From: Clostridia bacterium
GTDB lineage: Bacteria; Bacillota_A; Clostridia; Oscillospirales; CAG-272
DNA: 64,000 bases
Direction of reading: 5' to 3'
NCBI GenBank assembly: GCA_017445115.1
Contig: JAFSUU010000010.1
Coordinates: 1 to 64,000, forward strand
The position numbers were made by a program, and so were the translations under genes. The notes under the pieces are model-generated. The model was not told the origin of the DNA. It worked only from the letters and a program-made list of their open reading frames with translations, and made no database searches. Below, piece by piece: positions 1-64,000 of this stretch (positions are counted from its first letter, which is position 1; every line of letters starts with the position of its first letter).

Positions 1-263
1 AGCGCTGATTGCACGCAAATTGTCGATTTATTCGGATCGATCCCGACGGAAAGATAATCTAAAACAACGTTTACAATGCTATCCCTAATCTTTTCCGGGT
101 GATCAGCGTTATCAGTGAGCGCTTGATCGTCCGCAATTAGAATATTGATCTCATCATACTGGCCAGAATTCTGAAGTTCCACTCTTCTTTTAAGTGACCC
201 AACGTAATGACCAAAATGTAAACGACCGGTCGGACGGTCTCCGGTTAAAATAATGTTTTTCAT
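1..263 (-). CDS. trpS: tryptophanyl-tRNA synthetase, N-terminal part (cut by window edge)
   Basis: The reverse strand opens with an ATG behind a GGAGAT ribosome binding site and stays open to the window edge (87 codons). The protein begins with [21 protein letters not shown] at residues 16-19 is the class I HIGH signature that binds ATP, and the surrounding run is typical of tryptophanyl-tRNA synthetase, which charges tRNA-Trp in the cytoplasm. The KMSKS loop and anticodon-binding part lie outside the window. A small HTH gene ends 28 bases upstream on the same strand, so the two may be co-transcribed. Its place beside a recombinase suggests an accessory second copy of trpS, which is inference; the rest of the genome would decide. 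Confidence 0.9.
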
Positions 264-291
264 ATTTGCATCTCCATACACAGAATAATTC

Positions 292-498
292 TCATTCATT
301 CTCGCTAAATTCTACAATATCATCAAGTGTACATTCCAACACGGCGCAGATCTTCTCCAGTGTTTCAAGTGGTACAGATTCGTTGCGTCCAAGTTTTGCC
401 ATAGAGTTTGTGGAAATCTTGGCCTTTTTTGTCAACTCGGTTTTGTTGATTTCTTTATCTATCATCAACTTCCACAACTTTTTATATGATCGAGACAT
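292..498 (-). CDS. small XRE-family HTH regulator
   Basis: A 68-residue protein that is almost entirely a Cro/C1-type helix-turn-helix: [20 protein letters not shown] forms the two DNA-contacting helices and the C-terminal part ([18 protein letters not shown]) is the usual fourth and fifth helix. The ATG has a GGGAGG ribosome binding site seven bases upstream. Proteins of this size in Clostridia commonly act as repressors of mobile elements or of their own promoter. It lies between trpS and a divergent serine recombinase, and a 12-base palindrome sits at its own predicted transcription start, consistent with autoregulation. The target is inferred; the fold is clear. Confidence 0.85.
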
Positions 499-521
499 TC
501 AGATTCCTCCCGATTTTAATG

Positions 522-563
522 ATACTTTAGTATAATTATAACATATTCTTTATCAAATATCAA
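522..563 (-). promoter_or_regulatory. promoter and palindromic operator of the small HTH gene
   Basis: On the minus strand TTGATA (558-563) and TATAAT (535-540) are separated by 17 bases. Immediately downstream of the -10 lies ATACTTTAGTAT (522-533), with five-base arms in inverted orientation, placed where a repressor would block initiation. The HTH protein encoded 24 bases further on is the obvious candidate ligand. Sequence only; no binding evidence. Confidence 0.45.
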
Positions 564-604
564 TAACAGATTTTGAATTTTTCAAAATTATTTATTCAAT
601 TATA

Positions 605-633
605 TAGACAAACAACGTCAGATATGATATACT
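605..633 (+). promoter_or_regulatory. probable promoter of the serine recombinase
   Basis: TAGACA (605-610) and TATACT (628-633) with a 17-base spacer, followed by a leader of about 135 bases that contains the long palindrome at 666-701 before the recombinase start. Confidence 0.4.
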
Positions 634-665
634 TTTCTTGCAGGAAAAAGGAGCGGATTGCATTC

Positions 666-701
666 GCAAGCAACGTATTTGGCGTGCCAAATACAGCTTG
701 C
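666..701. repeat. att-like palindrome upstream of recombinase
   Basis: Nine-base arms GTATTTGGC (675-683) and GCCAAATAC (686-694) flank a central GT dinucleotide, and outer arms GCAAGC (666-671) and GCTTGC (696-701) extend the symmetry. Large serine recombinases act on sites with inverted arms around a two-base crossover core, and this one lies 75 bases upstream of a recombinase start. Alternatively it is an mRNA hairpin in the leader. The structure is seen; the att role is inference. Confidence 0.4.
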
Positions 702-775
702 CTCGCTCGCCGCTTGTTAGGTAGTTCCCTAATACCCCTGCCCAACATTTTTAAGAAAAGGAGGTGAAAAGAAAA

Positions 776-2365
776 ATGAAAGGCGTGATCTATGCAAGGT
801 ATTCAAGCGACAGTCAACGCGAGGAGTCAATAGAAGGTCAGGTCAGGGAATGCAAAGCGTATGCGGAGCGGAACGACATTGATATTGTTGAGATTTACAT
901 TGACCGCGCATATACAGCAACAAACGATAATCGGCCTGACTTTCAGAGAATGATTCACGACAGTTCAAGCAAAAAGTTTGAATTGATCCTAGTCTGGAAA
1001 CTTGACAGATTTGCTCGAAGCAGGTATGATTCAGCGCACTACAAAAACCTGCTGAAGAAAAACGGCGTAAAAGTCGTTTCCGTTATGGAGCCGATCCTTG
1101 AAGGTTCGGAAGGCATCCTGATCGAGACTCTTCTTGAAGGAATGGCGGAATTCTATTCAGCGGATCTTTCGGAAAAGGTAAAGCGCGGACAAACGGAAAA
1201 CGCTCTAAAGTGCAAATACAACGGCGGTACTCTTTCAGTCGGTTATGTTGTTGACGATGAACAGCATTATCAGATCGACCCGGTTGCCGCACCGCTGGTG
1301 TTGCAAGCGTTTACCGATTATGCAAACGGCAAGTCAATGCGGGAAGTAGCAAATAATTTGAATCTTGCGGGTGTCAAAACCAAAAGAGGCGGGAAGATCA
1401 CAGAAAATGGAATGTCCCGCATACTTCACAATCGCATTTATATCGGAGAATACAGATACCGCGATATCGTCCATCCTCACGGGATACCGGCAATCGTTCC
1501 GGAAGACCTTTTTGAAAGAGTTCAGGAAAAACTGGCTTCGGTTAAAAAGGTAACCGCGAAATACAAAGCAGATGAAGAGTATCTTCTTACAACAAAACTG
1601 TTTTGCGGTAAATGCGGCTGTTATATGTCCGGCGAATCAGGGACAAGCCATACGGGAAAGCTGCACCGTTATTATCGCTGTGTCAGCGTGAAAAAGCACC
1701 GCGGATGCGATAAGAAAAACGTTCAGAAGGACTGGATCGAGAATCTTGTGATCGACCAAATCAAGAAAGTCATTTTTAATGATGAGTTGATCGAAAAGCT
1801 CGCTGATATGGGAATGGAACGTCAGCACAAGGAAAATATAGTTCTTCCCATGCTGAAAAAACAACTTGCTGAAACGGAAAAAGGTATTCGGAACTTTGTC
1901 GACGCGATCCAACAAGGGATCATAACCGATTCCACAAAGGAACGTCTCGAAGAACTTGAAAGAAACAAGAAAGAGCTCTCCGCACAGATAGCGCGCGAAG
2001 AACCGCTGAAGCCGCCGGAATTCACGAGAGATCAATTCTTGTTCTGGTTTGATCGCTTACGCAAATACGACACGACGAACATTGTTCATCGTTGCCGGTT
2101 GATCGATAGCTTTGTAAATGCAATATACCTCTACGATGACAGGATCACGCTCGTCTTCAATTTCAAGGACGGCACAAAAACAATTACTTTCGCTGAGCTT
2201 GAGGAATCAGGCTTGGGTTCGGATATAAATGCACTCGCTGCACCAGGCAAAAGGCACTTGCAAAAGCAAGTGCCTTTTCAACGTAATCCGTCCTTGCGGA
2301 CGGGTGAAATCGCCTTCGGCGGTGAAATTGCCATGCGGGCAGTGAAATCCGGCTTCGCCGGGTGA
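776..2365 (+). CDS. large serine recombinase (resolvase/invertase family)
   Basis: Starts at the ATG at 776, 11 bases after AGGAGG; an in-frame GTG at 764 overlaps that binding site and is less likely. The order is an N-terminal resolvase catalytic domain with YARYSSDSQ (nucleophile Ser10) and an arginine-rich helix KLDRFARSRYDS, a recombinase domain (about 150-260), a zinc ribbon with CGKCG and a later CVSVKKHRGC, and a C-terminal coiled coil (about 350-430). Such enzymes integrate, excise or invert DNA through a covalent serine-DNA intermediate. Family members usually stop near the position of the ALAAP run; here the frame continues about 30 residues through a hairpin repeat element, so the tail looks acquired. 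No other mobility or cargo gene is visible except HTH and trpS. Confidence 0.93.
   Translation: MKGVIYARYSSDSQREESIEGQVRECKAYAERNDIDIVEIYIDRAYTATNDNRPDFQRMIHDSSSKKFELILVWKLDRFARSRYDSAHYKNLLKKNGVKVVSVMEPILEGSEGILIETLLEGMAEFYSADLSEKVKRGQTENALKCKYNGGTLSVGYVVDDEQHYQIDPVAAPLVLQAFTDYANGKSMREVANNLNLAGVKTKRGGKITENGMSRILHNRIYIGEYRYRDIVHPHGIPAIVPEDLFERVQEKLASVKKVTAKYKADEEYLLTTKLFCGKCGCYMSGESGTSHTGKLHRYYRCVSVKKHRGCDKKNVQKDWIENLVIDQIKKVIFNDELIEKLADMGMERQHKENIVLPMLKKQLAETEKGIRNFVDAIQQGIITDSTKERLEELERNKKELSAQIAREEPLKPPEFTRDQFLFWFDRLRKYDTTNIVHRCRLIDSFVNAIYLYDDRITLVFNFKDGTKTITFAELEESGLGSDINALAAPGKRHLQKQVPFQRNPSLRTGEIAFGGEIAMRAVKSGFAG
2249..2278. repeat. perfect 13-base-pair hairpin inside recombinase 3' end
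   Basis: AAAAGGCACTTGC, loop AAAA, GCAAGTGCCTTTT. It would act as an intrinsic terminator but lies inside the open frame of the recombinase. Its left arm shares the eleven bases AAAAGGCACTT with the hairpin at 2436-2466, so the two bracket the GTGAAAT array. Confidence 0.7.
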
Positions 2366-2404
2366 TGGACGGATTTCATTTCACCGCGGTTGCCGCGATT
2401 TCAC
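2288..2404. repeat. GTGAAAT hairpin array
   Basis: Three direct GTGAAAT heptamers (2304-2310, 2322-2328, 2342-2348) are followed by two inverted copies ATTTCAC (2378-2384, 2398-2404). Short GC-rich hairpins fill the spaces: CGCC/GGCG at 2311-2321, CCGGC/GCCGG at 2349-2361 and CGCGG/CCGCG at 2385-2397, with a CCGTCC/GGACGG stem at 2288-2302. The whole can fold into one branched structure in which the direct and inverted heptamers pair. It overlaps the last 26 codons of the recombinase and the space behind it. Similar arrays occur, as I recall, in other Clostridia; function unknown. Confidence 0.7.
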
Positions 2405-2435
2405 TTTTGGGCTATTTTGTCTGTTAATCACAAGC

Positions 2436-2466
2436 AAAAGGCACTTACGATGAGAAAGTGCCTTTT
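2436..2466. terminator. hairpin closing the GTGAAAT element, terminator-like
   Basis: AAAAGGCACTT (2436-2446), nine-base loop, AAGTGCCTTTT (2456-2466). The T tract is part of the stem, so it can terminate transcription from either side: the recombinase on the plus strand or the YdcF-like gene on the minus strand. It shares its left arm with the hairpin at 2249. Confidence 0.6.
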
Positions 2467-2529
2467 ATAAATTTCGAAGTTTTGATCAAAATATCGTTTT
2501 TGATACCGTTTCTCGTTGTGAAATTCGCA

Positions 2530-3384
2530 TTATTTAAGCGGGGGGAGTTCGTGAATATCGTACTCTTCGTAATAGATATCAAACGCCGTTTCAACGTCGC
2601 CGGAGAGTTCTATCAGAGCGCCTGCCTTGAACATTTCGGAAAGAGTGCCGGACGGAGCTTTGTACGCCGCATTTGAAATAACGGACACTTTTTCCTCTCC
2701 CGCCTTTTCAGCCCTGAGAGTTGCCTCTGCTCCGAAAAGAAGCGTTCCGGTCGCGATATGATAGTCGCTGGATACTATAACGAGTTTGGTGATACCGGGG
2801 TATTTGTCCGCCAAAATATCGAACGTATAGATAGCATTCTGCGCGGTAGTCACCGACTTGTCTTCCACTATCACGCGGTCGCCGTCGACACCGTTTTCAA
2901 TCAGCCACGACGCCATTACTCCCGCCTCTGTCGCATCCGGATTGTCAGCTGCGGTTCCTCCGCCGGTGCACACTATGTAAGCGTTCGGATATTTTTCCGC
3001 GCTGTTAAGGACCACGTTCAGACGTTCTCTCAGTTCATCCTTCATCGAGCCGTCGGGTTCCAGCTGAAATCCGAGGGCAACGATGCAGAGTGCATCCGTC
3101 TCGTCAAGACCGTCCGGAAGGACGTTGTCGTTTATTACAAGGTCGCTTCCCGTGGCGCGCCACAGATTCATTATGCTCTTCCACTTGTCGGCTGTATTCT
3201 CGTCAACCTCGCGAAGCTCGTTAAGGAGCTCGTCAACTTTATCATTCGCCGTCTCTCCGTAGCTGCCGTAATACACGACCATCTCTTCGATGATCTCCTG
3301 CGCCTTTCTCGTCCGCTTTCCGCAGGCAAAAAGAGAAAGTACTATCACTGCCGCCAGAATTACCGACGCTGTTCTTTTGATCAT
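2530..3384 (-). CDS. YdcF/DUF218-family lipoprotein
   Basis: The first 20 residues are a lipoprotein signal ending in the lipobox LFAC, so Cys21 should be lipidated and the protein anchored outside the membrane. From about residue 95 comes a DUF218 (YdcF/SanA/ElyC-like) domain: DALCIVALGF, then the conserved CTGGGT, TEAGVMASWL, a VIVEDKS-TTAQNA run and SSDYHIATG. ElyC and SanA of this family act in envelope or peptidoglycan homeostasis; the chemistry is unsettled. The ATG follows GGAGG by ten bases. Its neighbour upstream on the same strand is an M23 peptidase, which fits a cell-wall role. Lipidation plus DUF218 is a less common arrangement than the multi-pass versions. Family assignment is firm, function is not. 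Confidence 0.85.
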   Translation of the reverse strand: MIKRTASVILAAVIVLSLFACGKRTRKAQEIIEEMVVYYGSYGETANDKVDELLNELREVDENTADKWKSIMNLWRATGSDLVINDNVLPDGLDETDALCIVALGFQLEPDGSMKDELRERLNVVLNSAEKYPNAYIVCTGGGTAADNPDATEAGVMASWLIENGVDGDRVIVEDKSVTTAQNAIYTFDILADKYPGITKLVIVSSDYHIATGTLLFGAEATLRAEKAGEEKVSVISNAAYKAPSGTLSEMFKAGALIELSGDVETAFDIYYEEYDIHELPPLK

Positions 3385-3436
3385 AATGTGTTTTCCTCCG
3401 CTTTGTTTATCTTAATAGTTCAATCTGTTTACATTA

Positions 3437-4615
3437 TTAATACGGTGAAACATGGTTGAGAGGATTGTCGACTTCTCCGTTGAAACGCGTCTCGAAATGG
3501 AGGTGGCTGCCGTACGAATTGCCGGTATTGCCGACGTAGCCTATGACTTCTCCTTTGGTGACGTACTGACCGGGGGTGCATCCGAGAACGCTCATATGCG
3601 CGTAAAGCGTCGCTTCTTTTACTCCGTATGCATTTGTCCCGTGGTCTATCAGAACGTAGTTGCCGTAGCTCCAGTGATAAACTGCGGTCTTGACGATGCC
3701 GCTGTTAGCCGCGTGTATCGGCGTACCGCTGGGCGCCGGGATATCCACGCCGAGATGGTAGTCCGCCGCGCCGAAAAGAGTTCTCCAGCCGAAGCCGGAG
3801 GAAATATACGTGTAGCCGTAGAGCGGCCACGCGAAATTGCCTGATGAGGTACGTCCGGCGCCGGACTCCTGGCGAAGGAGATTCTGAAGCTCTGCGTCAA
3901 GCTCGTTGTCAAGCTTTTTTGCCTCTTCAAGAAGGGCGTTCGATTTGCCGATATCCGCCTGGATCGTATTAAGATACTCCTCCTGTTCGGCAGACAGAGT
4001 TTCATACCTTTCTTTATCCGCTTCGAGTTCAACTATCAGATTTTCCTGATATTTCACGTCGTCGTCAAGTCTTGCCTTTAAGTTTTCAAGCTCGACCTTT
4101 TCATTTTCATATTTTATTTTAAGGTCGCGGTCGTAATCAAGCATGCTGTTGACCATATCCACACGGCTCAGAAAATCCGCCATGTCGGACGCGTTGAACA
4201 GCAGAGAAAGATAGCTCGCCTCGCCCTGCTCGTATGACGCGACCATTCTGTCGAGAAACTTCTGGAAGGTCTTTTCAATATCCGCTTCCTTATTTGTTAT
4301 CGCTTCGTTTGTCTCAGCGATCTGCTCCGTGAGATTTTCTTTGAGCTCAGCTGCGACTTCTATTTTCTGCGAGGTCGCGGCGACGAGCGCGTCGAGCTTG
4401 GCTTTCGCCTCAAGTCCCGCGGCTCTCTCATTCTTCAGATCAGCTATCTGAGACTCGTATTCCTCTATCTCATCTTCAAGAGCGCTTATTTTGTCTTTCA
4501 ACGCCTGCGTTCTGCCTCCGTCTGCGGCGCTCGTCGTAACTGCATCGCGCGGAGTTACTGCAATGAACACAAGAGCCACGGCAAATAAGGCGATTAATAT
4601 TCTTCCGAATTTCAT
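3437..4615 (-). CDS. secreted coiled-coil M23 metallopeptidase (EnvC/NlpD-like)
   Basis: An N-terminal signal segment (residues 1-31) is followed by a long coiled coil (about 35-245) and a C-terminal M23 endopeptidase domain. The zinc ligands are visible as HLGVDIP and HLHFE, with the second-shell motif LYAHMS between them. M23 enzymes cut peptide cross-links of peptidoglycan; the coiled coil is the EnvC-like regulatory arm, often controlled by FtsEX in cell division. All catalytic residues are present, so an active hydrolase is likely. The ATG lies behind AAAGGAGAG. A consensus promoter drives it, divergent from the potassium-transport genes, and the YdcF-like lipoprotein follows 52 bases downstream. 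Confidence 0.92.
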   Translation of the reverse strand: MKFGRILIALFAVALVFIAVTPRDAVTTSAADGGRTQALKDKISALEDEIEEYESQIADLKNERAAGLEAKAKLDALVAATSQKIEVAAELKENLTEQIAETNEAITNKEADIEKTFQKFLDRMVASYEQGEASYLSLLFNASDMADFLSRVDMVNSMLDYDRDLKIKYENEKVELENLKARLDDDVKYQENLIVELEADKERYETLSAEQEEYLNTIQADIGKSNALLEEAKKLDNELDAELQNLLRQESGAGRTSSGNFAWPLYGYTYISSGFGWRTLFGAADYHLGVDIPAPSGTPIHAANSGIVKTAVYHWSYGNYVLIDHGTNAYGVKEATLYAHMSVLGCTPGQYVTKGEVIGYVGNTGNSYGSHLHFETRFNGEVDNPLNHVSPY

Positions 4616-4671
4616 TTTCCGCTCTCCTTTCCAAAAACTTTACCTTAGTCGGTTGACCGGAAATCTTAAAT

Positions 4672-4700
4672 ATTATATCACATTTTTAAGCATTTGTCAA
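4672..4700 (-). promoter_or_regulatory. sigma-A promoter of the M23 peptidase
   Basis: On the minus strand TTGACA (4695-4700) and TATAAT (4672-4677), both perfect consensus hexamers, are separated by exactly 17 bases, 57 bases upstream of the start codon. Confidence 0.8.
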
Positions 4701-4714
4701 ATATCGAGCGTGAA

Positions 4715-4743
4715 TTGACAAAAAACAATTATTATGGTATAAT
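4715..4743 (+). promoter_or_regulatory. sigma-A promoter of ktrB-ktrA
   Basis: TTGACA (4715-4720) and TATAAT (4738-4743) with a 17-base spacer and an extended TGG just before the -10. It is back to back with the M23 promoter, the two -35 boxes being only 14 bases apart. Confidence 0.8.
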
Positions 4744-4781
4744 TCATTAAAATTTATTAACTCTTAGAAAGGAGGCGCACC

Positions 4782-6125
4782 GTGGCTGAAAAAAGCGGTA
4801 TTAAGCGCAAGTTTTCCCTCTCTCCGTTCCAGCTGATCATACTCGGATTTGCCGGTGTGATCCTCGTCGGCGCTCTCCTTCTTATGCTGCCCTTCTCGAC
4901 GAGAGAGGGTGTCTCCACGCCATTCAACGAGGCGCTCTTCACCGCGACCTCCGCTGCGTGCGTCACCGGGCTCGTCGTTCACGACACGGCAACGTACTGG
5001 TCTGCGTTCGGTCAAGCGATAATCCTCGTTCTGATACAGATCGGCGGTCTCGGAGTCGTCACCGTCGCGTCGTCCCTCACCATGATCGCCGGAAAGCGTC
5101 TCTCTCTGAAACAGAGGAGCACGATGCAGGAAGCCATGGCAACGCATAAGCTCGGCGGCGTCGCAAAGTTCACCGGCTTCGTGATAAAAGCGACTTTCAT
5201 CACTGAATTTATCGGAGCAGCGGCGCTCGCGCCCGTCTTCTGCAAAGAGTTCGGAGCGTCGGGCATCTGGAAAGCCGTATTCCATTCGATCTCGGCGTTC
5301 TGCAACGCGGGATTCGATATTATGGGCGTCAAAGGCGCGGAATACGCCTCGCTGACCTCATACGCGTCGTCAACATATATCAACATAGTTATTATGCTTC
5401 TCATCGTCGTCGGAGGCATCGGTTTCCTCACGTGGGAAGACGTCGTAAAGCATAAATTCCACGTCAAGCGTTACAGGATGCAGAGCAAAGTCGTGCTCGT
5501 CACGTCGGCGATTTTGATAATCATTCCCGCGATATTCTTCTTTTTCGGAGAATACTCGTCCCTCTCTTCGGGCGAGCGCGTCATAACGTCGCTCTTCCAG
5601 TCGGTCACGACGAGGACCGCGGGATTCAACACGGCGGATCTGACGAGCCTCTCAGGAGTCGGAAGGATCTTCATGATATGCCTTATGCTGATCGGCGGCT
5701 CCCCGGGTTCCACCGCGGGCGGTATGAAGACCACGACATTCGCGGTGCTTCTCTCCAACGTCGTTTCAGTTTTCAGACGGCGTGAGGACAGCAGATTCTT
5801 CGGCAGAAGGATAGACAACTCGGTCGTCAAAAATGCGTCGGCGGTATTCGTTATGTATATGTCGCTGTTTCTCATCGGAGGCGCGGCGATAAGTCTCGCA
5901 GAAGGTCTCCCGATCGGAACGTGTCTCTTTGAGACCGCGTCCGCCGTCGGTACGGTCGGACTCACACTCGGCATCACGTCCTCTCTCGGACTTTTCTCAA
6001 AGATAATAATTATTCTTCTTATGTTCCTCGGCAGAGTCGGCGCCCTTACCATGGTTTATGCGGCGCTCTCCTCGGGAGATAAGAAAGTCTCTCGCTATCC
6101 TCTTGAAAATATCACGGTCGGCTGA
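4782..6125 (+). CDS. ktrB: TrkH/KtrB-family potassium uptake membrane subunit
   Basis: A 447-residue multipass protein starting at a GTG eight bases after AAAGGAGG. It shows four membrane-pore-membrane repeats of the Trk/Ktr/HKT family; the pore-loop glycines of the selectivity filter are visible in SAACVTGL, SAFCNAGFD, TTRTAGFN and ETASAVGTVGLTLG. It conducts potassium across the membrane as a dimer gated by the cytosolic RCK ring encoded next door. The length (around 450) matches KtrB better than the longer TrkH. It is the first gene of a two-gene operon with ktrA, 32 bases apart, under a consensus promoter. Confidence 0.93.
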   Translation: MAEKSGIKRKFSLSPFQLIILGFAGVILVGALLLMLPFSTREGVSTPFNEALFTATSAACVTGLVVHDTATYWSAFGQAIILVLIQIGGLGVVTVASSLTMIAGKRLSLKQRSTMQEAMATHKLGGVAKFTGFVIKATFITEFIGAAALAPVFCKEFGASGIWKAVFHSISAFCNAGFDIMGVKGAEYASLTSYASSTYINIVIMLLIVVGGIGFLTWEDVVKHKFHVKRYRMQSKVVLVTSAILIIIPAIFFFFGEYSSLSSGERVITSLFQSVTTRTAGFNTADLTSLSGVGRIFMICLMLIGGSPGSTAGGMKTTTFAVLLSNVVSVFRRREDSRFFGRRIDNSVVKNASAVFVMYMSLFLIGGAAISLAEGLPIGTCLFETASAVGTVGLTLGITSSLGLFSKIIIILLMFLGRVGALTMVYAALSSGDKKVSRYPLENITVG

Positions 6126-6157
6126 TCGGCCGCATTCAAAAAAGGCAGGTTTACTGT

Positions 6158-6805
6158 ATGAAATCGGTACTTCTCATAGGTCTCGGAAGATTCGGAAAGC
6201 ACATCGCTTACCAGCTCTCGCAGCTCGGTCATGAAGTTATGGCGGTCGACCGCCGTGAAGAACTCGTCAATGAAGTGCTGCCGTACGTTACGGAAGCGCG
6301 CATCGGGGACAGCACGAATCAGGAATTTTTAGCGTCGCTCGGTGTAAACAGCTACGACGTCTGTATCGTCACGATCGCCGACGATTTTCAAAGCTCTCTT
6401 GAAACGACTTCTCTTCTCAAGGAACTCGGCGCAAAGCTCGTGGTTTCAAGAGCGGACCGCGACGTTCAGGAAAAGTTTTTGCTTCGCAACGGCGCCGACG
6501 TCGTGGCATATCCGGAAAAACAGATAGCGAAATGGGTGGCGATTACGTTCACCGCAGAAAAGATACTCGACTACATAGAACTCGACGACGATCACGCGAT
6601 TTTCGAGGTCGTGATCCCGAAGGAATGGATCGGAAAGACGGTAGGCGAGCTTGACATACGCCGCAAGTACGACATCAATATCATGGCGGTCAAGGAAAAC
6701 GGACGCCTCAACGCGTCGATAACTCCCTCGACGCTCCTCTCGGAAGACAAAACTCTCCTTGTCATAGGACAGTACAAGGCGATACACAAATGCTTTAAGA
6801 TTTGA
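6158..6805 (+). CDS. ktrA: TrkA/KtrA-family potassium channel regulator
   Basis: 215 residues: an N-terminal Rossmann RCK_N domain with the dinucleotide loop GLGRFG (residues 7-12) and the acidic end of strand two in VDRREE, then an RCK_C domain from about residue 135 (FEVVIPKEWIGKTVGELDIR). The octameric ring binds ATP/ADP or NAD(H) and opens or closes the KtrB pore. The gene follows ktrB directly with an AGGCAGG binding site and ends in a strong shared terminator. Nothing is missing or unusual. Confidence 0.93.
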   Translation: MKSVLLIGLGRFGKHIAYQLSQLGHEVMAVDRREELVNEVLPYVTEARIGDSTNQEFLASLGVNSYDVCIVTIADDFQSSLETTSLLKELGAKLVVSRADRDVQEKFLLRNGADVVAYPEKQIAKWVAITFTAEKILDYIELDDDHAIFEVVIPKEWIGKTVGELDIRRKYDINIMAVKENGRLNASITPSTLLSEDKTLLVIGQYKAIHKCFKI

Positions 6806-6817
6806 CTATATACTAAT

Positions 6818-6850
6818 AAAAACGCGTGGGCGATCCCCACGCGTTTTTTG
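6818..6850. terminator. bidirectional terminator between ktrA and clpC
   Basis: ACGCGTGGG and CCCACGCGT pair around a short loop, with A tract on the left and T tract on the right, so it serves both convergent genes. Confidence 0.85.
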
Positions 6851-6854
6851 TTTC

Positions 6855-9302
6855 TCATACACGCAGAAGCGGATCGACGGACGACTTAACGGAGAATACA
6901 AGGTTCTTTCCGTTGTATGAACAGACGAGCTCTTCCCCTTTTCCAGCCGCGCCCGAGATCAGCTCTTCCGCAACAGCGTCGTCGACAAGGCTCGATACGA
7001 GGCGTCTGAGCGGTCTTGCGCCGTAGCGCGAGGCTCCCGAGCGCGACGCTAGCATCGCCGCGACGCTCCCGTCAAATGATAATGATACTCCGCGCTTTGC
7101 AAGCCGAGCTGAGGTCTGAGCGAGATATTTTTCCGCTATCGCGACAAGTTCTTTTTCGCCGAGCGGCGCAAACGGCACGATCTCGTCTATCCTCCCGATG
7201 AATTCCGGGCTGAACGTCTTTTTCAACTCGTCTTCAGCGATCTCTTTTCTGCGTCCTTCGCCGAGATCGTTTTCTTCATTTGCCGAAAATCCGAGACATA
7301 CCGCGCCTCTGAGCTTTTCCCCGCCTACGTTTGAGGTCATTATTATCACGGTATTTTTGAAATCACATTCGCGGCCGCAGGAATCGGTCAGCACTCCGTC
7401 ATCCATTATCTGAAGCAGGACGTTCAATACCTCGTGATGCGCCTTCTCTATCTCGTCGAACAGAACGACGGAATACGGAGCGCGTCTCACAGCCTCGGTC
7501 AGCCTCGGCGCGTCTTCGTATCCGACGTATCCCGGAGGAGATCCGATCAGCTTTGAAACGCTGTGGCTCTCCGAAAACTCGGACATATCGAACCTTATGA
7601 GACTGTCTTTACCTCCGAAGAGCGACGAGGCGAGCGTCTTCGCGAGCTCGGTCTTGCCGACTCCGGTCGGACCTATGAAAAGGAAGACCGCTCCGGGACG
7701 GTCGGGATCCTTGATCCCGATGCGGCACCGTTTGACCGCCCGGCAAACGCGCCTTACCGCGTCATCCTGCCCGACGATCGACGAGAGGATTTCCTCTTCA
7801 AGACCGGCGAGGCGTCCCTCCTCGCGTCCTGTCAGCGCGGAGGTCGGTATCCCCGTGCGAAGGGAGAGCGTTGCCGCGACGTCAGACGCCGAGAGCGACA
7901 CCCGCTCCGTCATATCGCGCCTCGCCTCGTCCTCCGCGCGGCGTCGGAACTCCGCCACAAGCTCTCTTTCCGCGTCTCTGACCGCAAGCGCCGACTCATA
8001 ATCTTCCGAGAGGATCGCCTCTTTTTTCTCCGCTCCGGCATCGCGGATAAGCTCCTCTATCCGCTTGAGATCCGGCGGAGTTCTGCCGGATTCAAAGCGC
8101 ACCCTCGCGGCGCTCTCGTCGACAAGATCGATCGCTTTATCCGGCAAAAATCTATCGTTTATATACCTTACGGAAAGGTCTACCGCAGCGCCGATCGCCT
8201 CATCGGTGATCTTTATTCTGTGGTGAGCTTCGTATCTGTCGCGAAGCCCGCGAAGGATGCCGACGGCCTCGGCAGGCGTCGGTTCCCTTATCGCAACGCT
8301 CTGGAATCTTCTCTCAAGCGCCGCGTCTTTTTCTATCCTCTTGCGGTATTCTTCCGGCGTCGTTGCGCCGATGAGCCGTATCTCACCACGCGAGAGGGCG
8401 GGCTTCAGTATATTTGCGGCATCGAGCGCGCCCTCCGCAGCGCCCGCCCCCATTATCGTATGGAGTTCGTCGATAAACAGTATGATCTTTTTGTTTTTCT
8501 TCGCCTCGTCCATCACCGATTTGAGCCGTTCTTCAAACTCCCCGCGGTACTTCGCGCCGGCTATCATAAGCGAGATGTCAAGGGATACAATCGCCCGGTC
8601 AAGGAGCGAGTCGGGGACGTCGCCTTCCGCTATCATTGAAGCGATCCCCTCGACGATCGCGGTCTTGCCCACGCCCGGCTCGCCGACAAGGCAGGGATTG
8701 TTCTTCGTTCTGCGCGACAGGATCTGCATGACGCGGCAGCATTCTTCCTTTCTGCCGATAAGCGGATCTGTCTCGCGGCGTCTCGCCGCGGCGACAAGAT
8801 CGGTCCCGTATTTTGAGATCGAAGGGCACCCGGAGATTTCTTTTTTGGAGCTTTTCGCTTTTCCGGATTCAAGTCCGACAAATACCGAGACTTCCGACCT
8901 CACGGCTTCGGGAGAGGCGCCCGACGCCGATATCATTTTATAGCCGAAGCTCTCCGGCTCGGACAGTATTGCGTACAAAAGATGCTCGGTCCCGATATAG
9001 CCGCTCTTTCCCGACGAAGATTCCCTCGACGCATCTTCTATCACTTTTTTAGCGCGCGGCGTCATATCTGCGGGGGTAACGGTGCTCGGCTCCCCTACTC
9101 CCGCCGCTTTTTTTATCAGCGCTCTGACGCCCTCATAGCTGACACCCGCCGCATCAAGAACGCCGGATGCGATGCTCTCCGACTCCCCGAGCAGTCCGAG
9201 AAGAATATGTTCGGTGCCGATATACGTGTGCCCCATCTCTCGCGCCGAGTGAAGCGCTCTCGTCAGCGCCTGCTTCGCTTTTCCCGTAAATTTCGCGCCC
9301 AT
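6855..9302 (-). CDS. clpC: ClpC-type AAA+ unfoldase
   Basis: 815 residues in the usual ClpC order: two Clp_N repeats (about 4-65 and 80-143, each with YIGTEHLL-like motifs), AAA1 with Walker A GEPGVGKT (207-214) and ILFIDELHT, a middle region with a UVR-like EDYESALAVRDAERELV stretch, AAA2 with GPTGVGKT (544-551) and [11 protein letters not shown], and the C-terminal D2-small domain. The loop CLGFSA corresponds to the tripeptide that docks on ClpP, so it should feed a ClpP peptidase encoded elsewhere. ClpC handles misfolded proteins and regulators. The usual neighbours ctsR, mcsA and mcsB are absent, and it stands alone with its own promoter. A second Clp ATPase lies at 25011-27296. Confidence 0.94.
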   Translation of the reverse strand: MGAKFTGKAKQALTRALHSAREMGHTYIGTEHILLGLLGESESIASGVLDAAGVSYEGVRALIKKAAGVGEPSTVTPADMTPRAKKVIEDASRESSSGKSGYIGTEHLLYAILSEPESFGYKMISASGASPEAVRSEVSVFVGLESGKAKSSKKEISGCPSISKYGTDLVAAARRRETDPLIGRKEECCRVMQILSRRTKNNPCLVGEPGVGKTAIVEGIASMIAEGDVPDSLLDRAIVSLDISLMIAGAKYRGEFEERLKSVMDEAKKNKKIILFIDELHTIMGAGAAEGALDAANILKPALSRGEIRLIGATTPEEYRKRIEKDAALERRFQSVAIREPTPAEAVGILRGLRDRYEAHHRIKITDEAIGAAVDLSVRYINDRFLPDKAIDLVDESAARVRFESGRTPPDLKRIEELIRDAGAEKKEAILSEDYESALAVRDAERELVAEFRRRAEDEARRDMTERVSLSASDVAATLSLRTGIPTSALTGREEGRLAGLEEEILSSIVGQDDAVRRVCRAVKRCRIGIKDPDRPGAVFLFIGPTGVGKTELAKTLASSLFGGKDSLIRFDMSEFSESHSVSKLIGSPPGYVGYEDAPRLTEAVRRAPYSVVLFDEIEKAHHEVLNVLLQIMDDGVLTDSCGRECDFKNTVIIMTSNVGGEKLRGAVCLGFSANEENDLGEGRRKEIAEDELKKTFSPEFIGRIDEIVPFAPLGEKELVAIAEKYLAQTSARLAKRGVSLSFDGSVAAMLASRSGASRYGARPLRRLVSSLVDDAVAEELISGAAGKGEELVCSYNGKNLVFSVKSSVDPLLRV

Positions 9303-9325
9303 TTTGCCTCCGTTATGAACAGTGT

Positions 9326-9354
9326 TTTATATCATTCTATCCGCGAAGTGACAA
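9326..9354 (-). promoter_or_regulatory. sigma-A promoter of clpC
   Basis: Minus strand TTGTCA (9349-9354) and TATAAA (9326-9331) with a 17-base spacer. I see no CtsR tandem heptamer or CIRCE element between it and the start. Confidence 0.6.
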
Positions 9355-9385
9355 AAATAATCGCAAACGACAAATGACGACGGAA

Positions 9386-9688
9386 TTATAAATTTTCGTA
9401 GATCGACGCGTTGAATTCCTCGGCGAGTCTGTTCCAGGTCACCACGTCGACGCACCCGGTCTCGGGAAGTCCCGCGGCTCGCTGAAAGCACCTTACCGCG
9501 TTTTCCGTGTCGCCGTCGTACGTTCCGACGGGAGACACCTCTCCGAATTCGTCGTAATATATCTTAAGCGAGCAGAGCATTATCTGTATTATCGTCACGA
9601 GATCCCTTTGGTCGCGCGGCGCGACCGCGAAATCCTCCGAGTCGGGAAACGGTTTTATACCCGACGGTCTTATTCTGTCTTCACGCAT
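9386..9688 (-). CDS. small peptidoglycan-binding domain protein
   Basis: About 100 residues with one PG_binding_1 module in the C-terminal two thirds (IIQIMLCSLKIYYDEF, then YDGDTENAVRCFQRAAGLPETGCVDVVTWNRL, where the D-T/E-AV-FQ-G-VD-TW pattern is diagnostic). The ATG at 9688 overlaps the stop of the upstream gene (TGATG), with AGGAGG in the upstream coding end, so the two are translationally coupled. It has no signal peptide. It is the last of three genes whose products carry wall-binding or SpoIID-like modules. Known relatives sit in Clostridia beside spore-cortex or envelope genes; the exact role is unknown. Confidence 0.8.
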   Translation of the reverse strand: MREDRIRPSGIKPFPDSEDFAVAPRDQRDLVTIIQIMLCSLKIYYDEFGEVSPVGTYDGDTENAVRCFQRAAGLPETGCVDVVTWNRLAEEFNASIYENL

Positions 9689-11049
9689 CACGATCCCTCC
9701 TCGAGCCGCTTGTATTCGCTGTAAAGTCTGTTGTAGGTAAGTGCGCCCACCGCTCCGCTCTCGTCAATGCCGAAAAGGCGCTGGAACGCTTTTACCGCCG
9801 CCTCGGTGCCGGGGCCGAAAACGCCGTCGACTGTGACGGCAGGTATTTCGGGGTAAAATCCCGAAAGATAATTCAGATACCCCTGCACCCTCGACACGAA
9901 CGGACCTTCCGAGCCTGCGGCTATCGGATATCCGTAATACGCTTCGTTCGCGAGATAATAATCGTCGGGCGACGATTCGAGCATTCCGCGGTACACGGAG
10001 CGAAGTCTGTTCCACACCGCGTCGTCGGCGACGCCGGTCTCATCCATTCCGTAATAGGTCTGGAACGCGACGAGCGACCGTTCCGTCTCCTCGCCGAAAA
10101 TACCGTCGACAGCGGGCGCGGGAATGAACGGAACGAATCTCGCGATGAAGGAAAGAAGATACTGAAGCTCGACCACGGGAGAGCCGCGCTCCCCGATCTT
10201 CAAAACCTCCGGGAACGTATTCGTCACGTCTTCGATCGGAACTCCTTCCGACGCAAGTTCGGCGAGCGATTTTACGCTCGCATAAAGCCGGAGGATCTTA
10301 TACCAGGTCGCGCGCCCCACGATGCCGTCCGGCGTCAGAGAAAAGATACGCTGAAATTCCTTCACCGCCGCTTCCGTCTCCTCGTCGTAAAAGCCGTTGG
10401 GATATCTGATCTTCGGGATCGCGGGGTAATTGTCCGCTATGCGGTTGAGCCGGAACTGCATCTGTCTCACGCTGTTTCCGAAAGCTCCGAGTTTCAGCGG
10501 CGCGCCGGGATAACTCTCGGTCACGCCTGAGATCGGAGTGTCGAAGACTATCTCGATGTCGTTTCCGTAGTAATTAGTCAGAATGTCAAAAGCTCCCGCA
10601 CCGTCTCTGCCGAGCGCTTCCGATCCCCATTGAGATAGTCCGTCGCAGGTGACCGTAGTACCATTGCAATACTGTGCGAAAAGCGGCTCGACGGCGCCGA
10701 CTCTCGATATGTAGTCGTCGAACTGTTCGTCGACGAGAGCGGAAATGTTGTCGAATATCTCTCTGCCGTAGATGAACGCCTGGTCGCTCGCGGTCGAGTT
10801 CGTGATGTCGAAGTCGTATCCGCGGCTCCTGTAATACTCGGTGTAAACGCGGTTGAGCGCGAACGAAGTCTCGGCGAGGATATTCGCGCGGAGCGCCGCC
10901 TCGCTCCAGGTCGGATAGACCTCGCTCGACGCGACGTTTTTTATGTAATCCGAAAACGGTACCGTCACGTTCGGAGCATCCGAGGAGGGCGGACCGAGAT
11001 GTACCGTTATCGTCTCCGGTATCACCGGATAGCGTACGCTCTCCGTCAT
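9688..11049 (-). CDS. SpoIID-like domain protein with tandem peptidoglycan-binding modules
   Basis: 453 residues without a signal peptide. Residues about 20-165 resemble the SpoIID/LytB lytic transglycosylase fold: YPTWSEAALRANILAETSFA keeps the glutamate of the E-ALKA-A-A-TYA catalytic segment, and GLSQWGSEALGRDG with YYGNDIEI matches the C-terminal motif of that fold. Behind it come three PG_binding_1 modules (about 180-252, 275-350, 370-448), each with the D--T--AV--FQ pattern. SpoIID trims glycan strands during engulfment in sporulating bacteria. The gene overlaps its upstream neighbour by ATGA. Absence of an export signal is odd for a wall-binding protein and points to mother-cell or lysis-dependent delivery, which is inference. 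Confidence 0.85.
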   Translation of the reverse strand: MTESVRYPVIPETITVHLGPPSSDAPNVTVPFSDYIKNVASSEVYPTWSEAALRANILAETSFALNRVYTEYYRSRGYDFDITNSTASDQAFIYGREIFDNISALVDEQFDDYISRVGAVEPLFAQYCNGTTVTCDGLSQWGSEALGRDGAGAFDILTNYYGNDIEIVFDTPISGVTESYPGAPLKLGAFGNSVRQMQFRLNRIADNYPAIPKIRYPNGFYDEETEAAVKEFQRIFSLTPDGIVGRATWYKILRLYASVKSLAELASEGVPIEDVTNTFPEVLKIGERGSPVVELQYLLSFIARFVPFIPAPAVDGIFGEETERSLVAFQTYYGMDETGVADDAVWNRLRSVYRGMLESSPDDYYLANEAYYGYPIAAGSEGPFVSRVQGYLNYLSGFYPEIPAVTVDGVFGPGTEAAVKAFQRLFGIDESGAVGALTYNRLYSEYKRLEEGS

Positions 11050-11432
11050 AAGCCCTCACCCCTTCCCGCTCCGTACGGCGCCTCGAACGATCCGAGCGGA
11101 ACGAGATTGACCGGAAGCGTCGCCGTTATCCCCTCGAATACCTGCACCTCGTTCACGACAGACCTTGCGTATCCGTCCTTTATCACCTCCACGCTGTAAA
11201 GAGTGAAAGGCGAGGCGTTTCCCGGGCTCACCGATAAAGACGCGTCCTTAGCTGTAAGCGCGACGGTCGCGGTCAGTCCCGATTCGTCAGTCCGCAAAGA
11301 ATATACCACCCCCGTATTTCCGCTCTCTCGATCGGCGTCTTTGATAAGCACTATCGCGCCTTCGACGGGATACGCAAGCCCTCCGCTCGTAACACTGACG
11401 CGGAGAAAACCTTCCGGCAAGGCGTCGTTCAT
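11046..11432 (-). CDS. small beta-sandwich protein, first gene of SpoIID-like operon
   Basis: The ATG at 11432 sits nine bases after AAAGGGG; an in-frame ATG at 11441 is too close to that site. The 128-residue protein looks like a carboxypeptidase-regulatory or Big-type beta-sandwich: GFLRVSVTSGGLAYPVEGAIV, TDESGLTATVAL and FTLYSVEVIKDGY follow the pattern of those domains. There is no signal peptide or catalytic motif. It is translationally coupled to the SpoIID-like gene by an ATGA overlap. In related Clostridia, as I recall, small proteins of this kind accompany multi-module peptidoglycan-binding proteins. The fold is moderately supported; the function is unknown. Confidence 0.72.
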   Translation of the reverse strand: MNDALPEGFLRVSVTSGGLAYPVEGAIVLIKDADRESGNTGVVYSLRTDESGLTATVALTAKDASLSVSPGNASPFTLYSVEVIKDGYARSVVNEVQVFEGITATLPVNLVPLGSFEAPYGAGRGEGL

Positions 11433-11452
11433 ATTGATCATCCCCTTTCTGC

Positions 11453-11472
11453 AAGCCGTTTGCGGCTTTTTT
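11453..11472 (+). terminator. hairpin with T tract upstream of the SpoIID-like operon
   Basis: AAGCCG, loop TTTG, CGGCTT and a run of T on the plus strand. No plus-strand gene lies upstream, so it either stops antisense transcripts or is a leader hairpin of the minus-strand operon. Confidence 0.35.
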
Positions 11473-11520
11473 CATTATATGAAAAAGCAATGCCGTCAGT
11501 GAAAAATAAACCTTTACGTA

Positions 11521-11549
11521 TTGACACTTATTTAATATGATGATAAGAT
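11521..11549 (+). promoter_or_regulatory. promoter of the family 31 glycosidase
   Basis: TTGACA (11521-11526) and TAAGAT (11544-11549), 17-base spacer, 36 bases before the start codon. Confidence 0.65.
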
Positions 11550-11585
11550 GAAACACGGTAATAATATCGGATAGGAGTTCTGAAA

Positions 11586-13877
11586 ATGTTAAAATTCGGC
11601 GCACTTAAAGATTTCGCCGTCGAGGGCAATACAGTAAACCTCGCCTTTGAAAACGGCAAAGGCAGACTCGAGATACTGACCGACAGAATAATAAACGTCT
11701 TTTCTCCGTTTGAGTCGGAGGAACACCGTTCAAAATCGATAGAGGGAAACAAAGCGAAGAAGACCGCGTTCACCGCCGAGAGATCCGGCGCCGCGCTCGT
11801 CGTCAAGACCGCGTATCTCACCGTAAAAGTCTTTACCGATTTCAAGGTCGATTTTTACAGATACGACGGAAAAACTCTCTGCCGCGATTACAGAGGGAAG
11901 ATGACGAAGGTAAAGCGCTTCTCGCCCTGCTATAAATACTACGCAGATTCCGGAAAAGGCGACTGGGAGAAGAATATCCTCGTGACGAAGCGCCTGACGG
12001 ATGACGAATGTATCCTCGGCCTCGGCGACAGAGCCGGATTTATCGACAAAAAGGGATATGAATACAGAACGTGGACCTACGACACGACGGACGTTCACGA
12101 CGAACAGATGCCGCAGCTTTACAAGTCGATCCCGTTCGTAATGCTAAAAAGGCCGGGCGCCGTACCCTGCGGGCTGTTCTTTGACAACACTTACAAGGCG
12201 ACTTTCAACCTCGGGCGCGACGATCCGTCGTATATGTGGTACGGAGTCGACGACGGAAACCTCGACTATTATTTCATCGGCGGCGACACTCTCCCCGAGA
12301 TAGTTATGGGCTACTGCTATCTGACCGGAACGACTCCGCTTCCGCAGAGGTGGACCCTCGGCTATCAGCAGTCTCGCTGGGGATATATGGGCGACGACGA
12401 TATCGACTACGTCACCGACACCATGAGAAAGTGCGGTATTCCGTGCGACGCGATACACTTCGACATAGAATATATGTCTTACTATAAAGACTTCACGTGG
12501 AACCCCGAAAGATTTCCGAACCCCGAAAAGACTCTCGCCGATATGAAGAAAAAGGGCTTCAAGGCGGTGACGATAATCGACCCCGCGATAAAGCTCGAAA
12601 AAGGTTATTCCGTATATGATGAAGGTCTTCGCCGCGGATGCTTCTGCAAAGACGCGAACGGTCTGACCTACGTCAACGCCTGCTGGCCGGGCGACGCGCT
12701 ATTCCCCGACTTCGGTCTGCCCGAATGTCAGAAGTGGTGGGCGGAAAACGTAGAGCGCCATATTGCAAGAGGCGTCGACGGCATCTGGAACGATATGAAC
12801 GAGCCCGCGTCTTTCAAGGGCGAGCTTGCCGACAACGTCGTCATGCACGACGGAAAAAGAGAGACTTGCCACAAAGAACTCCACAACGTATACGGTCACT
12901 TTATGGACCGCGCCACGTATAACGGAATAAAAAAGGCGACCGGACGCCGTCCGTTCGTCATCACCCGCGCCTGCTTTGCGGGAACTCAAAAGTATTCGAC
13001 CGCCTGGACCGGCGACAACCGCGCCGTCTGGACTCATCTTCGCACCGCGATACCTCAGCTCTGCACTCTCGGTATGTGCGGAATGTCGTTCGTCGGAACG
13101 GACATCGGCGGATTCAACCAGGACACAACGCCGGAGCTCATCTCCCGCTGGGTCGAAGCGGCTTGCTTCTCGCCTCTTTTCAGAAACCACTGCGACAAAT
13201 GGGCAAGACAGCAGGAGCCGTGGATGTTCGGCGAGAGGACTCTTTCCATCTACCGCAAATTCGTAAAGCTCCGCTACGCGTTCATTCCTTACATATACGA
13301 CCTCATGTTTGAGGGCGAAAAGACGGGACTCGCGGTGATGCGCCCGCTCGCGCTCCACTATGAAAACGACCCGAAGGCGCTGAAGTGCAACACGGAGTTC
13401 ACCGTCGGCGAAAACCTTCTCGTCGCACCTATAGTCGAACAGGGTGCGACCGACCGCGCGGTATATCTGCCGCGTGGCGACTGGTTCGACGTGAACACCG
13501 GAAAGAAGATCCGCGGCGGCCGCTCGATCATAGCCGACGCCCCGCTCGACACGCTCCCGATGTACGCAAAAGCGGGGGCGATCTTCCCGAACTACGAGGA
13601 GATGAATTATATCGGCGAAAAGAAGCTCGACCGTCTGATCCTGAAAGTGTTCCCCGGATCCGGCGAATACCGCCACTTTGAGGACAACGGCGAGGACTTC
13701 GCTTACAGACGCGGAGAGTACAACGAATATCTCTTCACGATAACCGAAGACGGGATTTTCCGCGGAAAGCTGATCCGCAAAGGATATAAGAACGGCTACA
13801 AAAAGTTCACCGTCGAATACTGCGGAAAGACGTACAACGTCAAAGCCGCAGACGAGTTTGAGATAAAGCTTAAATAA
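11586..13877 (+). CDS. glycoside hydrolase family 31 (alpha-glucosidase type)
   Basis: 763 residues, no signal peptide, so probably cytoplasmic. The N-terminal beta-sandwich (to about 230) is followed by the TIM barrel with HFDIEYM, then GIWNDMNEP, whose Asp403 is the family 31 nucleophile, and TGDNRAVW, which carries the acid/base aspartate. C-terminal beta domains follow. Family 31 enzymes release alpha-glucose, alpha-xylose or related sugars from non-reducing ends; WNDMNEP fits alpha-glucosidase, but substrate cannot be fixed by eye. Start chosen because ATAGGAG lies eight bases upstream. It has its own promoter and is followed 23 bases later by a threonine aldolase gene. Confidence 0.93.
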   Translation: MLKFGALKDFAVEGNTVNLAFENGKGRLEILTDRIINVFSPFESEEHRSKSIEGNKAKKTAFTAERSGAALVVKTAYLTVKVFTDFKVDFYRYDGKTLCRDYRGKMTKVKRFSPCYKYYADSGKGDWEKNILVTKRLTDDECILGLGDRAGFIDKKGYEYRTWTYDTTDVHDEQMPQLYKSIPFVMLKRPGAVPCGLFFDNTYKATFNLGRDDPSYMWYGVDDGNLDYYFIGGDTLPEIVMGYCYLTGTTPLPQRWTLGYQQSRWGYMGDDDIDYVTDTMRKCGIPCDAIHFDIEYMSYYKDFTWNPERFPNPEKTLADMKKKGFKAVTIIDPAIKLEKGYSVYDEGLRRGCFCKDANGLTYVNACWPGDALFPDFGLPECQKWWAENVERHIARGVDGIWNDMNEPASFKGELADNVVMHDGKRETCHKELHNVYGHFMDRATYNGIKKATGRRPFVITRACFAGTQKYSTAWTGDNRAVWTHLRTAIPQLCTLGMCGMSFVGTDIGGFNQDTTPELISRWVEAACFSPLFRNHCDKWARQQEPWMFGERTLSIYRKFVKLRYAFIPYIYDLMFEGEKTGLAVMRPLALHYENDPKALKCNTEFTVGENLLVAPIVEQGATDRAVYLPRGDWFDVNTGKKIRGGRSIIADAPLDTLPMYAKAGAIFPNYEEMNYIGEKKLDRLILKVFPGSGEYRHFEDNGEDFAYRRGEYNEYLFTITEDGIFRGKLIRKGYKNGYKKFTVEYCGKTYNVKAADEFEIKLK

Positions 13878-13900
13878 CCGCCACCGGAGGATAAAATTAT

Positions 13901-14938
13901 ATGATCTGCTTCAGGTCCGATTACAGCCAGGGCGCTCATCCGAAAGTCATGGAAGCGCTGATGGCGACGAACTACGAACACACCGACGGCTACGGAATAG
14001 ACCCCCACTGCGAAAACGCCGCAAATATCATAAAGAAGCTGATCGGCCGCGACGACGCGTCGGTCCACATGATGATAGGCGGCACGCCCTGCAACGTCAC
14101 CGTTATAGCGGCCGCGCTCCGTCCCTATGAGACTGTCATCGCGGCAAGGAGCGGTCACTGCTACTTTCACGAAACGGGAGCAGTCGAGGCGACGGGACAC
14201 AGAGTTACGACGGCGGAACCCGTCGACGGAAAGCTGACGCCGGACGGCATCGACTTTGCGATGTCCGAGTTTCAGGACGAGCACACGCCGAAACCCGGGA
14301 TGGTGTATATCTCCCTCCCGAGCGAAACGGGGACCGTCTACACAAAGGCGGAGCTGTTGACTCTCCGCAAAAAGTGCGACGAGTACGGACTTTTCCTCTA
14401 CGTCGACGGCGCACGGCTCGCAAGCGCGCTTACCTGCGATGAGTGCGACATCACGCTTCACGACCTTGCAGAGCTCGCCGACGCCTTCTATATCGGCGGA
14501 ACGAAATGCGGTGCGCTCTTCGGTGAAGCGCTCGTCATTCTGAACGAAAAGATCGATGACCATTTCAGATGGATGATCAAGCGCGAATGCGGTATGCTCG
14601 CAAAAGGACGCCTTATCGGAGTCCAGTTTGAAGCGCTCCTCGGCGGCGACGATCCTCTTCTCTTCAAGATCGCGCGCCGCGAGAACGAAACGGCAAACGT
14701 CATAAGGCGCGGTCTTGCCGCGCTCGGCGTAGAATTTTTCGGCTCATCGCCCACAAATCAGCTCTTCCCGATCCTTCCCGCCGTTGCCGTAAAAGAGCTT
14801 GAACGCGATTTCTTCTTTTACGAATGGGCTCCGGAGAAAGGCGGCATGATCCCGATACGCCTCGTCACCGGCTGGGGGACCTCCGAGGACGAAGCGATCG
14901 CCTTCGTCCTCCGCGTAAAAGAGCTGTTGGGGAAATAA
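13901..14938 (+). CDS. low-specificity L-threonine aldolase-like PLP enzyme
   Basis: 345 residues of the beta-eliminating lyase (threonine aldolase) family, fold type I. The N-terminal FRSDYSQGAHPKVMEAL and YGIDPHCENAANIIKKL, the PLP-stacking HCYFHETGAVE, the aspartate in YVDGARLASAL and the Schiff-base lysine in YIGGTKCGAL are all visible. Family members cleave threonine or allo-threonine to glycine and acetaldehyde. GGAGG stands ten bases before the start. It is probably co-transcribed with the glycosidase in front, without obvious metabolic link. A strong terminator follows. Confidence 0.9.
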   Translation: MICFRSDYSQGAHPKVMEALMATNYEHTDGYGIDPHCENAANIIKKLIGRDDASVHMMIGGTPCNVTVIAAALRPYETVIAARSGHCYFHETGAVEATGHRVTTAEPVDGKLTPDGIDFAMSEFQDEHTPKPGMVYISLPSETGTVYTKAELLTLRKKCDEYGLFLYVDGARLASALTCDECDITLHDLAELADAFYIGGTKCGALFGEALVILNEKIDDHFRWMIKRECGMLAKGRLIGVQFEALLGGDDPLLFKIARRENETANVIRRGLAALGVEFFGSSPTNQLFPILPAVAVKELERDFFFYEWAPEKGGMIPIRLVTGWGTSEDEAIAFVLRVKELLGK

Positions 14939-14955
14939 TATAAAAAGCATAATTT

Positions 14956-14984
14956 AAAGGCGCTCGCACTGAGCGCCTTTTTTA
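14956..14984. terminator. terminator between threonine aldolase and HTH-TPR gene
   Basis: AAAGGCGCTC, loop GCACT, GAGCGCCTTT and T tract. It touches the stop codon of the convergent minus-strand gene and can serve both. Confidence 0.85.
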
Positions 14985-16058
14985 TTCTTCTTTCGCTTTT
15001 AACTGTTCGATTAACGGCGCGAAACGACTGTCATTTTGAAGGTCTTCAAAATAAGTCTTTTCACGAAGGAACTTTAAATACACTGAGCAAAATCCTTTGC
15101 ACCAGGCGTTGTATTCTTCTCCTCTTATCAGGATAGAGGTATGAGCTCCGGACAAGCCTTCATCATTATCCTTATCGACCGACAAAGCAAGATCGACCGC
15201 TTTTTTGAAGCATTCAAAAGCGTTTTCGATATCACCTAAAGGATAATACAGTGAAAACAAAGAAAAGTATATCCAGCCAACTGTGACCCTATACTCGCCG
15301 AAATCACCGTCTTCAAACAGTACGTCGTAAAGCGCAAGGATCTTTTTGTGCGCCTCGATCCACTCGTTCATGTTGAGTGAGGTGTTTCCGTCGTCCATTA
15401 CCGTGTTAAGATGCCTGAGTTGATCCGCGGCTTCAAAGATAAGAGCGCTAATGTATTTGCACTTCCAACGATACTGTTGATCGCCGATGCAAGCCTCGGT
15501 CATAAGTTTTTCCTTGCACTGGTAAAGAAGCGGCATCGACCTTGCGAGTTCGATCGCTTCTTCTCTTTTTCCGAGACGCGCGTAAGCGTTGCAAAGAATA
15601 TCGACGGCGCCGTGACGGATATAATTGACGGTCGAAATGTCAAGTATCTTGCGGCAAAGAGAAGCGGCTTCTTCATACATCTCAGTCTTGTTTTCGTCGT
15701 AAACAGCCCTGTTCATAAGGGACGCCGCCAGATAATACATCAACTCCGCGTCCCGTGGATACTTTTTCAGCGCATACCTTGCGGTTGTTATGATCAAATT
15801 ATCGTCGACCATATCTTCGAGCTGATCTTTGATCGAATCGATTCCTTCCGGCGTGCCATCAACGTTTATGTCAAGAAGAAAGTCGGATGAAACGTTGAAA
15901 TAATTTGAGAGCGCGGGGATGAGGGATATGTCGGGCATCGCGGCTCCGGTCTCCCAACGGCTCACCGCCTGTCCTGAAATACCGAGAGCGTTTGCAAGTT
16001 GGTCTTGCGTTATACCACGTTCGCGGCGCAGCTTTTTTATATTGTTTCCGAAAGACAT
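14982..16058 (-). CDS. HTH-TPR transcriptional regulator
   Basis: The start at 16058 (MSFGNNIKKLRRERG) has GGAGAA five bases upstream; the frame is open further but without a better site. Residues 5-60 form an XRE-type HTH: TQDQLANALGISGQAVSRWE is a textbook pair of recognition helices, followed by ALSNYFNVSSDFLLD. The remaining 300 residues are helical repeats of TPR type (AYARLGKREEAIELA, YYPLGDIENAFECFKKAVDLAL). This architecture is shared by peptide- or state-sensing regulators of Bacillota and by many uncharacterised ones. A 41-base inverted repeat covers its own promoter, so it very probably controls itself. No partner peptide gene is seen next to it. Confidence 0.88.
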   Translation of the reverse strand: MSFGNNIKKLRRERGITQDQLANALGISGQAVSRWETGAAMPDISLIPALSNYFNVSSDFLLDINVDGTPEGIDSIKDQLEDMVDDNLIITTARYALKKYPRDAELMYYLAASLMNRAVYDENKTEMYEEAASLCRKILDISTVNYIRHGAVDILCNAYARLGKREEAIELARSMPLLYQCKEKLMTEACIGDQQYRWKCKYISALIFEAADQLRHLNTVMDDGNTSLNMNEWIEAHKKILALYDVLFEDGDFGEYRVTVGWIYFSLFSLYYPLGDIENAFECFKKAVDLALSVDKDNDEGLSGAHTSILIRGEEYNAWCKGFCSVYLKFLREKTYFEDLQNDSRFAPLIEQLKAKEE

Positions 16059-16076
16059 ATTGTTCTCCAAATAATA

Positions 16077-16117
16077 AATCAGCAGTTCTGTACTTAAATT
16101 ATACAGCACTGCTGATT
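16077..16117. promoter_or_regulatory. large palindromic operator of the HTH-TPR gene
   Basis: Two 16-base arms, AATCAGCAGTTCTGTA (16077-16092) and TACAGCACTGCTGATT (16102-16117), match in inverted orientation at 15 of 16 positions around a nine-base AT-rich centre. The -10 box of the gene lies within it. The arm length and position fit a dimeric or tetrameric repressor site. Confidence 0.75.
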
Positions 16118-16126
16118 ATTTGTAAA
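16098..16126 (-). promoter_or_regulatory. promoter of the HTH-TPR gene
   Basis: Minus strand TTTACA (16121-16126) and TATAAT (16098-16103), 17-base spacer, embedded in the operator. Confidence 0.7.
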
Positions 16127-16163
16127 CATATCGTTGATTTAGCAAAAATCAATTTTGGGTTTA

Positions 16164-16186
16164 GTAAGACAGCCACCTGCCTTATT
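16164..16186. repeat. REP-like repeat, copy 1
   Basis: Begins GTAAGACAG and ends TGCCTTATT. From GACAG on, it matches 15 of 19 bases of the copy at 17096-17117. It lies between the HTH-TPR gene and the phosphotransferase gene. Confidence 0.4.
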
Positions 16187-16208
16187 GAATACCTATAGTT
16201 TTATTAAT

Positions 16209-17069
16209 TTAATACCAACTTGGCACGACGTTTTTCATATTGTCATACCAGATCAGAACGTTTTTTGCCTGATCCAACATAGTCCGGATCTCTTTTTCGC
16301 CGAACGGGATCGCCCACGGAACGGAAGAAAGCGTATTGCTGCCTATATACAGCGCAAGGAGCCGCCAGAATTCCATCGGAACGTTATTATCGAAATACCC
16401 GTCGACGATCCCGGAGGCGAACGGCGGCGCGGCTTCGGCGCACCATACGATACGGTTGAACTCCTCCCACGGATCGCCGAAATCGTAGCGGTCAAAATCA
16501 ATGATCCGAAGCATTCCGCTTTCGTCTATCATCATATTACCGATATGATAGTCACCGTGCTGAAAACACTGCGGGCGGCCCTTCAATAAACTGCGGTTGT
16601 TTTCAATATATTCAAGCACCGCCGAATCGCCGTCAAATTTGACCGGGCACTCCTCATACATTTTTATCTTGCGGTCTATCTTTTCATTAAAACGGATTTC
16701 CCAGTCCTTCTGATCTTCCGGCGCAGGGATCGAGTGCATCTTTTTCAGTATCTCGCCCGCCATGATCCCGTATCTGTACTGATCTTCAGCGGACATCTTC
16801 GGTATCACTTCTTCCGCATCCCGTCCTTCAATCCATTCCTGAAGGATAAAAACGCCGCCGTCACATTCGCCGTATTCCACCGGTCGGCACATCGGCACGC
16901 CGAGCGAAAATACCCTCTGCTGCATCCGGAAACAATCCGCTCGCGATGCGGCTTTTTCCCTTAGCGTCACGCGCAGCAAATACTTCGTTCCGTCACCCGC
17001 CGTAACGCAGTATTTTTTGTCACACGACCAACCTTTTTCGATCGGCTCTTTCGTAATATAATCGATCAT
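16209..17069 (-). CDS. aminoglycoside phosphotransferase-fold kinase
   Basis: 286 residues of the APH/choline-kinase fold. QHGDYHIGNMM is the Brenner catalytic loop with the catalytic aspartate, and IIDFDRYDFGDP is the metal-binding DFD-type motif; the N-terminal lobe has YLLRVTLREKA with the ATP lysine region and an FILQEWIEGRD hinge. The family transfers the ATP gamma-phosphate to hydroxyls of aminoglycosides, homoserine, choline or other small molecules, and the acceptor cannot be told from sequence. AGGAAAAG precedes the start. It heads toward the edge of a group of small-molecule-modifying genes. Drug resistance is possible but unproven. Confidence 0.85.
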   Translation of the reverse strand: MIDYITKEPIEKGWSCDKKYCVTAGDGTKYLLRVTLREKAASRADCFRMQQRVFSLGVPMCRPVEYGECDGGVFILQEWIEGRDAEEVIPKMSAEDQYRYGIMAGEILKKMHSIPAPEDQKDWEIRFNEKIDRKIKMYEECPVKFDGDSAVLEYIENNRSLLKGRPQCFQHGDYHIGNMMIDESGMLRIIDFDRYDFGDPWEEFNRIVWCAEAAPPFASGIVDGYFDNNVPMEFWRLLALYIGSNTLSSVPWAIPFGEKEIRTMLDQAKNVLIWYDNMKNVVPSWY

Positions 17070-17095
17070 CTTTTCCTGTTATCCTCAATAATACT

Positions 17096-17117
17096 GGGGA
17101 CAGTTCACTGCCTTATT
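17096..17117. repeat. REP-like repeat, copy 2
   Basis: Starts GGGGACAGTTCACTG and ends CCTTATT; related to the copies at 16164 and, in inverted orientation, 18124. It sits between two gene ends. Confidence 0.4.
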
Positions 17118-17124
17118 TCATTTT

Positions 17125-18102
17125 TTATATTTTTCTTTCCATATATCCGCAGGTGAACGGAAAGAAATCATATTTTTCGCAGTTCGTATGCCTGAAGCCG
17201 AAACCCTCATACCACTTTTTAAGCACCGTGTTTTCTTCAACTATACCGATTTTCACGACCGCGCACCCTGCCCTTTTCGATTCCTTGAAAGCATCTTCAA
17301 GAAGTTCTTTACCAAGTCCTCGATGCCGGAATTCCGGTAAAACGCAAAGATTGTTCAGCTCACATTCAGAATCATTAATAAGTAAAGAGTAATATCCTAT
17401 TATCCTGCCGCCCTCGACATACTTAAACATTGGTCTTTTTTCCACGTTCAAATGATAGAGCAATCTGTCTTCATTCACAGCGAACGCGGTAAACCGCGGC
17501 GCGTTCTCCTCGGTAAATCCGAATTCGTCCGCAACCGTTTTGAAACTGTTCCTGATAACTGCGACGCATTCCGGTATATCACTCACTTCAACGGGTTTTA
17601 TCTCGTTCCTGTATTTCACAAAGTCATACATGATACGGTCTTCTCCCGTGAGATAATGCTTTTCGATCACGTTTCCCTCCGGATGGGGGATCATTCCGCA
17701 AGACACGAGCATCTTACGGCTGATCTCGTTTCCCTCCATACAGCCCGCAAGAATGTAATCGAATCCGTATTTTTCAAAGCAATATTTGAGGCCGAGCGAA
17801 AACGCGGCAGTACCGATTCCCTGACTGCGAAAATCCGGATAAACGATTATCGCAAGATCAGGTTCACATTCGGGCGGAGACAAAAGCAGACACCCGACAG
17901 TCTTTTTGTCCTTCATTATCATTATCTTTGTCGAACTGATCGGTATCTTTAAATGTTCTTCATATGTTGGTGCCGCGTGACCGTTGTAGCCGGACTCCGT
18001 CGCCTCGTCGCACCAACAATCGTAAATATCTCTCTCGTCAAGCTCAAATACGTATTCCGCGAGAGCGATCCCGTTTTCCTCGACATATATCTTTCTATTC
18101 AT
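17125..18102 (-). CDS. tandem GNAT N-acetyltransferase
   Basis: The ATG at 18102 is placed nine bases after AAGGAC; one at 18108 is only two bases from it. The protein holds two GNAT domains. The first (to about 150) has the acetyl-CoA pyrophosphate loop in PDFRSQGIGTAAFSLGL and the second (about 170-325) has PEFRHRGLGKELLEDAF, both matching R-x-x-G-x-G/A. Tandem GNATs usually use one active and one structural half; here both loops look intact. Substrate unknown: drug, amino acid or protein N terminus. It lies between repeat copies 2 and 3, as if carried in as a unit. Confidence 0.85.
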   Translation of the reverse strand: MNRKIYVEENGIALAEYVFELDERDIYDCWCDEATESGYNGHAAPTYEEHLKIPISSTKIMIMKDKKTVGCLLLSPPECEPDLAIIVYPDFRSQGIGTAAFSLGLKYCFEKYGFDYILAGCMEGNEISRKMLVSCGMIPHPEGNVIEKHYLTGEDRIMYDFVKYRNEIKPVEVSDIPECVAVIRNSFKTVADEFGFTEENAPRFTAFAVNEDRLLYHLNVEKRPMFKYVEGGRIIGYYSLLINDSECELNNLCVLPEFRHRGLGKELLEDAFKESKRAGCAVVKIGIVEENTVLKKWYEGFGFRHTNCEKYDFFPFTCGYMERKI

Positions 18103-18123
18103 TATCATAAGTCCTTTTTTAAT

Positions 18124-18160
18124 GAGACAGAGGACTGTCCCCTGTCTTACCCTGTCTTAT
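18124..18160. repeat. REP-like repeat, copy 3 (inverted)
   Basis: Contains GACAGAGGACTGTC, itself a dyad, followed by CCCTGTCTTAC and CCCTGTCTTAT. Read on the other strand it gives GTAAGACAGGGGACAG, joining the starts of copies 1 and 2. Confidence 0.4.
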
Positions 18161-18951
18161 AAGCACCCTTTAATAAATGAAATCGATCTTTTCAGCGCTT
18201 CTGACGTTTTTGTCTCTAATACGACAGTACAACTGTATTTTTCGGCTGTGGAGAGTTTTTTTCCAATATCGAGTTCTCCCTCACCGAGCGCAAGGTGATC
18301 GTGTCTGGCGCCGCCCGAGTTTATCGCGTCGTGAACGTGCATGTGAACAAGGCGATCCCGACGTTCAAGGATAAACTCACCATCTCCGCCGCCTGTGCAG
18401 TGGTCGTGACCGATATCCCACGTCAGGGCAAAAACTTTTGACTTCAAAAGCTCATCTATCGCTTCCTTATGGAACGGTTGATATCCGCTGCAATTCTCGA
18501 TACAGATCTTTATACTGTCGCCGCCGATCTCATCTTCGCACATATCGCGGAAAGCCGTCATTTTCTTCAAATAAACGTCTTTATATTTTTCGAACAAAAA
18601 TACCTTTTCGTCCGGAAGAGTGAAATAAACTCCTTTTGAAAGGTGCATATTCAGAATTCCGACACCGAGTTGTTTCGCCAGCGCTATTGTATCCTTGACC
18701 GTACGAAGATACGCCTCCGAAACGTAGTCGTTAAAATCGCACGGATCGAGATTTTCGTCAAGATGGATGGTATAGAATAAGCCGTATTTTTCGCGCAGCA
18801 TCATCAGGCGGTCAACGTCGATCATTCCCGTTTGATACTGCGGCAGATTCATATTGATTTCGATAAAATCAAGTCCGAGACCACGCGCTAGCGCCACATT
18901 TTCCTCGATCGTGTCAAACTCTATCAAAGTCGGCATACCGTATTTTATCAT
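18157..18951 (-). CDS. sugar phosphate isomerase/epimerase-like TIM barrel
   Basis: 264 residues of the AP endonuclease 2 / xylose isomerase-like barrel. Seen are the strand-one FIEINMNLPQY, the metal-ligand candidates in YTIHLDENLD, ILNMHLSKG, IKICIENCSG (glutamate), LTWDIGHDHC, HMHVHDAINSG and CTVVLETK (glutamate), which match the E-D-H-E metal site of this family. Family members are divalent-metal epimerases or isomerases of sugars, or endonuclease IV relatives. The start follows AGGTG, and the stop of the upstream nucleotidyltransferase directly abuts it, so the two form one transcription unit. The physiological substrate is unknown. Confidence 0.82.
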   Translation of the reverse strand: MIKYGMPTLIEFDTIEENVALARGLGLDFIEINMNLPQYQTGMIDVDRLMMLREKYGLFYTIHLDENLDPCDFNDYVSEAYLRTVKDTIALAKQLGVGILNMHLSKGVYFTLPDEKVFLFEKYKDVYLKKMTAFRDMCEDEIGGDSIKICIENCSGYQPFHKEAIDELLKSKVFALTWDIGHDHCTGGGDGEFILERRDRLVHMHVHDAINSGGARHDHLALGEGELDIGKKLSTAEKYSCTVVLETKTSEALKRSISFIKGCL

Positions 18952-19773
18952 TCAGCACCTCGCGTTCAATTCATCGACCGTGTTTTTCAGTATTTCATAC
19001 TGTCTCTCAAGCTGCTGCGGCTCTTTAGACGTTTGCATAAGAAAAAGCAGGTTGTCCAAAAACTTTTTCGGACAGTACGGCAGCCTTTTGAGCGAGTCCT
19101 CAAGTTTTTTGTCGCCTTTAAAGTATACTCCGTTGACGGCGAATATAACCTGTATCAGATCCTGCACTGTGTGCAGAACACAAGCGGAAGTGAACATAAA
19201 ATCTCCGCGGCGTATCGCGCTCTCGTAGTGGAAATTGTTCATCCACGTGTACGCCCTCTCCATAAAGCATGAGATGATCGATTGTCTCAGCTTTTCTGGA
19301 TAGACGCAAAGCTTTTGTTTATATTCAGCGATAAACCCGTTCGGGTCCCATAACGGCTCGATGAAGTCGATCTCGGATACGGAAATGTATGTATAATACC
19401 CGTTTGAAGTCCAAGTCTGCGGAATTATTACAAACTTGCCCTCGAGACAGTCGTCGAGGCGCTTTCTGATCATCGAATAATATTTGACCGTGACCTCGAC
19501 CGGAATTCTGCAATACCTAAAATCGATCCCGCCTCCGTATGGCGCAAAATCGAATGACGCGGAAACGGATATGTCCGAATCCTTATCCGCAATCGTTTTT
19601 ATAATTTCAACGATCTCGTCGTGAGGTTTCATGCTTTCAACGAGCATATAAAAATCGATATCGGAATCATCATCCGCGCCGCCGTACGCCCGCGAGCCGG
19701 CAAGTGCTATGGAGCACTCGCCAATGGATATTGATTTTAGCTTTTCTGAAATAATTGAAACAATATTATTCAT
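18952..19773 (-). CDS. nucleotidyltransferase-fold protein (DUF4037-like)
   Basis: 273 residues. GSRAYGGADDDSDIDFYM (about 26-43) is the Pol-beta nucleotidyltransferase signature GS-x-G-SD-D with both metal aspartates; a third acidic candidate is in IPVEVTVKY. The C-terminal helical half (about 140-270) resembles the substrate-binding domain of DUF4037 or lincosamide/aminoglycoside nucleotidyltransferases. Such proteins adenylate small molecules, often antibiotics, or proteins. GAGGTAATA precedes the ATG. It is followed without a gap by the TIM-barrel gene. With the phosphotransferase and acetyltransferase genes nearby, all three modifying-enzyme folds known from aminoglycoside resistance occur within 4 kb. 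Activity on drugs is conjecture. Confidence 0.8.
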   Translation of the reverse strand: MNNIVSIISEKLKSISIGECSIALAGSRAYGGADDDSDIDFYMLVESMKPHDEIVEIIKTIADKDSDISVSASFDFAPYGGGIDFRYCRIPVEVTVKYYSMIRKRLDDCLEGKFVIIPQTWTSNGYYTYISVSEIDFIEPLWDPNGFIAEYKQKLCVYPEKLRQSIISCFMERAYTWMNNFHYESAIRRGDFMFTSACVLHTVQDLIQVIFAVNGVYFKGDKKLEDSLKRLPYCPKKFLDNLLFLMQTSKEPQQLERQYEILKNTVDELNARC

Positions 19774-19845
19774 TATTACCTCATTAATCCGCTGGACTTA
19801 AATTCCCTGCTTTTCGATGTTCACGACAAAACATGGTACTATCTC

Positions 19846-21330
19846 CTATTCCTCTCGTTCATAAAGCTCATTCAGCGGCTTGAATTTGTCGGACAGGTCA
19901 AGCATTTCTTCAACATAGACGCCGCTCAACCAATAAGATCTTTTCGCATACGCTTTTATGCCGTGATAGGACGCGTCGCTTGTGATAAGGCGGTACTTGT
20001 CACCGACGATCTCCAGTGCCGCGCAGTTCGAAAGGGAAAACCCGATCTCTCCGCTTTCCCGAAGCAATCCCTTTGTGCTTTTCACCCGCTTTGGGTCGTC
20101 GCAGTGCGGTATAAATAGGCCTGGAAGAAGCCCTAAGCAATCAACGATAATGATCGGGGCACCCTCTCCCTCAGTAATGCTGAGCGAATCGGACGATCCT
20201 TTGCTGAACCAGCATTCCGCGCCTGCCGAAACGCCGCACATCACCTTTCCGTTTTCCCACGCGCCGCGAAGTATCTTATCGAATCCGGTCTCTTTCCACA
20301 AAGCGATCATTCTCAGCGTATTGCCGCCGCCCTCGTAGATGATATCAGCCCAGTCGACGAGAGATTTGACATATTCGACGTCGCTTAGCCTGTCGCTTTT
20401 CAGATCGCGGCATTCGCACCCGAAACGCTCGCCGTAAATGGCTTGCATAACGTTAAAATATCCTTCTTGCGCCTCAAGCGGCTGCGAATGAGCGAGCATA
20501 AGGAAATGAGGTTTATCTTTCCCGGTGAGACGTATTATTTCTCTGTCCTGTGCTTCAAGCTCGTATGGAAGCGCCTTTCCGTCTTTGCTGATCCTTCCGT
20601 TTTCACCGCCGCCGATAGCTACGATTTTTCTGTTTTCCATATTTTGATTCTCTTTATTTCCGGTAAGTATTTCAATCAGTTCAAGCGGGTGTGAGAGTTC
20701 CGGGAAAGCGTCGTTTCTCCCGGTCGGAGGTGACGCGGCATCCGTGAAATACCACGTCGCCTGATATACCTTCATGCCGAGTTCTCTCGCTCTTTCAAGC
20801 TCGTTTGCACCACCGTCGCCGACGTAGACGCACTCGTCCGGCGCGACTCCGAGAGACGCCATACAACGCTCGAATATCACGGGATCTGGCTTTTTTACTC
20901 CTTGCTCGTAAGAAAACATCACCGCGTCAAAATATTTATATAAGACGCTTTCCTTTATCAGGTCCACTTCTTCGGAAAAACAGTTGGTGATAAGTCCTAT
21001 CTTGAAACCTGATTCCTTAAGACCTCTCAGCATTGGTATTATTTCTTCGTGCAGATGATCGAAACACTCTTTTTTCGTTTCGATCCTTTTTGCAACCACC
21101 CGGTCGAGCAGTTCTTCCGAAAAACAGCCGTTTCCTTTGAATACAGCCGTCAGCGCTTCTTCAAGCGTCATTTTTCCGAGAGTTCTTGCATCACCCGTCG
21201 GATCCCAGAATTCTCTGAAATCTTTTACGTCTATCCCCGCGTCCTTTGCTATCTGAGAACCGAAGTACAGAGGTACGGCAAAATGAGTGATCAGCGTTTC
21301 ATACATATCGAATATCACTGCTTTCAACAT
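19846..21330 (-). CDS. HAD hydrolase fused to S51 peptidase
   Basis: Start taken at 21330 (MLKAVIFDMYETL) behind AAGAGGA; the frame extends upstream from a TTG with no binding site. Residues 1-225 are a HAD phosphatase/dehalogenase domain: nucleophile Asp8 in FDMYET (the DxY variant seen in 2-haloacid dehalogenases), ITNCFS, KPDP and VGDGGANE. Residues about 231-494 are an S51 (peptidase E/cyanophycinase) domain: AIGGGENG, YEGGGNT and the nucleophile elbow GVSAGAE. Peptidase E cleaves Asp-X dipeptides. Met231 begins the second domain and has a weak AAAGAGA upstream, so a free S51 protein could also be made. The fusion is unbroken in frame. Either domain is firm; why they are joined is not known. 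Confidence 0.87.
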   Translation of the reverse strand: MLKAVIFDMYETLITHFAVPLYFGSQIAKDAGIDVKDFREFWDPTGDARTLGKMTLEEALTAVFKGNGCFSEELLDRVVAKRIETKKECFDHLHEEIIPMLRGLKESGFKIGLITNCFSEEVDLIKESVLYKYFDAVMFSYEQGVKKPDPVIFERCMASLGVAPDECVYVGDGGANELERARELGMKVYQATWYFTDAASPPTGRNDAFPELSHPLELIEILTGNKENQNMENRKIVAIGGGENGRISKDGKALPYELEAQDREIIRLTGKDKPHFLMLAHSQPLEAQEGYFNVMQAIYGERFGCECRDLKSDRLSDVEYVKSLVDWADIIYEGGGNTLRMIALWKETGFDKILRGAWENGKVMCGVSAGAECWFSKGSSDSLSITEGEGAPIIIVDCLGLLPGLFIPHCDDPKRVKSTKGLLRESGEIGFSLSNCAALEIVGDKYRLITSDASYHGIKAYAKRSYWLSGVYVEEMLDLSDKFKPLNELYEREE

Positions 21331-21408
21331 AGCTTTTCGATCCTCTTCTTTTCCTTTTAGATAAAACGGTTTACAGAGCACAAGAGACCCTGACGGGTTT
21401 CCTATTTT

Positions 21409-22224
21409 TTAAAATATGATCTTTTCTATTTCTTTCAGATATTCCGCCGGTGCGTCTTCGATCTTTCCCGAATCGACAAGCGCTGTCAGCGCGGGATCGA
21501 GCGGAAGAGACGCGCTCTTTTTAATGCCGTATTCGGCAGAGATCTTTCCGAGAGAACTCTCCCCGAAAATATTTATTTTTTTACCGCAGTCGGGGCAGGC
21601 GACGTACGACATATTCTCGACGATACCGAGCACGGGTATGCTCATAAGGTCAGCCATTCTGACCGCTTTCTCAACGATCATCGAGACGAGCGACTGAGGG
21701 GTCGTGACGACGACGATACCGTCGAGCGGTAAGGACTGAAATACGGTGAGCGGCACGTCGCCGGTTCCCGGAGGCATATCGACGAACATATAGTCGACGT
21801 CCCCCCAGACGACGTCGGTCCAAAACTGTTTGACGGCGCCGGCGATCACCGGGCCGCGCCACACGACCGGTGACGATTCGTCTTCGAGAAGGAAATTGAG
21901 GGACATTATCTTTATTCCCTCCGCGCTCTCAAGCGGAACGAGTCCGCCGTCCTGCTGATATATCTCGCCCGCGACGCCGAACGCTTTCGGTATCGACGGA
22001 CCCGTTACGTCGGCGTCCATTATCGCGGTTTTAAATCCGCGCTTCGCCGCCGCGACGGCGAGCATCGAAGTCACTATCGATTTACCGACTCCGCCCTTTC
22101 CGCTGACGACGCCGATAACGTGCTTTACGCTGCTGTCGTCTCTCGTTTTTTCATGAGATGGTGCGTTTCTCGATTCACAGTTTGCCGAGCAACTTGAACA
22201 GTCGTGAGTACATTCTTCTGACAT
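21409..22224 (-). CDS. mrp: Mrp/NBP35-family iron-sulfur cluster carrier ATPase
   Basis: 271 residues. The N-terminal CTHDCSSCSANC gives four closely spaced cysteines (5, 9, 12, 16), like NBP35-type proteins. GVVSGKGGVGKS is the deviant Walker A with the signature lysine, MDADVTGPSIPK and DYMFVDMPPGTGD follow, and CPDC near the C terminus bridges the 4Fe-4S cluster between monomers. The protein carries Fe-S clusters to target enzymes in the cytoplasm. Its AGGAGA binding site lies within the last codons of the P-type-like gene upstream, so translation is coupled. Length and motifs are normal. Confidence 0.92.
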   Translation of the reverse strand: MSEECTHDCSSCSANCESRNAPSHEKTRDDSSVKHVIGVVSGKGGVGKSIVTSMLAVAAAKRGFKTAIMDADVTGPSIPKAFGVAGEIYQQDGGLVPLESAEGIKIMSLNFLLEDESSPVVWRGPVIAGAVKQFWTDVVWGDVDYMFVDMPPGTGDVPLTVFQSLPLDGIVVVTTPQSLVSMIVEKAVRMADLMSIPVLGIVENMSYVACPDCGKKINIFGESSLGKISAEYGIKKSASLPLDPALTALVDSGKIEDAPAEYLKEIEKIIF

Positions 22225-22229
22225 GGTAA

Positions 22230-24983
22230 TTATTCTCCTTTTGAAGATACGGTCTCTTTATTTTTTCCCGATTTTCCGCTTTTTGAAGCGGCTTTATAGA
22301 TTTCAAGTGATATGAGAGATACCGCGCCGGGTATCAGAGTAAGCAAGAACTGTTTGAAAGTAAGTCTTTCCGCGCCGATAACCGAAGAAAGTCCGGTCAG
22401 CGCAAACAGTACGGCAAGAACAGCGCAAGCGAAGAACAGCAGCGGTATTTCCCCGCTTCTCCTCTTCGACTTTTTGAAGATAGTCCCGTTCGTCATCATC
22501 TCGATACCTACGACCGGGATGCTGAAGAGCGCCGATGAAAACACGAGGTTCATCACGACGCCTGAAGTCACACCTTCCGGAGACAGAGCCGAGAGCGCCG
22601 CGGGGATGGTAAGAAGGATGAGCCCCCATACAGTACCCGAAACGATCGCGAAAGCGAAGTCCTTAAATCCTTTTTGAAGTTCGTGAGCGCTTTTGTCGAC
22701 GCTGATAATGTTCCACGGCGGGTCCCTTCTGAGCGAGACGAACGCGACGGCAAGGTCGATCAGCAGTCCCCAAAGCAGAAGTGCGACCGGACTTGCGGGA
22801 GTCAGATCTTTCGTAAACGAAGCGACGAGAACGAGAAACAGCTTTGCGACGTTTGACGCCAAAAGATAGTTGGCGCAGCGCCTCATATTCATAAACGCGC
22901 CCTTTGCAAGCTCGACGACTCTGAAAGATTCAAAGACGCCTCCTCCGCTCTTCGGCGTGACGATGACGTCCGACGACGAACGGATCGACTGAGGTATCGT
23001 CTTCGATATCTTCGACGCCGCGGGCACCGCGACGGAGACAGACGCCTCTTTCATCAGCCACATATCAGACGCGTCGCGGCTGACGTATACCGCGCTGCAT
23101 CCTCCGAGGCGGAGTTTTTTGTACGCTTCGCGTCTCATTTTTGCCGAGTCGCGCGCGCCGACGGAGATCGCCGCGAACTGCCCGGGCTCGAGGGTTATGC
23201 GTTCGGCTCCGACCATTTCTTCGTATGTGATATAGCGGTCGCCGTCTTTGATGAAGCCCACCATTTCAAGGAAAGCGCGGTCCTCGTCCGAGCCGTCGGT
23301 GAAGCATACCATACGGCAGGAAGTCCCTTCTCTGCACTTTCGTATCGCGTCGAGAGCGTCGCCGTAAGGTCTGTCCGACAGGGCGAGAAAGCCCTCGAAC
23401 GTCATGCACATCTGAAGCGCGGAAACCCGGTTCATATTGACGTAGGGCGAATCTCGCCTTGCAACGCCGACCGTGAAGACGCCTCTTTTTCTGAGTGCGT
23501 CGACCTCGGTTCTGATCGCGGCGACGTCGTCCTTCGTAAGCGGGCAGATTTTGCCGCCCTTTCTTATGTTGGTACAGCAGGAGAGCACACCGTCGACAAC
23601 TCCGGAAACTATCGCTTCAAAGTTGCCGCCCCTGCATATCAGCGCGGTGTCGAGTCCTCCCGACTCCGCGCCGTAAGACGGCTCGTGTCCGACAAGAACG
23701 GTGTTTTCAAACGTCCTCGATTCGTACGAGCGTTCAAAATATTCGTCAAATACTTTTCTGATCCCTGCGTATCCGAACGACGTCTCCTCACGCGGCACTT
23801 CCGCGACAGCGGGCGAAAAAGTACCCTGCGGAAGCAAACCCGTCGTGACGTAGCAGAGCTTCAACAGTTCGGCGGGCGAAGAGCCCTCTCCGGGCTCGTC
23901 CACGTTCACAAGCCTTTTGCCGTCAAAATATGAATTCAGCGTGATATCTCCCGCCTTTATCATTATCGGGCTTTCAAGCACTATCGTGTCGGCGTTGTTC
24001 ATATCTCCGACCGAAGCCGCGTTCTTGACCTTTGCGCGCCCGGAATCTTCACCGTCGGCTTTTCTTACTGCTGCGGCGAGCGCGTACGCGCCGATTATCG
24101 GGAACGCTTCGCTCATCGCGGCGGCGCTGAGCGCGGCGGCGGAGAGAAGGACTTCGAGCGCCGAACCGCCTCTGGCGGCGGCGCCGGCGACCGTTATCAC
24201 AAGGATCGCGGCGAGTGACGCGATACCGAATACGCGGCTCCACGAGGTCATCTTTTCGGAGATCTTAAGCTTCTCGCCGGAAGGGATCGTCAGCGTTCCG
24301 AATTTTGCCGCGGCGAGAGTGTCGCCGCCCAGCGCGACGATAAGCGCCCTCGCTTCGCCCGACACGATCGTCGAGCCGGCATACAGCATATTGTCGCGTT
24401 TTTCTATCGGGCATTCAACGCCGCCCTCATCGACGATGGTATCGGCGTTTTTGAAGATGAGCGATTTGTTGTCCGTCATCTTGTTTTCATAGACGAAAAC
24501 ACCGGGCGTGGAAATTATTCTCGCGTCTCCGGGCACGGTATCGCCCGGATAAAGCATCACGACGTCGCCGACAACGAGATTTTCCGCGCTGTGTATCAGC
24601 GCTTGCGAATTTCTGACTACAGTGACGCGCGGGATAACGCCGCGCGCTTTTTCTTCAAAGATCCTCTGCGTTCTGACGTGGAGCGCGACTCTCGCCGCGC
24701 CGCCGAGGACGACCACAGACAGGATCGAAACGAACTCCGTCGTCTTTTCGAAGATCGCCGCTATCACGGCGACCACGAGCAAAACGAGCGTCGACAGATC
24801 GAGAAGCATACGGAGCGCCGCTTCAAGGACCGACGCGCGCTTGACTCTCCAAAGGCGGTTATGACCGTTCTTTGAAAGCCTCTTTGCCGCCTCTTTCGGA
24901 TGAAGCCCGCGGAAAAGATCCGTGCCGAGCTCCCCCGCCAGCGCCTCCGGTGTCTTCGAATGCCAGTTGGTATCAATACTCAT
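22230..24983 (-). CDS. P-type ATPase-like membrane protein lacking all catalytic motifs (pseudoenzyme)
   Basis: 917 residues with the layout of a P2-type cation ATPase: cation-ATPase N domain (WHSKTPEALAGELG), two helices at 55-100, an actuator-like domain (about 105-235), a helix pair at 250-305, a large cytoplasmic part (310-690) and six C-terminal helices. The motifs that define the family are replaced: TGES reads TDNK (170-173), the PEGL of helix 4 reads SEAF (291-294), the phosphorylation loop DKTGTLT reads SPIMIKA (338-344, no Asp), KGAPE reads CRGGN, and TGDGVND reads VSRDASD. It therefore cannot form an aspartyl phosphate. The frame is uninterrupted over 2.7 kb with normal codon use and a good AAAGGTGA site, so it is maintained. 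Role unknown: sensor, scaffold or channel are possibilities. Confidence 0.88.
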   Translation of the reverse strand: MSIDTNWHSKTPEALAGELGTDLFRGLHPKEAAKRLSKNGHNRLWRVKRASVLEAALRMLLDLSTLVLLVVAVIAAIFEKTTEFVSILSVVVLGGAARVALHVRTQRIFEEKARGVIPRVTVVRNSQALIHSAENLVVGDVVMLYPGDTVPGDARIISTPGVFVYENKMTDNKSLIFKNADTIVDEGGVECPIEKRDNMLYAGSTIVSGEARALIVALGGDTLAAAKFGTLTIPSGEKLKISEKMTSWSRVFGIASLAAILVITVAGAAARGGSALEVLLSAAALSAAAMSEAFPIIGAYALAAAVRKADGEDSGRAKVKNAASVGDMNNADTIVLESPIMIKAGDITLNSYFDGKRLVNVDEPGEGSSPAELLKLCYVTTGLLPQGTFSPAVAEVPREETSFGYAGIRKVFDEYFERSYESRTFENTVLVGHEPSYGAESGGLDTALICRGGNFEAIVSGVVDGVLSCCTNIRKGGKICPLTKDDVAAIRTEVDALRKRGVFTVGVARRDSPYVNMNRVSALQMCMTFEGFLALSDRPYGDALDAIRKCREGTSCRMVCFTDGSDEDRAFLEMVGFIKDGDRYITYEEMVGAERITLEPGQFAAISVGARDSAKMRREAYKKLRLGGCSAVYVSRDASDMWLMKEASVSVAVPAASKISKTIPQSIRSSSDVIVTPKSGGGVFESFRVVELAKGAFMNMRRCANYLLASNVAKLFLVLVASFTKDLTPASPVALLLWGLLIDLAVAFVSLRRDPPWNIISVDKSAHELQKGFKDFAFAIVSGTVWGLILLTIPAALSALSPEGVTSGVVMNLVFSSALFSIPVVGIEMMTNGTIFKKSKRRSGEIPLLFFACAVLAVLFALTGLSSVIGAERLTFKQFLLTLIPGAVSLISLEIYKAASKSGKSGKNKETVSSKGE

Positions 24984-25010
24984 TTACGTCACCTTTCAAA
25001 GTGAAACAGA

Positions 25011-27296
25011 TCATTCGGCGGAATCGACGGTTATCTTCTCTCCGTCGGAACCGACAGACACTTTCTTAAGCGCACCTTTTGTCCTGATGATCTCGCCCGC
25101 GATCCTGTCCTCGACCTCTGTTTCAATAAAACGTCTCATATTTCTGGCTCCGAACTTCGCGGAGAACGATTTTTCCGCTATCAGCGCGATCGCTTCGGGA
25201 GTAAAAGTGAGTTCTATCTCTTTATCCGCCATGACCTTGACGAGGTCCCCGGTCATGATCTTCGCGATGCCTTCAAAGTTCTCTTTGTCGAGCGCTCTGA
25301 ACGTCACGATCTCGTCGACGCGGTTCAAAAATTCGGGGCGGAGGAATTCTGCGAGCGCGCGGGAAGTCTTTTCGCTCGACTGGAGATCCGGGCTGTCGGT
25401 AAATCCGGTGAGCGTCGACGGTCCCTGCGAGCCCGCGTTCGTCGTCATAACGATAACGGTATTCTCAAAGTTGACTGTTTTTCCTCTCGCGTCGGTTATC
25501 CTTCCGTCGTCAAGGATCTGAAGGAGGATATTCATGACGTCGGGATGCGCCTTCTCTATCTCGTCGAACAGAACGACGGAATAGGGACGGCGGCGGATCT
25601 TTTCGGTGAGCTGTCCCGCGTCGTCGTAGCCGACGTATCCGGGAGGAGCTCCTATAATCCTCGACACCGAGAATTTATCCATAAATTCGCTCATATCGAG
25701 CCTTATCAGCGTTTCGGGCGACTGGAACAAGTCGGCGGCGAGCACTTTTACAAGCTCCGTCTTACCGACTCCGGTCGGTCCCGCAAAGATGAATGACACC
25801 GGGCGGCGCTTCGCCGAAACTCCGGTGCGCGAACGGCGTACGGCGCGAACGACCGCGTCGACCGCCTTATCCTGACCGACTATCCTCGATTTTATCCTGT
25901 CGGCGAGGCCGTCAAGGCGGGAGAACTCGTCTTCCGTGATCGTGGACGCGGGGATGCCGGTCCATATTTCTATGACGTCGGCAAGGTCGGACACTTTCAT
26001 TTCGACCTTCTCGCAGAGCGGTGTCAGCTCTCCGACTCTGTTCTGGAGCGAGAGAAGCTCCGCCTTTATCTCGGCGAGCCGCTTATATGTTTCATCCGAT
26101 TTGTTGTTCTCAGCCTCAAGTCCTCCGCGCTCGTTTTCAAGCGCGCGGATGCGGTCGAGGCACTCTCTCTTTTCATTTATTTCCGGAGACGAGAGCGAAA
26201 TATGGCTCGACGCCTCGTCGATAAGGTCGATCGCCTTGTCGGGGAGATATCTGTCCGTGATATATCTCTCGCTGAGAGAGACAGCGTATGACAGGACCGC
26301 AGACGGTATCGTTATCGAATGGTATTCTTCGTAGTAATGCTTGATGCCGCGCAAGATACTCTCGGTATCCGCAAGGCTCGGCTCCTCGACCATAACGGGT
26401 TGGAAACGCCTCTCGAGCGCGGTGTCTTTTTCGATATATTTTCTGTATTCCGTCAGCGTCGTCGCGCCGATCACCTGTATCTCGCCTCTGGAGAGCGCGG
26501 GTTTCAGGATATTCGCCGCGTTCATACTGCCCTCGGCGTCGCCCGCTCCGACGATGTTGTGGACCTCGTCGATCACGAGTATCACGTTTCCGAGCGCTTT
26601 GACCTCTCCGAGAAGTCCGAGGACTCTCGACTCGAACTGACCTCTGAACTGAGTGCCCGCGACGAGCGCGGTGAGATCGACGAGATATATCTCTTTATTC
26701 TTCAGAACGTACGGAACGTCCGCTCTCGCGATCTTCTGCGCGAGTGATTCTGCAATAGCGGTCTTGCCCACTCCCGGTTCACCAATAAGGCACGGGTTGT
26801 TCTTCTGACGGCGGCAGAGTATCTGGATGACGCGGGAAAGCTCCCTCTCGCGCCCCACGACGTTGTCGAGTTTCCCCTCTCTCGCGCGCTCCGTCATATT
26901 CGTGCAGTACGTCGTGAGAAATTTCAGCTCTTTTTTCTTTCTCTTTCTGCCTTGATCTTTGCCGTCGTTCCCCGTCAGCTTCGAAAAGTCGACAGCAGGA
27001 GCTCTCGCATCGGCGGCATCGTCGTCATAAACCTCCGCGGGAAGGTCGCCGGAACTGCCCATAAGTCCGTCGAGAATACCGTTCTCGTCACCTTCCATGA
27101 GATTTTCGATCTCCGACGACATCTTTTCAAGATCCTCGTCGGTGAGTCCCATCTTATTTATCATATCGTTGACCGGCTTGATCCCGAGCTCTCTGGCGCA
27201 TTTGATGCAAATGCCCTCCTGCTTGGTCTCACCGTTTTCTATCTTGGTCATGAACACCACGGCAACTCTCTTGTGGCATCTTGAACACATTGTCAT
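25011..27296 (-). CDS. ClpE-like AAA+ unfoldase with N-terminal zinc finger
   Basis: 761 residues. It lacks Clp_N repeats and instead begins with a CxxC/CxxC zinc finger (Cys4, Cys7, Cys30, Cys33), a glutamate-rich helix and an acidic linker, as in ClpE of Bacillota. AAA1 has GEPGVGKT (172-179) and ILVIDEVHN; a coiled middle domain follows (about 395-440); AAA2 has GPTGVGKT and [16 protein letters not shown] sits where ClpP-docking loops occur. ClpE is a stress unfoldase that works with ClpP. The ATG is nine bases after GGAGG. It lies in a long minus-strand run between cvpA and the P-type-like gene. I see no CtsR site. Confidence 0.88.
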
Positions 27297-27329
27297 TATC
27301 CAACACCTCCTGACATTACAATGACATTA

Positions 27330-28058
27330 TCACCCTATCCGCTCCGTCACGTTTTTGATGACGGAGATAGGATTGTATTGTGCGAAAAATTTCAGTATCA
27401 CCGAATCGTTTACAGTATTTTTAAAATTCTCCGGCAGGACCGATTCGAGCGCTGACACTCCCGCGGACAGAACGAGCGAGAGCACCCAAAGCACGATCAG
27501 CGCCGTGACGATGCCGAGCGCAAGTCCCGCCGTGCGGTCTATCGTTCTGATGACCGGCGCTTTGAACAGTACGATTATGAGCTTTGACGCAAGGCGCAGC
27601 AGAATAAATGCTACGACAAAAAGTCCGATGAACGCTATCGCGTTCGAGATCTTCCATGAGGTCGGCTTTGCGATAAACTCGGATATTTTGCTGACCGCGG
27701 ACTCTCCCGTGTCGGAAAGTCCGGAGACGAACTCCCTCAGCGCTCCGTCTTCGACGTTGTATTTATCGAGTGTGCCTGCAAGCGTTTCCGGTATCTTTGA
27801 GAGAAACACGGAAACGTCGGTGCCGATCGAAGTCGAAGCGGCGCTTCTGACAGTCGATTCGATGCCGGATGATATCTTTCCGATAAACACGCTGTTTGCG
27901 AGCCATCCGGAGACCGTCGGAGTCAGCGCGTACGCAACAATAACGGAGACCACGCTGCAAACGAGCCCCATCACCGATTTGACAAGGCCGCGTCTCCAAC
28001 CGAGAAAAATTATGACCGCGGCTATCGCCACGAGTATGATATCTAATGCGATGTTCAT
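27330..28058 (-). CDS. CvpA-family membrane protein
   Basis: 242 residues. The N-terminal LDIILVAIAAVIIFLGWRRG followed by LVKSVMGLVCSVVSVIVAYA is the conserved opening of CvpA proteins, with a glycine-arginine turn between the first two helices; two more helices lie near 145-165 and 180-205, and an extracytoplasmic loop of about 80 residues separates the pairs. CvpA was named for colicin V production and is linked to envelope integrity in other bacteria; its molecular task is unknown. It is flanked by DUF5711 and clpE-like genes on the same strand with 17- and 33-base gaps. Confidence 0.85.
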   Translation of the reverse strand: MNIALDIILVAIAAVIIFLGWRRGLVKSVMGLVCSVVSVIVAYALTPTVSGWLANSVFIGKISSGIESTVRSAASTSIGTDVSVFLSKIPETLAGTLDKYNVEDGALREFVSGLSDTGESAVSKISEFIAKPTSWKISNAIAFIGLFVVAFILLRLASKLIIVLFKAPVIRTIDRTAGLALGIVTALIVLWVLSLVLSAGVSALESVLPENFKNTVNDSVILKFFAQYNPISVIKNVTERIG

Positions 28059-28075
28059 TGAATTATCCTTTCGTA

Positions 28076-29332
28076 TCAGCCGTCTGTTTCTTCAGGTGCG
28101 GATGTCTCCTCGGCAAATCCCGTGACGGCGGACGTCTTTCCGAGGACCAGGACGTTGTCTGAAAACGGAACGAGTCCCGAGATGAAGACCGGGCACTCCG
28201 TTTGTTTCTCCGTCCCGTCAAACAGAACCTTTGTCAAAACTCCGTCGGATGCATAAAATACTCCGGCTTCGCCTATCGCGCAGTAATTGATCTTCTTGTC
28301 CCCTCCGAAAGTCATCTCTTCCGTGCCGTCGGACTTGAAGACCGTCGCTTTGCTTGCGCTGTCGACCGCGTTCGCACTGCATACGAGAAGCACACGGTCG
28401 TCGGAGAAAGATACCCCGGACACGCCGTATCCGATCAGCGGGTAATTTGCAGTCTCTTCTCCGTTTGCGGCATAGAAGTGAACCGACGAATCGCACACTA
28501 CGCAGAATGATCCGTCGCCGAAGAAGAAGACGTTGAGCGGCATGGCGTCGTCAATGGTAAAAGATTTTGCGTTCTCGCTCCCGCATATACCGAACATCAC
28601 TTCGGTCGTAAAATCGGTGGTGCCGATATCGCACGATGCGACAGCGTAGCGGGTACCGTCATCTGAAAGCGCCACGTCCATGACGTATTTATCTTTATAT
28701 ATTCTCGAAAGTTCTCTGAAATTCTCGTCAAAAATGCTGATCACATATCTGTTCTCTCTCGCTCGGTTCAACAGAGCGAACGAACCGCTCTTCGACAGAG
28801 CCGCGCCCTGAAGCGCGTAGTCGGTCTGTTTTGACTGCGCTTCGACGAGAGAAGTGCAGATCGAATAAGTCGTTCCTCCGACGTCGTAGACCATAACGTA
28901 TTTGTCGCCGGTAAGAACTTTCGGGTTTTCCATTGAGATCTTGAACGATCTCTCTGCGGAGCCGGTATTGTTATACAGAGTGAGCGACGTTGTAGTTGCG
29001 ATCGCAAGCTTTCCTTTGAAGATCGCGGCGCTCATCTTACGGCTTTCGTCGTATTTGATCTCGCTGAATGCGGCGCCTTCCGCGTCGATATCCGTATCCA
29101 GGTCTTTTGCGAGATAAACGAGATTTTCATACGTTATCTGATCGCGGTAAAGTATGATCATGCCGACAACGAACGCGAGGAGCAGCAAAACGGAAACTAA
29201 TTTGACGACTCTGTATCGCCTTGCGACCTTAAGATAATACGGATTTTGCTCTCTCTCATTATCAACTTTGATATTAATTTTTTGGGATCTTGATAATCGT
29301 TCTTTATTATTCTTTTCTTTTTCGCTGTTCAA
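28076..29332 (-). CDS. DUF5711-type membrane-anchored beta-propeller protein
   Basis: 418 residues starting at a TTG nine bases after GGAGGT. A basic cytoplasmic tail (1-45) is followed by one membrane helix (about 47-66) and an extracellular domain made of repeated beta strands with blades such as FKGKLAIATTTSLTLYNNTG, YAVASCDIGTT, FVVCDSSVHFY-like segments, which suggests a propeller. This arrangement matches DUF5711 proteins of Clostridia, which have no assigned function and commonly sit beside cvpA, as here. No catalytic residues are evident. The C terminus (SAPEETDG) is short and acidic. Confidence 0.75.
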   Translation of the reverse strand: MNSEKEKNNKERLSRSQKINIKVDNEREQNPYYLKVARRYRVVKLVSVLLLLAFVVGMIILYRDQITYENLVYLAKDLDTDIDAEGAAFSEIKYDESRKMSAAIFKGKLAIATTTSLTLYNNTGSAERSFKISMENPKVLTGDKYVMVYDVGGTTYSICTSLVEAQSKQTDYALQGAALSKSGSFALLNRARENRYVISIFDENFRELSRIYKDKYVMDVALSDDGTRYAVASCDIGTTDFTTEVMFGICGSENAKSFTIDDAMPLNVFFFGDGSFCVVCDSSVHFYAANGEETANYPLIGYGVSGVSFSDDRVLLVCSANAVDSASKATVFKSDGTEEMTFGGDKKINYCAIGEAGVFYASDGVLTKVLFDGTEKQTECPVFISGLVPFSDNVLVLGKTSAVTGFAEETSAPEETDG

Positions 29333-29368
29333 TATTTATCAACCTCCCTGCTGCTCAAAATCTGTCTC

Positions 29369-30157
29369 TCATTCAGCGAGCCAATCTATTTTAATCGGAT
29401 AAATTACTTCTTTGAGATAAAGTCCCTCGGGCGGAAGCGTCTCGCCCGCGGCAGCGCGGTCGCGCACGGATATGATCTCCGGAATATCGCGCGCCGTTGT
29501 TTTTCCTTTTGCAACGTCGAGCAGAGTTCCCGACATGATCCGGACCATATTGTAAAGAAATCCGTCGGCGAAAACCGTAAATTCAACAACATCGCCGCAC
29601 CTTGCGACCGAAGCGGAAAAGACTTCCCTCGTCGCGTCTGTGATCTTCGAGCCGGACGCCATGAAAGACGTAAAATCGTGCCTGCCCTCAAACCGCTTTG
29701 CGGCTTCATCCATCTTTACTATAGAATCATCGGAGATCTTCTTTCCGTATTCGTAAACTCTTCCGCGAAGGAACGGAGACGGAACGGGCGAATCGTATAT
29801 TCTGTAAACGTACTTTTTTCCGACGACGGAATACCTCGGGTGAAAATCGTCGTCATTGACTATAAACGCTCCGGTGACCGATATATCGCCGGGCAGAACG
29901 TTATTCGCCGCCAGATGGAACTTTTCCGCGGGTATCTTCAGCCATCCGTCTTCTTCGGTCCGGGGAGTGACAGACACGACGTATCCCTCGGCGTGAACTC
30001 CGGAGTCTGTACGGCTGCACCCGGTGACGTTTACCGGACGACCGATAAGTCCGGATAATGACTCTGTCAGAACTCCCTGAACGGTACGAAGCCCGGGCTG
30101 CGCCTGAGAACCGTGAAAATCCTTTCCGTCGAATGCGAGTTTCAATAATAATTTCAT
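29369..30157 (-). CDS. truA: tRNA pseudouridine(38-40) synthase
   Basis: 262 residues of the TruA family: the N-terminal AFDGKDFHGSQAQPGLRTVQ, the catalytic aspartate in CSRTDSGVHAEGYV, and the later YVYRI, RHDFTSFMA and FLYNMVRIM motifs are all there. The enzyme isomerises uridines 38-40 in the anticodon arm. The start overlaps the end of ecfT closely (four bases between), the common truA position behind the ECF genes in Bacillota. Confidence 0.95.
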   Translation of the reverse strand: MKLLLKLAFDGKDFHGSQAQPGLRTVQGVLTESLSGLIGRPVNVTGCSRTDSGVHAEGYVVSVTPRTEEDGWLKIPAEKFHLAANNVLPGDISVTGAFIVNDDDFHPRYSVVGKKYVYRIYDSPVPSPFLRGRVYEYGKKISDDSIVKMDEAAKRFEGRHDFTSFMASGSKITDATREVFSASVARCGDVVEFTVFADGFLYNMVRIMSGTLLDVAKGKTTARDIPEIISVRDRAAAGETLPPEGLYLKEVIYPIKIDWLAE

Positions 30158-30161
30158 AGTA

Positions 30162-30989
30162 TTACCAGCCTATCGCAAAGCCGTTCGTATAAGTGTTCAC
30201 AAACACGAGAGCGACTCCGAGCGCGATTATGATCAAAACCGCGATGACGTCCGAGAACGAAGCTTTCAGTACCTTCAGCCTCGTTCTGCCCTTACCGCCT
30301 CTGTAACAGCGGCATTCCATCGCAACCGCGAGTTCGTCCGCACGTCTGAATGATGATGCGAAAAGAGGAACGAGAACGGGGATCAGCGCCTTTGCGCGCT
30401 TTATCAGCGAGCCTTCGGAGAACGATGCGCCCCTCGCTTTTTGAGCGTCCATGATTTTTCCGGTCTCTTCTATCAGAGTCGGAATGAATCTGAGCGCTAT
30501 CGTCATCATAAGTGAAAACTCGTGCACAGGGACCTTGATATATGACAACGGCTTCAAAAGACTTTCAAGTCCGTCCGTCAGCGCAAGAGGTGTCGTTGTA
30601 TAAGTCAGTATCACGCTTGTTCCCGCGATCAGAAGCACGACGCGAAGAACTATAAGGATCGCGTTATAAACACCTTCGAGATAAACAGTGATTATCCAGA
30701 AATGAAACAGCTCCGTCGTACCGCTGTACCAGAACAGATTAATGACCGCGGTAAAGATCATTATGAACAGCACCGGCTTCAGCCCCCGCAGGATTATCCT
30801 CGGTTTTATGCCGGACAGAGCTATCAATATGAGCGAAAATACTGTGAGCAGCACGAACGCCCAGACGTTTTTTGCGAGAAAAACGTCGACTATGAAGAAC
30901 AAAGACATAAGTATCTTTGCTCTCGGGTCAATTCTGTGAAGGATGGAATTGCCTTCGCAGTACTGCCCGAACGCAACGTCAAAATTCAT
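30162..30989 (-). CDS. ecfT: energy-coupling factor transporter membrane subunit T
   Basis: 275 residues with about five to six membrane helices; it starts FGQYCEGNSILHRIDPRAKI, typical of EcfT, and has the cytoplasmic coupling helices with KARGASFSEGSLIKRAKALIP (X-R-G motif) and the second AMECRCYRGGKGRTRL, which contact the two ATPases. Together with EcfA1/A2 it powers substrate-binding S components encoded elsewhere for vitamins or metals. The order ecfA1-ecfA2-ecfT-truA is the standard one. Confidence 0.94.
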   Translation of the reverse strand: MNFDVAFGQYCEGNSILHRIDPRAKILMSLFFIVDVFLAKNVWAFVLLTVFSLILIALSGIKPRIILRGLKPVLFIMIFTAVINLFWYSGTTELFHFWIITVYLEGVYNAILIVLRVVLLIAGTSVILTYTTTPLALTDGLESLLKPLSYIKVPVHEFSLMMTIALRFIPTLIEETGKIMDAQKARGASFSEGSLIKRAKALIPVLVPLFASSFRRADELAVAMECRCYRGGKGRTRLKVLKASFSDVIAVLIIIALGVALVFVNTYTNGFAIGW

Positions 30990-31057
30990 GATTATTTTCC
31001 TTTACTGATCCGGAAAGTTCTGCAGAAATTTCTTCCGCAGATACGTCTTTCCGAACG

Positions 31058-31924
31058 TCAATTATTGAGAGAATACTTTTCTATCAGACGCTCCGCGGCG
31101 TATTTCACCGTGTAAACGTCCTTTCCGATCCCGACGCCGAGCTCGTCAAGAACCGCCGCGATCTTCGTGATCTCGGGAACGTCGAGTCCCATCGCGCGAA
31201 GCTCATCCCCGCGCTCAAATACCTTTTCGGTATCGTCGCACATAAATATCTCACCGCCGTTCATTACGGCGAGGCGGTCGCAATACTTTGCGACGTCTTC
31301 CATGCTGTGACTGACTATGACTACCGTGTTGCCGTTCTCGCGCTGATACTTTTTGATCCTGCCGAGTATCTCTCGTCTGCCCGCCGGATCGAGACCCGCA
31401 GCGGGTTCGTCGAGAACGAGAAGCGACGGACGCATTGCGATAACTCCCGCGAGCGCGGCGCGGCGGCGCTGTCCTCCCGAAAGATCGAACGGAGATTTTT
31501 CGAGCAGATCCTCGTCAAGTCCCGCAAAGCGAGCCGCTTCGAGAACGCGCTCCCTCAGCATTTCCGGAGCAACGCCCATATTCTTCGGACCGAAAGATAT
31601 GTCCCCGGACACAGTATCGTCAAAAAGCTGATACTCGGGATACTGCATAACGAGCCCGACCTTGAATCTCACGTCGCGCATCTTAACTTTTTTATCCCAT
31701 ATATTCTCGCCGTCGACGATGATCTCTCCCGAATCCGGCTTCAGAAGTCCGTTCAGCATTTTTATCAGCGTGGACTTTCCGCTGCCCGTTGATCCTATGA
31801 TCCCCGTAACGACTCCCTGCTTCAGCGCAAGCGATACGTTCTTTACCGCGTGCTTTTCATAGGCGATACCTTTATTATACGTGTATGAAACGTTTTTGAA
31901 TTCCGCAGCGTATACTTCACTCAT
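31058..31924 (-). CDS. ecfA2: energy-coupling factor ATPase A2
   Basis: 288 residues of ABC ATPase type: Walker A GSTGSGKS, Q-loop VMQYPEYQLF, signature LSGGQRRRAALAG, Walker B LLVLDEPAAGLD and the H-loop VIVSHSMED. The N-terminal FKNVSYTYNKG plus an additional C-terminal segment match EcfA2. Its ATG overlaps the stop of ecfA1 by ATGA. A 68-base gap without function that I can see separates it from ecfT. Confidence 0.94.
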   Translation of the reverse strand: MSEVYAAEFKNVSYTYNKGIAYEKHAVKNVSLALKQGVVTGIIGSTGSGKSTLIKMLNGLLKPDSGEIIVDGENIWDKKVKMRDVRFKVGLVMQYPEYQLFDDTVSGDISFGPKNMGVAPEMLRERVLEAARFAGLDEDLLEKSPFDLSGGQRRRAALAGVIAMRPSLLVLDEPAAGLDPAGRREILGRIKKYQRENGNTVVIVSHSMEDVAKYCDRLAVMNGGEIFMCDDTEKVFERGDELRAMGLDVPEITKIAAVLDELGVGIGKDVYTVKYAAERLIEKYSLNN

Positions 31925-32796
31925 TCAAGACACCCCCTTTCAGAGAGCGCTTCTTTTATGACCGCGGCGCATTCGTCGGGATCGAAGACGTCGAGCGGTA
32001 CGTCGAGCCCCGCGTCGCGAAGGCGCCACAAAAACTCCGTTGTCTGCGGAACGTCAAGCCCCGCTTCCCACAGCTCTTCGGCGCGGCAGAATATTTCTCT
32101 CGGCGTGCCGTCCATGATTATCCCGCCGTTTTCCATAACGATCACGCGGTCAGCTTCAGACGCTTCATTCATATAGTGAGTGATCAAAACCACCGTTATT
32201 CCCTCTTCACGGTTAAGACGAATGATATTCTTCATAACTTCGCGTCTGCCGAGAGGGTCGAGCATCGCGGTGCTCTCGTCGAAGATTATACAGCGGCGTT
32301 TCATAGCGAGAGCGCCGGCTATCGCCACTCTCTGCTTCTGACCTCCCGAAAGCCTTGACGCGGAGTGACGCGCGTATTCGCTCATCCCGACCGCCGAAAG
32401 CGCGTCGTCAACACGTTTTCTTATTTCTTCGGACGGTATCCCGAGATTTTCGGGACCGAACGCAACGTCGTCTTCAACTATCGTTGCAACTATCTGGTTG
32501 TCCGGGTTCTGAAAGACCATTCCGACGCTTCTTCTCGCGCCGTATATGTCGTCCTCGGTAGTGTTCTCGTCCGTGACTTCCACTCCGTCGACGACAAGTC
32601 TGCCCGAATCCGGCACATTTATCATACATAAGAGCTTTGCAAGAGTGGACTTTCCGCTTCCGTTTCTGCCGAGGATAGCGGTAAAAGTACCCTCTTCTAT
32701 TTCAAAACTCACGTTTTTAAGTGCCTCAACGCGCTCTTCCGGAGTATCTCCCTCGTAAGCAAAAGACACGTTTTCAGCTGTAATAATCCTGCTCAT
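31921..32796 (-). CDS. ecfA1: energy-coupling factor ATPase A1
   Basis: 291 residues: Walker A GRNGSGKS, Q-loop VFQNPDNQIV, signature LSGGQKQRVAIAG, Walker B CIIFDESTAMLD and H-loop VLITHYMNEA. The S in the Walker B region (DES instead of DEP) and FQNPDNQ are usual for EcfA1. It is the first of the three ECF genes and follows the methyltransferase gene by 24 bases. Confidence 0.94.
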   Translation of the reverse strand: MSRIITAENVSFAYEGDTPEERVEALKNVSFEIEEGTFTAILGRNGSGKSTLAKLLCMINVPDSGRLVVDGVEVTDENTTEDDIYGARRSVGMVFQNPDNQIVATIVEDDVAFGPENLGIPSEEIRKRVDDALSAVGMSEYARHSASRLSGGQKQRVAIAGALAMKRRCIIFDESTAMLDPLGRREVMKNIIRLNREEGITVVLITHYMNEASEADRVIVMENGGIIMDGTPREIFCRAEELWEAGLDVPQTTEFLWRLRDAGLDVPLDVFDPDECAAVIKEALSERGCLE

Positions 32797-32820
32797 TTTA
32801 CTCCGTATTTCTTTTCTTGT

Positions 32821-33711
32821 TCAATCAAATCTCATTTCAAATCTCGCCGACGCTCCTGCGGGAAGAACGAGCCCGCTTGACGTCACCGGAAGCCCTGTTT
32901 CTCCTACCTCAAGCGTACCGCAAGACGCGGCGCGGCGCGGGATCGCTCTCATCAGCATATATCCCATCGATGCAGGGGAAAGTCCGGTAGTATACGAATT
33001 GATCAGGAAGAACAGCGGCTCATCGGAAAGAAGCGACGCGGCGAGTTTTATAAGCTCGTCAGCACACTCTTCGAGTTTCCACATTTCTCCCGAAGGACCT
33101 CTGCCGTATGACGGAGGGTCCATTATGATCCCGTCGTATTTGTGTCCTCTTCTGATCTCGCGTTCAACAAATTTCTTACAATCGTCTACGATATATCTGA
33201 CCGGCGCGTCAGCAAGTCCCGACAGCGCAAGATTCTCTTTAGCGGCGCCGACCATACCTTTTGACGCGTCGACGTGACACACCTCGGCTCCCGCTGATGC
33301 CGCGGCGGCTGTAGCGCCTCCGGTATACGCGAAAAGATTGAGCACTTTCGGCCTTCCTTCAAATCCGGAGCCGATCGCCCGTTTGATTATGTCGGAAAAC
33401 CAGTCCCAGTTTGTCGCCTGCTCGGGAAACAAGCCCGTATGCTTGAAGCCCATCGGACGGAGTCTGAAAGTAAGCTCTCCGTATTTGATGCACCAGCTCT
33501 CCGGCATATTGTTGACTGTCCACGAGCCTCCGCCGCTCTTCGATCTGCGGTATACACCGCTCGCGCGGCGCCATCTCGGATCGAATCTTTCGCCGTGCCA
33601 GATTATCTGAGGATCGGGGCGTATAAGGATCTCTTTGCCCCACCTTTCGAGCCTTTCGCCGCCGTCGGCGTCAATCAGCTCGTAATCTTTCCATCTATTA
33701 CTGATCCACAT
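32821..33711 (-). CDS. class I SAM-dependent methyltransferase (RlmI/PF10672-like)
   Basis: 296 residues. The SAM-binding motif I is LNLFAYTGGATAAAASAGA, the acidic end of strand two is VCHVDASKG, and the catalytic loop is IMDPPSYGRG, the DPPxYG-type seen in rRNA large-subunit methyltransferases RlmI and relatives. It lacks the PUA domain of RlmI, in keeping with shorter Clostridial homologues. The likely substrate is 23S rRNA, but that is inference. It lies between ruvC and the ECF genes; eight bases separate it from the ruvC stop. Confidence 0.85.
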   Translation of the reverse strand: MWISNRWKDYELIDADGGERLERWGKEILIRPDPQIIWHGERFDPRWRRASGVYRRSKSGGGSWTVNNMPESWCIKYGELTFRLRPMGFKHTGLFPEQATNWDWFSDIIKRAIGSGFEGRPKVLNLFAYTGGATAAAASAGAEVCHVDASKGMVGAAKENLALSGLADAPVRYIVDDCKKFVEREIRRGHKYDGIIMDPPSYGRGPSGEMWKLEECADELIKLAASLLSDEPLFFLINSYTTGLSPASMGYMLMRAIPRRAASCGTLEVGETGLPVTSSGLVLPAGASARFEMRFD

Positions 33712-33718
33712 AGTTCAC

Positions 33719-34216
33719 TCACATTTTATAGTATTTGCTGAGAGCCGAAGCTCCGACGTTCGCATGACAGACCGCAAGTGCGAGCGCGTCGGCGGTATCG
33801 TCCGGCTTCGGAGGCTTCGGGAGTTTCAATATAGTCGTCACCATCGCTATGACCTGCCGCTTTTCAGCGCGTCCGTATCCTACGACCGCCTGCTTGACTT
33901 GAAGCGGGGTGTACTCGAATATCGGTATCCCGTGCATCTTGGCCGCGAGAAGAATAACGCCCCTCGCTTCCGCGACGACGATACCCGTCTTTTGGTTCGT
34001 ATTCCAGAAGAGCTCTTCGACCGCCATTGCGTCCGGCTTGTACTCCTCCATGAGATTTGAGAGCCCGGTGTATATCGTTTGCAGCCTCTCTTCAACGGGG
34101 TGACCGGCAGGCGTCTGAATCGAATCGTAGGCGAGCGTTTTGTATTTGAAATTTTCAGAGTCAATTACTCCCCAGCCCACGATGGCGATGCCGGGGTCGA
34201 TCCCAAGTATTCTCAC
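33719..34216 (-). CDS. ruvC: Holliday junction endonuclease RuvC
   Basis: Start set at a GTG (34216) because GGAGAA lies seven bases upstream and the protein then opens MRILGIDPG as RuvC does; an ATG 15 bases upstream lacks a binding site. The 165 residues contain the first active-site aspartate in GIDPG, MAVEELFW (glutamate) and the final D-x-x-DALA group in KPDDTADALALAVCH. RuvC resolves Holliday junctions as a dimer bound to RuvAB. It is divergent from yfhO-ruvA-ruvB and has its own promoter. Confidence 0.94.
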   Translation of the reverse strand: MRILGIDPGIAIVGWGVIDSENFKYKTLAYDSIQTPAGHPVEERLQTIYTGLSNLMEEYKPDAMAVEELFWNTNQKTGIVVAEARGVILLAAKMHGIPIFEYTPLQVKQAVVGYGRAEKRQVIAMVTTILKLPKPPKPDDTADALALAVCHANVGASALSKYYKM

Positions 34217-34250
34217 GGCATAGTTCTCCATTTTATTTTCATAGTATAAT

Positions 34251-34279
34251 ATTATATCAAATTTTAATTTAATAGTCAA
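34251..34279 (-). promoter_or_regulatory. promoter of ruvC
   Basis: Minus strand TTGACT (34274-34279) and TATAAT (34251-34256), 17-base spacer, 35 bases before the GTG start. It may drive the whole minus-strand run down to mrp. Confidence 0.7.
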
Positions 34280-34336
34280 TATCCGGATTTAATATATTTT
34301 AACGCGCGCAAAAAATTGAGTAAATCGGCTATTAAC

Positions 34337-34365
34337 TTTACAATCGGCAAAAAGTATGGTATAAT
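34337..34365 (+). promoter_or_regulatory. promoter of yfhO-ruvA-ruvB
   Basis: TTTACA (34337-34342) and TATAAT (34360-34365), 17-base spacer, with TGG before the -10. Confidence 0.7.
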
Positions 34366-34384
34366 AATTGTGATTTTGGTTAAA

Positions 34385-34405
34385 AAGGAGCGCGGTCCCC
34401 CGCGC
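34385..34405 (+). promoter_or_regulatory. Shine-Dalgarno and spacer hairpin of the yfhO-like gene
   Basis: AAGGAG (34385-34390) is 26 bases from the only plausible start (ATG at 34417). Between them GCGCGG (34390-34395) and CCGCGC (34400-34405) can form a six-pair hairpin with loop TCCC. If folded, the effective distance drops to about 11 bases, within the functional range. Confidence 0.5.
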
Positions 34406-34416
34406 GGTCACGATAT

Positions 34417-37365
34417 ATGGACGATAGATTTGACGACGCCGTATCCGGCGATGCGGTGTCCGTAAGAATAGCCGAGCCGGCAGGGCGGATAAGGTCGTAT
34501 TTTGACAGACTTCGAGCGTATCTTTACGGAAAAAAATATCTCGGATTCTGCTTTCTGATCCCCGCGTTTCTCCTGCTTCTCGCATATCTTTTCAGAGGGG
34601 TTTACCCCGCAAGTACGGGTTCGGTACTCGTTCTTGACCTCAACGGTCAGTACGTCTATTTTCACGAGGCTCTGCGCGATATAATCACGGACGGCGGCAG
34701 CTTCGTTTATTCCTTCAGGCGCGCTCTCGGCGGAGAGTTCATGGGCATTTTCGCCTACTATCTTGCAAGCCCTCTCACGTTTATTGTCGCGCTGTTCCCG
34801 AAAGAACATATCACGGAAGCGATCTACTTCCTTCTCGTTTTGAAATGCGGCCTTTGCGGTTTCACTTTCGGCATCTTTGCTCACAAGACAAGACCGCGCC
34901 ATCCGCTGACTACGATAACTTTCTCCGTGATGTGGGCGCTCTGCTCATTCGCGGTCGTGATGCAGCACAACCTCATGTGGACCGACTGCATCATCCTCTT
35001 CCCTCTGATACTTCTGGGAATACAAAAGATAGTGAAAGAGGGAAAGATCTCGCTCTACGTTATAACCCTCTCGCTCGCGGTGCTCTCCAACTTCTATATA
35101 GGATATATGGTCTGCATTTTCTCCGGAGTCTACTTCTTCCTCTACTATGCGTCGAAGAACAGATCAGAGAGAAATCCGCGCGGCGTGAAGATCCACTTCG
35201 GGAAGAGCTTTCTCCGCTTTGTTCTTGCCTCGCTCTGCGCGATATGCATCTCGGCTGTCATAATCCTTCCCACCTATTACTCGCTTTCCCTCGGCAAGTC
35301 AGACTTTTCCGATCCGAACTTTGTACCGTCTATGAAATTCAATCTTGCCGATATGTTCACGAAATTCTACTTCGGATCATACGACAACGTGCGTCCGGAC
35401 GGACTTCCGTTCCTGTATACGGGCACTCTGACGCTTCTCGTAGCTCCGCTCTATTTCGTTTGCAAAAAGATAGCGATACGGGAAAAAATAGTCTCCGCGG
35501 TGACGTTCATTTTCTTCACTGTAAGCATGAACATCACGACGCTCGACCTCGTTTGGCACGGATTTCAAAAGCCGAACTGGCTGAATTACAGATATGCGTT
35601 CATGCTTTGCTTCTTCCTCGTCTTCTGGGGGATGAGGGCGTTCGAGCATATCAGAGAGATCAGTTTCAAATGGGTCATCGCAACTTTTGCGCTGACGAGC
35701 GCAGTGCTGATAATTTTCCAGAAGATCGGTTACGATAATCTGCCCAACATGAGGGCGATACTCCCCTCGCTTCTCATTGCTTTCGTTCTTCTGTGTATTG
35801 TCAGAGGAGTGCGGTCGAACAGCCTTCGCCGCGAGACCGGAGCGCGCACCGCGCTGCTGATCTTCATCTGTGCGGAAATGCTCGCATCAACTCTTGTCAA
35901 CTTCAACGACCTTGACAATGACGTATCTTTTTCAAGCAGAAGCAGATATCGCGATTTCATCGACCGCGTGTCCGTCGCGGTCGCGGATATAAACGAACAC
36001 GACTCCTCGTTCTACCGGACCGAAAAGACTTTTATGAAAAAAACGAACGACAATATGGCGCTCGGGATCTTCGGTCTTTCCGGCTCTACGTCCACGCTGA
36101 ACGCGGAAACGATAAAATTTCTTCAGCGCCTCGGATTCGCATCAAAATCACACTGGACTAAATACATCGGCGAAACTCCCGTTTCCGACTCATTGCTCGG
36201 AGTAAAATATATCATAGCCAAGGATGGCGACGTCGTAAACGAGGTAAACGAGATCTTCGACTATCCGGACAAAGATATGACGGTTTATGAAAATCCGTTC
36301 GCGCTGTCGATTGCGACGGCGGTCTCGACAAAGCTGACAAACGCTCCGTTTACCGACGAAGGGACGGTTTCGCCGTTTGACAGAATGAACGACCTCGTTT
36401 CATATATGCTCGGCACTCCCGACGCCGACGGAGTTTTCAGAGAAGCCGAACTTCTTTCGATCTCTACGGAGAATATCACGGAAACGAACGTCGCAAATCA
36501 TTACAAATACGCAAAAACGGACACCGAGCGTTCGGCGAGAGTCAATTATACGATCAAAGTCGATTCGACCGATCCGATATACTGCTATTTTCCCAGCAAA
36601 TACACCCGTCTGTCCGAGCTGATAGTTAACGGCCAGGAGATCGGATCGTATTACGACAGCGAGAGCTATATAATATACTGCATCGGCAGATTCTCACCCG
36701 GAGAAACCGTTACCGTCACGCTGAAACTTGAAAAATCGGAGCTTTACGTTGACCGCAGCGTATCATATTTCCGCTATCTCGATACAAACCGGTTTGAAGA
36801 AGCGTTCAGAACGCTCGGCGAATATCCTCTTACCGTCAGCGAATGGACAGAGGATTCGATCTACGGAACGATCACCGTTCCGGAAGACAGAACACAGATC
36901 TACACTTCCATTCCGTATGACGCCGGCTGGGTCGTCTGCTGCGACGGGGAAAGAGTCGAGACCTCAGACGTTCTCTCCGGGCTTCTCACATTCACTCTCG
37001 AGCCCGGAGAGCACGAGCTCTCGATGGAATACAAACCGGAATGCGTAAAACAAGGCAATATCATATCAATTCTCGGTCTTATCGCGTTTATCCTGATCGC
37101 AGTCAGCAATAAACTCCTCCTCTCCTCCGCAAAGAAAAAGAGAGAGGCGCTCCGCGCCGCGCTGCCGGCTCCGGACGGCACGGACGGTTCCGGTTTTTCC
37201 GAAGAACAGCCGGAAACAGAATGCCGTGAGACGGAAGATACTACCGATACTTCCGATGTTCCCGATATTTCCGGTACGGCTGAAAACGAAAAAGAGAACG
37301 AAACGGTCAACACACAAACTTGCGAAACCGAAGATACAAAAAACGATGAAGGAGCAGATCAATGA
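34417..37365 (+). CDS. YfhO-family large membrane protein
   Basis: 982 residues. After a 40-residue cytoplasmic start come about a dozen membrane helices (41 to about 480), a long extracytoplasmic region, one last helix near 890 and an acidic, low-complexity cytoplasmic tail (about 925-982, rich in E, T, D). The first loop SVLVLDLNGQYVYFHEALRD and helices resemble the GT-C type fold of YfhO proteins, which in Bacillus and Listeria glycosylate wall or lipoteichoic acids. A donor-binding acidic pair is plausible in LDLNGQ but not proven. No in-frame start other than the ATG after the spacer hairpin precedes the first helix well. It overlaps ruvA by ATGA, an unusual partner for a glycosyltransferase. 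Confidence 0.85.
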   Translation: MDDRFDDAVSGDAVSVRIAEPAGRIRSYFDRLRAYLYGKKYLGFCFLIPAFLLLLAYLFRGVYPASTGSVLVLDLNGQYVYFHEALRDIITDGGSFVYSFRRALGGEFMGIFAYYLASPLTFIVALFPKEHITEAIYFLLVLKCGLCGFTFGIFAHKTRPRHPLTTITFSVMWALCSFAVVMQHNLMWTDCIILFPLILLGIQKIVKEGKISLYVITLSLAVLSNFYIGYMVCIFSGVYFFLYYASKNRSERNPRGVKIHFGKSFLRFVLASLCAICISAVIILPTYYSLSLGKSDFSDPNFVPSMKFNLADMFTKFYFGSYDNVRPDGLPFLYTGTLTLLVAPLYFVCKKIAIREKIVSAVTFIFFTVSMNITTLDLVWHGFQKPNWLNYRYAFMLCFFLVFWGMRAFEHIREISFKWVIATFALTSAVLIIFQKIGYDNLPNMRAILPSLLIAFVLLCIVRGVRSNSLRRETGARTALLIFICAEMLASTLVNFNDLDNDVSFSSRSRYRDFIDRVSVAVADINEHDSSFYRTEKTFMKKTNDNMALGIFGLSGSTSTLNAETIKFLQRLGFASKSHWTKYIGETPVSDSLLGVKYIIAKDGDVVNEVNEIFDYPDKDMTVYENPFALSIATAVSTKLTNAPFTDEGTVSPFDRMNDLVSYMLGTPDADGVFREAELLSISTENITETNVANHYKYAKTDTERSARVNYTIKVDSTDPIYCYFPSKYTRLSELIVNGQEIGSYYDSESYIIYCIGRFSPGETVTVTLKLEKSELYVDRSVSYFRYLDTNRFEEAFRTLGEYPLTVSEWTEDSIYGTITVPEDRTQIYTSIPYDAGWVVCCDGERVETSDVLSGLLTFTLEPGEHELSMEYKPECVKQGNIISILGLIAFILIAVSNKLLLSSAKKKREALRAALPAPDGTDGSGFSEEQPETECRETEDTTDTSDVPDISGTAENEKENETVNTQTCETEDTKNDEGADQ

Positions 37366-37985
37366 TTTACTGCTTAACAGGCGAGCTCATCATGCTCGAC
37401 GCGCTGAATTACACCGCGGTCATCGACTGCGCGGGCGTCGGATATAAGACGACGATCACCTCCAACACGCTCAGCGCGCTTTCTCAACTCTCCGGAAAAG
37501 AAGTCCGCATCTACACTCACATGCAGGTCAGCGAAAACTCCGTGGAGCTTTACGGCTTTTTCGACACGGACGAGCTCGAGGCATTCAAATTGCTTATCAC
37601 GGTATCCGGTATCGGTCCGAAGGGCGCCATGGCGGTCCTGTCCGCAATGAAACCGTACGAGCTCTCCCTTGCCATCGCGTCGGAGGATTCCAAGACGATA
37701 TCGCGGGCGCAGGGCGTCGGAGCTAAAACCGCGGCGAGAATAGTGCTGGAGCTTAAGGATAAATTCACAAAAGCGTTCCCTGTTCCGGGAGCGGGAGAGA
37801 CGGTCAAAACCGTATCGAGAACTCCCGTCTCACGCGGCGAGGCGTCAAAGCTGTCCGACGCGAGAGATGCGCTTACAGTTCTCGGATTTTCGAGAACGGA
37901 AGCGACGAACGCGCTAAAAAACGCGGACACTTCCAAGCCGCTTGAAGATATCGTAAAAGACGCGCTCGCGTCTTTGATGAAGTGA
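37362..37985 (+). CDS. ruvA: Holliday junction branch migration protein RuvA
   Basis: 207 residues: the OB-fold domain ([27 protein letters not shown]), two helix-hairpin-helix motifs ([14 protein letters not shown] and [19 protein letters not shown]) and the C-terminal three-helix domain that binds RuvB ([19 protein letters not shown]). It holds the four-way junction while RuvB pumps DNA. Translation is coupled to the yfhO-like gene by ATGA. Confidence 0.95.
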
Positions 37986-38001
37986 GAGAAAGGAGAACGG
38001 T

Positions 38002-39066
38002 ATGACATTTACAGACGACGAAGAATTCGCCACCGAGCTTGAAAACCGGATGGTAGATACAGAGTATACGAGCGAAGACCGTGACACCGAGTTTTCTCTT
38101 CGCCCTCACACACTCGAAGAATATATCGGTCAGGAAAAAGCGAAAGAGATTCTGAAAATTTATATCGACGCCGCAAAGCTTCGTGGCGACTGCCTCGACC
38201 ATATCCTTCTCTGGGGTCCTCCCGGACTCGGCAAGACAACACTTGCGGGCATCATAGCTTCGGAGCTCGGAGTCAACTTCAGAGTGACCTCCGGTCCTGC
38301 GATTGAAAAGCAGGGAGACCTCGCGGCGCTCCTGACGAATCTCGCCGAAGGGGACGTGCTGTTTATCGACGAGATACACCGTCTGTCCCGAAACATAGAG
38401 GAGATCCTCTACCCCGCTATGGAGGACTTTCAGCTTGACATTATCATAGGAAAAGGTCCTGCGGCAAGGTCGATCCGTCTGCCGCTCCCGCGCTTCACTC
38501 TGATCGGAGCGACGACGCGTCAGGGACAGTTGACACAACCTCTTCGCGACCGTTTCGGTATACCGCTCAAACTTGAGCTCTACACCTCGGAAGAGCTGAC
38601 CGAGATCGTCGAGAGAAGCGCTGAGATACTCAACGTGCCGATAACAAAAGAGGGGGCTATGGAGATCGCCTCCAGATCCCGCGGCACGCCCCGTATCGCA
38701 AACCGTTTTCTGAAGAGAGTCCGCGATTTTGCACAGGTGAGAGGGGACGGAGAGATTACCCTTGAAGCGGCAAGAGCGGCGCTCGACCTTCTCGACGTCG
38801 ACCGTCTGGGACTTGACAATATCGACCGCCGAATGCTGGAAACGATAATCAAATTCTACGACGGAGGTCCGGTAGGACTTGAGACCATCGCCGCGACGAC
38901 CGGCGAGGAATCGATAACTCTCGAGGACGTTTATGAGCCTTATCTGCTCCAGATCGGATTCTTATCCCGCACTCCGAGAGGAAGATGCGTAACGCGTCTC
39001 GCTTATGAGCATCTCGGCATCCCGTATAAACCGTCCGGCACCGACGTTCAGCTTCAGCTCGATTAA
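38002..39066 (+). CDS. ruvB: Holliday junction helicase RuvB
   Basis: 354 residues: [11 protein letters not shown], Walker [10 protein letters not shown], Walker [11 protein letters not shown], sensor GATTRQG, arginine finger region and a C-terminal winged helix ([17 protein letters not shown]). It drives branch migration as a hexamer on RuvA-bound junctions. AAAGGAG stands before the ATG, 16 bases after the ruvA stop. Confidence 0.96.
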
Positions 39067-39123
39067 GCAAAAGCTCCGCGCGGCAAGGACTCTTGGATAT
39101 ATGCAAATGTAAAATATGTATAG

Positions 39124-39168
39124 GCGGCAAGCACTTTAGTCAAACGGCTAATTTGCTTGCCGCTTTTT
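39124..39168 (+). terminator. terminator after ruvB
   Basis: GCGGCAAGCA (39124-39133) pairs with TGCTTGCCGC (39154-39163), followed by TTTTT. The region 39067-39299 otherwise holds only the next promoter. Confidence 0.75.
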
Positions 39169-39217
39169 GATTATTTTACATTTAACAAAACCGTTACAAA
39201 TAAACGCGCGCATTTAT

Positions 39218-39246
39218 TTGACAAATCGGATTTTTTTTGATAATAT
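39218..39246 (+). promoter_or_regulatory. promoter of the aminotransferase-kinase genes
   Basis: TTGACA (39218-39223) and TAATAT (39241-39246), 17-base spacer, in an AT-rich stretch; a TATAAT five bases further is an alternative -10. Confidence 0.55.
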
Positions 39247-39299
39247 ATAATATTGCGATAAAGATTAATAAGTTATAAAGTTCATATCGGAGGCATTTT

Positions 39300-40847
39300 A
39301 TGTATACATCACCGAAACTTTCACTTGAAGATATTCTCGGAAACGGATACACCGACGCTCTCGTCGCCGCAAACGCGGCGCTCGGTATGCTCGGAAAAAA
39401 AGAAGCGCATCGGCTTGCAGCTGAAAAAATCGACTTTTTCCCCGCTGAAAAACAGCAAAAAAACGACGAGCTTCTCGCGTCTGTCGGCAAAGAGATCATA
39501 CCTCATTTTTATAATGACAATGACGGAGCCGCTACGGCTGCGTTTGCAAAAGCTCTATCTAAAGATTCCGCACCCGTGACCGGCGTCGGATGCTTCAGAC
39601 TCGGAGAAGACGGAAAGCTCTATCTGATCGGGAAGAGCGAACACTATCACGCTCCTCTCGGACACAGATTCGACGGATACCGTCTTATCGACAATGCGAG
39701 GGCTCTCGGAGTGCTCAACGCAACTCACAACAATACAAGAGGATACATTACGAGACTTTGCGAGCGCCGCCTCGTTCAGAGCGCAAACGGGATCGACTGG
39801 TCGGATGACGCGGCAACGGAAAAGATAATCTCATCTACCGCTCACAAAGTGCTCAACCGCGTTATCAACCTTGAGACCGGTTCCCTTTCAGTCGAAGCCG
39901 GTATCAAAATGATGCTCGCGCGTTTCTACAGACTTTCTCCCGAATTTCCGGAGCCGAAATATTACGGAAAAACGCCCGTTTTCTTCGTTATGGCGGACAA
40001 TCACGGCGGACGCGAAGCAAACTACCACGGCACGACGGTCGTCGCTCAGACGTTCCGCGGGCTCTGGCCGGAGTTCGCCGAGAAAGAAGAGAACGCCGGA
40101 ATTTACAAGGTAATCCCGGTTTCAATCAACGACATCGACGATTTCAAAGCAAAGATAGAGAAATACAACAGCGGTGAGTACAAGACCGCGGGATTTCTCC
40201 ACGAGATAGTTCTGATGAACTACGGCGGGATCAAGCTGACGAAAGAATTTTTGAACGAAGCATACGCGCTTTGTGAAAAGTTCGATACGCCGACACTTGT
40301 CGACGAGATCCAGTCCTGCATGTGGTACCGCGGATTCTTCCAGTTCAGACTTTACGACCTTAAGCCCGACTTTGTTATCATCGGCAAAGGCTTCCCGGGC
40401 GGCGAATATCCCGCGAGCAAGATCATCTGCACCGCGGAATACGACACGCTCAACCAGTTCGGCGCGCTCGTTACGAACGGACAGGAAGAGCTTGCTTCTC
40501 TCGCTTACCTTATCACAATGAACTATATGAGGACCGTCGGTGCCGAAGTTGAAAAAACAGGCGAAATGTTTGAAGCGGGACTCAAAGCAATAGCCGCCCG
40601 TCATCCGCGAACGATCGTCAAAGCGGAGGGTATGCAGCTTCTCGCGGCGCTCCACTTTGCTGATGCGGCAAAAGCGGCGGAATTCGCGAAAGAGATGAAG
40701 AAGCACTATATCGACGCTTCCGCACAGACGTATAAGCCTCATTGCCCTCCGGCACTTCTTCTGAAGCCTCCGGTAATATCTTCCGAAGCGACGGTGGAGT
40801 TCATACTCAGAACGATCGAAACGATAATCGAAGAAAAAGAGGCGTGA
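39300..40847 (+). CDS. class III PLP aminotransferase
   Basis: 515 residues. A 100-residue N-terminal extension precedes the fold type I aminotransferase core: LVDEIQSCMWYRGFFQF carries the PLP aspartate with the class III DE-Q pattern, and IIGKGFPGGEYPASKI holds the PLP lysine, probably that of IGKGF. GALVTNGQEELASLAYL follows where class III enzymes have the T-x-x-x-N/P loop. Class III members move amino groups from omega-amines, ornithine, lysine, GABA or amino sugars. The substrate is unknown; the neighbours (FGGY kinase, amidohydrolase, sugar isomerase) suggest a carbohydrate-derived one. GGAGG lies before the ATG, and the kinase gene starts right after the stop. Confidence 0.82.
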   Translation: MYTSPKLSLEDILGNGYTDALVAANAALGMLGKKEAHRLAAEKIDFFPAEKQQKNDELLASVGKEIIPHFYNDNDGAATAAFAKALSKDSAPVTGVGCFRLGEDGKLYLIGKSEHYHAPLGHRFDGYRLIDNARALGVLNATHNNTRGYITRLCERRLVQSANGIDWSDDAATEKIISSTAHKVLNRVINLETGSLSVEAGIKMMLARFYRLSPEFPEPKYYGKTPVFFVMADNHGGREANYHGTTVVAQTFRGLWPEFAEKEENAGIYKVIPVSINDIDDFKAKIEKYNSGEYKTAGFLHEIVLMNYGGIKLTKEFLNEAYALCEKFDTPTLVDEIQSCMWYRGFFQFRLYDLKPDFVIIGKGFPGGEYPASKIICTAEYDTLNQFGALVTNGQEELASLAYLITMNYMRTVGAEVEKTGEMFEAGLKAIAARHPRTIVKAEGMQLLAALHFADAAKAAEFAKEMKKHYIDASAQTYKPHCPPALLLKPPVISSEATVEFILRTIETIIEEKEA

Positions 40848-40848
40848 T

Positions 40849-42294
40849 ATGCTCGTTATAGGACTTGACGTCGGCACGACCGGCACAAAAGCGCTCGTCG
40901 TCGATGAGACGGGACGAACCGTTGCCGGCGCCTACCGCGAATATCAGCTGAAAAGCGACGGTGCAAAGGTTTCGCAAAACGCCGAAGACTGGTGGGACGC
41001 CGTAAAATATACGGTAAGCACCGTTTCAAAAGGACTCTCCGGCGAGATAAAAGCAATCTCTCTGTCGACTCAGGGAGCGAGTATGCTCGCCGCCGACGAA
41101 GAAGGAAACCCCGTCAGCGAAGTGATAACATGGATGGATTCGCGCGCGGCGGAAGAAGTCAAATATCTCGACGGCGCGATCGGCACCGAAACGGTATACA
41201 AGAAATGCGGCTGGCCGCTCTCCCCCGCGGGAGACGCCGCGAAACTGCTGTGGCTGAAAAATAACGATCCGGATACTTTCAACTCTGCAAAATGTTTTCC
41301 GTCGACGATAGAATACATAAACAAAAAGCTGACCGGACGCTTTGTCACGGACCCTACTAACGCGGCGATAAGACAGCTTTTCAATATCACAACCGGGGAC
41401 TGGGACGACGAGATCCTTTCCGCCGTCGGCGTAACGAGAGACCGCCTTCCCGAATGTGCAAAAGTCGGCGAGGCGATAGGACATCTGACCGCCGAGGCGG
41501 CGTCCGCTCTCGGCCTTTCAACCGACGTCGCGGTATACTGCGGCGCGCACGATCAATATGCGGCATCCCTCGGGTCAGGCGCTACGTCCGCAGGAGATAT
41601 GATGCTGGCGACCGGCACCGCCTGGGTCGTCCTCGGCGTCACAGACCGCCTGCTCTACACGAAAAATCATATATGCCCGGGAATACATCCCGCCGGAAAA
41701 TTCGGCGCTATGGCGTCGCTCGTCAGCGCGGGAAGTGCGCTGAAATGGTTCCGCGATCTGACCGATGACGACTATAAAGAACTCGACGGAACGGCAGCGA
41801 AAAGGATCGCTTCTGCAAAAGACATTTTCGTTCTTCCGTACGTCGCCGGAGCGGGATTCCCTCACGACAGACCGGATGCCGGAGGCGTGATATACGGATT
41901 CCGCGTGGGAAGCGACAGATACGACGTAGCGCGCGCCGTCATGGAAGGCGTCGCGTTCGAAGCGAGAAGCGTTCTTGAAGAATTCTCGCGTGCCGGTATG
42001 AAAATAGACCGTCTGATGATGACCGGTGGCGCCGCGAAGAGCGACGTTTGGACCAAGATCGTCGGTAACATCACCGGATGCACGATCCTCCGTCCGACAG
42101 AGCGTGAGACCTGCTGTCTCGGTGCCGCGGAAACGGCGTTTGTCGGAGCGGGAGTATACCCGGATTACGACGCCTGCCGCCGCGTCATGGTAAAGACAGA
42201 GCCGCTCGGCGAAAACGCAGGCGATGAGATCGTATTCTACAATGAAAAATACGAGAGATACAAAGAGATCCGTCGGCGCGTCCTCGGAATCTGA
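40849..42294 (+). CDS. FGGY-family carbohydrate kinase (xylulokinase-like)
   Basis: 481 residues of the sugar-kinase/actin fold: N-terminal phosphate-1 loop LVIGLDVGTTGTKALVVDE, QNAEDWWDAV, the substrate-side CGAHDQYAASLGSGA, and the adenosine motif MMTGGAAKSDVW near the C terminus. The catalytic aspartate is that of AHDQ. Family members phosphorylate xylulose, ribulose, fuculose, glycerol or erythritol; LVIGLDVGTTGTKA and AHDQ favour the xylulokinase branch. It starts one base after the aminotransferase stop. Confidence 0.9.
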   Translation: MLVIGLDVGTTGTKALVVDETGRTVAGAYREYQLKSDGAKVSQNAEDWWDAVKYTVSTVSKGLSGEIKAISLSTQGASMLAADEEGNPVSEVITWMDSRAAEEVKYLDGAIGTETVYKKCGWPLSPAGDAAKLLWLKNNDPDTFNSAKCFPSTIEYINKKLTGRFVTDPTNAAIRQLFNITTGDWDDEILSAVGVTRDRLPECAKVGEAIGHLTAEAASALGLSTDVAVYCGAHDQYAASLGSGATSAGDMMLATGTAWVVLGVTDRLLYTKNHICPGIHPAGKFGAMASLVSAGSALKWFRDLTDDDYKELDGTAAKRIASAKDIFVLPYVAGAGFPHDRPDAGGVIYGFRVGSDRYDVARAVMEGVAFEARSVLEEFSRAGMKIDRLMMTGGAAKSDVWTKIVGNITGCTILRPTERETCCLGAAETAFVGAGVYPDYDACRRVMVKTEPLGENAGDEIVFYNEKYERYKEIRRRVLGI

Positions 42295-42329
42295 TCCGGA
42301 AAGTGGAATTTGTCAAAATATATAATATA

Positions 42330-42358
42330 TTGACTCACGGCAAGAAGCGTGATAAAAT
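42330..42358 (+). promoter_or_regulatory. promoter of the amidohydrolase gene
   Basis: TTGACT (42330-42335) and TAAAAT (42353-42358), 17-base spacer, 28 bases before the start. Confidence 0.5.
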
Positions 42359-42386
42359 ATTAATGGAAAGTATCAGGTGATATTCA

Positions 42387-43412
42387 ATGTTCGGAGTAAA
42401 AGTTACCGACTACGACAGACAGGTCTGGGAAGAAGAACTCTCTGATTTTGTTCCCGAAAAGATCATAGACTGTCACGTACACATATATCTCAAAGAGATG
42501 CAGCGGGAAAACCCTGACGAAAGAAAAGGCTGCGTAGCGTGGCCTCACATCGTCGCCCCCGAACTCGACGGAGAGGATCTCAAAGAATCTTATTCACAGA
42601 TGTTCCCCGGCAGAAAGTTCGGCGCGGTAGTTATGGGTATGCCGACGTGCAGGCTTGACGAAGTAAACGCTTTCGCTCTCAGCGAAGCGAAAAAGAACGG
42701 CTGGCCGGCGCTTTACTGCACAAACTGGGACACCACAAAAGACGAGATCCGCGCGGCGTTCGCGAAGGGTTTCGTCGGAATAAAACCGTATCTCAACAAC
42801 TGTCCTCCGTATATTCCGGAGGGAGAAGTCAGAATATTCGATTTTCTGACGCACGAGCATCTGGAACTGATGAATGAACTCGAAGCGCCCGTTATGCTCC
42901 ACATTCCGAGAGCGCTTCGCCTTCGCGATCCGGTAAACCTCGCTCAGATGATGGAGATCGAAGAAAAATATCCGAGGGCAAAGATCATTTACGCGCACGT
43001 CGGACGCGCTTACGCGCCGGAAGACATAGGAAACGCCTTCGAGATCCTCAAAAATACAGAACATCTGAAATTCGACTTCACCGCGAACGTGCTTCCCGAA
43101 GCTATTTCAAAATGCGTCGAAGCGGTGGGCACCGACAGACTTATGTTCGGATCCGATATGCCCATTACCAAAATGAGAATGTACCGGATCGTTGAGAACG
43201 GAAAATATATCAACGTCGTTCCGCGCGGAGCGTACGGCGACGTCTCGTACGACTCTCACATGAGAGAATCGGACGAGAAAGAGATCACGACCTTTATGTA
43301 TGAGGAAATGAGAGCTCTGAAGAAGTCCGCAAAAGAACTCGGGCTCACAAAAGAAGACGTAAACAAGATAATGTACGGCAACGCTTCAAAGCTTTTCGGA
43401 TATGAACTGTAA
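42387..43412 (+). CDS. amidohydrolase-superfamily metal-dependent hydrolase
   Basis: 341 residues of the amidohydrolase-2 type. IIDCHVHIY gives the first metal pair (His30, His32), IMLHIPRAL-like MLHIPRALR the barrel histidine, KIIYAHVGRAYAPED a further histidine and RLMFGSDMPI the catalytic aspartate. Relatives include lactonases of sugar acids and 2-pyrone-4,6-dicarboxylate hydrolase, and some decarboxylases. In a sugar cluster a lactonase role is plausible but unproven. AGGTGAT precedes the ATG. The next gene begins 10 bases downstream. Confidence 0.85.
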   Translation: MFGVKVTDYDRQVWEEELSDFVPEKIIDCHVHIYLKEMQRENPDERKGCVAWPHIVAPELDGEDLKESYSQMFPGRKFGAVVMGMPTCRLDEVNAFALSEAKKNGWPALYCTNWDTTKDEIRAAFAKGFVGIKPYLNNCPPYIPEGEVRIFDFLTHEHLELMNELEAPVMLHIPRALRLRDPVNLAQMMEIEEKYPRAKIIYAHVGRAYAPEDIGNAFEILKNTEHLKFDFTANVLPEAISKCVEAVGTDRLMFGSDMPITKMRMYRIVENGKYINVVPRGAYGDVSYDSHMRESDEKEITTFMYEEMRALKKSAKELGLTKEDVNKIMYGNASKLFGYEL

Positions 43413-43422
43413 GGAGATACAG

Positions 43423-43968
43423 ATGAAAAAGATCAAAATAGGATTTCTTCCGCTTTACATAAAGCTTTACGACGACTGCGGATTTGTGGTCCGCCCGAGA
43501 ACGGAGCCGTTTTACGAATCACTCGCAAAGGAATTTGAAGCTCAGGGCTTTGAGGTCCAGCGCGCTCCGCACTGCTCCGTAAAAGCTGAGTTCGAACGCG
43601 AGATCGCCGCTTTTGAAAAAGGCGGATGCGACGTCATCGTTACGTGGCACGCGGCTTACTCCCCTTCCCTTGAGAGCATCGAAGCGCTTAAGGCGACACG
43701 CCTTCCGATCGTCGTTCTCGACACTACAGAAACCTACGATTTTTCGTCTCTCCAGGATCCCGGCGAAATGAACTACTGCCACGGGATACACGGAGTTATG
43801 GATATGACCAATATGCTTCGCCGCGCGGGAAAACCTTACGCGATAGCGGCGGGACATTTTCCGACTGACAACGTCGTCGAAAGAGCGGCAAGATACGTCA
43901 AAGCCGCCGCGGGAGCCGCAAGCCTTTACGGAACGAAAGTCGGCACGATAGGCGGAAGCTTCGACTGA
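43423..43968 (+). CDS. L-fucose/L-arabinose isomerase-like protein, N-terminal half (ends at in-frame TGA)
   Basis: Starts at the ATG at 43423, six bases after AAGGAG. The 181 residues (IKIGFLPLYIKLYDDCG..., then IVTWHAAYSPSLESIEAL and IVVLDTTETYDF) form the first domain of fucose/arabinose-isomerase-like proteins. The reading frame stops at TGA (43966-43968) in KVGTIGGSFD, and the very next codon begins the second half in the same frame (MGDF). In the family this loop normally reads G-x-F-x-G-M-x-D-F, so the TGA occupies the place of a glycine codon, one base from GGA. Either a nonsense mutation has split the gene, or two chains are made by stop-start translation. It lies behind the amidohydrolase gene. 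Confidence 0.82.
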   Translation: MKKIKIGFLPLYIKLYDDCGFVVRPRTEPFYESLAKEFEAQGFEVQRAPHCSVKAEFEREIAAFEKGGCDVIVTWHAAYSPSLESIEALKATRLPIVVLDTTETYDFSSLQDPGEMNYCHGIHGVMDMTNMLRRAGKPYAIAAGHFPTDNVVERAARYVKAAAGAASLYGTKVGTIGGSFD

Positions 43969-44814
43969 ATGGGAGATTTTCTGATCTCCGACGAGGAATT
44001 GAAAGACGTCTTCGGAGTCGAGGCGATATATTCCGACGGTGAAGAGCTTAAAAAGTTCAGACTTGAGGTCACCGACGAAGAGATCGAGCGCGAGATGGCA
44101 TACGATGCCGAGAATTACGAAGCGATCGACGAGATCGACGAGGAGTGCCACCGCAAAACCGTCCGCAACTGTCTCGCGGTAAGACGCTGGATAAAAGAAA
44201 AAGGGCTTTCGGCGTTCACGGTCAACTTCAGAGAGATAAGACCGGAGAGCGGACTTGAAATAATGCCGTTTATGGAATGCTGCAAGGCGATGGCTCGCGG
44301 CATCGGCTACGCCGGAGAAGGCGACGTACTTACGGCGTCGGTCACCGGAGCGCTGATGCGCGGATTCGGCGACGCTACGTTCTGCGAGATATTCTGTCCC
44401 GACTGGAAGGGCGACACGCTCTATCTCAGCCACATGGGCGAATACAACCCGAAGCTGACCGACGGAAAGGGAGAGATAAAAAAGATCTCCTTCATCTTCG
44501 GCGAAGCGGACGACCCGATAGTCGGATACGGCTGTTACAAGGGCGGCGACGCGATATTCACGAACGTTTTCAAGGATGAAGACGGGAAGTATACGATGCT
44601 GATCTCACCCGTCACGATGGAATACAACCCCGACGACAATTTCGTCGGAACGGTGCGCGGCTGGATGAGGCCTTGCGTGTCCGTGCCGGAATTTCTTGAA
44701 CGTATCAGCGAATGCGGAGTGACTCACCACAGCAATCTCACCTACGGCGCCACTGTCGAAGAGATGAAATTCTTTGCAAAAGTACTCGGCGTCCGCGCGG
44801 TCGTTGTTGAATGA
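43969..44814 (+). CDS. L-fucose/L-arabinose isomerase-like protein, C-terminal half
   Basis: 281 residues, directly continuing the frame of 43423-43968 after one TGA. It begins with an ATG adjoining the stop (TGAATG), and GGAAG ten bases before could support reinitiation. The segments NFREIRPESGLE, MPFMECCKAMARGIGYAGEGDVLTA, FCEIFCPDWKGDTLYLSHMGE and AGMTHHSNL-like GVTHHSNLTYG match the middle and C-terminal domains that carry the metal-binding Glu, Asp/Glu and His of the family. Joined, the two parts (about 463 residues) make a full-length enzyme, with no frameshift and no loss of sequence. Aldose-ketose isomerisation is the family reaction; substrate unknown. Confidence 0.82.
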   Translation: MGDFLISDEELKDVFGVEAIYSDGEELKKFRLEVTDEEIEREMAYDAENYEAIDEIDEECHRKTVRNCLAVRRWIKEKGLSAFTVNFREIRPESGLEIMPFMECCKAMARGIGYAGEGDVLTASVTGALMRGFGDATFCEIFCPDWKGDTLYLSHMGEYNPKLTDGKGEIKKISFIFGEADDPIVGYGCYKGGDAIFTNVFKDEDGKYTMLISPVTMEYNPDDNFVGTVRGWMRPCVSVPEFLERISECGVTHHSNLTYGATVEEMKFFAKVLGVRAVVVE

Positions 44815-44820
44815 AAAACA

Positions 44821-44841
44821 AGTCTGTATTTTTCGGACTTT
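44821..44841 (+). terminator. weak hairpin between isomerase and binding protein
   Basis: AGTCTG and CGGACT can pair with one wobble around a T-rich loop at 44821-44837, followed by TTTATA. It may be a weak terminator or attenuator before the binding-protein gene. Confidence 0.3.
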
Positions 44842-44891
44842 ATAATAAATCAATAATATAAATTTTTTATATTAAGAAAGGCAGGTTCATT

Positions 44892-46415
44892 ATGAAAACC
44901 AAACGAATCATCGCTCTCATTCTCGTCGTGATGATGTCGTTTGCGGCTCTCGCCTCCTGTTCCGGAGGAACGGAAGAATTTACGAGAGACAGCAACGACA
45001 CCGGAAACGGCGGGACAGACGGCTTTCCTACGGGCGACTTTGACGGAGAAGATTTCACTTTCGCGACCTTCACTTCTTCCGTCGGTTCAGGCGCTTCAGC
45101 GACCGAATATTACACCGGCGAGTGGATCGATTCCGACGGAATCGTCGGAGTTGCAACAAGCGACGCTGTATACAAGAGAAACGACGCTGTCGAAAGATTC
45201 TATCATGTAAATATCGAAAACGAACTTCTCGGCGAAGGTTACAGCGACTACAACGCCCGCTACAATCTCGGCGACTTCGTCTTCGACGTAGTTTACGGCT
45301 GGGCGAACAGACTCTCCGTCGGCGTTACCGACGGCACGTTCCACGATTTCCGCGACCTTGACGATCTCGGTTATATCGATATGGCGGCTTCTTACTGGAA
45401 TCCTTCGGTCAACGAATCCCTTGCGATCGCAGACCGCTCGTTCCTCGTGACAAACGATATCACGATGACTTCTCTGTCCTGGACAGGATGCTTCTTCTTC
45501 AACCCGCAGATCATCGAGGACTACAACCTTGAAAATCCTCACGATCTCGTTGAATCAAACGGCTGGACACTCGACAAATTCCTTGAGATGGTCTCTTCGG
45601 TACATAACGACACCGACGCGAACGGCTCATTCGACCGCGAAGACCAGTACGGACTTATCGATATGGGCACCGAAGGCTCTCTCCTCTACGGAAGCGACGT
45701 CTCCCTCGTTGATGAAGACTACACTCTCGCGATAGGCAGTGAAAAGGTCATCGGCCTCATCACCAAGATCCGTTCAGTACTTGACGACAGCCAGCACGTC
45801 TTCGATATGAACGACATCACAAACAACGCGGACACCGGCAGCGACCCGTGGGCTTACACCCGTTCGTATTTTGCATCCGGCCACGCGCTCTTCGTAGGCG
45901 GTACACCCGAACTTACGAGAGAGTTCCGTAACATGGAGACCGGATACGGCGTCGTTCCGCTTCCGAAGTACGACACCAACCAGAAGAACTACGTTTCGAG
46001 AATCGACTCTTGCGCAGGTCTTTTCGCACTTCCTAACTTTGAAAAGAGAATCGACGTTGATTCCAGCTCCTATGAGCGTACAGGTATGATCATGGAGTAC
46101 ATGGCATATCTGTCCAGCAAGGACTCGGCAGATTCCGTCCTCAACTCCTACTATGAGACCACCATCAAGAGCCAGCGCCAGACTATCGACAAAAACAAGG
46201 ATATGCTCGATATGATCAAAGGCTCCGGCTACTATGAATGGGCAGATGTTTACTGGGTAGGCGGATCTCCCGAAAAATCCAGCAACACGATCTCCGGCGT
46301 CCTCGGTGAAATGGCAAGCAGCGGAAGCGGTCTCGCATCCAAATACAAGTCTGCGGCTAAACGTCTCCAGAAGGCGATCGACGATCTCTATACCGCAATA
46401 GAATCTCTCGACTGA
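44892..46415 (+). CDS. extracellular solute-binding lipoprotein
   Basis: 507 residues with a lipoprotein signal (lipobox ALASC, Cys23) and a glycine/asparagine-rich linker. The mature part resembles family 1 solute-binding proteins of carbohydrate ABC transporters: SDAVYKRNDAVERFYHVNIE near the N terminus, NPQIIEDYNLENPHDLVESN, SNGWTLDKFLEM and DANGSFDREDQYG, patterns common in oligosaccharide binders of Clostridia. No permease or ATPase gene is in this neighbourhood, so partner subunits must be elsewhere. It lies behind the sugar isomerase, in line with a carbohydrate cluster, and ends in a strong terminator. Confidence 0.87.
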   Translation: MKTKRIIALILVVMMSFAALASCSGGTEEFTRDSNDTGNGGTDGFPTGDFDGEDFTFATFTSSVGSGASATEYYTGEWIDSDGIVGVATSDAVYKRNDAVERFYHVNIENELLGEGYSDYNARYNLGDFVFDVVYGWANRLSVGVTDGTFHDFRDLDDLGYIDMAASYWNPSVNESLAIADRSFLVTNDITMTSLSWTGCFFFNPQIIEDYNLENPHDLVESNGWTLDKFLEMVSSVHNDTDANGSFDREDQYGLIDMGTEGSLLYGSDVSLVDEDYTLAIGSEKVIGLITKIRSVLDDSQHVFDMNDITNNADTGSDPWAYTRSYFASGHALFVGGTPELTREFRNMETGYGVVPLPKYDTNQKNYVSRIDSCAGLFALPNFEKRIDVDSSSYERTGMIMEYMAYLSSKDSADSVLNSYYETTIKSQRQTIDKNKDMLDMIKGSGYYEWADVYWVGGSPEKSSNTISGVLGEMASSGSGLASKYKSAAKRLQKAIDDLYTAIESLD

Positions 46416-46438
46416 GTTAATTTAATACGGTAACAACG

Positions 46439-46468
46439 GAGGGGACCTTGACCGGTCCCCTCATTTTA
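46439..46468. terminator. terminator between binding protein and dapA
   Basis: GAGGGGACC (46439-46447), six-base loop, GGTCCCCTC (46454-46462) then ATTTTATTT. It reaches the stop codon of the convergent dapA gene. Confidence 0.8.
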
Positions 46469-47371
46469 TTTATGTAGTATCTTTTGTGATCCGCTCTTTG
46501 CCGCCTCGTACTCTCTGAACAGTTTTTCCCGTTTTCCGTTTTCCATCGCGCAGAGCGGGAGGCGGAATATTTCATCGCAGTATCCGAGACGCGCCATCAC
46601 CGTTTTGACCGGGATCGGGTTGACCTCCGAAAAAAGAGCGGCAACGAGCGGATAGAATACCGCCGAATAAGCTCTCGCCGTCGGAATATCGCCCGAGGAG
46701 GCGGCGTTCCAGAGCCCGACGCATTCCGCCGGAAAGACGTTGGAAAGCACCGAGATCATCCCGGAACCTCCAATCGACAGGATCGGAAAGTTGACCTCGT
46801 CGCTGCCCGAATATACCGGAAGCTCGTCACCGAATTTTGACAGAAGGCACGCGCTTCTCGCAACGCTCCCGGTCGCCTCTTTTATGCCGGCGAAGTTTTC
46901 GATGCCGACAAGACTCTCGAGCGTTTCTACGCCGAGATCCACTCCGGTCCGCGACGGAACGTTGTACGCTATCACGGGAATATCCGCCGCACCGCAAAGC
47001 GCCCGATAGTGACCAACGAGTCCCTCCTTGCTCGCTTTGTTGTAGTACGGCGTCACTGCGAGCGCGGCATCCGCTCCGAGAGAACGCGCCAGCTTCACCC
47101 TTTTGACCGCTGACGAAGTCGAATTCGAGCCGCAGCCGATTATTATCTTTGCCCTGCCGTCTGATGTCCCGAGCGCGACACGGCAAAGCTCTTCCCACTC
47201 GCGATCGGTCAACGTCGGCGCCTCTCCTGTAGTTCCCGCGACGACGAGGGCGACAGCTCCGCTTGCGACCTGCCATTCAACGAGCCGTTCAAAAGCACCG
47301 TAATCCACGCCAGTTTCGGTAAACGGTGTTATCAGAGCCGTAGCGACTCCCTCAAAAACCTTATTTTTCAC
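46466..47371 (-). CDS. dapA: 4-hydroxy-tetrahydrodipicolinate synthase
   Basis: 301 residues starting at a GTG behind AGAGGTG. The family landmarks are present: GTTGEAPTLT (pyruvate site), Tyr136 in IAYNVPSRTG, and the Schiff-base lysine Lys164 in AGIKEATGS. It condenses pyruvate with aspartate semialdehyde, the first step to lysine and diaminopimelate. Related aldolases (N-acetylneuraminate lyase, keto-acid aldolases) share the fold, but the length and the AYNVPSRTG motif favour DapA. It is not next to other lysine genes. It is divergent from asnA. Confidence 0.88.
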   Translation of the reverse strand: MKNKVFEGVATALITPFTETGVDYGAFERLVEWQVASGAVALVVAGTTGEAPTLTDREWEELCRVALGTSDGRAKIIIGCGSNSTSSAVKRVKLARSLGADAALAVTPYYNKASKEGLVGHYRALCGAADIPVIAYNVPSRTGVDLGVETLESLVGIENFAGIKEATGSVARSACLLSKFGDELPVYSGSDEVNFPILSIGGSGMISVLSNVFPAECVGLWNAASSGDIPTARAYSAVFYPLVAALFSEVNPIPVKTVMARLGYCDEIFRLPLCAMENGKREKLFREYEAAKSGSQKILHK

Positions 47372-47432
47372 TTTATATCACCTCTCTTTTGCATTGTATG
47401 ATAAAAAATGCGCGCTTGTTACATCGTCTCTC

Positions 47433-47461
47433 TTGACATAGAGGTTAATTATATTTATAAT
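47433..47461 (+). promoter_or_regulatory. promoter of asnA
   Basis: TTGACA (47433-47438) and TATAAT (47456-47461), 17-base spacer. The leader is only about 33 bases, too short for a T-box. Confidence 0.75.
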
Positions 47462-47500
47462 TAATTCATATCAAAAGCTGCATTAACAGAGGTGATCAAA

Positions 47501-48502
47501 TTGGCGCTTATCATTCCAAAGGATTATAAATCCGTACTTACCGTCAGGCAAACTCAACTTGCAATAAAAAAGGTCAAAGACTTTTTTGAACGCGATCTCG
47601 CCATAGAGCTGAATCTGACGCGTGTTTCCGCACCAGTTTTCGTTGACCGTGCAAGCGGACTTAACGACAATCTGAACGGAGTTGAGCGTCCCGTATCCTT
47701 CTCTATTAAAGATGAAGGCTGCTATGAGATCGTACACTCCCTTGCAAAATGGAAGCGTATGGCGCTTCGCGATTACGGATTCAAAGTCGGCGAAGGCCTT
47801 TATACGGATATGACGGCGATACGCCGCGATGAAGACACCGACAACATCCACTCTATCTACGTGGACCAGTGGGACTGGGAAAAGGTCATCACAAAAAGCG
47901 AGCGCACGGAAGCGACTCTGAAGCGCACCGTCAAATACATATACGAGGCTTTGAAGCACACGGAAAACTATATAGTTGACGACTACAATTTTATAGGCCG
48001 TCTTCTTCCCGAGAAAATAACGTTTATTACGACTTCGGAACTTGAGGAGAAATATCCCGATAAGACTCCGAAAGAGAGAGAGTATCTCGCCGTTAAGGAA
48101 TTTGGCGCCGTATTTCTTATGCAGATAGGCGGCGCGCTCAAAAACGGAAAACCGCACGACGGCCGCGCTCCAGACTACGATGATTGGACACTTAACGGAG
48201 ATATCATTGTATATTATCCCGTCCTCGATATCGCGCTTGAGCTGTCGTCAATGGGTATCAGAGTCGACGAGGAAGCGCTCGCACGTCAGCTGAAGATCGC
48301 CGGCTGTGAGGACAGGGCATCTCTTCCGTTCCACCGCGATCTTCTTGACGGCAAGCTTCCGTACACGATCGGCGGCGGCATCGGTCAGTCGAGAATTTGT
48401 ATGTTCTTCTTAAGAAAAGCCCATATCGGCGAAGTTCAGTCTTCATACTGGGCTCCCGAAGTTAAGCGCGAGTGCCATGAAAACGGCATTTTCCTGCTCT
48501 GA
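47501..48502 (+). CDS. asnA: aspartate-ammonia ligase (AsnA type)
   Basis: Start placed at the TTG at 47501 because AGAGGTGATC, a long match to the ribosomal anti-Shine-Dalgarno, lies in front; a GTG at 47492 would be inside that site. The 333 residues show LTRVSAPVFV, GLNDNLNGVERPVSF, VHSLAKWKR, the DQWDWEKV motif, APDYDDW and GGGIGQSRI of this class II synthetase-like enzyme. It makes asparagine from aspartate, ammonia and ATP in the cytoplasm. It has its own promoter; a NIF3-family gene follows 24 bases later. Confidence 0.95.
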   Translation: MALIIPKDYKSVLTVRQTQLAIKKVKDFFERDLAIELNLTRVSAPVFVDRASGLNDNLNGVERPVSFSIKDEGCYEIVHSLAKWKRMALRDYGFKVGEGLYTDMTAIRRDEDTDNIHSIYVDQWDWEKVITKSERTEATLKRTVKYIYEALKHTENYIVDDYNFIGRLLPEKITFITTSELEEKYPDKTPKEREYLAVKEFGAVFLMQIGGALKNGKPHDGRAPDYDDWTLNGDIIVYYPVLDIALELSSMGIRVDEEALARQLKIAGCEDRASLPFHRDLLDGKLPYTIGGGIGQSRICMFFLRKAHIGEVQSSYWAPEVKRECHENGIFLL

Positions 48503-48526
48503 TTCTTTTAGATGAAAGGTATATCT

Positions 48527-49315
48527 ATGAAAGCCATCGACTTTATGAAAGAACTTGACGGACCGGATTTCGAAACTCCGGGAACGGTCGACAACTTCAA
48601 ATTCGGAGACGAAAAGAGAGAAGTCAAAACCGTCGTCACCTGCCTCACGGCAACGCCGAACGTCATAAAAGAGGCGTCGCGCCTCGGCGCCGACTTGATA
48701 ATAACCCATGAACCGACGTACTACTCTCACATAGACGAGATACACCACTCGAAAGTCGTCGATATGAAGATAGCCGCGGTCGAAGAAGCGGGGATCCCGA
48801 TCTGCCGCTATCACGATCACATGCATTTTGCCGCGGACGATATGATATCGCTCGGATTTCTCGACGTAATGGGCTGGAAAGGGTCTTTCGACGGTGACGT
48901 TTCGTTCGTGCTTGACGAGCCGATGTCTCCTCTTGAAATAGCAAAAGACATAGAAAAAAAGACCGGCATCGCGCACTGCCGCATAATCGGACGGCGCGAC
49001 GGGTCTGTCACAAAAATAGGTCTTTACCTCGGTCACCGCGGAGGCGAATGCTGGAACGGTCTGAAGTTCGGAGAAGGCGACGTTGAGCTCGCGATAGGCG
49101 GAGAGTGGTGCGAATGGGCTGACGGAGAGCCGATACGCGACGCGGCAGAATTCGGGCTTCAGAGGACTGCGATAATGATGGGTCACGCGGGAAGCGAACG
49201 CGACGGTATGCGATATCTTGCAAAGGAGATAAACCGCCGCTTCGGTGAACGCGGCATCAGCGCGAAATACGTCGAGTGCGGCGAGCTTTACACGTACACC
49301 GATTCGGAAGAATAA
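48527..49315 (+). CDS. NIF3/GTP cyclohydrolase I type 2-like dinuclear metal protein
   Basis: The ATG at 48527 follows AAAGGT by six bases. 262 residues of the NIF3 family: DLIITHEPTYYSH and RYHDHMHF supply the histidines for a dinuclear metal site, and the C-terminal GHAGSERDGMRYLAKEI matches the conserved G-H-x-x-S-E-x-x-G motif with a metal glutamate. The members form toroidal hexamers; an enzymatic role has been suggested for some but is not established. The first histidine motif (THEP) departs slightly from the common HHP form. It is downstream of asnA, probably co-transcribed. Confidence 0.85.
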   Translation: MKAIDFMKELDGPDFETPGTVDNFKFGDEKREVKTVVTCLTATPNVIKEASRLGADLIITHEPTYYSHIDEIHHSKVVDMKIAAVEEAGIPICRYHDHMHFAADDMISLGFLDVMGWKGSFDGDVSFVLDEPMSPLEIAKDIEKKTGIAHCRIIGRRDGSVTKIGLYLGHRGGECWNGLKFGEGDVELAIGGEWCEWADGEPIRDAAEFGLQRTAIMMGHAGSERDGMRYLAKEINRRFGERGISAKYVECGELYTYTDSEE

Positions 49316-49344
49316 ACCATACGTTCCCCGATCGGTCGAAAATA

Positions 49345-49358
49345 CGAAAATTTGTTCG
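49345..49358. promoter_or_regulatory. LexA/DinR-like box upstream of dinB
   Basis: CGAAAATTTGTTCG agrees at 12 of 14 positions with the Bacillota LexA site CGAACATATGTTCG and ends eight bases before the -35 of the dinB promoter. This is the position and target expected for SOS control. Confidence 0.55.
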
Positions 49359-49366
49359 TTTTTTAC

Positions 49367-49395
49367 TTGACAAAACGGCGAAGACGTAATATAAT
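49367..49395 (+). promoter_or_regulatory. sigma-A promoter of dinB
   Basis: TTGACA (49367-49372) and TATAAT (49390-49395), both perfect, 17-base spacer. Confidence 0.8.
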
Positions 49396-49403
49396 AGATT
49401 TGT

Positions 49404-49440
49404 AAAACCGAAGAGCTCATAACGGGCTTTTCGGTTTTTT
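49404..49440 (+). terminator. terminator hairpin in the dinB leader
   Basis: AAAACCGAAGAGC (49404-49416) pairs with GCTTTTCGGTTTT (49426-49438) with one wobble and is followed by two further T. It lies between the promoter and the dinB start at 49470, so it would stop transcripts just after initiation unless opened. Confidence 0.65.
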
Positions 49441-49469
49441 GCTTTACTAAGGAAAGAAGGCGGACCGAA

Positions 49470-50720
49470 GTGAACGACAGAACTATTCTCCACTCCGATA
49501 TGAACAATTTTTACGCGTCGGTGGAATGCAAATTGAATCCTGCTCTGAGAGGTCATCCGATCGCGGTCTGCGGAGATCCGAGACAAAGGCACGGGATCGT
49601 TTTGGCGAAAAATTACGAGGCAAAGCGCTTCGGAGTATCGACCGGAGAAGCGCTGTGGCAGGCAATGCAGAAATGCCCGGACCTCATCTGTGTTCCTGCG
49701 CACTACAACGAATATGAAAAATTATCGCGCGCGGCGCGAGACATATACTCCGAATATACCGACCTTGTAGAACCGTACGGGATGGACGAATGCTGGCTTG
49801 ACGTCAGCAGATCGCACCGCATTTTCGGGAGCGGAGAAAAGATAGCAAACGAGATCAGGGATCGGATAAAGCGCGAACTCGGTCTGACGGTTTCTGTCGG
49901 CGTATCATTCAACAAGGTTTTCGCAAAACTCGGCAGCGATATGAAAAAGCCGGACGCGACGACGGTCATAAGCCGGGAAAATTTCAAAGAGACGGTATGG
50001 TCTCTTCCGGTGGACTGCCTTCTTTATATCGGAAGATCGACCACAAACAAGCTTTTGGGTTACGGGATAACCACAATAGGCGCTCTCGCCGCCACCGGTC
50101 TTGACGTTCTTAAAATGATATTCGGCAAAAACGGAGAGATGCTCTGGTCTTTTGCAAACGGACTCGACACCTCGCCGGTATCAAATATTGCCGCAAAATC
50201 ACTTATAAAATCAGTGTCGTGCGGAAATACGTCGCACCGCGATCTCGTCACCGAGGATGACGTACGCATAGCGCTTCGCCCGCTTTGCGGGACGGTCTCG
50301 CGCCGTCTTCGCAAATACGGATTCCTTTGCGAAACGATATGCCTTTCCATACGCGATTCGGATCTCCACACTATAACAAGGCAAAAAAAGTTGCCGCGTC
50401 CGTGCAGGACTTCAGGAGAAATATTCGACGCGGCGATCGAACTGTTTTCAGCCAATCATAAATCCGGAAAGCCGGTCAGATCCCTTTCCGTATCCGCTTC
50501 AAATCTGGTATATACCGAGGAAATACAACTCTCGCTCGACGAAAAAATAATGAGGCTTCAAAGGCGCGAGCTCGCCGAATGCGCCGTTGACCGCATAAAC
50601 GAAAAGTACGGAAAAAACACCGTTCGCCGCGCCATATTCCTTGCGGAACCGGAGCTGACAAATATCCACGTACATTCAGGTGCCGAATATATTATGCCGG
50701 GATTGATGAATTATAAATGA
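49470..50720 (+). CDS. dinB: Y-family DNA polymerase IV
   Basis: 416 residues from a GTG behind AAGGCGG. Catalytic acids are visible in HSDMNNFYASVE and in YGMDECWLD (the D-E pair of motif III); the thumb HhH (LLYIGRSTTNKLLGYGITTIGAL) and little-finger domain follow. Such polymerases copy past DNA lesions at the cost of fidelity. The HSDMNNF form and the length place it with the DinB/UmuC-like branch of Clostridia. A LexA-like site precedes the promoter, and a leader hairpin intervenes. Confidence 0.93.
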   Translation: MNDRTILHSDMNNFYASVECKLNPALRGHPIAVCGDPRQRHGIVLAKNYEAKRFGVSTGEALWQAMQKCPDLICVPAHYNEYEKLSRAARDIYSEYTDLVEPYGMDECWLDVSRSHRIFGSGEKIANEIRDRIKRELGLTVSVGVSFNKVFAKLGSDMKKPDATTVISRENFKETVWSLPVDCLLYIGRSTTNKLLGYGITTIGALAATGLDVLKMIFGKNGEMLWSFANGLDTSPVSNIAAKSLIKSVSCGNTSHRDLVTEDDVRIALRPLCGTVSRRLRKYGFLCETICLSIRDSDLHTITRQKKLPRPCRTSGEIFDAAIELFSANHKSGKPVRSLSVSASNLVYTEEIQLSLDEKIMRLQRRELAECAVDRINEKYGKNTVRRAIFLAEPELTNIHVHSGAEYIMPGLMNYK

Positions 50721-50731
50721 ATTTATACGAT

Positions 50732-50770
50732 AAATATCCCCTCAGTGAAAATACTGAGGGGATATTTTTG
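50732..50770. terminator. bidirectional terminator after dinB
   Basis: A perfect 15-pair stem, AAATATCCCCTCAGT against ACTGAGGGGATATTT, with loop GAAAAT, between the convergent dinB and carboxypeptidase genes. Confidence 0.9.
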
Positions 50771-50787
50771 TTCTGTTCGATTCAAAA

Positions 50788-52029
50788 TCATTGATCCAAC
50801 AGTTTGACGTACTCCTCGAGGCAAAGCCCCATAGCGCGCATCTTCGCCGCATGATATCTGCCGACGAATCTGTAATGCCACGGCTCAAACGTGATCTTGG
50901 TTATATCTTCTTTATCATCCGGATATCTCAGGATAAAGCCGAACTTCCAGCAGTTCTCCTTAAGCCACTTATAAGCCTCCTGGTTTGCGAACGCCTGACT
51001 TGCCGATGAGAGATTGTGCATATCGCAGCAAAGTCCCGTCTGATGTTCACTTTGACCGGGAAGCGCGGTGTCTGAAGCGACCATAGCGTAGGCTGTGTCA
51101 TAGTCGTAACCGTTGGCGAGATTCATATTGAGATACATATCGAATATCTCTTTCTGGCGCGTATACGAACGGTAAGCGCTCGTAACCGAAACGTCAGTAT
51201 ATCCCGAGGCTCTCATTTCAATATACATAGCCTCGAGTGCCTTGGCGGCGGTCTTCGTCATCTGCTGAGCCGCGCGGTCCGATCTCGTATCGACAAGGTT
51301 TGTAAGATCTTTCGGGATATAATTCTCTCCGATAGCATTCTCGGAATTGACAAGGATAAGATATCCGTCGCGGTCAGCCGGCGCCATATACTCCTCATAG
51401 GAGGAAAGATCCGATTTGAACGTCGGAGTGCCGGTTAGCGGCTGCTCGTTTGAAAACGTCACGACACCGTTTGCAACGTCGTATATTCTCAGATATTCGA
51501 TCCCGCGATCGACCGCGGTGCAGTATATTTTCGATTCTTCGGGCGAAAAGATCGGATTCTCAAGTTCTCCTTCAAAGACGAAACTGCCGCCTGTTTCATT
51601 CCAAAGCCAGACGTAATACGGTATTACGTCCCCTATGGCACTTCTCGACTGGATCGCGAAATCGCCGTTGCCGTCGTAATTGATATCTCTTGAGAAAAAT
51701 CTGAAATGACTGTCGTCCGATACCGCCGGCGCGTCAACGCCGGTAGCTTCTCTCGACGCCGCGTCAACTTCAATGCTCCCGGAAGAACTCCCGACAGCGT
51801 ATTCGATTTTCCACAGCTTGCCCGCTTCGCCGTAAAAATTCAGCTCGGCGTTCTTGTCGGAGCGGATATTTACCTTCTCGGAAAAGAGAAGGACCGTGGC
51901 ATTACCTGCTTCATCGCTCTCGGGTGCTCTGTCGCTCTCTGTATCAAACGGACTTCCTGAAGAAGCGCCGCATGACGCAAACGTCAGAGCCATAAAAACT
52001 GCTAAAATAAGCGATACGATCTTTTTCAT
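50788..52029 (-). CDS. VanY-type D-alanyl-D-alanine carboxypeptidase lipoprotein
   Basis: The ATG at 52029 has GGAGGT seven bases upstream. Cys20 in the lipobox TFASC marks a lipoprotein. Residues 25-240 are a beta-rich region that reads like a reporter of bound ligand (VKNIRSDKNAELNFYG-like, YDGNGDFAIQSRS), and residues about 255-410 are a VanY/peptidase M15 domain: SAYRSYTRQKEIF, the zinc motif SEHQTGLCCDMH and EPWHYRFVG with the last histidine. The family trims the terminal D-Ala from peptidoglycan stems. It ends the seven-gene minus-strand operon, 23 bases after fhs. Substrate specificity, including any vancomycin link, cannot be told. Confidence 0.87.
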   Translation of the reverse strand: MKKIVSLILAVFMALTFASCGASSGSPFDTESDRAPESDEAGNATVLLFSEKVNIRSDKNAELNFYGEAGKLWKIEYAVGSSSGSIEVDAASREATGVDAPAVSDDSHFRFFSRDINYDGNGDFAIQSRSAIGDVIPYYVWLWNETGGSFVFEGELENPIFSPEESKIYCTAVDRGIEYLRIYDVANGVVTFSNEQPLTGTPTFKSDLSSYEEYMAPADRDGYLILVNSENAIGENYIPKDLTNLVDTRSDRAAQQMTKTAAKALEAMYIEMRASGYTDVSVTSAYRSYTRQKEIFDMYLNMNLANGYDYDTAYAMVASDTALPGQSEHQTGLCCDMHNLSSASQAFANQEAYKWLKENCWKFGFILRYPDDKEDITKITFEPWHYRFVGRYHAAKMRAMGLCLEEYVKLLDQ

Positions 52030-52052
52030 GCCGTACCTCCTTGATGAAAATG

Positions 52053-53726
52053 TCAAAACAGTCCGGATATTACTCCGTTCTCATCGACGTCAATACGCTC
52101 GGCTGCCGGAGATTTCGGAAGCCCGGGCATAGTCATTATATCGCCGGTAAGAGCTACTGCAAATCCTGCGCCGGCAGATATTTTCACGTTGCGTACCGTT
52201 ACGGTAAAACCTTCGGGAGCGCCTTTTTTCGCCGGATCGTCCGAAAAACTGTATTGTGTCTTTGCGATACACACGGGACAGTTACCGAATCCCATTTTTT
52301 CGATCTTTCCGATCTGACGTTCCGCTTCCGCAGTGTAAGATACGCCGTCGCCGCCGTATATCTTTTTGACCACACACGCGATCTTTTCTTTGATCGTCGC
52401 GCCGTCTTCGTATGAGAAAGTAAAATCGCCCTTCTCTTCTTCGCAAAGACGAACGACCTCGCGAGCAAGTTCCTCTCCGCCCTCGGAACCTTTTGCCCAA
52501 ACGTCCGAAAGAATTGCTTTTACGCCGAGCTCGCGGCATTTTTCAATGACGAGTGCAACTTCAGCGTCTGTGTCCGTCGGGAACTTGTTTACAGCGACGA
52601 CCGCGGGGAGGCGGTACACGTTTTTGATATTGGATACGTGGCGAAGCAAATTCGGAAGACCTGCTGCAAGCGCTTCAAGGTTTTCCGCACCGAGTTCCTC
52701 TTTAGGCACTCCTCCGTGCATTTTCAGCGCACGAACGGTAGCGACAATGACTACCGCCGAAGGAGTCAGCCCCGCCATTCTGCACTTGATATCGAGGAAC
52801 TTCTCGGCGCCGAGATCCGCTCCGAATCCGGCTTCCGTTATAGCGTATTCACCGTATTTCATTGCACATTTCGTAGCGATAACGGAGTTGCATCCGTGGG
52901 CGATATTTGCAAACGGACCTCCGTGAACGAACGCCGGCGTTCCTTCGAGCGTCTGAACAAGATTAGGCTTCAGAGCGTCCTTGAGCAGAGCCGCCATAGC
53001 TCCGGCAGCCTTGAGGTCGCCCGCGGTTACCGGTTCGTCTCCGTACGTATATCCGACGATGATGCGTGAAAGGCGGGCTTTCAGATCTGATATCGACGAC
53101 GAAAGACAGAGCACAGCCATTATCTCCGACGCAACGGTGATGTCAAATCCGTCCTCGCGGGGAACGCCGTTAGCTCTGCCGCCGAGTCCGTCGACGACGT
53201 ATCTGAGCTGTCTGTCATTCATATCGACGCAGCGGCGCCACGTTATTTTTTTAGGATCGATACCGAGCGCGTTTCCCTGCTGGATATGGTTGTCTATCAT
53301 TGCGGCGAGAAGATTGTTCGCCGCTCCTATCGCGTGAAAGTCTCCGGTGAAATGAAGGTTGATGTCCTCCATCGGCACAACCTGCGCGTAACCGCCGCCG
53401 GCGGCGCCGCCTTTGATTCCGAAAACGGGACCGAGCGACGGCTCTCTGAGCGCCACTATCGAACGCTTGCCGATCCTTCTCAGCGCGTCGGAAAGGCCGA
53501 TCGTCGTCGTGGTCTTTCCTTCGCCTGCAGGGGTAGGAGTCATAGCAGTAACGAGGACAAGGCGGCCTTCGCCTCTGTCAACATTGAGCGCGGCAAGGTC
53601 GATCTTCGCCTTATAATTGCCGTAGAACTCTACATACTCAGGATCGATCCCGGCCGCTTCCGCGACCTTTGATATATGAAGCATTTTACATTCCTGCGCG
53701 ATCTCGATATCGCTTTTATATGCCAT
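52053..53726 (-). CDS. fhs: formate-tetrahydrofolate ligase
   Basis: 557 residues: [20 protein letters not shown] is the nucleotide-binding loop of this family, preceded by [41 protein letters not shown] and the C-terminal [21 protein letters not shown] are characteristic. It makes 10-formyl-tetrahydrofolate from formate and ATP for purine synthesis or acetogenesis. Its position after guaB fits purine supply. Length is normal. Confidence 0.96.
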
Positions 53727-53778
53727 AACACACCTCGCTGTATTTTATTTTGATTTTCCGTGATTATTCCCTAAATGA

Positions 53779-55287
53779 TCAGATGCCTTCGCGCTTGTTC
53801 GCCGTCTTCAGCATGACGTCGTGATATCCGCCCTCGACAATGCTCGTCGCGGAAACGAGAGTGATCCTTGCGTTCTTCTGGAGATCGGCGATATTTGTGA
53901 CACCGACGTTGCACATCGTGGACTTCACCTTGTAAAGGCTCTTCTGTACGTTGTCGTGCAAGCTTCCGGCATAAGTGACGTAAGAATCCACGCCTTCCTC
54001 AAATGACAGCTTCGACTTTCCGCCGAGGTCATATCTCTGCCAGTTGCGCGCACGGTTGGAGCCCTCGCCCCAGTATTCCTTAACGTACGTTCCGTTGATA
54101 TTGAGTTTTGTCGTCGGGCTCTCATCAAAACGCGCGAAGTAACGGCCGAGCATGATAAAGTCTGCGCCCATTGCAAGCGCGAGAGTCATGTGATAATCAT
54201 GAACGATACCGCCGTCGGAACAGATCGGAACGTAAATGCCGGTCTTCTCGAAATACTCGTCTCTCGCCGCGGCAACTTCAAGGACGGCAGTCGCCTGTCC
54301 GCGTCCGATACCCTTCTGCTCTCTCGTGATACAGATCGATCCGCCGCCGATACCTATCTTGATGAAATCCGCGCCAGCTTCCGCGAGGAAGAGGAATCCT
54401 TCACGGTCTACCACGTTTCCTGCGCCGACTTTAACGCTGTCGCCGTATTTGGCGCGTATAAAGTCGATCGTCTGCTTCTGCCAGCAGGAATGTCCCTCGG
54501 ACGAATCTATGCAGAGCACGTCCGCTCCGGCTTCGATAAGCGCGGGAACTCTCGTTTCATAGTCGAGAGTATTTATACCTGCGCCAACCATGTATCTCTT
54601 GTTGGAATCAAGCATTTCATCGGGGTTCTCTTTGTGCTGAGAATAGTCTTTTCTGAAGACGAGATACTTCAGTTTTCCATCCTTGTCGATAAGAGGCAGA
54701 GAATTGAGCTTGTGATCCCAGATGATATCGTTCGCTTCTTTAAGCGTCGTATTGTCAGGCGCGGTCACAAGACGTTCGATCGGAGTCATAAATTCCTTGA
54801 CCTTAAGATCGGTCGACATACGGCTGACTCTGTAATCTCTGCCGGTAACTATACCGAGAAGACGTCCCGACGACGTTCCGTCATCCGTTACCGCAACGGT
54901 GGAGTGACCGTTTTCCTCAACAACGCGAAGAACGTCGGCGAGAGTATCCTCCGGAGTTACGTTGGAGTCGGAAACTACGAAACCGGCTTTGTAGTTCTTG
55001 ACTTTTGCTACCATGGCCGCCTCGTCCTCGACGGACTGCGAGCCGTAAATAAAGGACATTCCGCCCTCTTTGGCGAGAGCTATCGCCATCGTATCGTTGG
55101 ATACCGACTGCATTATAGCCGAAACGAGCGGTATGTTGAGGCTGATGTCGGGCGTTTCTCCCTTTTTGAATTTGACGAGCGGCGTCTTCAGACTTACTTT
55201 CGACGGAATGCACTCCGGAGAAGTGTAACCCGGAATAAGAAGGTACTCGCTGAAGGTGTGTGACGGTTCATTGTAAACAAACGGCAT
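53779..55287 (-). CDS. guaB: IMP dehydrogenase
   Basis: 502 residues: an N-terminal TIM-barrel start ([13 protein letters not shown]), two CBS domains (about 102-210), then [20 protein letters not shown] with the catalytic Cys319, [12 protein letters not shown] and the flap region ending [13 protein letters not shown]. It oxidises IMP to XMP, the branch step to guanine nucleotides. AAGGAG precedes the ATG. It lies between cysE and fhs in one operon. Confidence 0.95.
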
Positions 55288-55298
55288 GGTAAACTCCT

Positions 55299-56222
55299 TT
55301 ATATATAGTATTCTATTTCTTTTCTTTTTCCTGTGGAAATATCAAGCTCGGGCGTCTTTGCGCTGACCTTGACGTTCCTGTCGACCGATCCGGTTATGAA
55401 GGTATTGCCTCCGACAACGGTCTTTTCTCCGATAGAAGTCGCTCCGCCGAGGATCGTTGCGTTTGCGTAGATCGTGACGTTGTCTCCGACTGTCGGGTGG
55501 CGCTTCTTCCCGGCGAGCTTCTGACCGCTCTTCAGCGACAGAGCTCCGAGCGTCACGCCCTGATACAGCTTTACGTTATCGCCTATGACCGTAGTCTCTC
55601 CGACGACGACGCCGGTTCCGTGGTCTATGAAGAAGCTCTCGCCTATTTCGGCGCCGGAGTTGATGTCGATCCCCGTTTCGCTGTGAGCGTATTCGGTCAT
55701 TATCCTCGGGATGAAAGGCACGCCGGCTTTATAAAGTCCGTGCGCGACACGGTACACGTATATCGCAAGGAATCCCGGGTAAGAGCAGATTATCTCCTCC
55801 ATGCTCTTTGCGGCGGGGTCTCCGTTGAATCCGGCTTCAACGTCTTTGAGAAGCGCCCTCTGTATATCGGGGAGCGATGCGAAATATTCGTCGCAGACGC
55901 TCTCCGCCTTTTTGGAAACGGCGGCGTTCGATACGTTTTTCTTTTTCTTATACGAGAAAGCGAGAGTCACCTGAGCGAGAAGCTTCTCATAAAGCCCGGT
56001 GAGCGCGCTTCCGATATAATACTCCGGCTCCGCTCCGCACGTTATCTTTCCCTCGAAATATCCGGGGAACATCACACTGCGAAGCCCGAGCAGAAACTCT
56101 ATGACTTCCTGTCTGTCCGGAAGCGGAGATTCATTTTTGAGCATCAGGATATCCGAATCTTCATAATTCTTCGCTATACCCGACACAGCGTTTGAAATTA
56201 TTTTTTTGGTTGTTTCCTTCAA
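55299..56222 (-). CDS. cysE: serine O-acetyltransferase
   Basis: A TTG at 56222 is the best start because GGAGG lies eight bases before it; a GTG at 56231 overlaps that site. The protein has an N-terminal helical domain and a C-terminal left-handed hexapeptide helix: [35 protein letters not shown] and [20 protein letters not shown], with the catalytic histidine in IDHGTG and the second in KRHPTV. It makes O-acetylserine for cysteine synthesis. It follows the AAA protein gene with a 16-base gap. Confidence 0.92.
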
Positions 56223-56238
56223 GGAAAACACCTCCTCG

Positions 56239-57840
56239 TTAAAATCCTACCGTTGCGCTCTTTTTTCCTTTTCCGGGATCGAATTCCGGAGCGGTGAGCG
56301 CCGACGCAAGATCGCGCTCCGTGATCATAACGTCGCTCTTTTCCGAAAGGCATCTTTCGAGCGCCGCTCTCTGACACCTCTCATAAAGATTTCTGACGAA
56401 TCTCGCGTTTGAAAAGCTCTTATCTTCGATGAAGCTGTCCGGCAGCGATTCAAAATATTTCCTTACCGAGCCCTCAAGATCGTCCGAAAGCTCAAACGCC
56501 TCTTTTGCCATATTCATAAAAATACGCGACAGCTGATCTCTCGTAAAATTCGGGAACTCTATTCTGTAAGGCATTCTGCTTTCAAGTCCGGGATTGCCTT
56601 TCATAAGGCGCTCCATCTCAGCCGGGTATCCCGCCATTATCACGACCATATCGCTTCTGTGGTTTTCCATCTCGGAGATCAGCGTTGTGAGCGCCTCTCT
56701 TCCGAAATCGCGGCTGTCCTCCTCATCGGTATACAGCGAATACGCTTCGTCAATGAAAAGGACCGAACCGTATGCGGACTGGCAGACAGATGTCGTTATC
56801 TTTGCGGTGGAACCTATATGAGTGCCGACAAGAGAACGTCCGGAGCACTCGATAAATCCGCCCGTCCTCAGTACGCCCGCCTCTGCCAGCGCCTCGCCGA
56901 CGAGCCTTGCCGCGGTCGTCTTGCCCGTTCCGGGATTGCCGACGAAACGCATATGGATGCACGGCATTTTCATATTCTTTCTCGAATGGAGATAACTTAT
57001 CTGAAGCACGATCGACGAGATCTGTTCCTTGATCGATTCAAGACCGATATAGTCGTCAAATTTGTCGATGGCAGGACGGTTCTCGTCAGAGGTAAGCTGA
57101 ATATCAGAAGACTCGATTACGGCTTTTCCTCCGTCCGATCCCGCTTTGACAAGTTTCCCGAACACGATATCCTGAACGACTTTTCTGACCGTGTCAAAGC
57201 CGTAAAACCTGCCGTCGCGTCTCTCTTCGGATATTCTCGCGGTCAGCGAAGGATACGCATCCTTCGAGATTCTGAACTTCATTTCGGAGGCGCATTGTTT
57301 CGCGTATTCGACCATCTGTTCACCGGTCAGCTCACCGAAGCGTACGACGGTCACGTTCATAACGTCGGCTATATCTTCGCGGACTTTTTTTATAAAGCCG
57401 TCTTCCGCGGGAAGTATTCTGAACACGTAAATACACTGCCTGTCATTGACGCGCAAAGTTCTTAAGAATTCTTTGAATTCCGGCGTCGAAGTTTTAGACG
57501 CCCAGTCTGAAATATCAATGCCTATGACCGAGGGACCGCCGTGCAGCGACGCTACCGTTATCGCTGACGCAAGGTCTTCCGCATTGTCGCGGAGGTGATA
57601 CTCTTTAAGCGAAACTTCCGAACCGGAGCTTTCATTCAAAAAGCCTGAGAGATAAGACAAAGCAGTTGTATATCCGCACCCTCTGTCTATTGAGAACAGA
57701 TAATTCCTCGTAAACAGAGCGTCAATAATATTCTTTGCGGCGGCGGCACGAACGGCGTCCGCCAGCTCATGCATACGCGCTTTGAACTCTTCGGCGCCGA
57801 CAAGTTCGTCGGTCATTTCCAAAAAAGTTTTCTTTTTCAT
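56239..57840 (-). CDS. tandem AAA protein with degenerate first domain (CbxX/SpoVK-like)
   Basis: 533 residues. The C-terminal half (about 265-520) is a CbbX/SpoVK-type AAA+ domain: GNPGTGKT (301-308), LFIDEAYSLY, and the sensor region IMAGYPAEMERL, with all catalytic parts in place. The first half (about 20-230) has AAA-like order, but its Walker A reads RGCGYTT at about 53-59, without the lysine, and Walker B reads VIGIDISDW, without the glutamate, so it probably cannot hydrolyse ATP. CbbX relatives remodel Rubisco; SpoVK and EccA relatives act in sporulation and secretion. Here the target is unknown. The gene is between rluA and cysE in one operon. Confidence 0.85.
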   Translation of the reverse strand: MKKKTFLEMTDELVGAEEFKARMHELADAVRAAAAKNIIDALFTRNYLFSIDRGCGYTTALSYLSGFLNESSGSEVSLKEYHLRDNAEDLASAITVASLHGGPSVIGIDISDWASKTSTPEFKEFLRTLRVNDRQCIYVFRILPAEDGFIKKVREDIADVMNVTVVRFGELTGEQMVEYAKQCASEMKFRISKDAYPSLTARISEERRDGRFYGFDTVRKVVQDIVFGKLVKAGSDGGKAVIESSDIQLTSDENRPAIDKFDDYIGLESIKEQISSIVLQISYLHSRKNMKMPCIHMRFVGNPGTGKTTAARLVGEALAEAGVLRTGGFIECSGRSLVGTHIGSTAKITTSVCQSAYGSVLFIDEAYSLYTDEEDSRDFGREALTTLISEMENHRSDMVVIMAGYPAEMERLMKGNPGLESRMPYRIEFPNFTRDQLSRIFMNMAKEAFELSDDLEGSVRKYFESLPDSFIEDKSFSNARFVRNLYERCQRAALERCLSEKSDVMITERDLASALTAPEFDPGKGKKSATVGF

Positions 57841-57843
57841 AGT

Positions 57844-58470
57844 TCACTCCGCATCGAACAGTGATTCGAACAAATTCCATGGATAAACGCGGCCGGGCAA
57901 TGAAGAAGCAGTGTATTCTCTGCCTCCGAGCATTGCCGTCACGCTCCTGCAGTACAACCCGACGGGACATCCGTCGCTCGCACCGTATTTTCCGTCTCCG
58001 ACGAGAGGATGACGCCTCGATGAAAACTGCACCCTGATCTGATGGCTTCTGCCTGTTTCAAGGTTTACGGAAACGAGGCTGAGATCTTCAGCATATCCGA
58101 GAGTTTTATATGTCAAAGACGCCTCTTTTACTCCGCGGCGGACTCTTTTCACAACGTAAGATTTATTCGTCCTTGAGTCTTTGAATAAAAGGTCGCGCAT
58201 TTCGCCCTCCGGCTCCGTTTTTCCGTGGACGACTGCAATATATTCTTTTTTCAACGCGCCGGGAAGAGACAGCGCCGACGCCGCGCTTTTCGTCTTTGCA
58301 AACGCTATTACACCGCCGACCGCGCGGTCGAGCCGGTGGACCGGAAATATCTCGCACCCGAGTTCCTCTTTGAGCGCACTCACGATGTTCGGCTCCGCGC
58401 TCTCCTCCGAAAGCATGCCCACCTCTTTCTCGGCGATGACGAGTTCATCCGTTTCAAGCAGGATATTCAT
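57844..58470 (-). CDS. RluA-family pseudouridine synthase
   Basis: 208 residues. HRLDRAVGGVIAFAKT holds the catalytic aspartate of the HRLDR motif; the usual T-S-G after it is here V-G-G. KEYIAVVHGK, LETGRSHQIRVQFSS and PLVGDGKYG follow as in RluA/RluD enzymes. It lacks an S4 domain and is short, as many Clostridial paralogues are. The substrate (rRNA or tRNA uridine) cannot be assigned. Its start overlaps the small upstream gene by 17 bases. Confidence 0.88.
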   Translation of the reverse strand: MNILLETDELVIAEKEVGMLSEESAEPNIVSALKEELGCEIFPVHRLDRAVGGVIAFAKTKSAASALSLPGALKKEYIAVVHGKTEPEGEMRDLLFKDSRTNKSYVVKRVRRGVKEASLTYKTLGYAEDLSLVSVNLETGRSHQIRVQFSSRRHPLVGDGKYGASDGCPVGLYCRSVTAMLGGREYTASSLPGRVYPWNLFESLFDAE

Positions 58471-58651
58471 AGATCAAAACGTCGGATCGGTAGATCAGAT
58501 CTTTCCGGATTCCCTCTCCGTAAACAGCAGAAGAACGCACGAATTTCCCGTACAGCGCATCGCGGTCGACGTTGAAGCCGTACAGCTCGGCGTCGTCGAT
58601 ATCGGAATGGTACAGCAGTTTAGCTCTGAAATCATAAATCGCCGGGTCCAT
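58454..58651 (-). CDS. 65-residue protein of unknown function
   Basis: Starts at an ATG seven to eight bases after AAAGGAG and overlaps the rluA start by 17 bases, so the two are coupled. The sequence has many tyrosines and aspartates (AKLLYHSDIDDAELYGFNVD, YEYPA) and no membrane helix, cysteine pair or nucleic-acid motif. It could be a small regulatory or chaperone-like partner of RluA, or simply a translated leader peptide; I recognise no family. A promoter lies 40 bases upstream, which makes it the first gene of the long operon. Confidence 0.65.
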   Translation of the reverse strand: MDPAIYDFRAKLLYHSDIDDAELYGFNVDRDALYGKFVRSSAVYGEGIRKDLIYRSDVLIYEYPA

Positions 58652-58688
58652 CGCAGTTCTCCTTTATAAACTATTAAACTATTAAAAT

Positions 58689-58717
58689 ATTATATCATAT
58701 TATTTTGCTCGTTTCAA
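58689..58717 (-). promoter_or_regulatory. promoter of the rluA-cysE-guaB-fhs operon
   Basis: Minus strand TTGAAA (58712-58717) and TATAAT (58689-58694), 17-base spacer. Confidence 0.65.
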
Positions 58718-58730
58718 TATACCGTATAAA

Positions 58731-58760
58731 AAAAGGCTGCGCGAAATGCGCAGCCTTTTT
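58731..58760 (-). terminator. terminator of the glycan-binding-like surface protein gene
   Basis: GGCTGCGC (58735-58742), loop GAAAT, GCGCAGCC (58748-58755) with A and T tracts on both sides; read on the minus strand it ends the gene at 58770-59939. Confidence 0.85.
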
Positions 58761-58769
58761 GTTGGTTTT

Positions 58770-59939
58770 TTACAGTTCTATGCAGTGTCTCTTTCTGATG
58801 ATCGCAACTCCGACCGCCAGAGTGAGGATCACGAGAGCGGATACTCCGATATACACTACGACGTTGTCGCCGGTCTGAAGAGCTGCAGCGGCAGGTTCAA
58901 TGACCTTGTCGCCCGTGACTTTAACTTCGCCGGTCTGAGTATTGTACGTAACGGTAAATCTGCCTGCTTCGGAAAGACCGAACGCGACGTTATTGCCGTC
59001 GGCATCACCGTACCAGTCTTTCTTCGTGACGTCGTTTCCGGTGAGTTTGACAACTTTGAGTTCGATCCTACCGACTTTATCGGCAGAGGAGAACGTTGCG
59101 CTGTATACGCCGTCATTATCTGCTGTCATAGCGTTTTCCTCGGCGAATTTATCCCATCCTGCGAGAGGTTCGGTTCCGACCACATAATACATATCTTCCG
59201 CATTCTTCGGTGTTACGGTAACTGTGAACATAGCGCCTGTTCCCGACGAAAGAACGAAATCTTTGAGGTCGAGACGGATCTTGATATTGGATTCAGAAGC
59301 TGTATTGATGTAAATATTATTTCCGTTGAGAACGGCATTGGTCTCTTTTCCGTTTTCTTCAAACGTTCCGCCGAAGTTGACGCTCCACGAACTGTCGAGA
59401 ACGAACTTGAACTGCCAGTTATTATTAGCCGGCACGTCCTTGTATTCTATTTCCCAAACGTCGTCTTCGACCTTCGTCATCATGTTGGCGGTGCTCTTCT
59501 CGTTCCAGCTCTCTCCGTTGAGAAAATTGCCTTCTCCGTTGCCGGCGACAGCGACTGTGCTGTAGCTCAGTACAGGCTCGGCGTATGCGCTGCCGGAGAT
59601 GCTGATCGCTTTCGTTGTAGGATCAAACGTGATCACGATCTCGCCCGCGCCCTTGACGTCGAAAATAATATTGTTGCCGCTGGCGTCTCCGTACCATTCA
59701 TCTGAGCCGTTTGTAACTTTGAAGTTAACGGCGCTCTCTGCCTGGGTCGTTGTGATGGAGAACGTATACTTTCCGTCATCGCCTTTTGTCATCTCGTTTT
59801 TGGTCGCCTCCCAGTTGCCGAAGATATGGTCGCCGGCAACGTAGTACTTGGGGGTTACGGCAAATGCCGTCGCGGGAAGCACTATTGCTGTAAGAAGAAG
59901 TATTGAAAGAATAACGCTGAGTAAACGAAGTGATTTCAT
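58770..59939 (-). CDS. secreted surface protein with X25/CBM-like modules
   Basis: The ATG at 59939 follows AAAGGAG by eight bases. A signal peptide (about 1-27) ends at ATAFA. Three beta modules follow (about 30-112, 125-235 and 240-340). The first and third share YYV.G, W, a GDDGKY/DNDGVY turn and WYGDA.GNN, matching each other and resembling X25 modules of pullulanases or starch-binding SusE-like domains. The C terminus has LQTGDN, a membrane helix and RKRH, the layout of a sortase signal but without the proline of LPxTG. It may be a surface glycan-binding protein, lacking any catalytic domain. It stands alone between terminator and promoter. Confidence 0.8.
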   Translation of the reverse strand: MKSLRLLSVILSILLLTAIVLPATAFAVTPKYYVAGDHIFGNWEATKNEMTKGDDGKYTFSITTTQAESAVNFKVTNGSDEWYGDASGNNIIFDVKGAGEIVITFDPTTKAISISGSAYAEPVLSYSTVAVAGNGEGNFLNGESWNEKSTANMMTKVEDDVWEIEYKDVPANNNWQFKFVLDSSWSVNFGGTFEENGKETNAVLNGNNIYINTASESNIKIRLDLKDFVLSSGTGAMFTVTVTPKNAEDMYYVVGTEPLAGWDKFAEENAMTADNDGVYSATFSSADKVGRIELKVVKLTGNDVTKKDWYGDADGNNVAFGLSEAGRFTVTYNTQTGEVKVTGDKVIEPAAAALQTGDNVVVYIGVSALVILTLAVGVAIIRKRHCIEL

Positions 59940-59971
59940 ACGCAAAACTCCTTTATTATTTTAGTATATTA

Positions 59972-60001
59972 ATTATAACAAATACAATAGCGATTTGTCA
60001 A
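59972..60001 (-). promoter_or_regulatory. promoter of the surface protein gene
   Basis: Minus strand TTGACA (59996-60001) and TATAAT (59972-59977), 18-base spacer, 33 bases before the start. Confidence 0.65.
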
Positions 60002-60033
60002 CACCGTTTATGCAAAAAGTACATTTGCGTCAC

Positions 60034-60064
60034 AAAAAAGCGGAGCGGCTTCTCACCGCTCCGC
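60034..60064 (-). terminator. terminator of the MATE-GH3 operon
   Basis: GCGGAGCGG pairs with CCGCTCCGC (60040-60064) and is followed, on the minus strand, by six T. Confidence 0.85.
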
Positions 60065-60070
60065 AAAAAT

Positions 60071-62197
60071 TTAAACAATGTTGAAGGTCCTTACGTTCCC
60101 GGTTGTGCAGTCCGGTCCGATATACAGCGCGATCTCACCGGGCTCGACAGTCTCTTTCATATCGAGGCCGATGAAGGAAAAGTCGGAAGCTTTAAAAGCA
60201 AACGACACCTTCTTTTCCTCTCCCGGCAGAAGCGTGACTTTTTCAAATGCGCAAAGTCTGCGCTCCGGCGTTTCGATCGAGCTGACAACGTCGCAGAAAT
60301 ATGCCTGCACGACCTCTTTGACCTCGATATCAGATGCGTTTTTGACGTTTACCCACGCGGTCAGTGTATCGTCTTTGATCTTCAGTTCGTCTTTGTCGAA
60401 GAACACTTCGGAATACTGAACTTCTCCGTAAGTCAGTCCGTATCCGAACGGATAGAGCGGCGTGGTATCGCATTCGCGGTAACGGCTCCTCACGTCCGGG
60501 CGCCACCTCGGACGTCCTCCGGGAAGGTTGGCGTAGTAGAACGGAAGCTGACCTGTGTGACGCGGGAACGTCACGGGAAGACGTCCGCTCGGGGACACTT
60601 TGCCGAACAGGATATTTTTCACCGCACTGCCGAGCTCGACTCCTCCCTGCCATCCGAGAAGAACAGCGTCGGACGAATCGTCAACGTTCTGAAGCGCAAG
60701 AGGACGGGCGCAAAGAACTACGGTTATGAGCGGCTTTCTGAGAGACGAGAGAAGTTTGAGATAATCGCTTTGGAGAGCTCCGATCGTGAGGTCGACTCTT
60801 CCGCCGCCCTCGCCTGCCCACTGGCACGGCTCTCCGCAGACATAAATGATCGCGTCACAGGTCGACGCCGCGCGTCCCGCGCTCTTCATGCCGGAGCGGT
60901 CGCTGCCTTCACACTCGCAGCCTTTGATGTATTCAAATTCAATACCTTCGGCTTCAAAAGCGTCTTTGATCGTAATTACTGTCGCGGGATCTCCGCGTCC
61001 TCCCCAGACTCCGAGATTTTCGAATCTCGCATCCGCGAGGGGACCTGTAAGCAGATACTTTTTGCCGCGCTCAAGCGGAAGAAGTCCGTTCTCGTTTTTG
61101 AGAAGAACCATGCAGTTTTCCGCAAGGTCACGAGACGCGGCTCTGTTTTCCGGAGTCAGAAAATACTTTGCATTGTCTTCCTCGCGGTAAGGATTTTCAA
61201 AAAGGCCGAGCGCAAATTTCACGCAAAGCACGCGGAACGCCGCCTCGTCGATATACTTTTCAAAACCGGGGTCGTCTTTTACGATGTCCTCAAGATTTTT
61301 ATCGTAAGCCGCGGAATGCATATCTATATCGCATCCGGCGCTCATCGCGAGCTTTGCGGCGTCGTATTCATTCTTGACTACTCGATGATATGTGAGCTCG
61401 GAAACAGATTGCCAGTCGGAGACGACCGCACCTTCAAATCCCCATTTTTCGCGGAGAAGTTCTGTGAGATAATATCTGCTTCCGGTAACGGGGATACCGT
61501 TCAGTGAATTGAACGAACTCATACAGGTCATGGCTCCGGCTTCAAGCGCGGCGCGGTATACCGGGAGGTATTCTCCGTAAAGCGTTCTTTCTCCTATATC
61601 GCAGGACTCGTAGTCACGCCCCGCCTCGGAAAGCCCGTAGCCGCAATAGTGCTTGAAGCATGCGGCGGCATAAGGATATCCGGTCTCCGGATTCACGGTC
61701 TGAAAACCGCGCACTCTTGCCGCGGCAACCGCCGACCCGTAAAACTTGTCCTCACCGGCGCCCTCTGCGATCCTTCCCCATCTCGCGTCACGCGCAATGT
61801 CGATCATAGGAGAATAGATCCAGTTGATCCCCTCTCTGTACGCTTCAGACGCCGCGACTCTCTCCGCGCCCTCTATTCTTTCAAGATCGAAAGAAGCAGA
61901 ACCGGCGAGCGGAGTCGGGAAAAGGGTGCGGTCTCCGTGTACCACGTCGTGACCGATCAAAAGCGGAATTCCGAGACGTGTCTCTTCGACTGCGATCTTC
62001 TGCATAGCGTTCGCGGTTTTAACGTCCGGAACGTTGAGAAGTGAGCCAATCTTTCCCGCTCTCATATCGTCCATATCGAGCTTGCTCATCGAGCCGTAGA
62101 GCACTGTCTGACCGATTTTTTCGGTGAGAGTCATTTTGTCGAGGAGCTCTTTCGCCCTTTCTCTGTATGGTTCGATACTGAAAATATTTTTATCCAT
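60071..62197 (-). CDS. glycoside hydrolase family 3 (beta-glucosidase type)
   Basis: 708 residues, no signal peptide. The family 3 barrel has LLIGHDVVHGDRTLFPTPL, DIARDARWGRIAEGAGEDKF, ACFKHYCGYG and EGAVVSDWQSVSEL, where Asp261 is the nucleophile. A sandwich domain (about 370-560) supplies the acid/base, and a fibronectin III-like domain closes the protein (VKNASDIEVKEVVQAYF). Such enzymes release beta-linked glucose or xylose from short oligosaccharides. The ATG has GGAGGTAA before it and overlaps the end of the MATE gene by eight bases. With the family 31 enzyme it speaks for plant-glycan use. Confidence 0.93.
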   Translation of the reverse strand: MDKNIFSIEPYRERAKELLDKMTLTEKIGQTVLYGSMSKLDMDDMRAGKIGSLLNVPDVKTANAMQKIAVEETRLGIPLLIGHDVVHGDRTLFPTPLAGSASFDLERIEGAERVAASEAYREGINWIYSPMIDIARDARWGRIAEGAGEDKFYGSAVAAARVRGFQTVNPETGYPYAAACFKHYCGYGLSEAGRDYESCDIGERTLYGEYLPVYRAALEAGAMTCMSSFNSLNGIPVTGSRYYLTELLREKWGFEGAVVSDWQSVSELTYHRVVKNEYDAAKLAMSAGCDIDMHSAAYDKNLEDIVKDDPGFEKYIDEAAFRVLCVKFALGLFENPYREEDNAKYFLTPENRAASRDLAENCMVLLKNENGLLPLERGKKYLLTGPLADARFENLGVWGGRGDPATVITIKDAFEAEGIEFEYIKGCECEGSDRSGMKSAGRAASTCDAIIYVCGEPCQWAGEGGGRVDLTIGALQSDYLKLLSSLRKPLITVVLCARPLALQNVDDSSDAVLLGWQGGVELGSAVKNILFGKVSPSGRLPVTFPRHTGQLPFYYANLPGGRPRWRPDVRSRYRECDTTPLYPFGYGLTYGEVQYSEVFFDKDELKIKDDTLTAWVNVKNASDIEVKEVVQAYFCDVVSSIETPERRLCAFEKVTLLPGEEKKVSFAFKASDFSFIGLDMKETVEPGEIALYIGPDCTTGNVRTFNIV

Positions 62198-63605
62198 CCG
62201 TTACCTCCGCGATACGGCTCTCTGCCGCTCTGATTTTGACTTTTCTCTTTATAATGAAGTATGCGACAAGCTGTGCCGCGATAGATATCATCCACGATAC
62301 CGGATATGAAAGATATAGGACGGTCGGCGTGTGGTTTGCCGCAAATACAGTGTATATCCAGAGTACCCTGAAGCCGCACGCTCCGGTCAGCGAAATGATC
62401 ATTGGCGTTAAAGACGAGCCCATTCCCCGCAGAAATCCGGTGAAGCAGTCCATTATACCGCAGGTGCAGTACATCGTACAGACGATTGCCATCCTCATCA
62501 CACCGAATTCTACCGCCTCCGGATTCGTCGGAAGATATATCCCGAGAAGCGGCCGTGCCGCGCCGTACGCCGCAAATCCGAGTATGAGCCCGGTCACGCC
62601 GACGTAAGTCAGCGTCAGCAGAACTATCTTTCTTATCCTCTCCGGACGCTTTGCGCCGATATGCTGTCCTACGAAAGTGAGAGCGGTATGATAGAAGGAG
62701 TTCATCGCGATATAAATATAGCTCTCAATGTTTTGCGCGGCGGAATTTCCTATTACGAAGATATGCCCGAAAGAGTTGACAGAAGACTGGATGAGAATAT
62801 TGGATATTGAAAATACGGTCCCCTGTATCCCGGCAGGAATGCCTATCTTCATCATCATTTTCAGGCATTTCCAGTGAATTCGCAATTTTCTAATCACTAT
62901 CTTGTGCGGTCCGTCTATCTTCATCAGATACACGACGGAGAGAACTGCCGATACGGTCTCGGATATCGCGGTAGCAACGGCGACTCCCTCGACGCGGAAC
63001 TTAAGGACGAGAACAAAGAAAAGATTCAGAAGAACGTTAACGACTCCTCCTATCACGAGGAACATAAGAGGATGTCTCGTGTCCCCAACGCTTCTCATGA
63101 TCGACGATGCAAAATTGTACACCATCATCGAGGGAAGACCGACGAAATAAATCTTCATATAGATCGTCGCCTGGTCGATTATCTGGCTCGGTGTCGACAT
63201 CATCCCGAGAAACGTGCGCGAAAACACGAATCCTATTATACCTACGGCAATTCCGCCGACTACCGCCGTGACTATTGAAGTATGAGTCACGTCGGAGACG
63301 CTTTTGTCGTCATGAGAACCGTACGCGTGAGCGACGGCAACGCTCGTACCGACCGTAAGCCCGAACAGCAGATTGATTATCAGGTTTATGAGCGCGCTCG
63401 TCGAGCCGATCGCGGCAAGTGCGGTGTCACCGTTTTCGGCGAACCGCCCTACGACTATCGCATCAGCGGTGGTGAAAAATGTCTGAAGCACCCCCGATGC
63501 CATAAGAGGAAATGTATAGAGCAGTATGTTTTTAGCCAGATTGTCTCCGCAGACGTCAAGTATCTTTTTTTCGCGTTCGCCGCGGCTTCTGATATGATAC
63601 GCCAT
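62190..63605 (-). CDS. MATE-family efflux transporter
   Basis: 471 residues with twelve predicted membrane helices in two similar halves; the N-terminal KNILLYTFPLMASGVLQTFF and VVGRFAENGDTALAAIGS are typical of MATE/DinF proteins, as is PAGIQGTVFSISNILIQSS at the start of the second half. MATE transporters export drugs, dyes or metabolites in exchange for Na+ or H+. GGGAGG lies close to the ATG. It is followed, with eight bases of overlap, by the family 3 glycosidase, a pairing that may mean export of a glycan product or mere coupling. Confidence 0.9.
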   Translation of the reverse strand: MAYHIRSRGEREKKILDVCGDNLAKNILLYTFPLMASGVLQTFFTTADAIVVGRFAENGDTALAAIGSTSALINLIINLLFGLTVGTSVAVAHAYGSHDDKSVSDVTHTSIVTAVVGGIAVGIIGFVFSRTFLGMMSTPSQIIDQATIYMKIYFVGLPSMMVYNFASSIMRSVGDTRHPLMFLVIGGVVNVLLNLFFVLVLKFRVEGVAVATAISETVSAVLSVVYLMKIDGPHKIVIRKLRIHWKCLKMMMKIGIPAGIQGTVFSISNILIQSSVNSFGHIFVIGNSAAQNIESYIYIAMNSFYHTALTFVGQHIGAKRPERIRKIVLLTLTYVGVTGLILGFAAYGAARPLLGIYLPTNPEAVEFGVMRMAIVCTMYCTCGIMDCFTGFLRGMGSSLTPMIISLTGACGFRVLWIYTVFAANHTPTVLYLSYPVSWMISIAAQLVAYFIIKRKVKIRAAESRIAEVTDG

Positions 63606-63635
63606 ATTCCCTCCCGCAATGATTTCTTCGGGTTA

Positions 63636-63664
63636 ATGATATCAAATAATCTTATAAAAGTCAA
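63636..63664 (-). promoter_or_regulatory. promoter of MATE-GH3
   Basis: Minus strand TTGACT (63659-63664) and TATCAT (63636-63641), 17-base spacer. Confidence 0.55.
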
Positions 63665-63768
63665 TTAAAAAAGTGATAATACGGCACCAAATCCTGTTTT
63701 TCTTGCAGCGTGTGAAGAATTAACAAAAATGAGCCGATTTTTTAGTCAAAAAAACGAGATATCTATTG

Positions 63769-63797
63769 TTGAAATATATCAAAGATTGCGATATAAT
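63769..63797 (+). promoter_or_regulatory. promoter of the DUF1846 gene
   Basis: TTGAAA (63769-63774) and TATAAT (63792-63797), 17-base spacer, 33 bases before the start. It is divergent from the MATE promoter; 63665-63768 between them shows nothing else. Confidence 0.7.
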
Positions 63798-63829
63798 ATA
63801 GCTTGGTAATTATTTTCCGGGAGGGGATC

Positions 63830-64000
63830 ATGAAAAAAATCGGTTTTGACAACGACAAATATCTGTCTATGCAGTCTTCTCATATCAGGGAGAGAATAGA
63901 CAGATTCGGAGGCAAGCTTTATCTTGAATTCGGCGGAAAGCTTTTTGACGACTATCATGCATCCCGCGTTCTTCCGGGCTTCAAGCCGGACAGCAAGCTT
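63830..64000 (+). CDS. DUF1846-family protein, N-terminal part (cut by window edge)
   Basis: An ATG behind GGGAGGGGAT opens a frame that runs to the window end (57 codons). The protein starts [19 protein letters not shown] and continues [20 protein letters not shown], both hallmarks of DUF1846, a conserved family of about 500 residues in Bacillota with a solved structure but no assigned function. Only the N terminus can be judged. Confidence 0.88.

Follow-up and report, generated by a model that had tools for sequence, protein, structure and literature searches.

The window analysed here, the whole 64,000-nt stretch of clostridial DNA, carries on its minus strand an array of genes (Table 1) that includes one for a 917-residue protein with the architecture of a P2-type cation ATPase and without its catalytic motifs, which we call a pseudo-pump. 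Its reading frame opens with ATG and is uninterrupted to the end, AAAGGTGA immediately precedes the ATG, and the ribosome site of the mrp gene, AAAGGAGAA, overlaps its 3' end; an earlier note on this DNA had likewise described a frame free of stops and frameshifts, with its own ribosome binding site and the next gene's site inside its end. The protein matches the Pfam families Cation_ATPase_N (PF00690) and E1-E2_ATPase (PF00122), with Cation_ATPase_C below threshold, and gave no Pfam match to the HAD catalytic domain. Its sequence is related to those of P2 and related pumps (MgtA at E 2.2e-27, with SERCA and LMCA1 also matched). The AlphaFold model (pLDDT 86.3) has a full P2-type ATPase fold, with A, P and N domains and the P2 arrangement of membrane helices, and aligns with the structure of LMCA1 over 820 residues, so that the retention of pump domain order and helices, as originally noted, is supported by fold and alignment alike.

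Table 1. Features of the window discussed in the text, in order of position.
Feature	Positions	Strand	Remarks
Mrp/NUBPL-type P-loop NTPase	21409..22224	-	less conserved neighbour; ribosome site in pseudo-pump gene end
Pseudo-P2-type ATPase, 917 aa	22230..24983	-	A, P, N domains and P2-pump membrane helices; without catalytic motifs
G739 to D743, helix M6	22755..22769	-	Gly for pump Asn; D743 clade-invariant where letters exist
K714, helix M5	22842..22844	-	Arg/Lys in window's clade, mostly Glu in ordinary pumps
VSRDASD, residues 634-640	23064..23084	-	at TGDGVND; alignment with ordinary pumps, letters checked on DNA
SGVVD, residues 460-464	23592..23606	-	at KGAPE (nucleotide binding); alignment, DNA-checked
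ESPIM, residues 337-341	23961..23975	-	at phosphorylation motif DKTGT; alignment, DNA-checked
SEAF, residues 291-294, helix M4	24102..24113	-	at PEGL position; ion-site E292 retained
TDNK, residues 170-173	24465..24476	-	at TGES position; alignment with ordinary pumps, letters checked on DNA
ClpC/ClpE-type AAA+ unfoldase	25011..27296	-	N-terminal CxxC pairs, two AAA modules, Gly-Phe loop
CvpA / Colicin_V membrane protein	27330..28058	-	
DUF5711 protein	28076..29332	-	
tRNA pseudouridine synthase, TruA type	29369..30157	-	
EcfT (CbiQ) transporter component	30162..30989	-	
Two ABC ATPases	31058..32796	-	EcfA by position

The column of the phosphorylatable Asp is occupied in the window protein by E337, TDNK and VSRDASD stand where ordinary pumps have TGES and TGDGVND, and the TGD loop is likewise lost by alignment. 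S436 and S460 fill the columns of the adenine-stacking Phe and the KGA Lys; the Phe is lost in both of the clades described below and the Lys in the clade to which the window protein belongs. A string search of the whole chain for DKTG, TGES, KGAP, TGD and GDGV/IND found none of them, and no intact DKTGT therefore lies elsewhere in the protein. Of the positions that had been assigned by eye, TDNK, SEAF and VSRDASD hold, the phosphorylation motif falls on ESPIM, one residue away from the SPIMI first given, and the placing of KGAPE at CRGGN was wrong, as the alignment puts SGVVD there. All five motifs are changed, as had been claimed, but to call each of them replaced was an overstatement in the case of PEGL, whose glutamate is kept.

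The protein has many relatives of the same kind. A protein search returned 24 close homologues at 50-94% identity, of which two are partial, and a single distant one, all ranked before the ordinary ATPases and none with a precomputed HAD catalytic domain. Of 196 genomes sampled from the bacterial family to which G001 (the genome carrying locus L001) belongs, 104 matched the pseudo-pump at E 1e-30; 100 of the 113 match places were fetched, with 13 left out, and 95 loci, no two from one genome, carry a homologue without the motifs, while six open frames in the fetched regions are ordinary ATPases. A further protein search yielded, among the matches listed, 54 more pseudo-pump proteins, some of which may share species with the 95 loci. 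DKTGT or GDGV/IND occurs in 0/95, 0/24 and 0/54 of these homologues, as against 66/66 ordinary ATPases. The taxon names of the pseudo-pump matches listed are uncultured Clostridia, Clostridiales, Eubacteriales and Ruminococcaceae, with no cultured or named species among those listed with names. A DUF5711 probe of 52 of the 92 unmatched family genomes matched 33, and in the 32 regions fetched a broader profile picked up a further 14 diverged copies lying behind clp, in one case with a score of just 41 bits. These too have neither DKTGT nor GDGV/IND and, having been sought at the clp locus, they are not independent evidence for a link to clp.

Within the 95 loci the Asp of the DKTGT column is present once and absent 94 times, with Pro there in 52, and 22 of the 25 members of the window's own subclade have Glu there; 10/95 loci retain the Glu of TGES. 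The sole Asp is that of L040:8169-10940, which reads DREGA, keeps LTGE and has lost KGA and GDGVND, and which is a possible intermediate. In one scanned member, L037, a weak HAD match persists. Eight pseudo-pumps (L089, L075, L106, L099, L051, L077, L053 and L037) are long, some 150-400 aa of charged tail being added at the C terminus; the tail ends of the four longest are alike, and the four tails that were scanned gave no Pfam domain match.

The search of 295 genomes of the order found a degenerate protein behind clp in G294, which led to a second clade (clade II) of 20 loci (L240-L258 and L262, with L258 cut by a contig end). From the score gap in this sample the pseudo-pump had seemed confined to one family, a reading that we rejected because the G294 protein, at 475 bits among the ordinary ATPases, is itself a pseudo-pump. 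A search at class level did not separate pseudo-pumps from ordinary ATPases and gained no loci. The predicted structures of clade II are also of the P2-type fold, and DKTGT, TGES and GDGV/IND are absent from all 20 loci; KGAP is kept in 7/20, the KGA Lys in 8 of 19 sequences, and Asp at the DKTGT column in 2/20. A tree of 105 clade I sequences (the window's clade), 19 of clade II and 69 ordinary ones splits pseudo-pumps from pumps with support 1.0 on a stem of 0.68 substitutions per site, and clade I on its own forms no split once clade II is included. This pattern fits one ancient loss followed by divergence, with shortening in some lineages and absence in others. The initial finding is thus borne out and is wider than first noted, comprising a family found, within the regions fetched, in 95 of 196 sampled genomes, 54 proteins from the further search and clade II.

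At the ion site in the membrane, the window's clade departs from the pumps in its own fashion. The four columns aligned with SERCA E309, E771, N796 and D800 read Glu, Arg/Lys, Gly and Asp in 88, 93, 92 and 93 of the 95 loci (two sequences being gapped at the last three columns) and in 53, 54, 54 and 54 of the 54 further proteins, whereas ordinary pumps (a set of 81) have Glu and Asn at the two switched columns with weighted frequencies of 0.83 and 1.00. Clade II does not retain the Glu-Arg-Asp set and has mostly Asp (17/20), an uncharged residue and Asn (17/20), with Gly at 739 in 17/20. In the window's clade, a positive side chain flanked by two acids would take the place of the cation, and an internal salt bridge may lock the pocket that Glu, Arg/Lys and Asp line.

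Selection on the gene was gauged by dN/dS, which is 0.03-0.11 in the nine closest pairs (>80% identity) and no more than 0.28 in all 41 of the 45 pairs at ≥60% identity for which NG86 gave values (YN00 gave none for most pairs below 75% identity). Between the window and L054 and L055 it is 0.21 and 0.22, rough estimates at dS >1. A ratio near 1 was looked for in the relatives and not encountered. Several copies are reduced or displaced: the pseudo-pumps of L174:1314-3368 and L175:8939-10993 are shortened to about 684 aa, that of L174 being without an N domain; L194:8070-10175 is a 701-aa membrane-like protein behind clp with a 41-bit trace match to the pseudo-pump profile and no Pfam match; and at L187:8029-10866 a 945-aa protein with internal repeats replaces the pseudo-pump behind clp. 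One could see a functionless, decaying pseudogene in the shortened L174 and L175 with loss of the N domain, in the want of a Pfam match for L194, in the split copy of L105 and in the absence of some copies, but the low ratios in close pairs, the open frames of ≥850 aa in 92/95 family loci and the conservation of the replacement residues leave that reading with hardly any probability. The earlier proposal of selection for a non-pumping role is supported by the motif-less homologues, the low dN/dS and the lack of a DKTGT elsewhere in the chain; of the roles suggested (sensor, scaffold or regulator of a true ATPase) the non-pumping part stands, and nothing specific to regulation of a true ATPase emerged.

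What the pseudo-pump does instead may be sought in its surroundings. The clp gene of the window ends 27 bp before the pseudo-pump start. Its product has zinc-finger cysteines, two AAA modules and a ClpP-type loop, named by position only, and it matches solved ClpC and ClpE structures; Clp_N is absent from the best 25 of its 36 Pfam families and is present in the other Clp of the window (6855-9302). In an alignment of 80 sequences, 75 retain the CxxC cysteines and 79-80 the Walker Lys-Thr and Gly-Phe loop, and because these site residues persist in nearly all of them the neighbour Clp should be an active unfoldase; it may work with ClpP. By tblastn, clp lies directly upstream on the same strand in 90/95 loci, an earlier neighbour tally of 78/95 having fallen short because some Clp genes were masked by antisense open frames. 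Of the other five loci, two are at a contig end, L052 is 359 bp from a contig end, and L102 and L105 lack clp at that place. In clade II, clp is directly upstream in 19/20, and the remaining locus is at a contig start. The gap between the two genes, with a median of 24 bp, is the tightest of the array. No clp lies directly upstream of any of 16 ordinary ATPases, 10 of them with flanks of up to 1.5 kb and 6 in longer regions; among the latter only L039 has a clp, which belongs to the adjoining pseudo-pump. At that locus the two genes, L039:4885-7671 and 7820-10615, adjoin on opposite strands, one coding for an ordinary P2-type ATPase and the other for a pseudo-pump.

The gene order ecfA-ecfA-ecfT-truA-DUF5711-cvpA-clp-pseudo-pump recurs among the 95 loci, truA being found by clustering in 60/95 regions and ecfT in 61/95. 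On the other side, mrp is present in only 21/95 regions, 17 times within 300 bp, and it was set aside as a weak candidate for a partner; of the two neighbours singled out originally, it is thus the clp-type gene whose conservation was confirmed. Beyond mrp in the window lies a 511-aa gene (19846-21381, minus strand) for a HAD hydrolase fused to a peptidase S51 domain. A search of 40 more genomes of the order recovered DUF5711 in 39, and among 30 short DUF5711 loci a cvpA match adjoins in 28 and a clp start is seen in 13 where the 1.5-kb flank reaches. As DUF5711-cvpA-clp recurs across the order, the array is apparently no younger than the pseudo-pump, and in ten loci by our count the clp array occurs without a recognisable one. 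Across 44 loci the median identity of Clp is 0.620, versus 0.241-0.255 for the pseudo-pump, DUF5711 and CvpA. A median of 0.24 shows that most pseudo-pump surfaces are free to change; DUF5711 diverges as fast, and it is as if the three envelope proteins changed together around a constant Clp engine.

The window protein is almost certainly a pseudoenzyme; it has the P2-type ATPase fold and is kin to the cation pumps, and we strongly infer that the phospho-aspartate cycle is beyond it and that it does no ATP-driven pumping of the usual sort. The persistence in some members of single catalytic letters (the DKTGT Asp, the TGES Glu, KGAP in clade II) speaks against regarding the enzyme as dead. It would be very surprising, though, if it still pumped actively by some unconventional chemistry, which is the claim made for human ERMA/TMEM94: ERMA is reported, in the available text of PMC13322241, to transport Mg2+ without TGES and with GDGVND replaced, but it keeps the Asp of DKQGI, which is missing here from nearly every locus and most often replaced by Pro, and the nucleotide-site Phe and, in the window's clade, Lys are gone as well. 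Sequence comparison shows the pseudo-pump to be under purifying selection at a fixed place behind a ClpC/ClpE-type gene, and it probably has a job different from pumping.

Judged by gene order, the likeliest role of the pseudo-pump would be that of a membrane scaffold or docking platform for the adjacent Clp unfoldase, to which it might bring substrates or by which it might itself be handled; DUF5711 and CvpA would join the two in an envelope quality-control or stress module. Indirect support comes from the constancy of the clp-pseudo-pump pair in both clades and from the similar fast divergence of pseudo-pump, DUF5711 and CvpA beside a slowly changing Clp. We regard the existence of a functional link to the Clp module as evenly poised and its having the form of an anchor or adaptor as rather doubtful; the explanation as a whole, a pseudoenzyme that serves as membrane dock of a Clp envelope module, is offered tentatively, at somewhat less than an even chance. 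Against it, the persistence of the clp array where the pseudo-pump is missing means that Clp does not need it, the low median identity leaves most pseudo-pump surfaces free to vary, L102 and L105 carry a pseudo-pump with no clp directly upstream, and gene order can reflect co-expression alone. On this last ground the pseudo-pump may be a passenger of the operon, merely co-expressed with clp and having an independent membrane role, for instance structural or lipid-binding. Such a passenger would sit well with the recurrence of truA and ecfAAT upstream with no evident functional tie, and human TMEM94, which is P-type-like, has bound lipid in its structure (PMC12134183); as clp and the pseudo-pump are the most closely spaced pair and are kept together in both clades, we think this unlikely, if still to be reckoned with.

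Two further roles have, in our view, only a small probability, and about the same one. The pseudo-pump might regulate a true P2-type ATPase or act on it in a dominant-negative way, through a heteromer or shared small regulators, and all 10 of the order-sample genomes with the window's clade do have at least one further match (not all confirmed as ordinary ATPases), while the predicted conformation resembles E1 states, regulator-bound SERCA included. Such matches are common anyway, however, occurring in 250/295 genomes, and they adjoin a pseudo-pump only in L039. Alternatively, it might sense ions or a ligand, or act as a gated or passive carrier, relying on the transport helices without ATP coupling. 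In the window's clade the acidic residues of M4 and M6 rank with the best-conserved positions, but the conserved Arg/Lys in place of the M5 Glu should disfavour a cation, and with mostly Asp, a hydrophobic residue and Asn in clade II no single site is kept. Returning to the membrane dock, a fuller history can be imagined, which we consider improbable in all its parts together: an ancient loss of catalysis would have turned a pump into a permanent membrane dock tying down a cytosolic unfoldase, with the pocket of one clade becoming a structural salt bridge, all within one order of Clostridia.

Many pseudo-pumps among the matches listed bear the public name of cation- or Ca2+-transporting ATPase. 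Such names predict transport where the chemistry is absent. A large, old and selected clade of dead pumps offers a clean test of what the pump fold does without pumping, and the fixed Clp neighbour makes function directly testable.

With P2-type cation ATPases such as LMCA1, SPCA1, SERCA and MgtA the pseudo-pump shares domain order, fold and core motifs of the A domain, to which the window's clade adds the glutamate of M4 and the aspartate of M6; unlike them it is without the phosphorylation, dephosphorylation and nucleotide motifs and has Arg/Lys in M5 and Gly for the M6 Asn. The neighbour Clp has the same CxxC pairs, two intact AAA modules and Gly-Phe loop as the ClpE/ClpC unfoldases but, unlike known members, sits in an ecf-truA-DUF5711-cvpA array with a pseudo-pump next to it. 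Dead membrane enzyme folds kept as partner or adaptor proteins are familiar from the iRhoms, which differ in fold and in the organisms that carry them, and for the pseudo-pump a partner role is a proposal only. Degenerate members are on record in surveys of uncharacterised P-type families; in titles and abstracts of open-licence articles in PubMed Central, a scope outside which subscription journals fall, we found no bacterial P-type pseudo-ATPase. The nearest precedent found, by analogy, is human TMEM94/ERMA, which published descriptions (PMC12134183 and the available text of PMC13322241) liken to P-type ATPases without TGES and GDGVND and whose ATPase activity is disputed: TMEM94 showed no detectable ATPase activity (PMC12134183), and ATP-dependent Mg2+ uptake is described for ERMA in the available text of PMC13322241. 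No Clp partner of the human protein is mentioned in what is available of the two reports, and it retains the Asp of its DKQGI, unlike nearly all of the bacterial pseudo-pumps. With that Asp lost as well in nearly all its members, the bacterial family goes beyond TMEM94/ERMA, for which it provides natural comparison material in the dispute.
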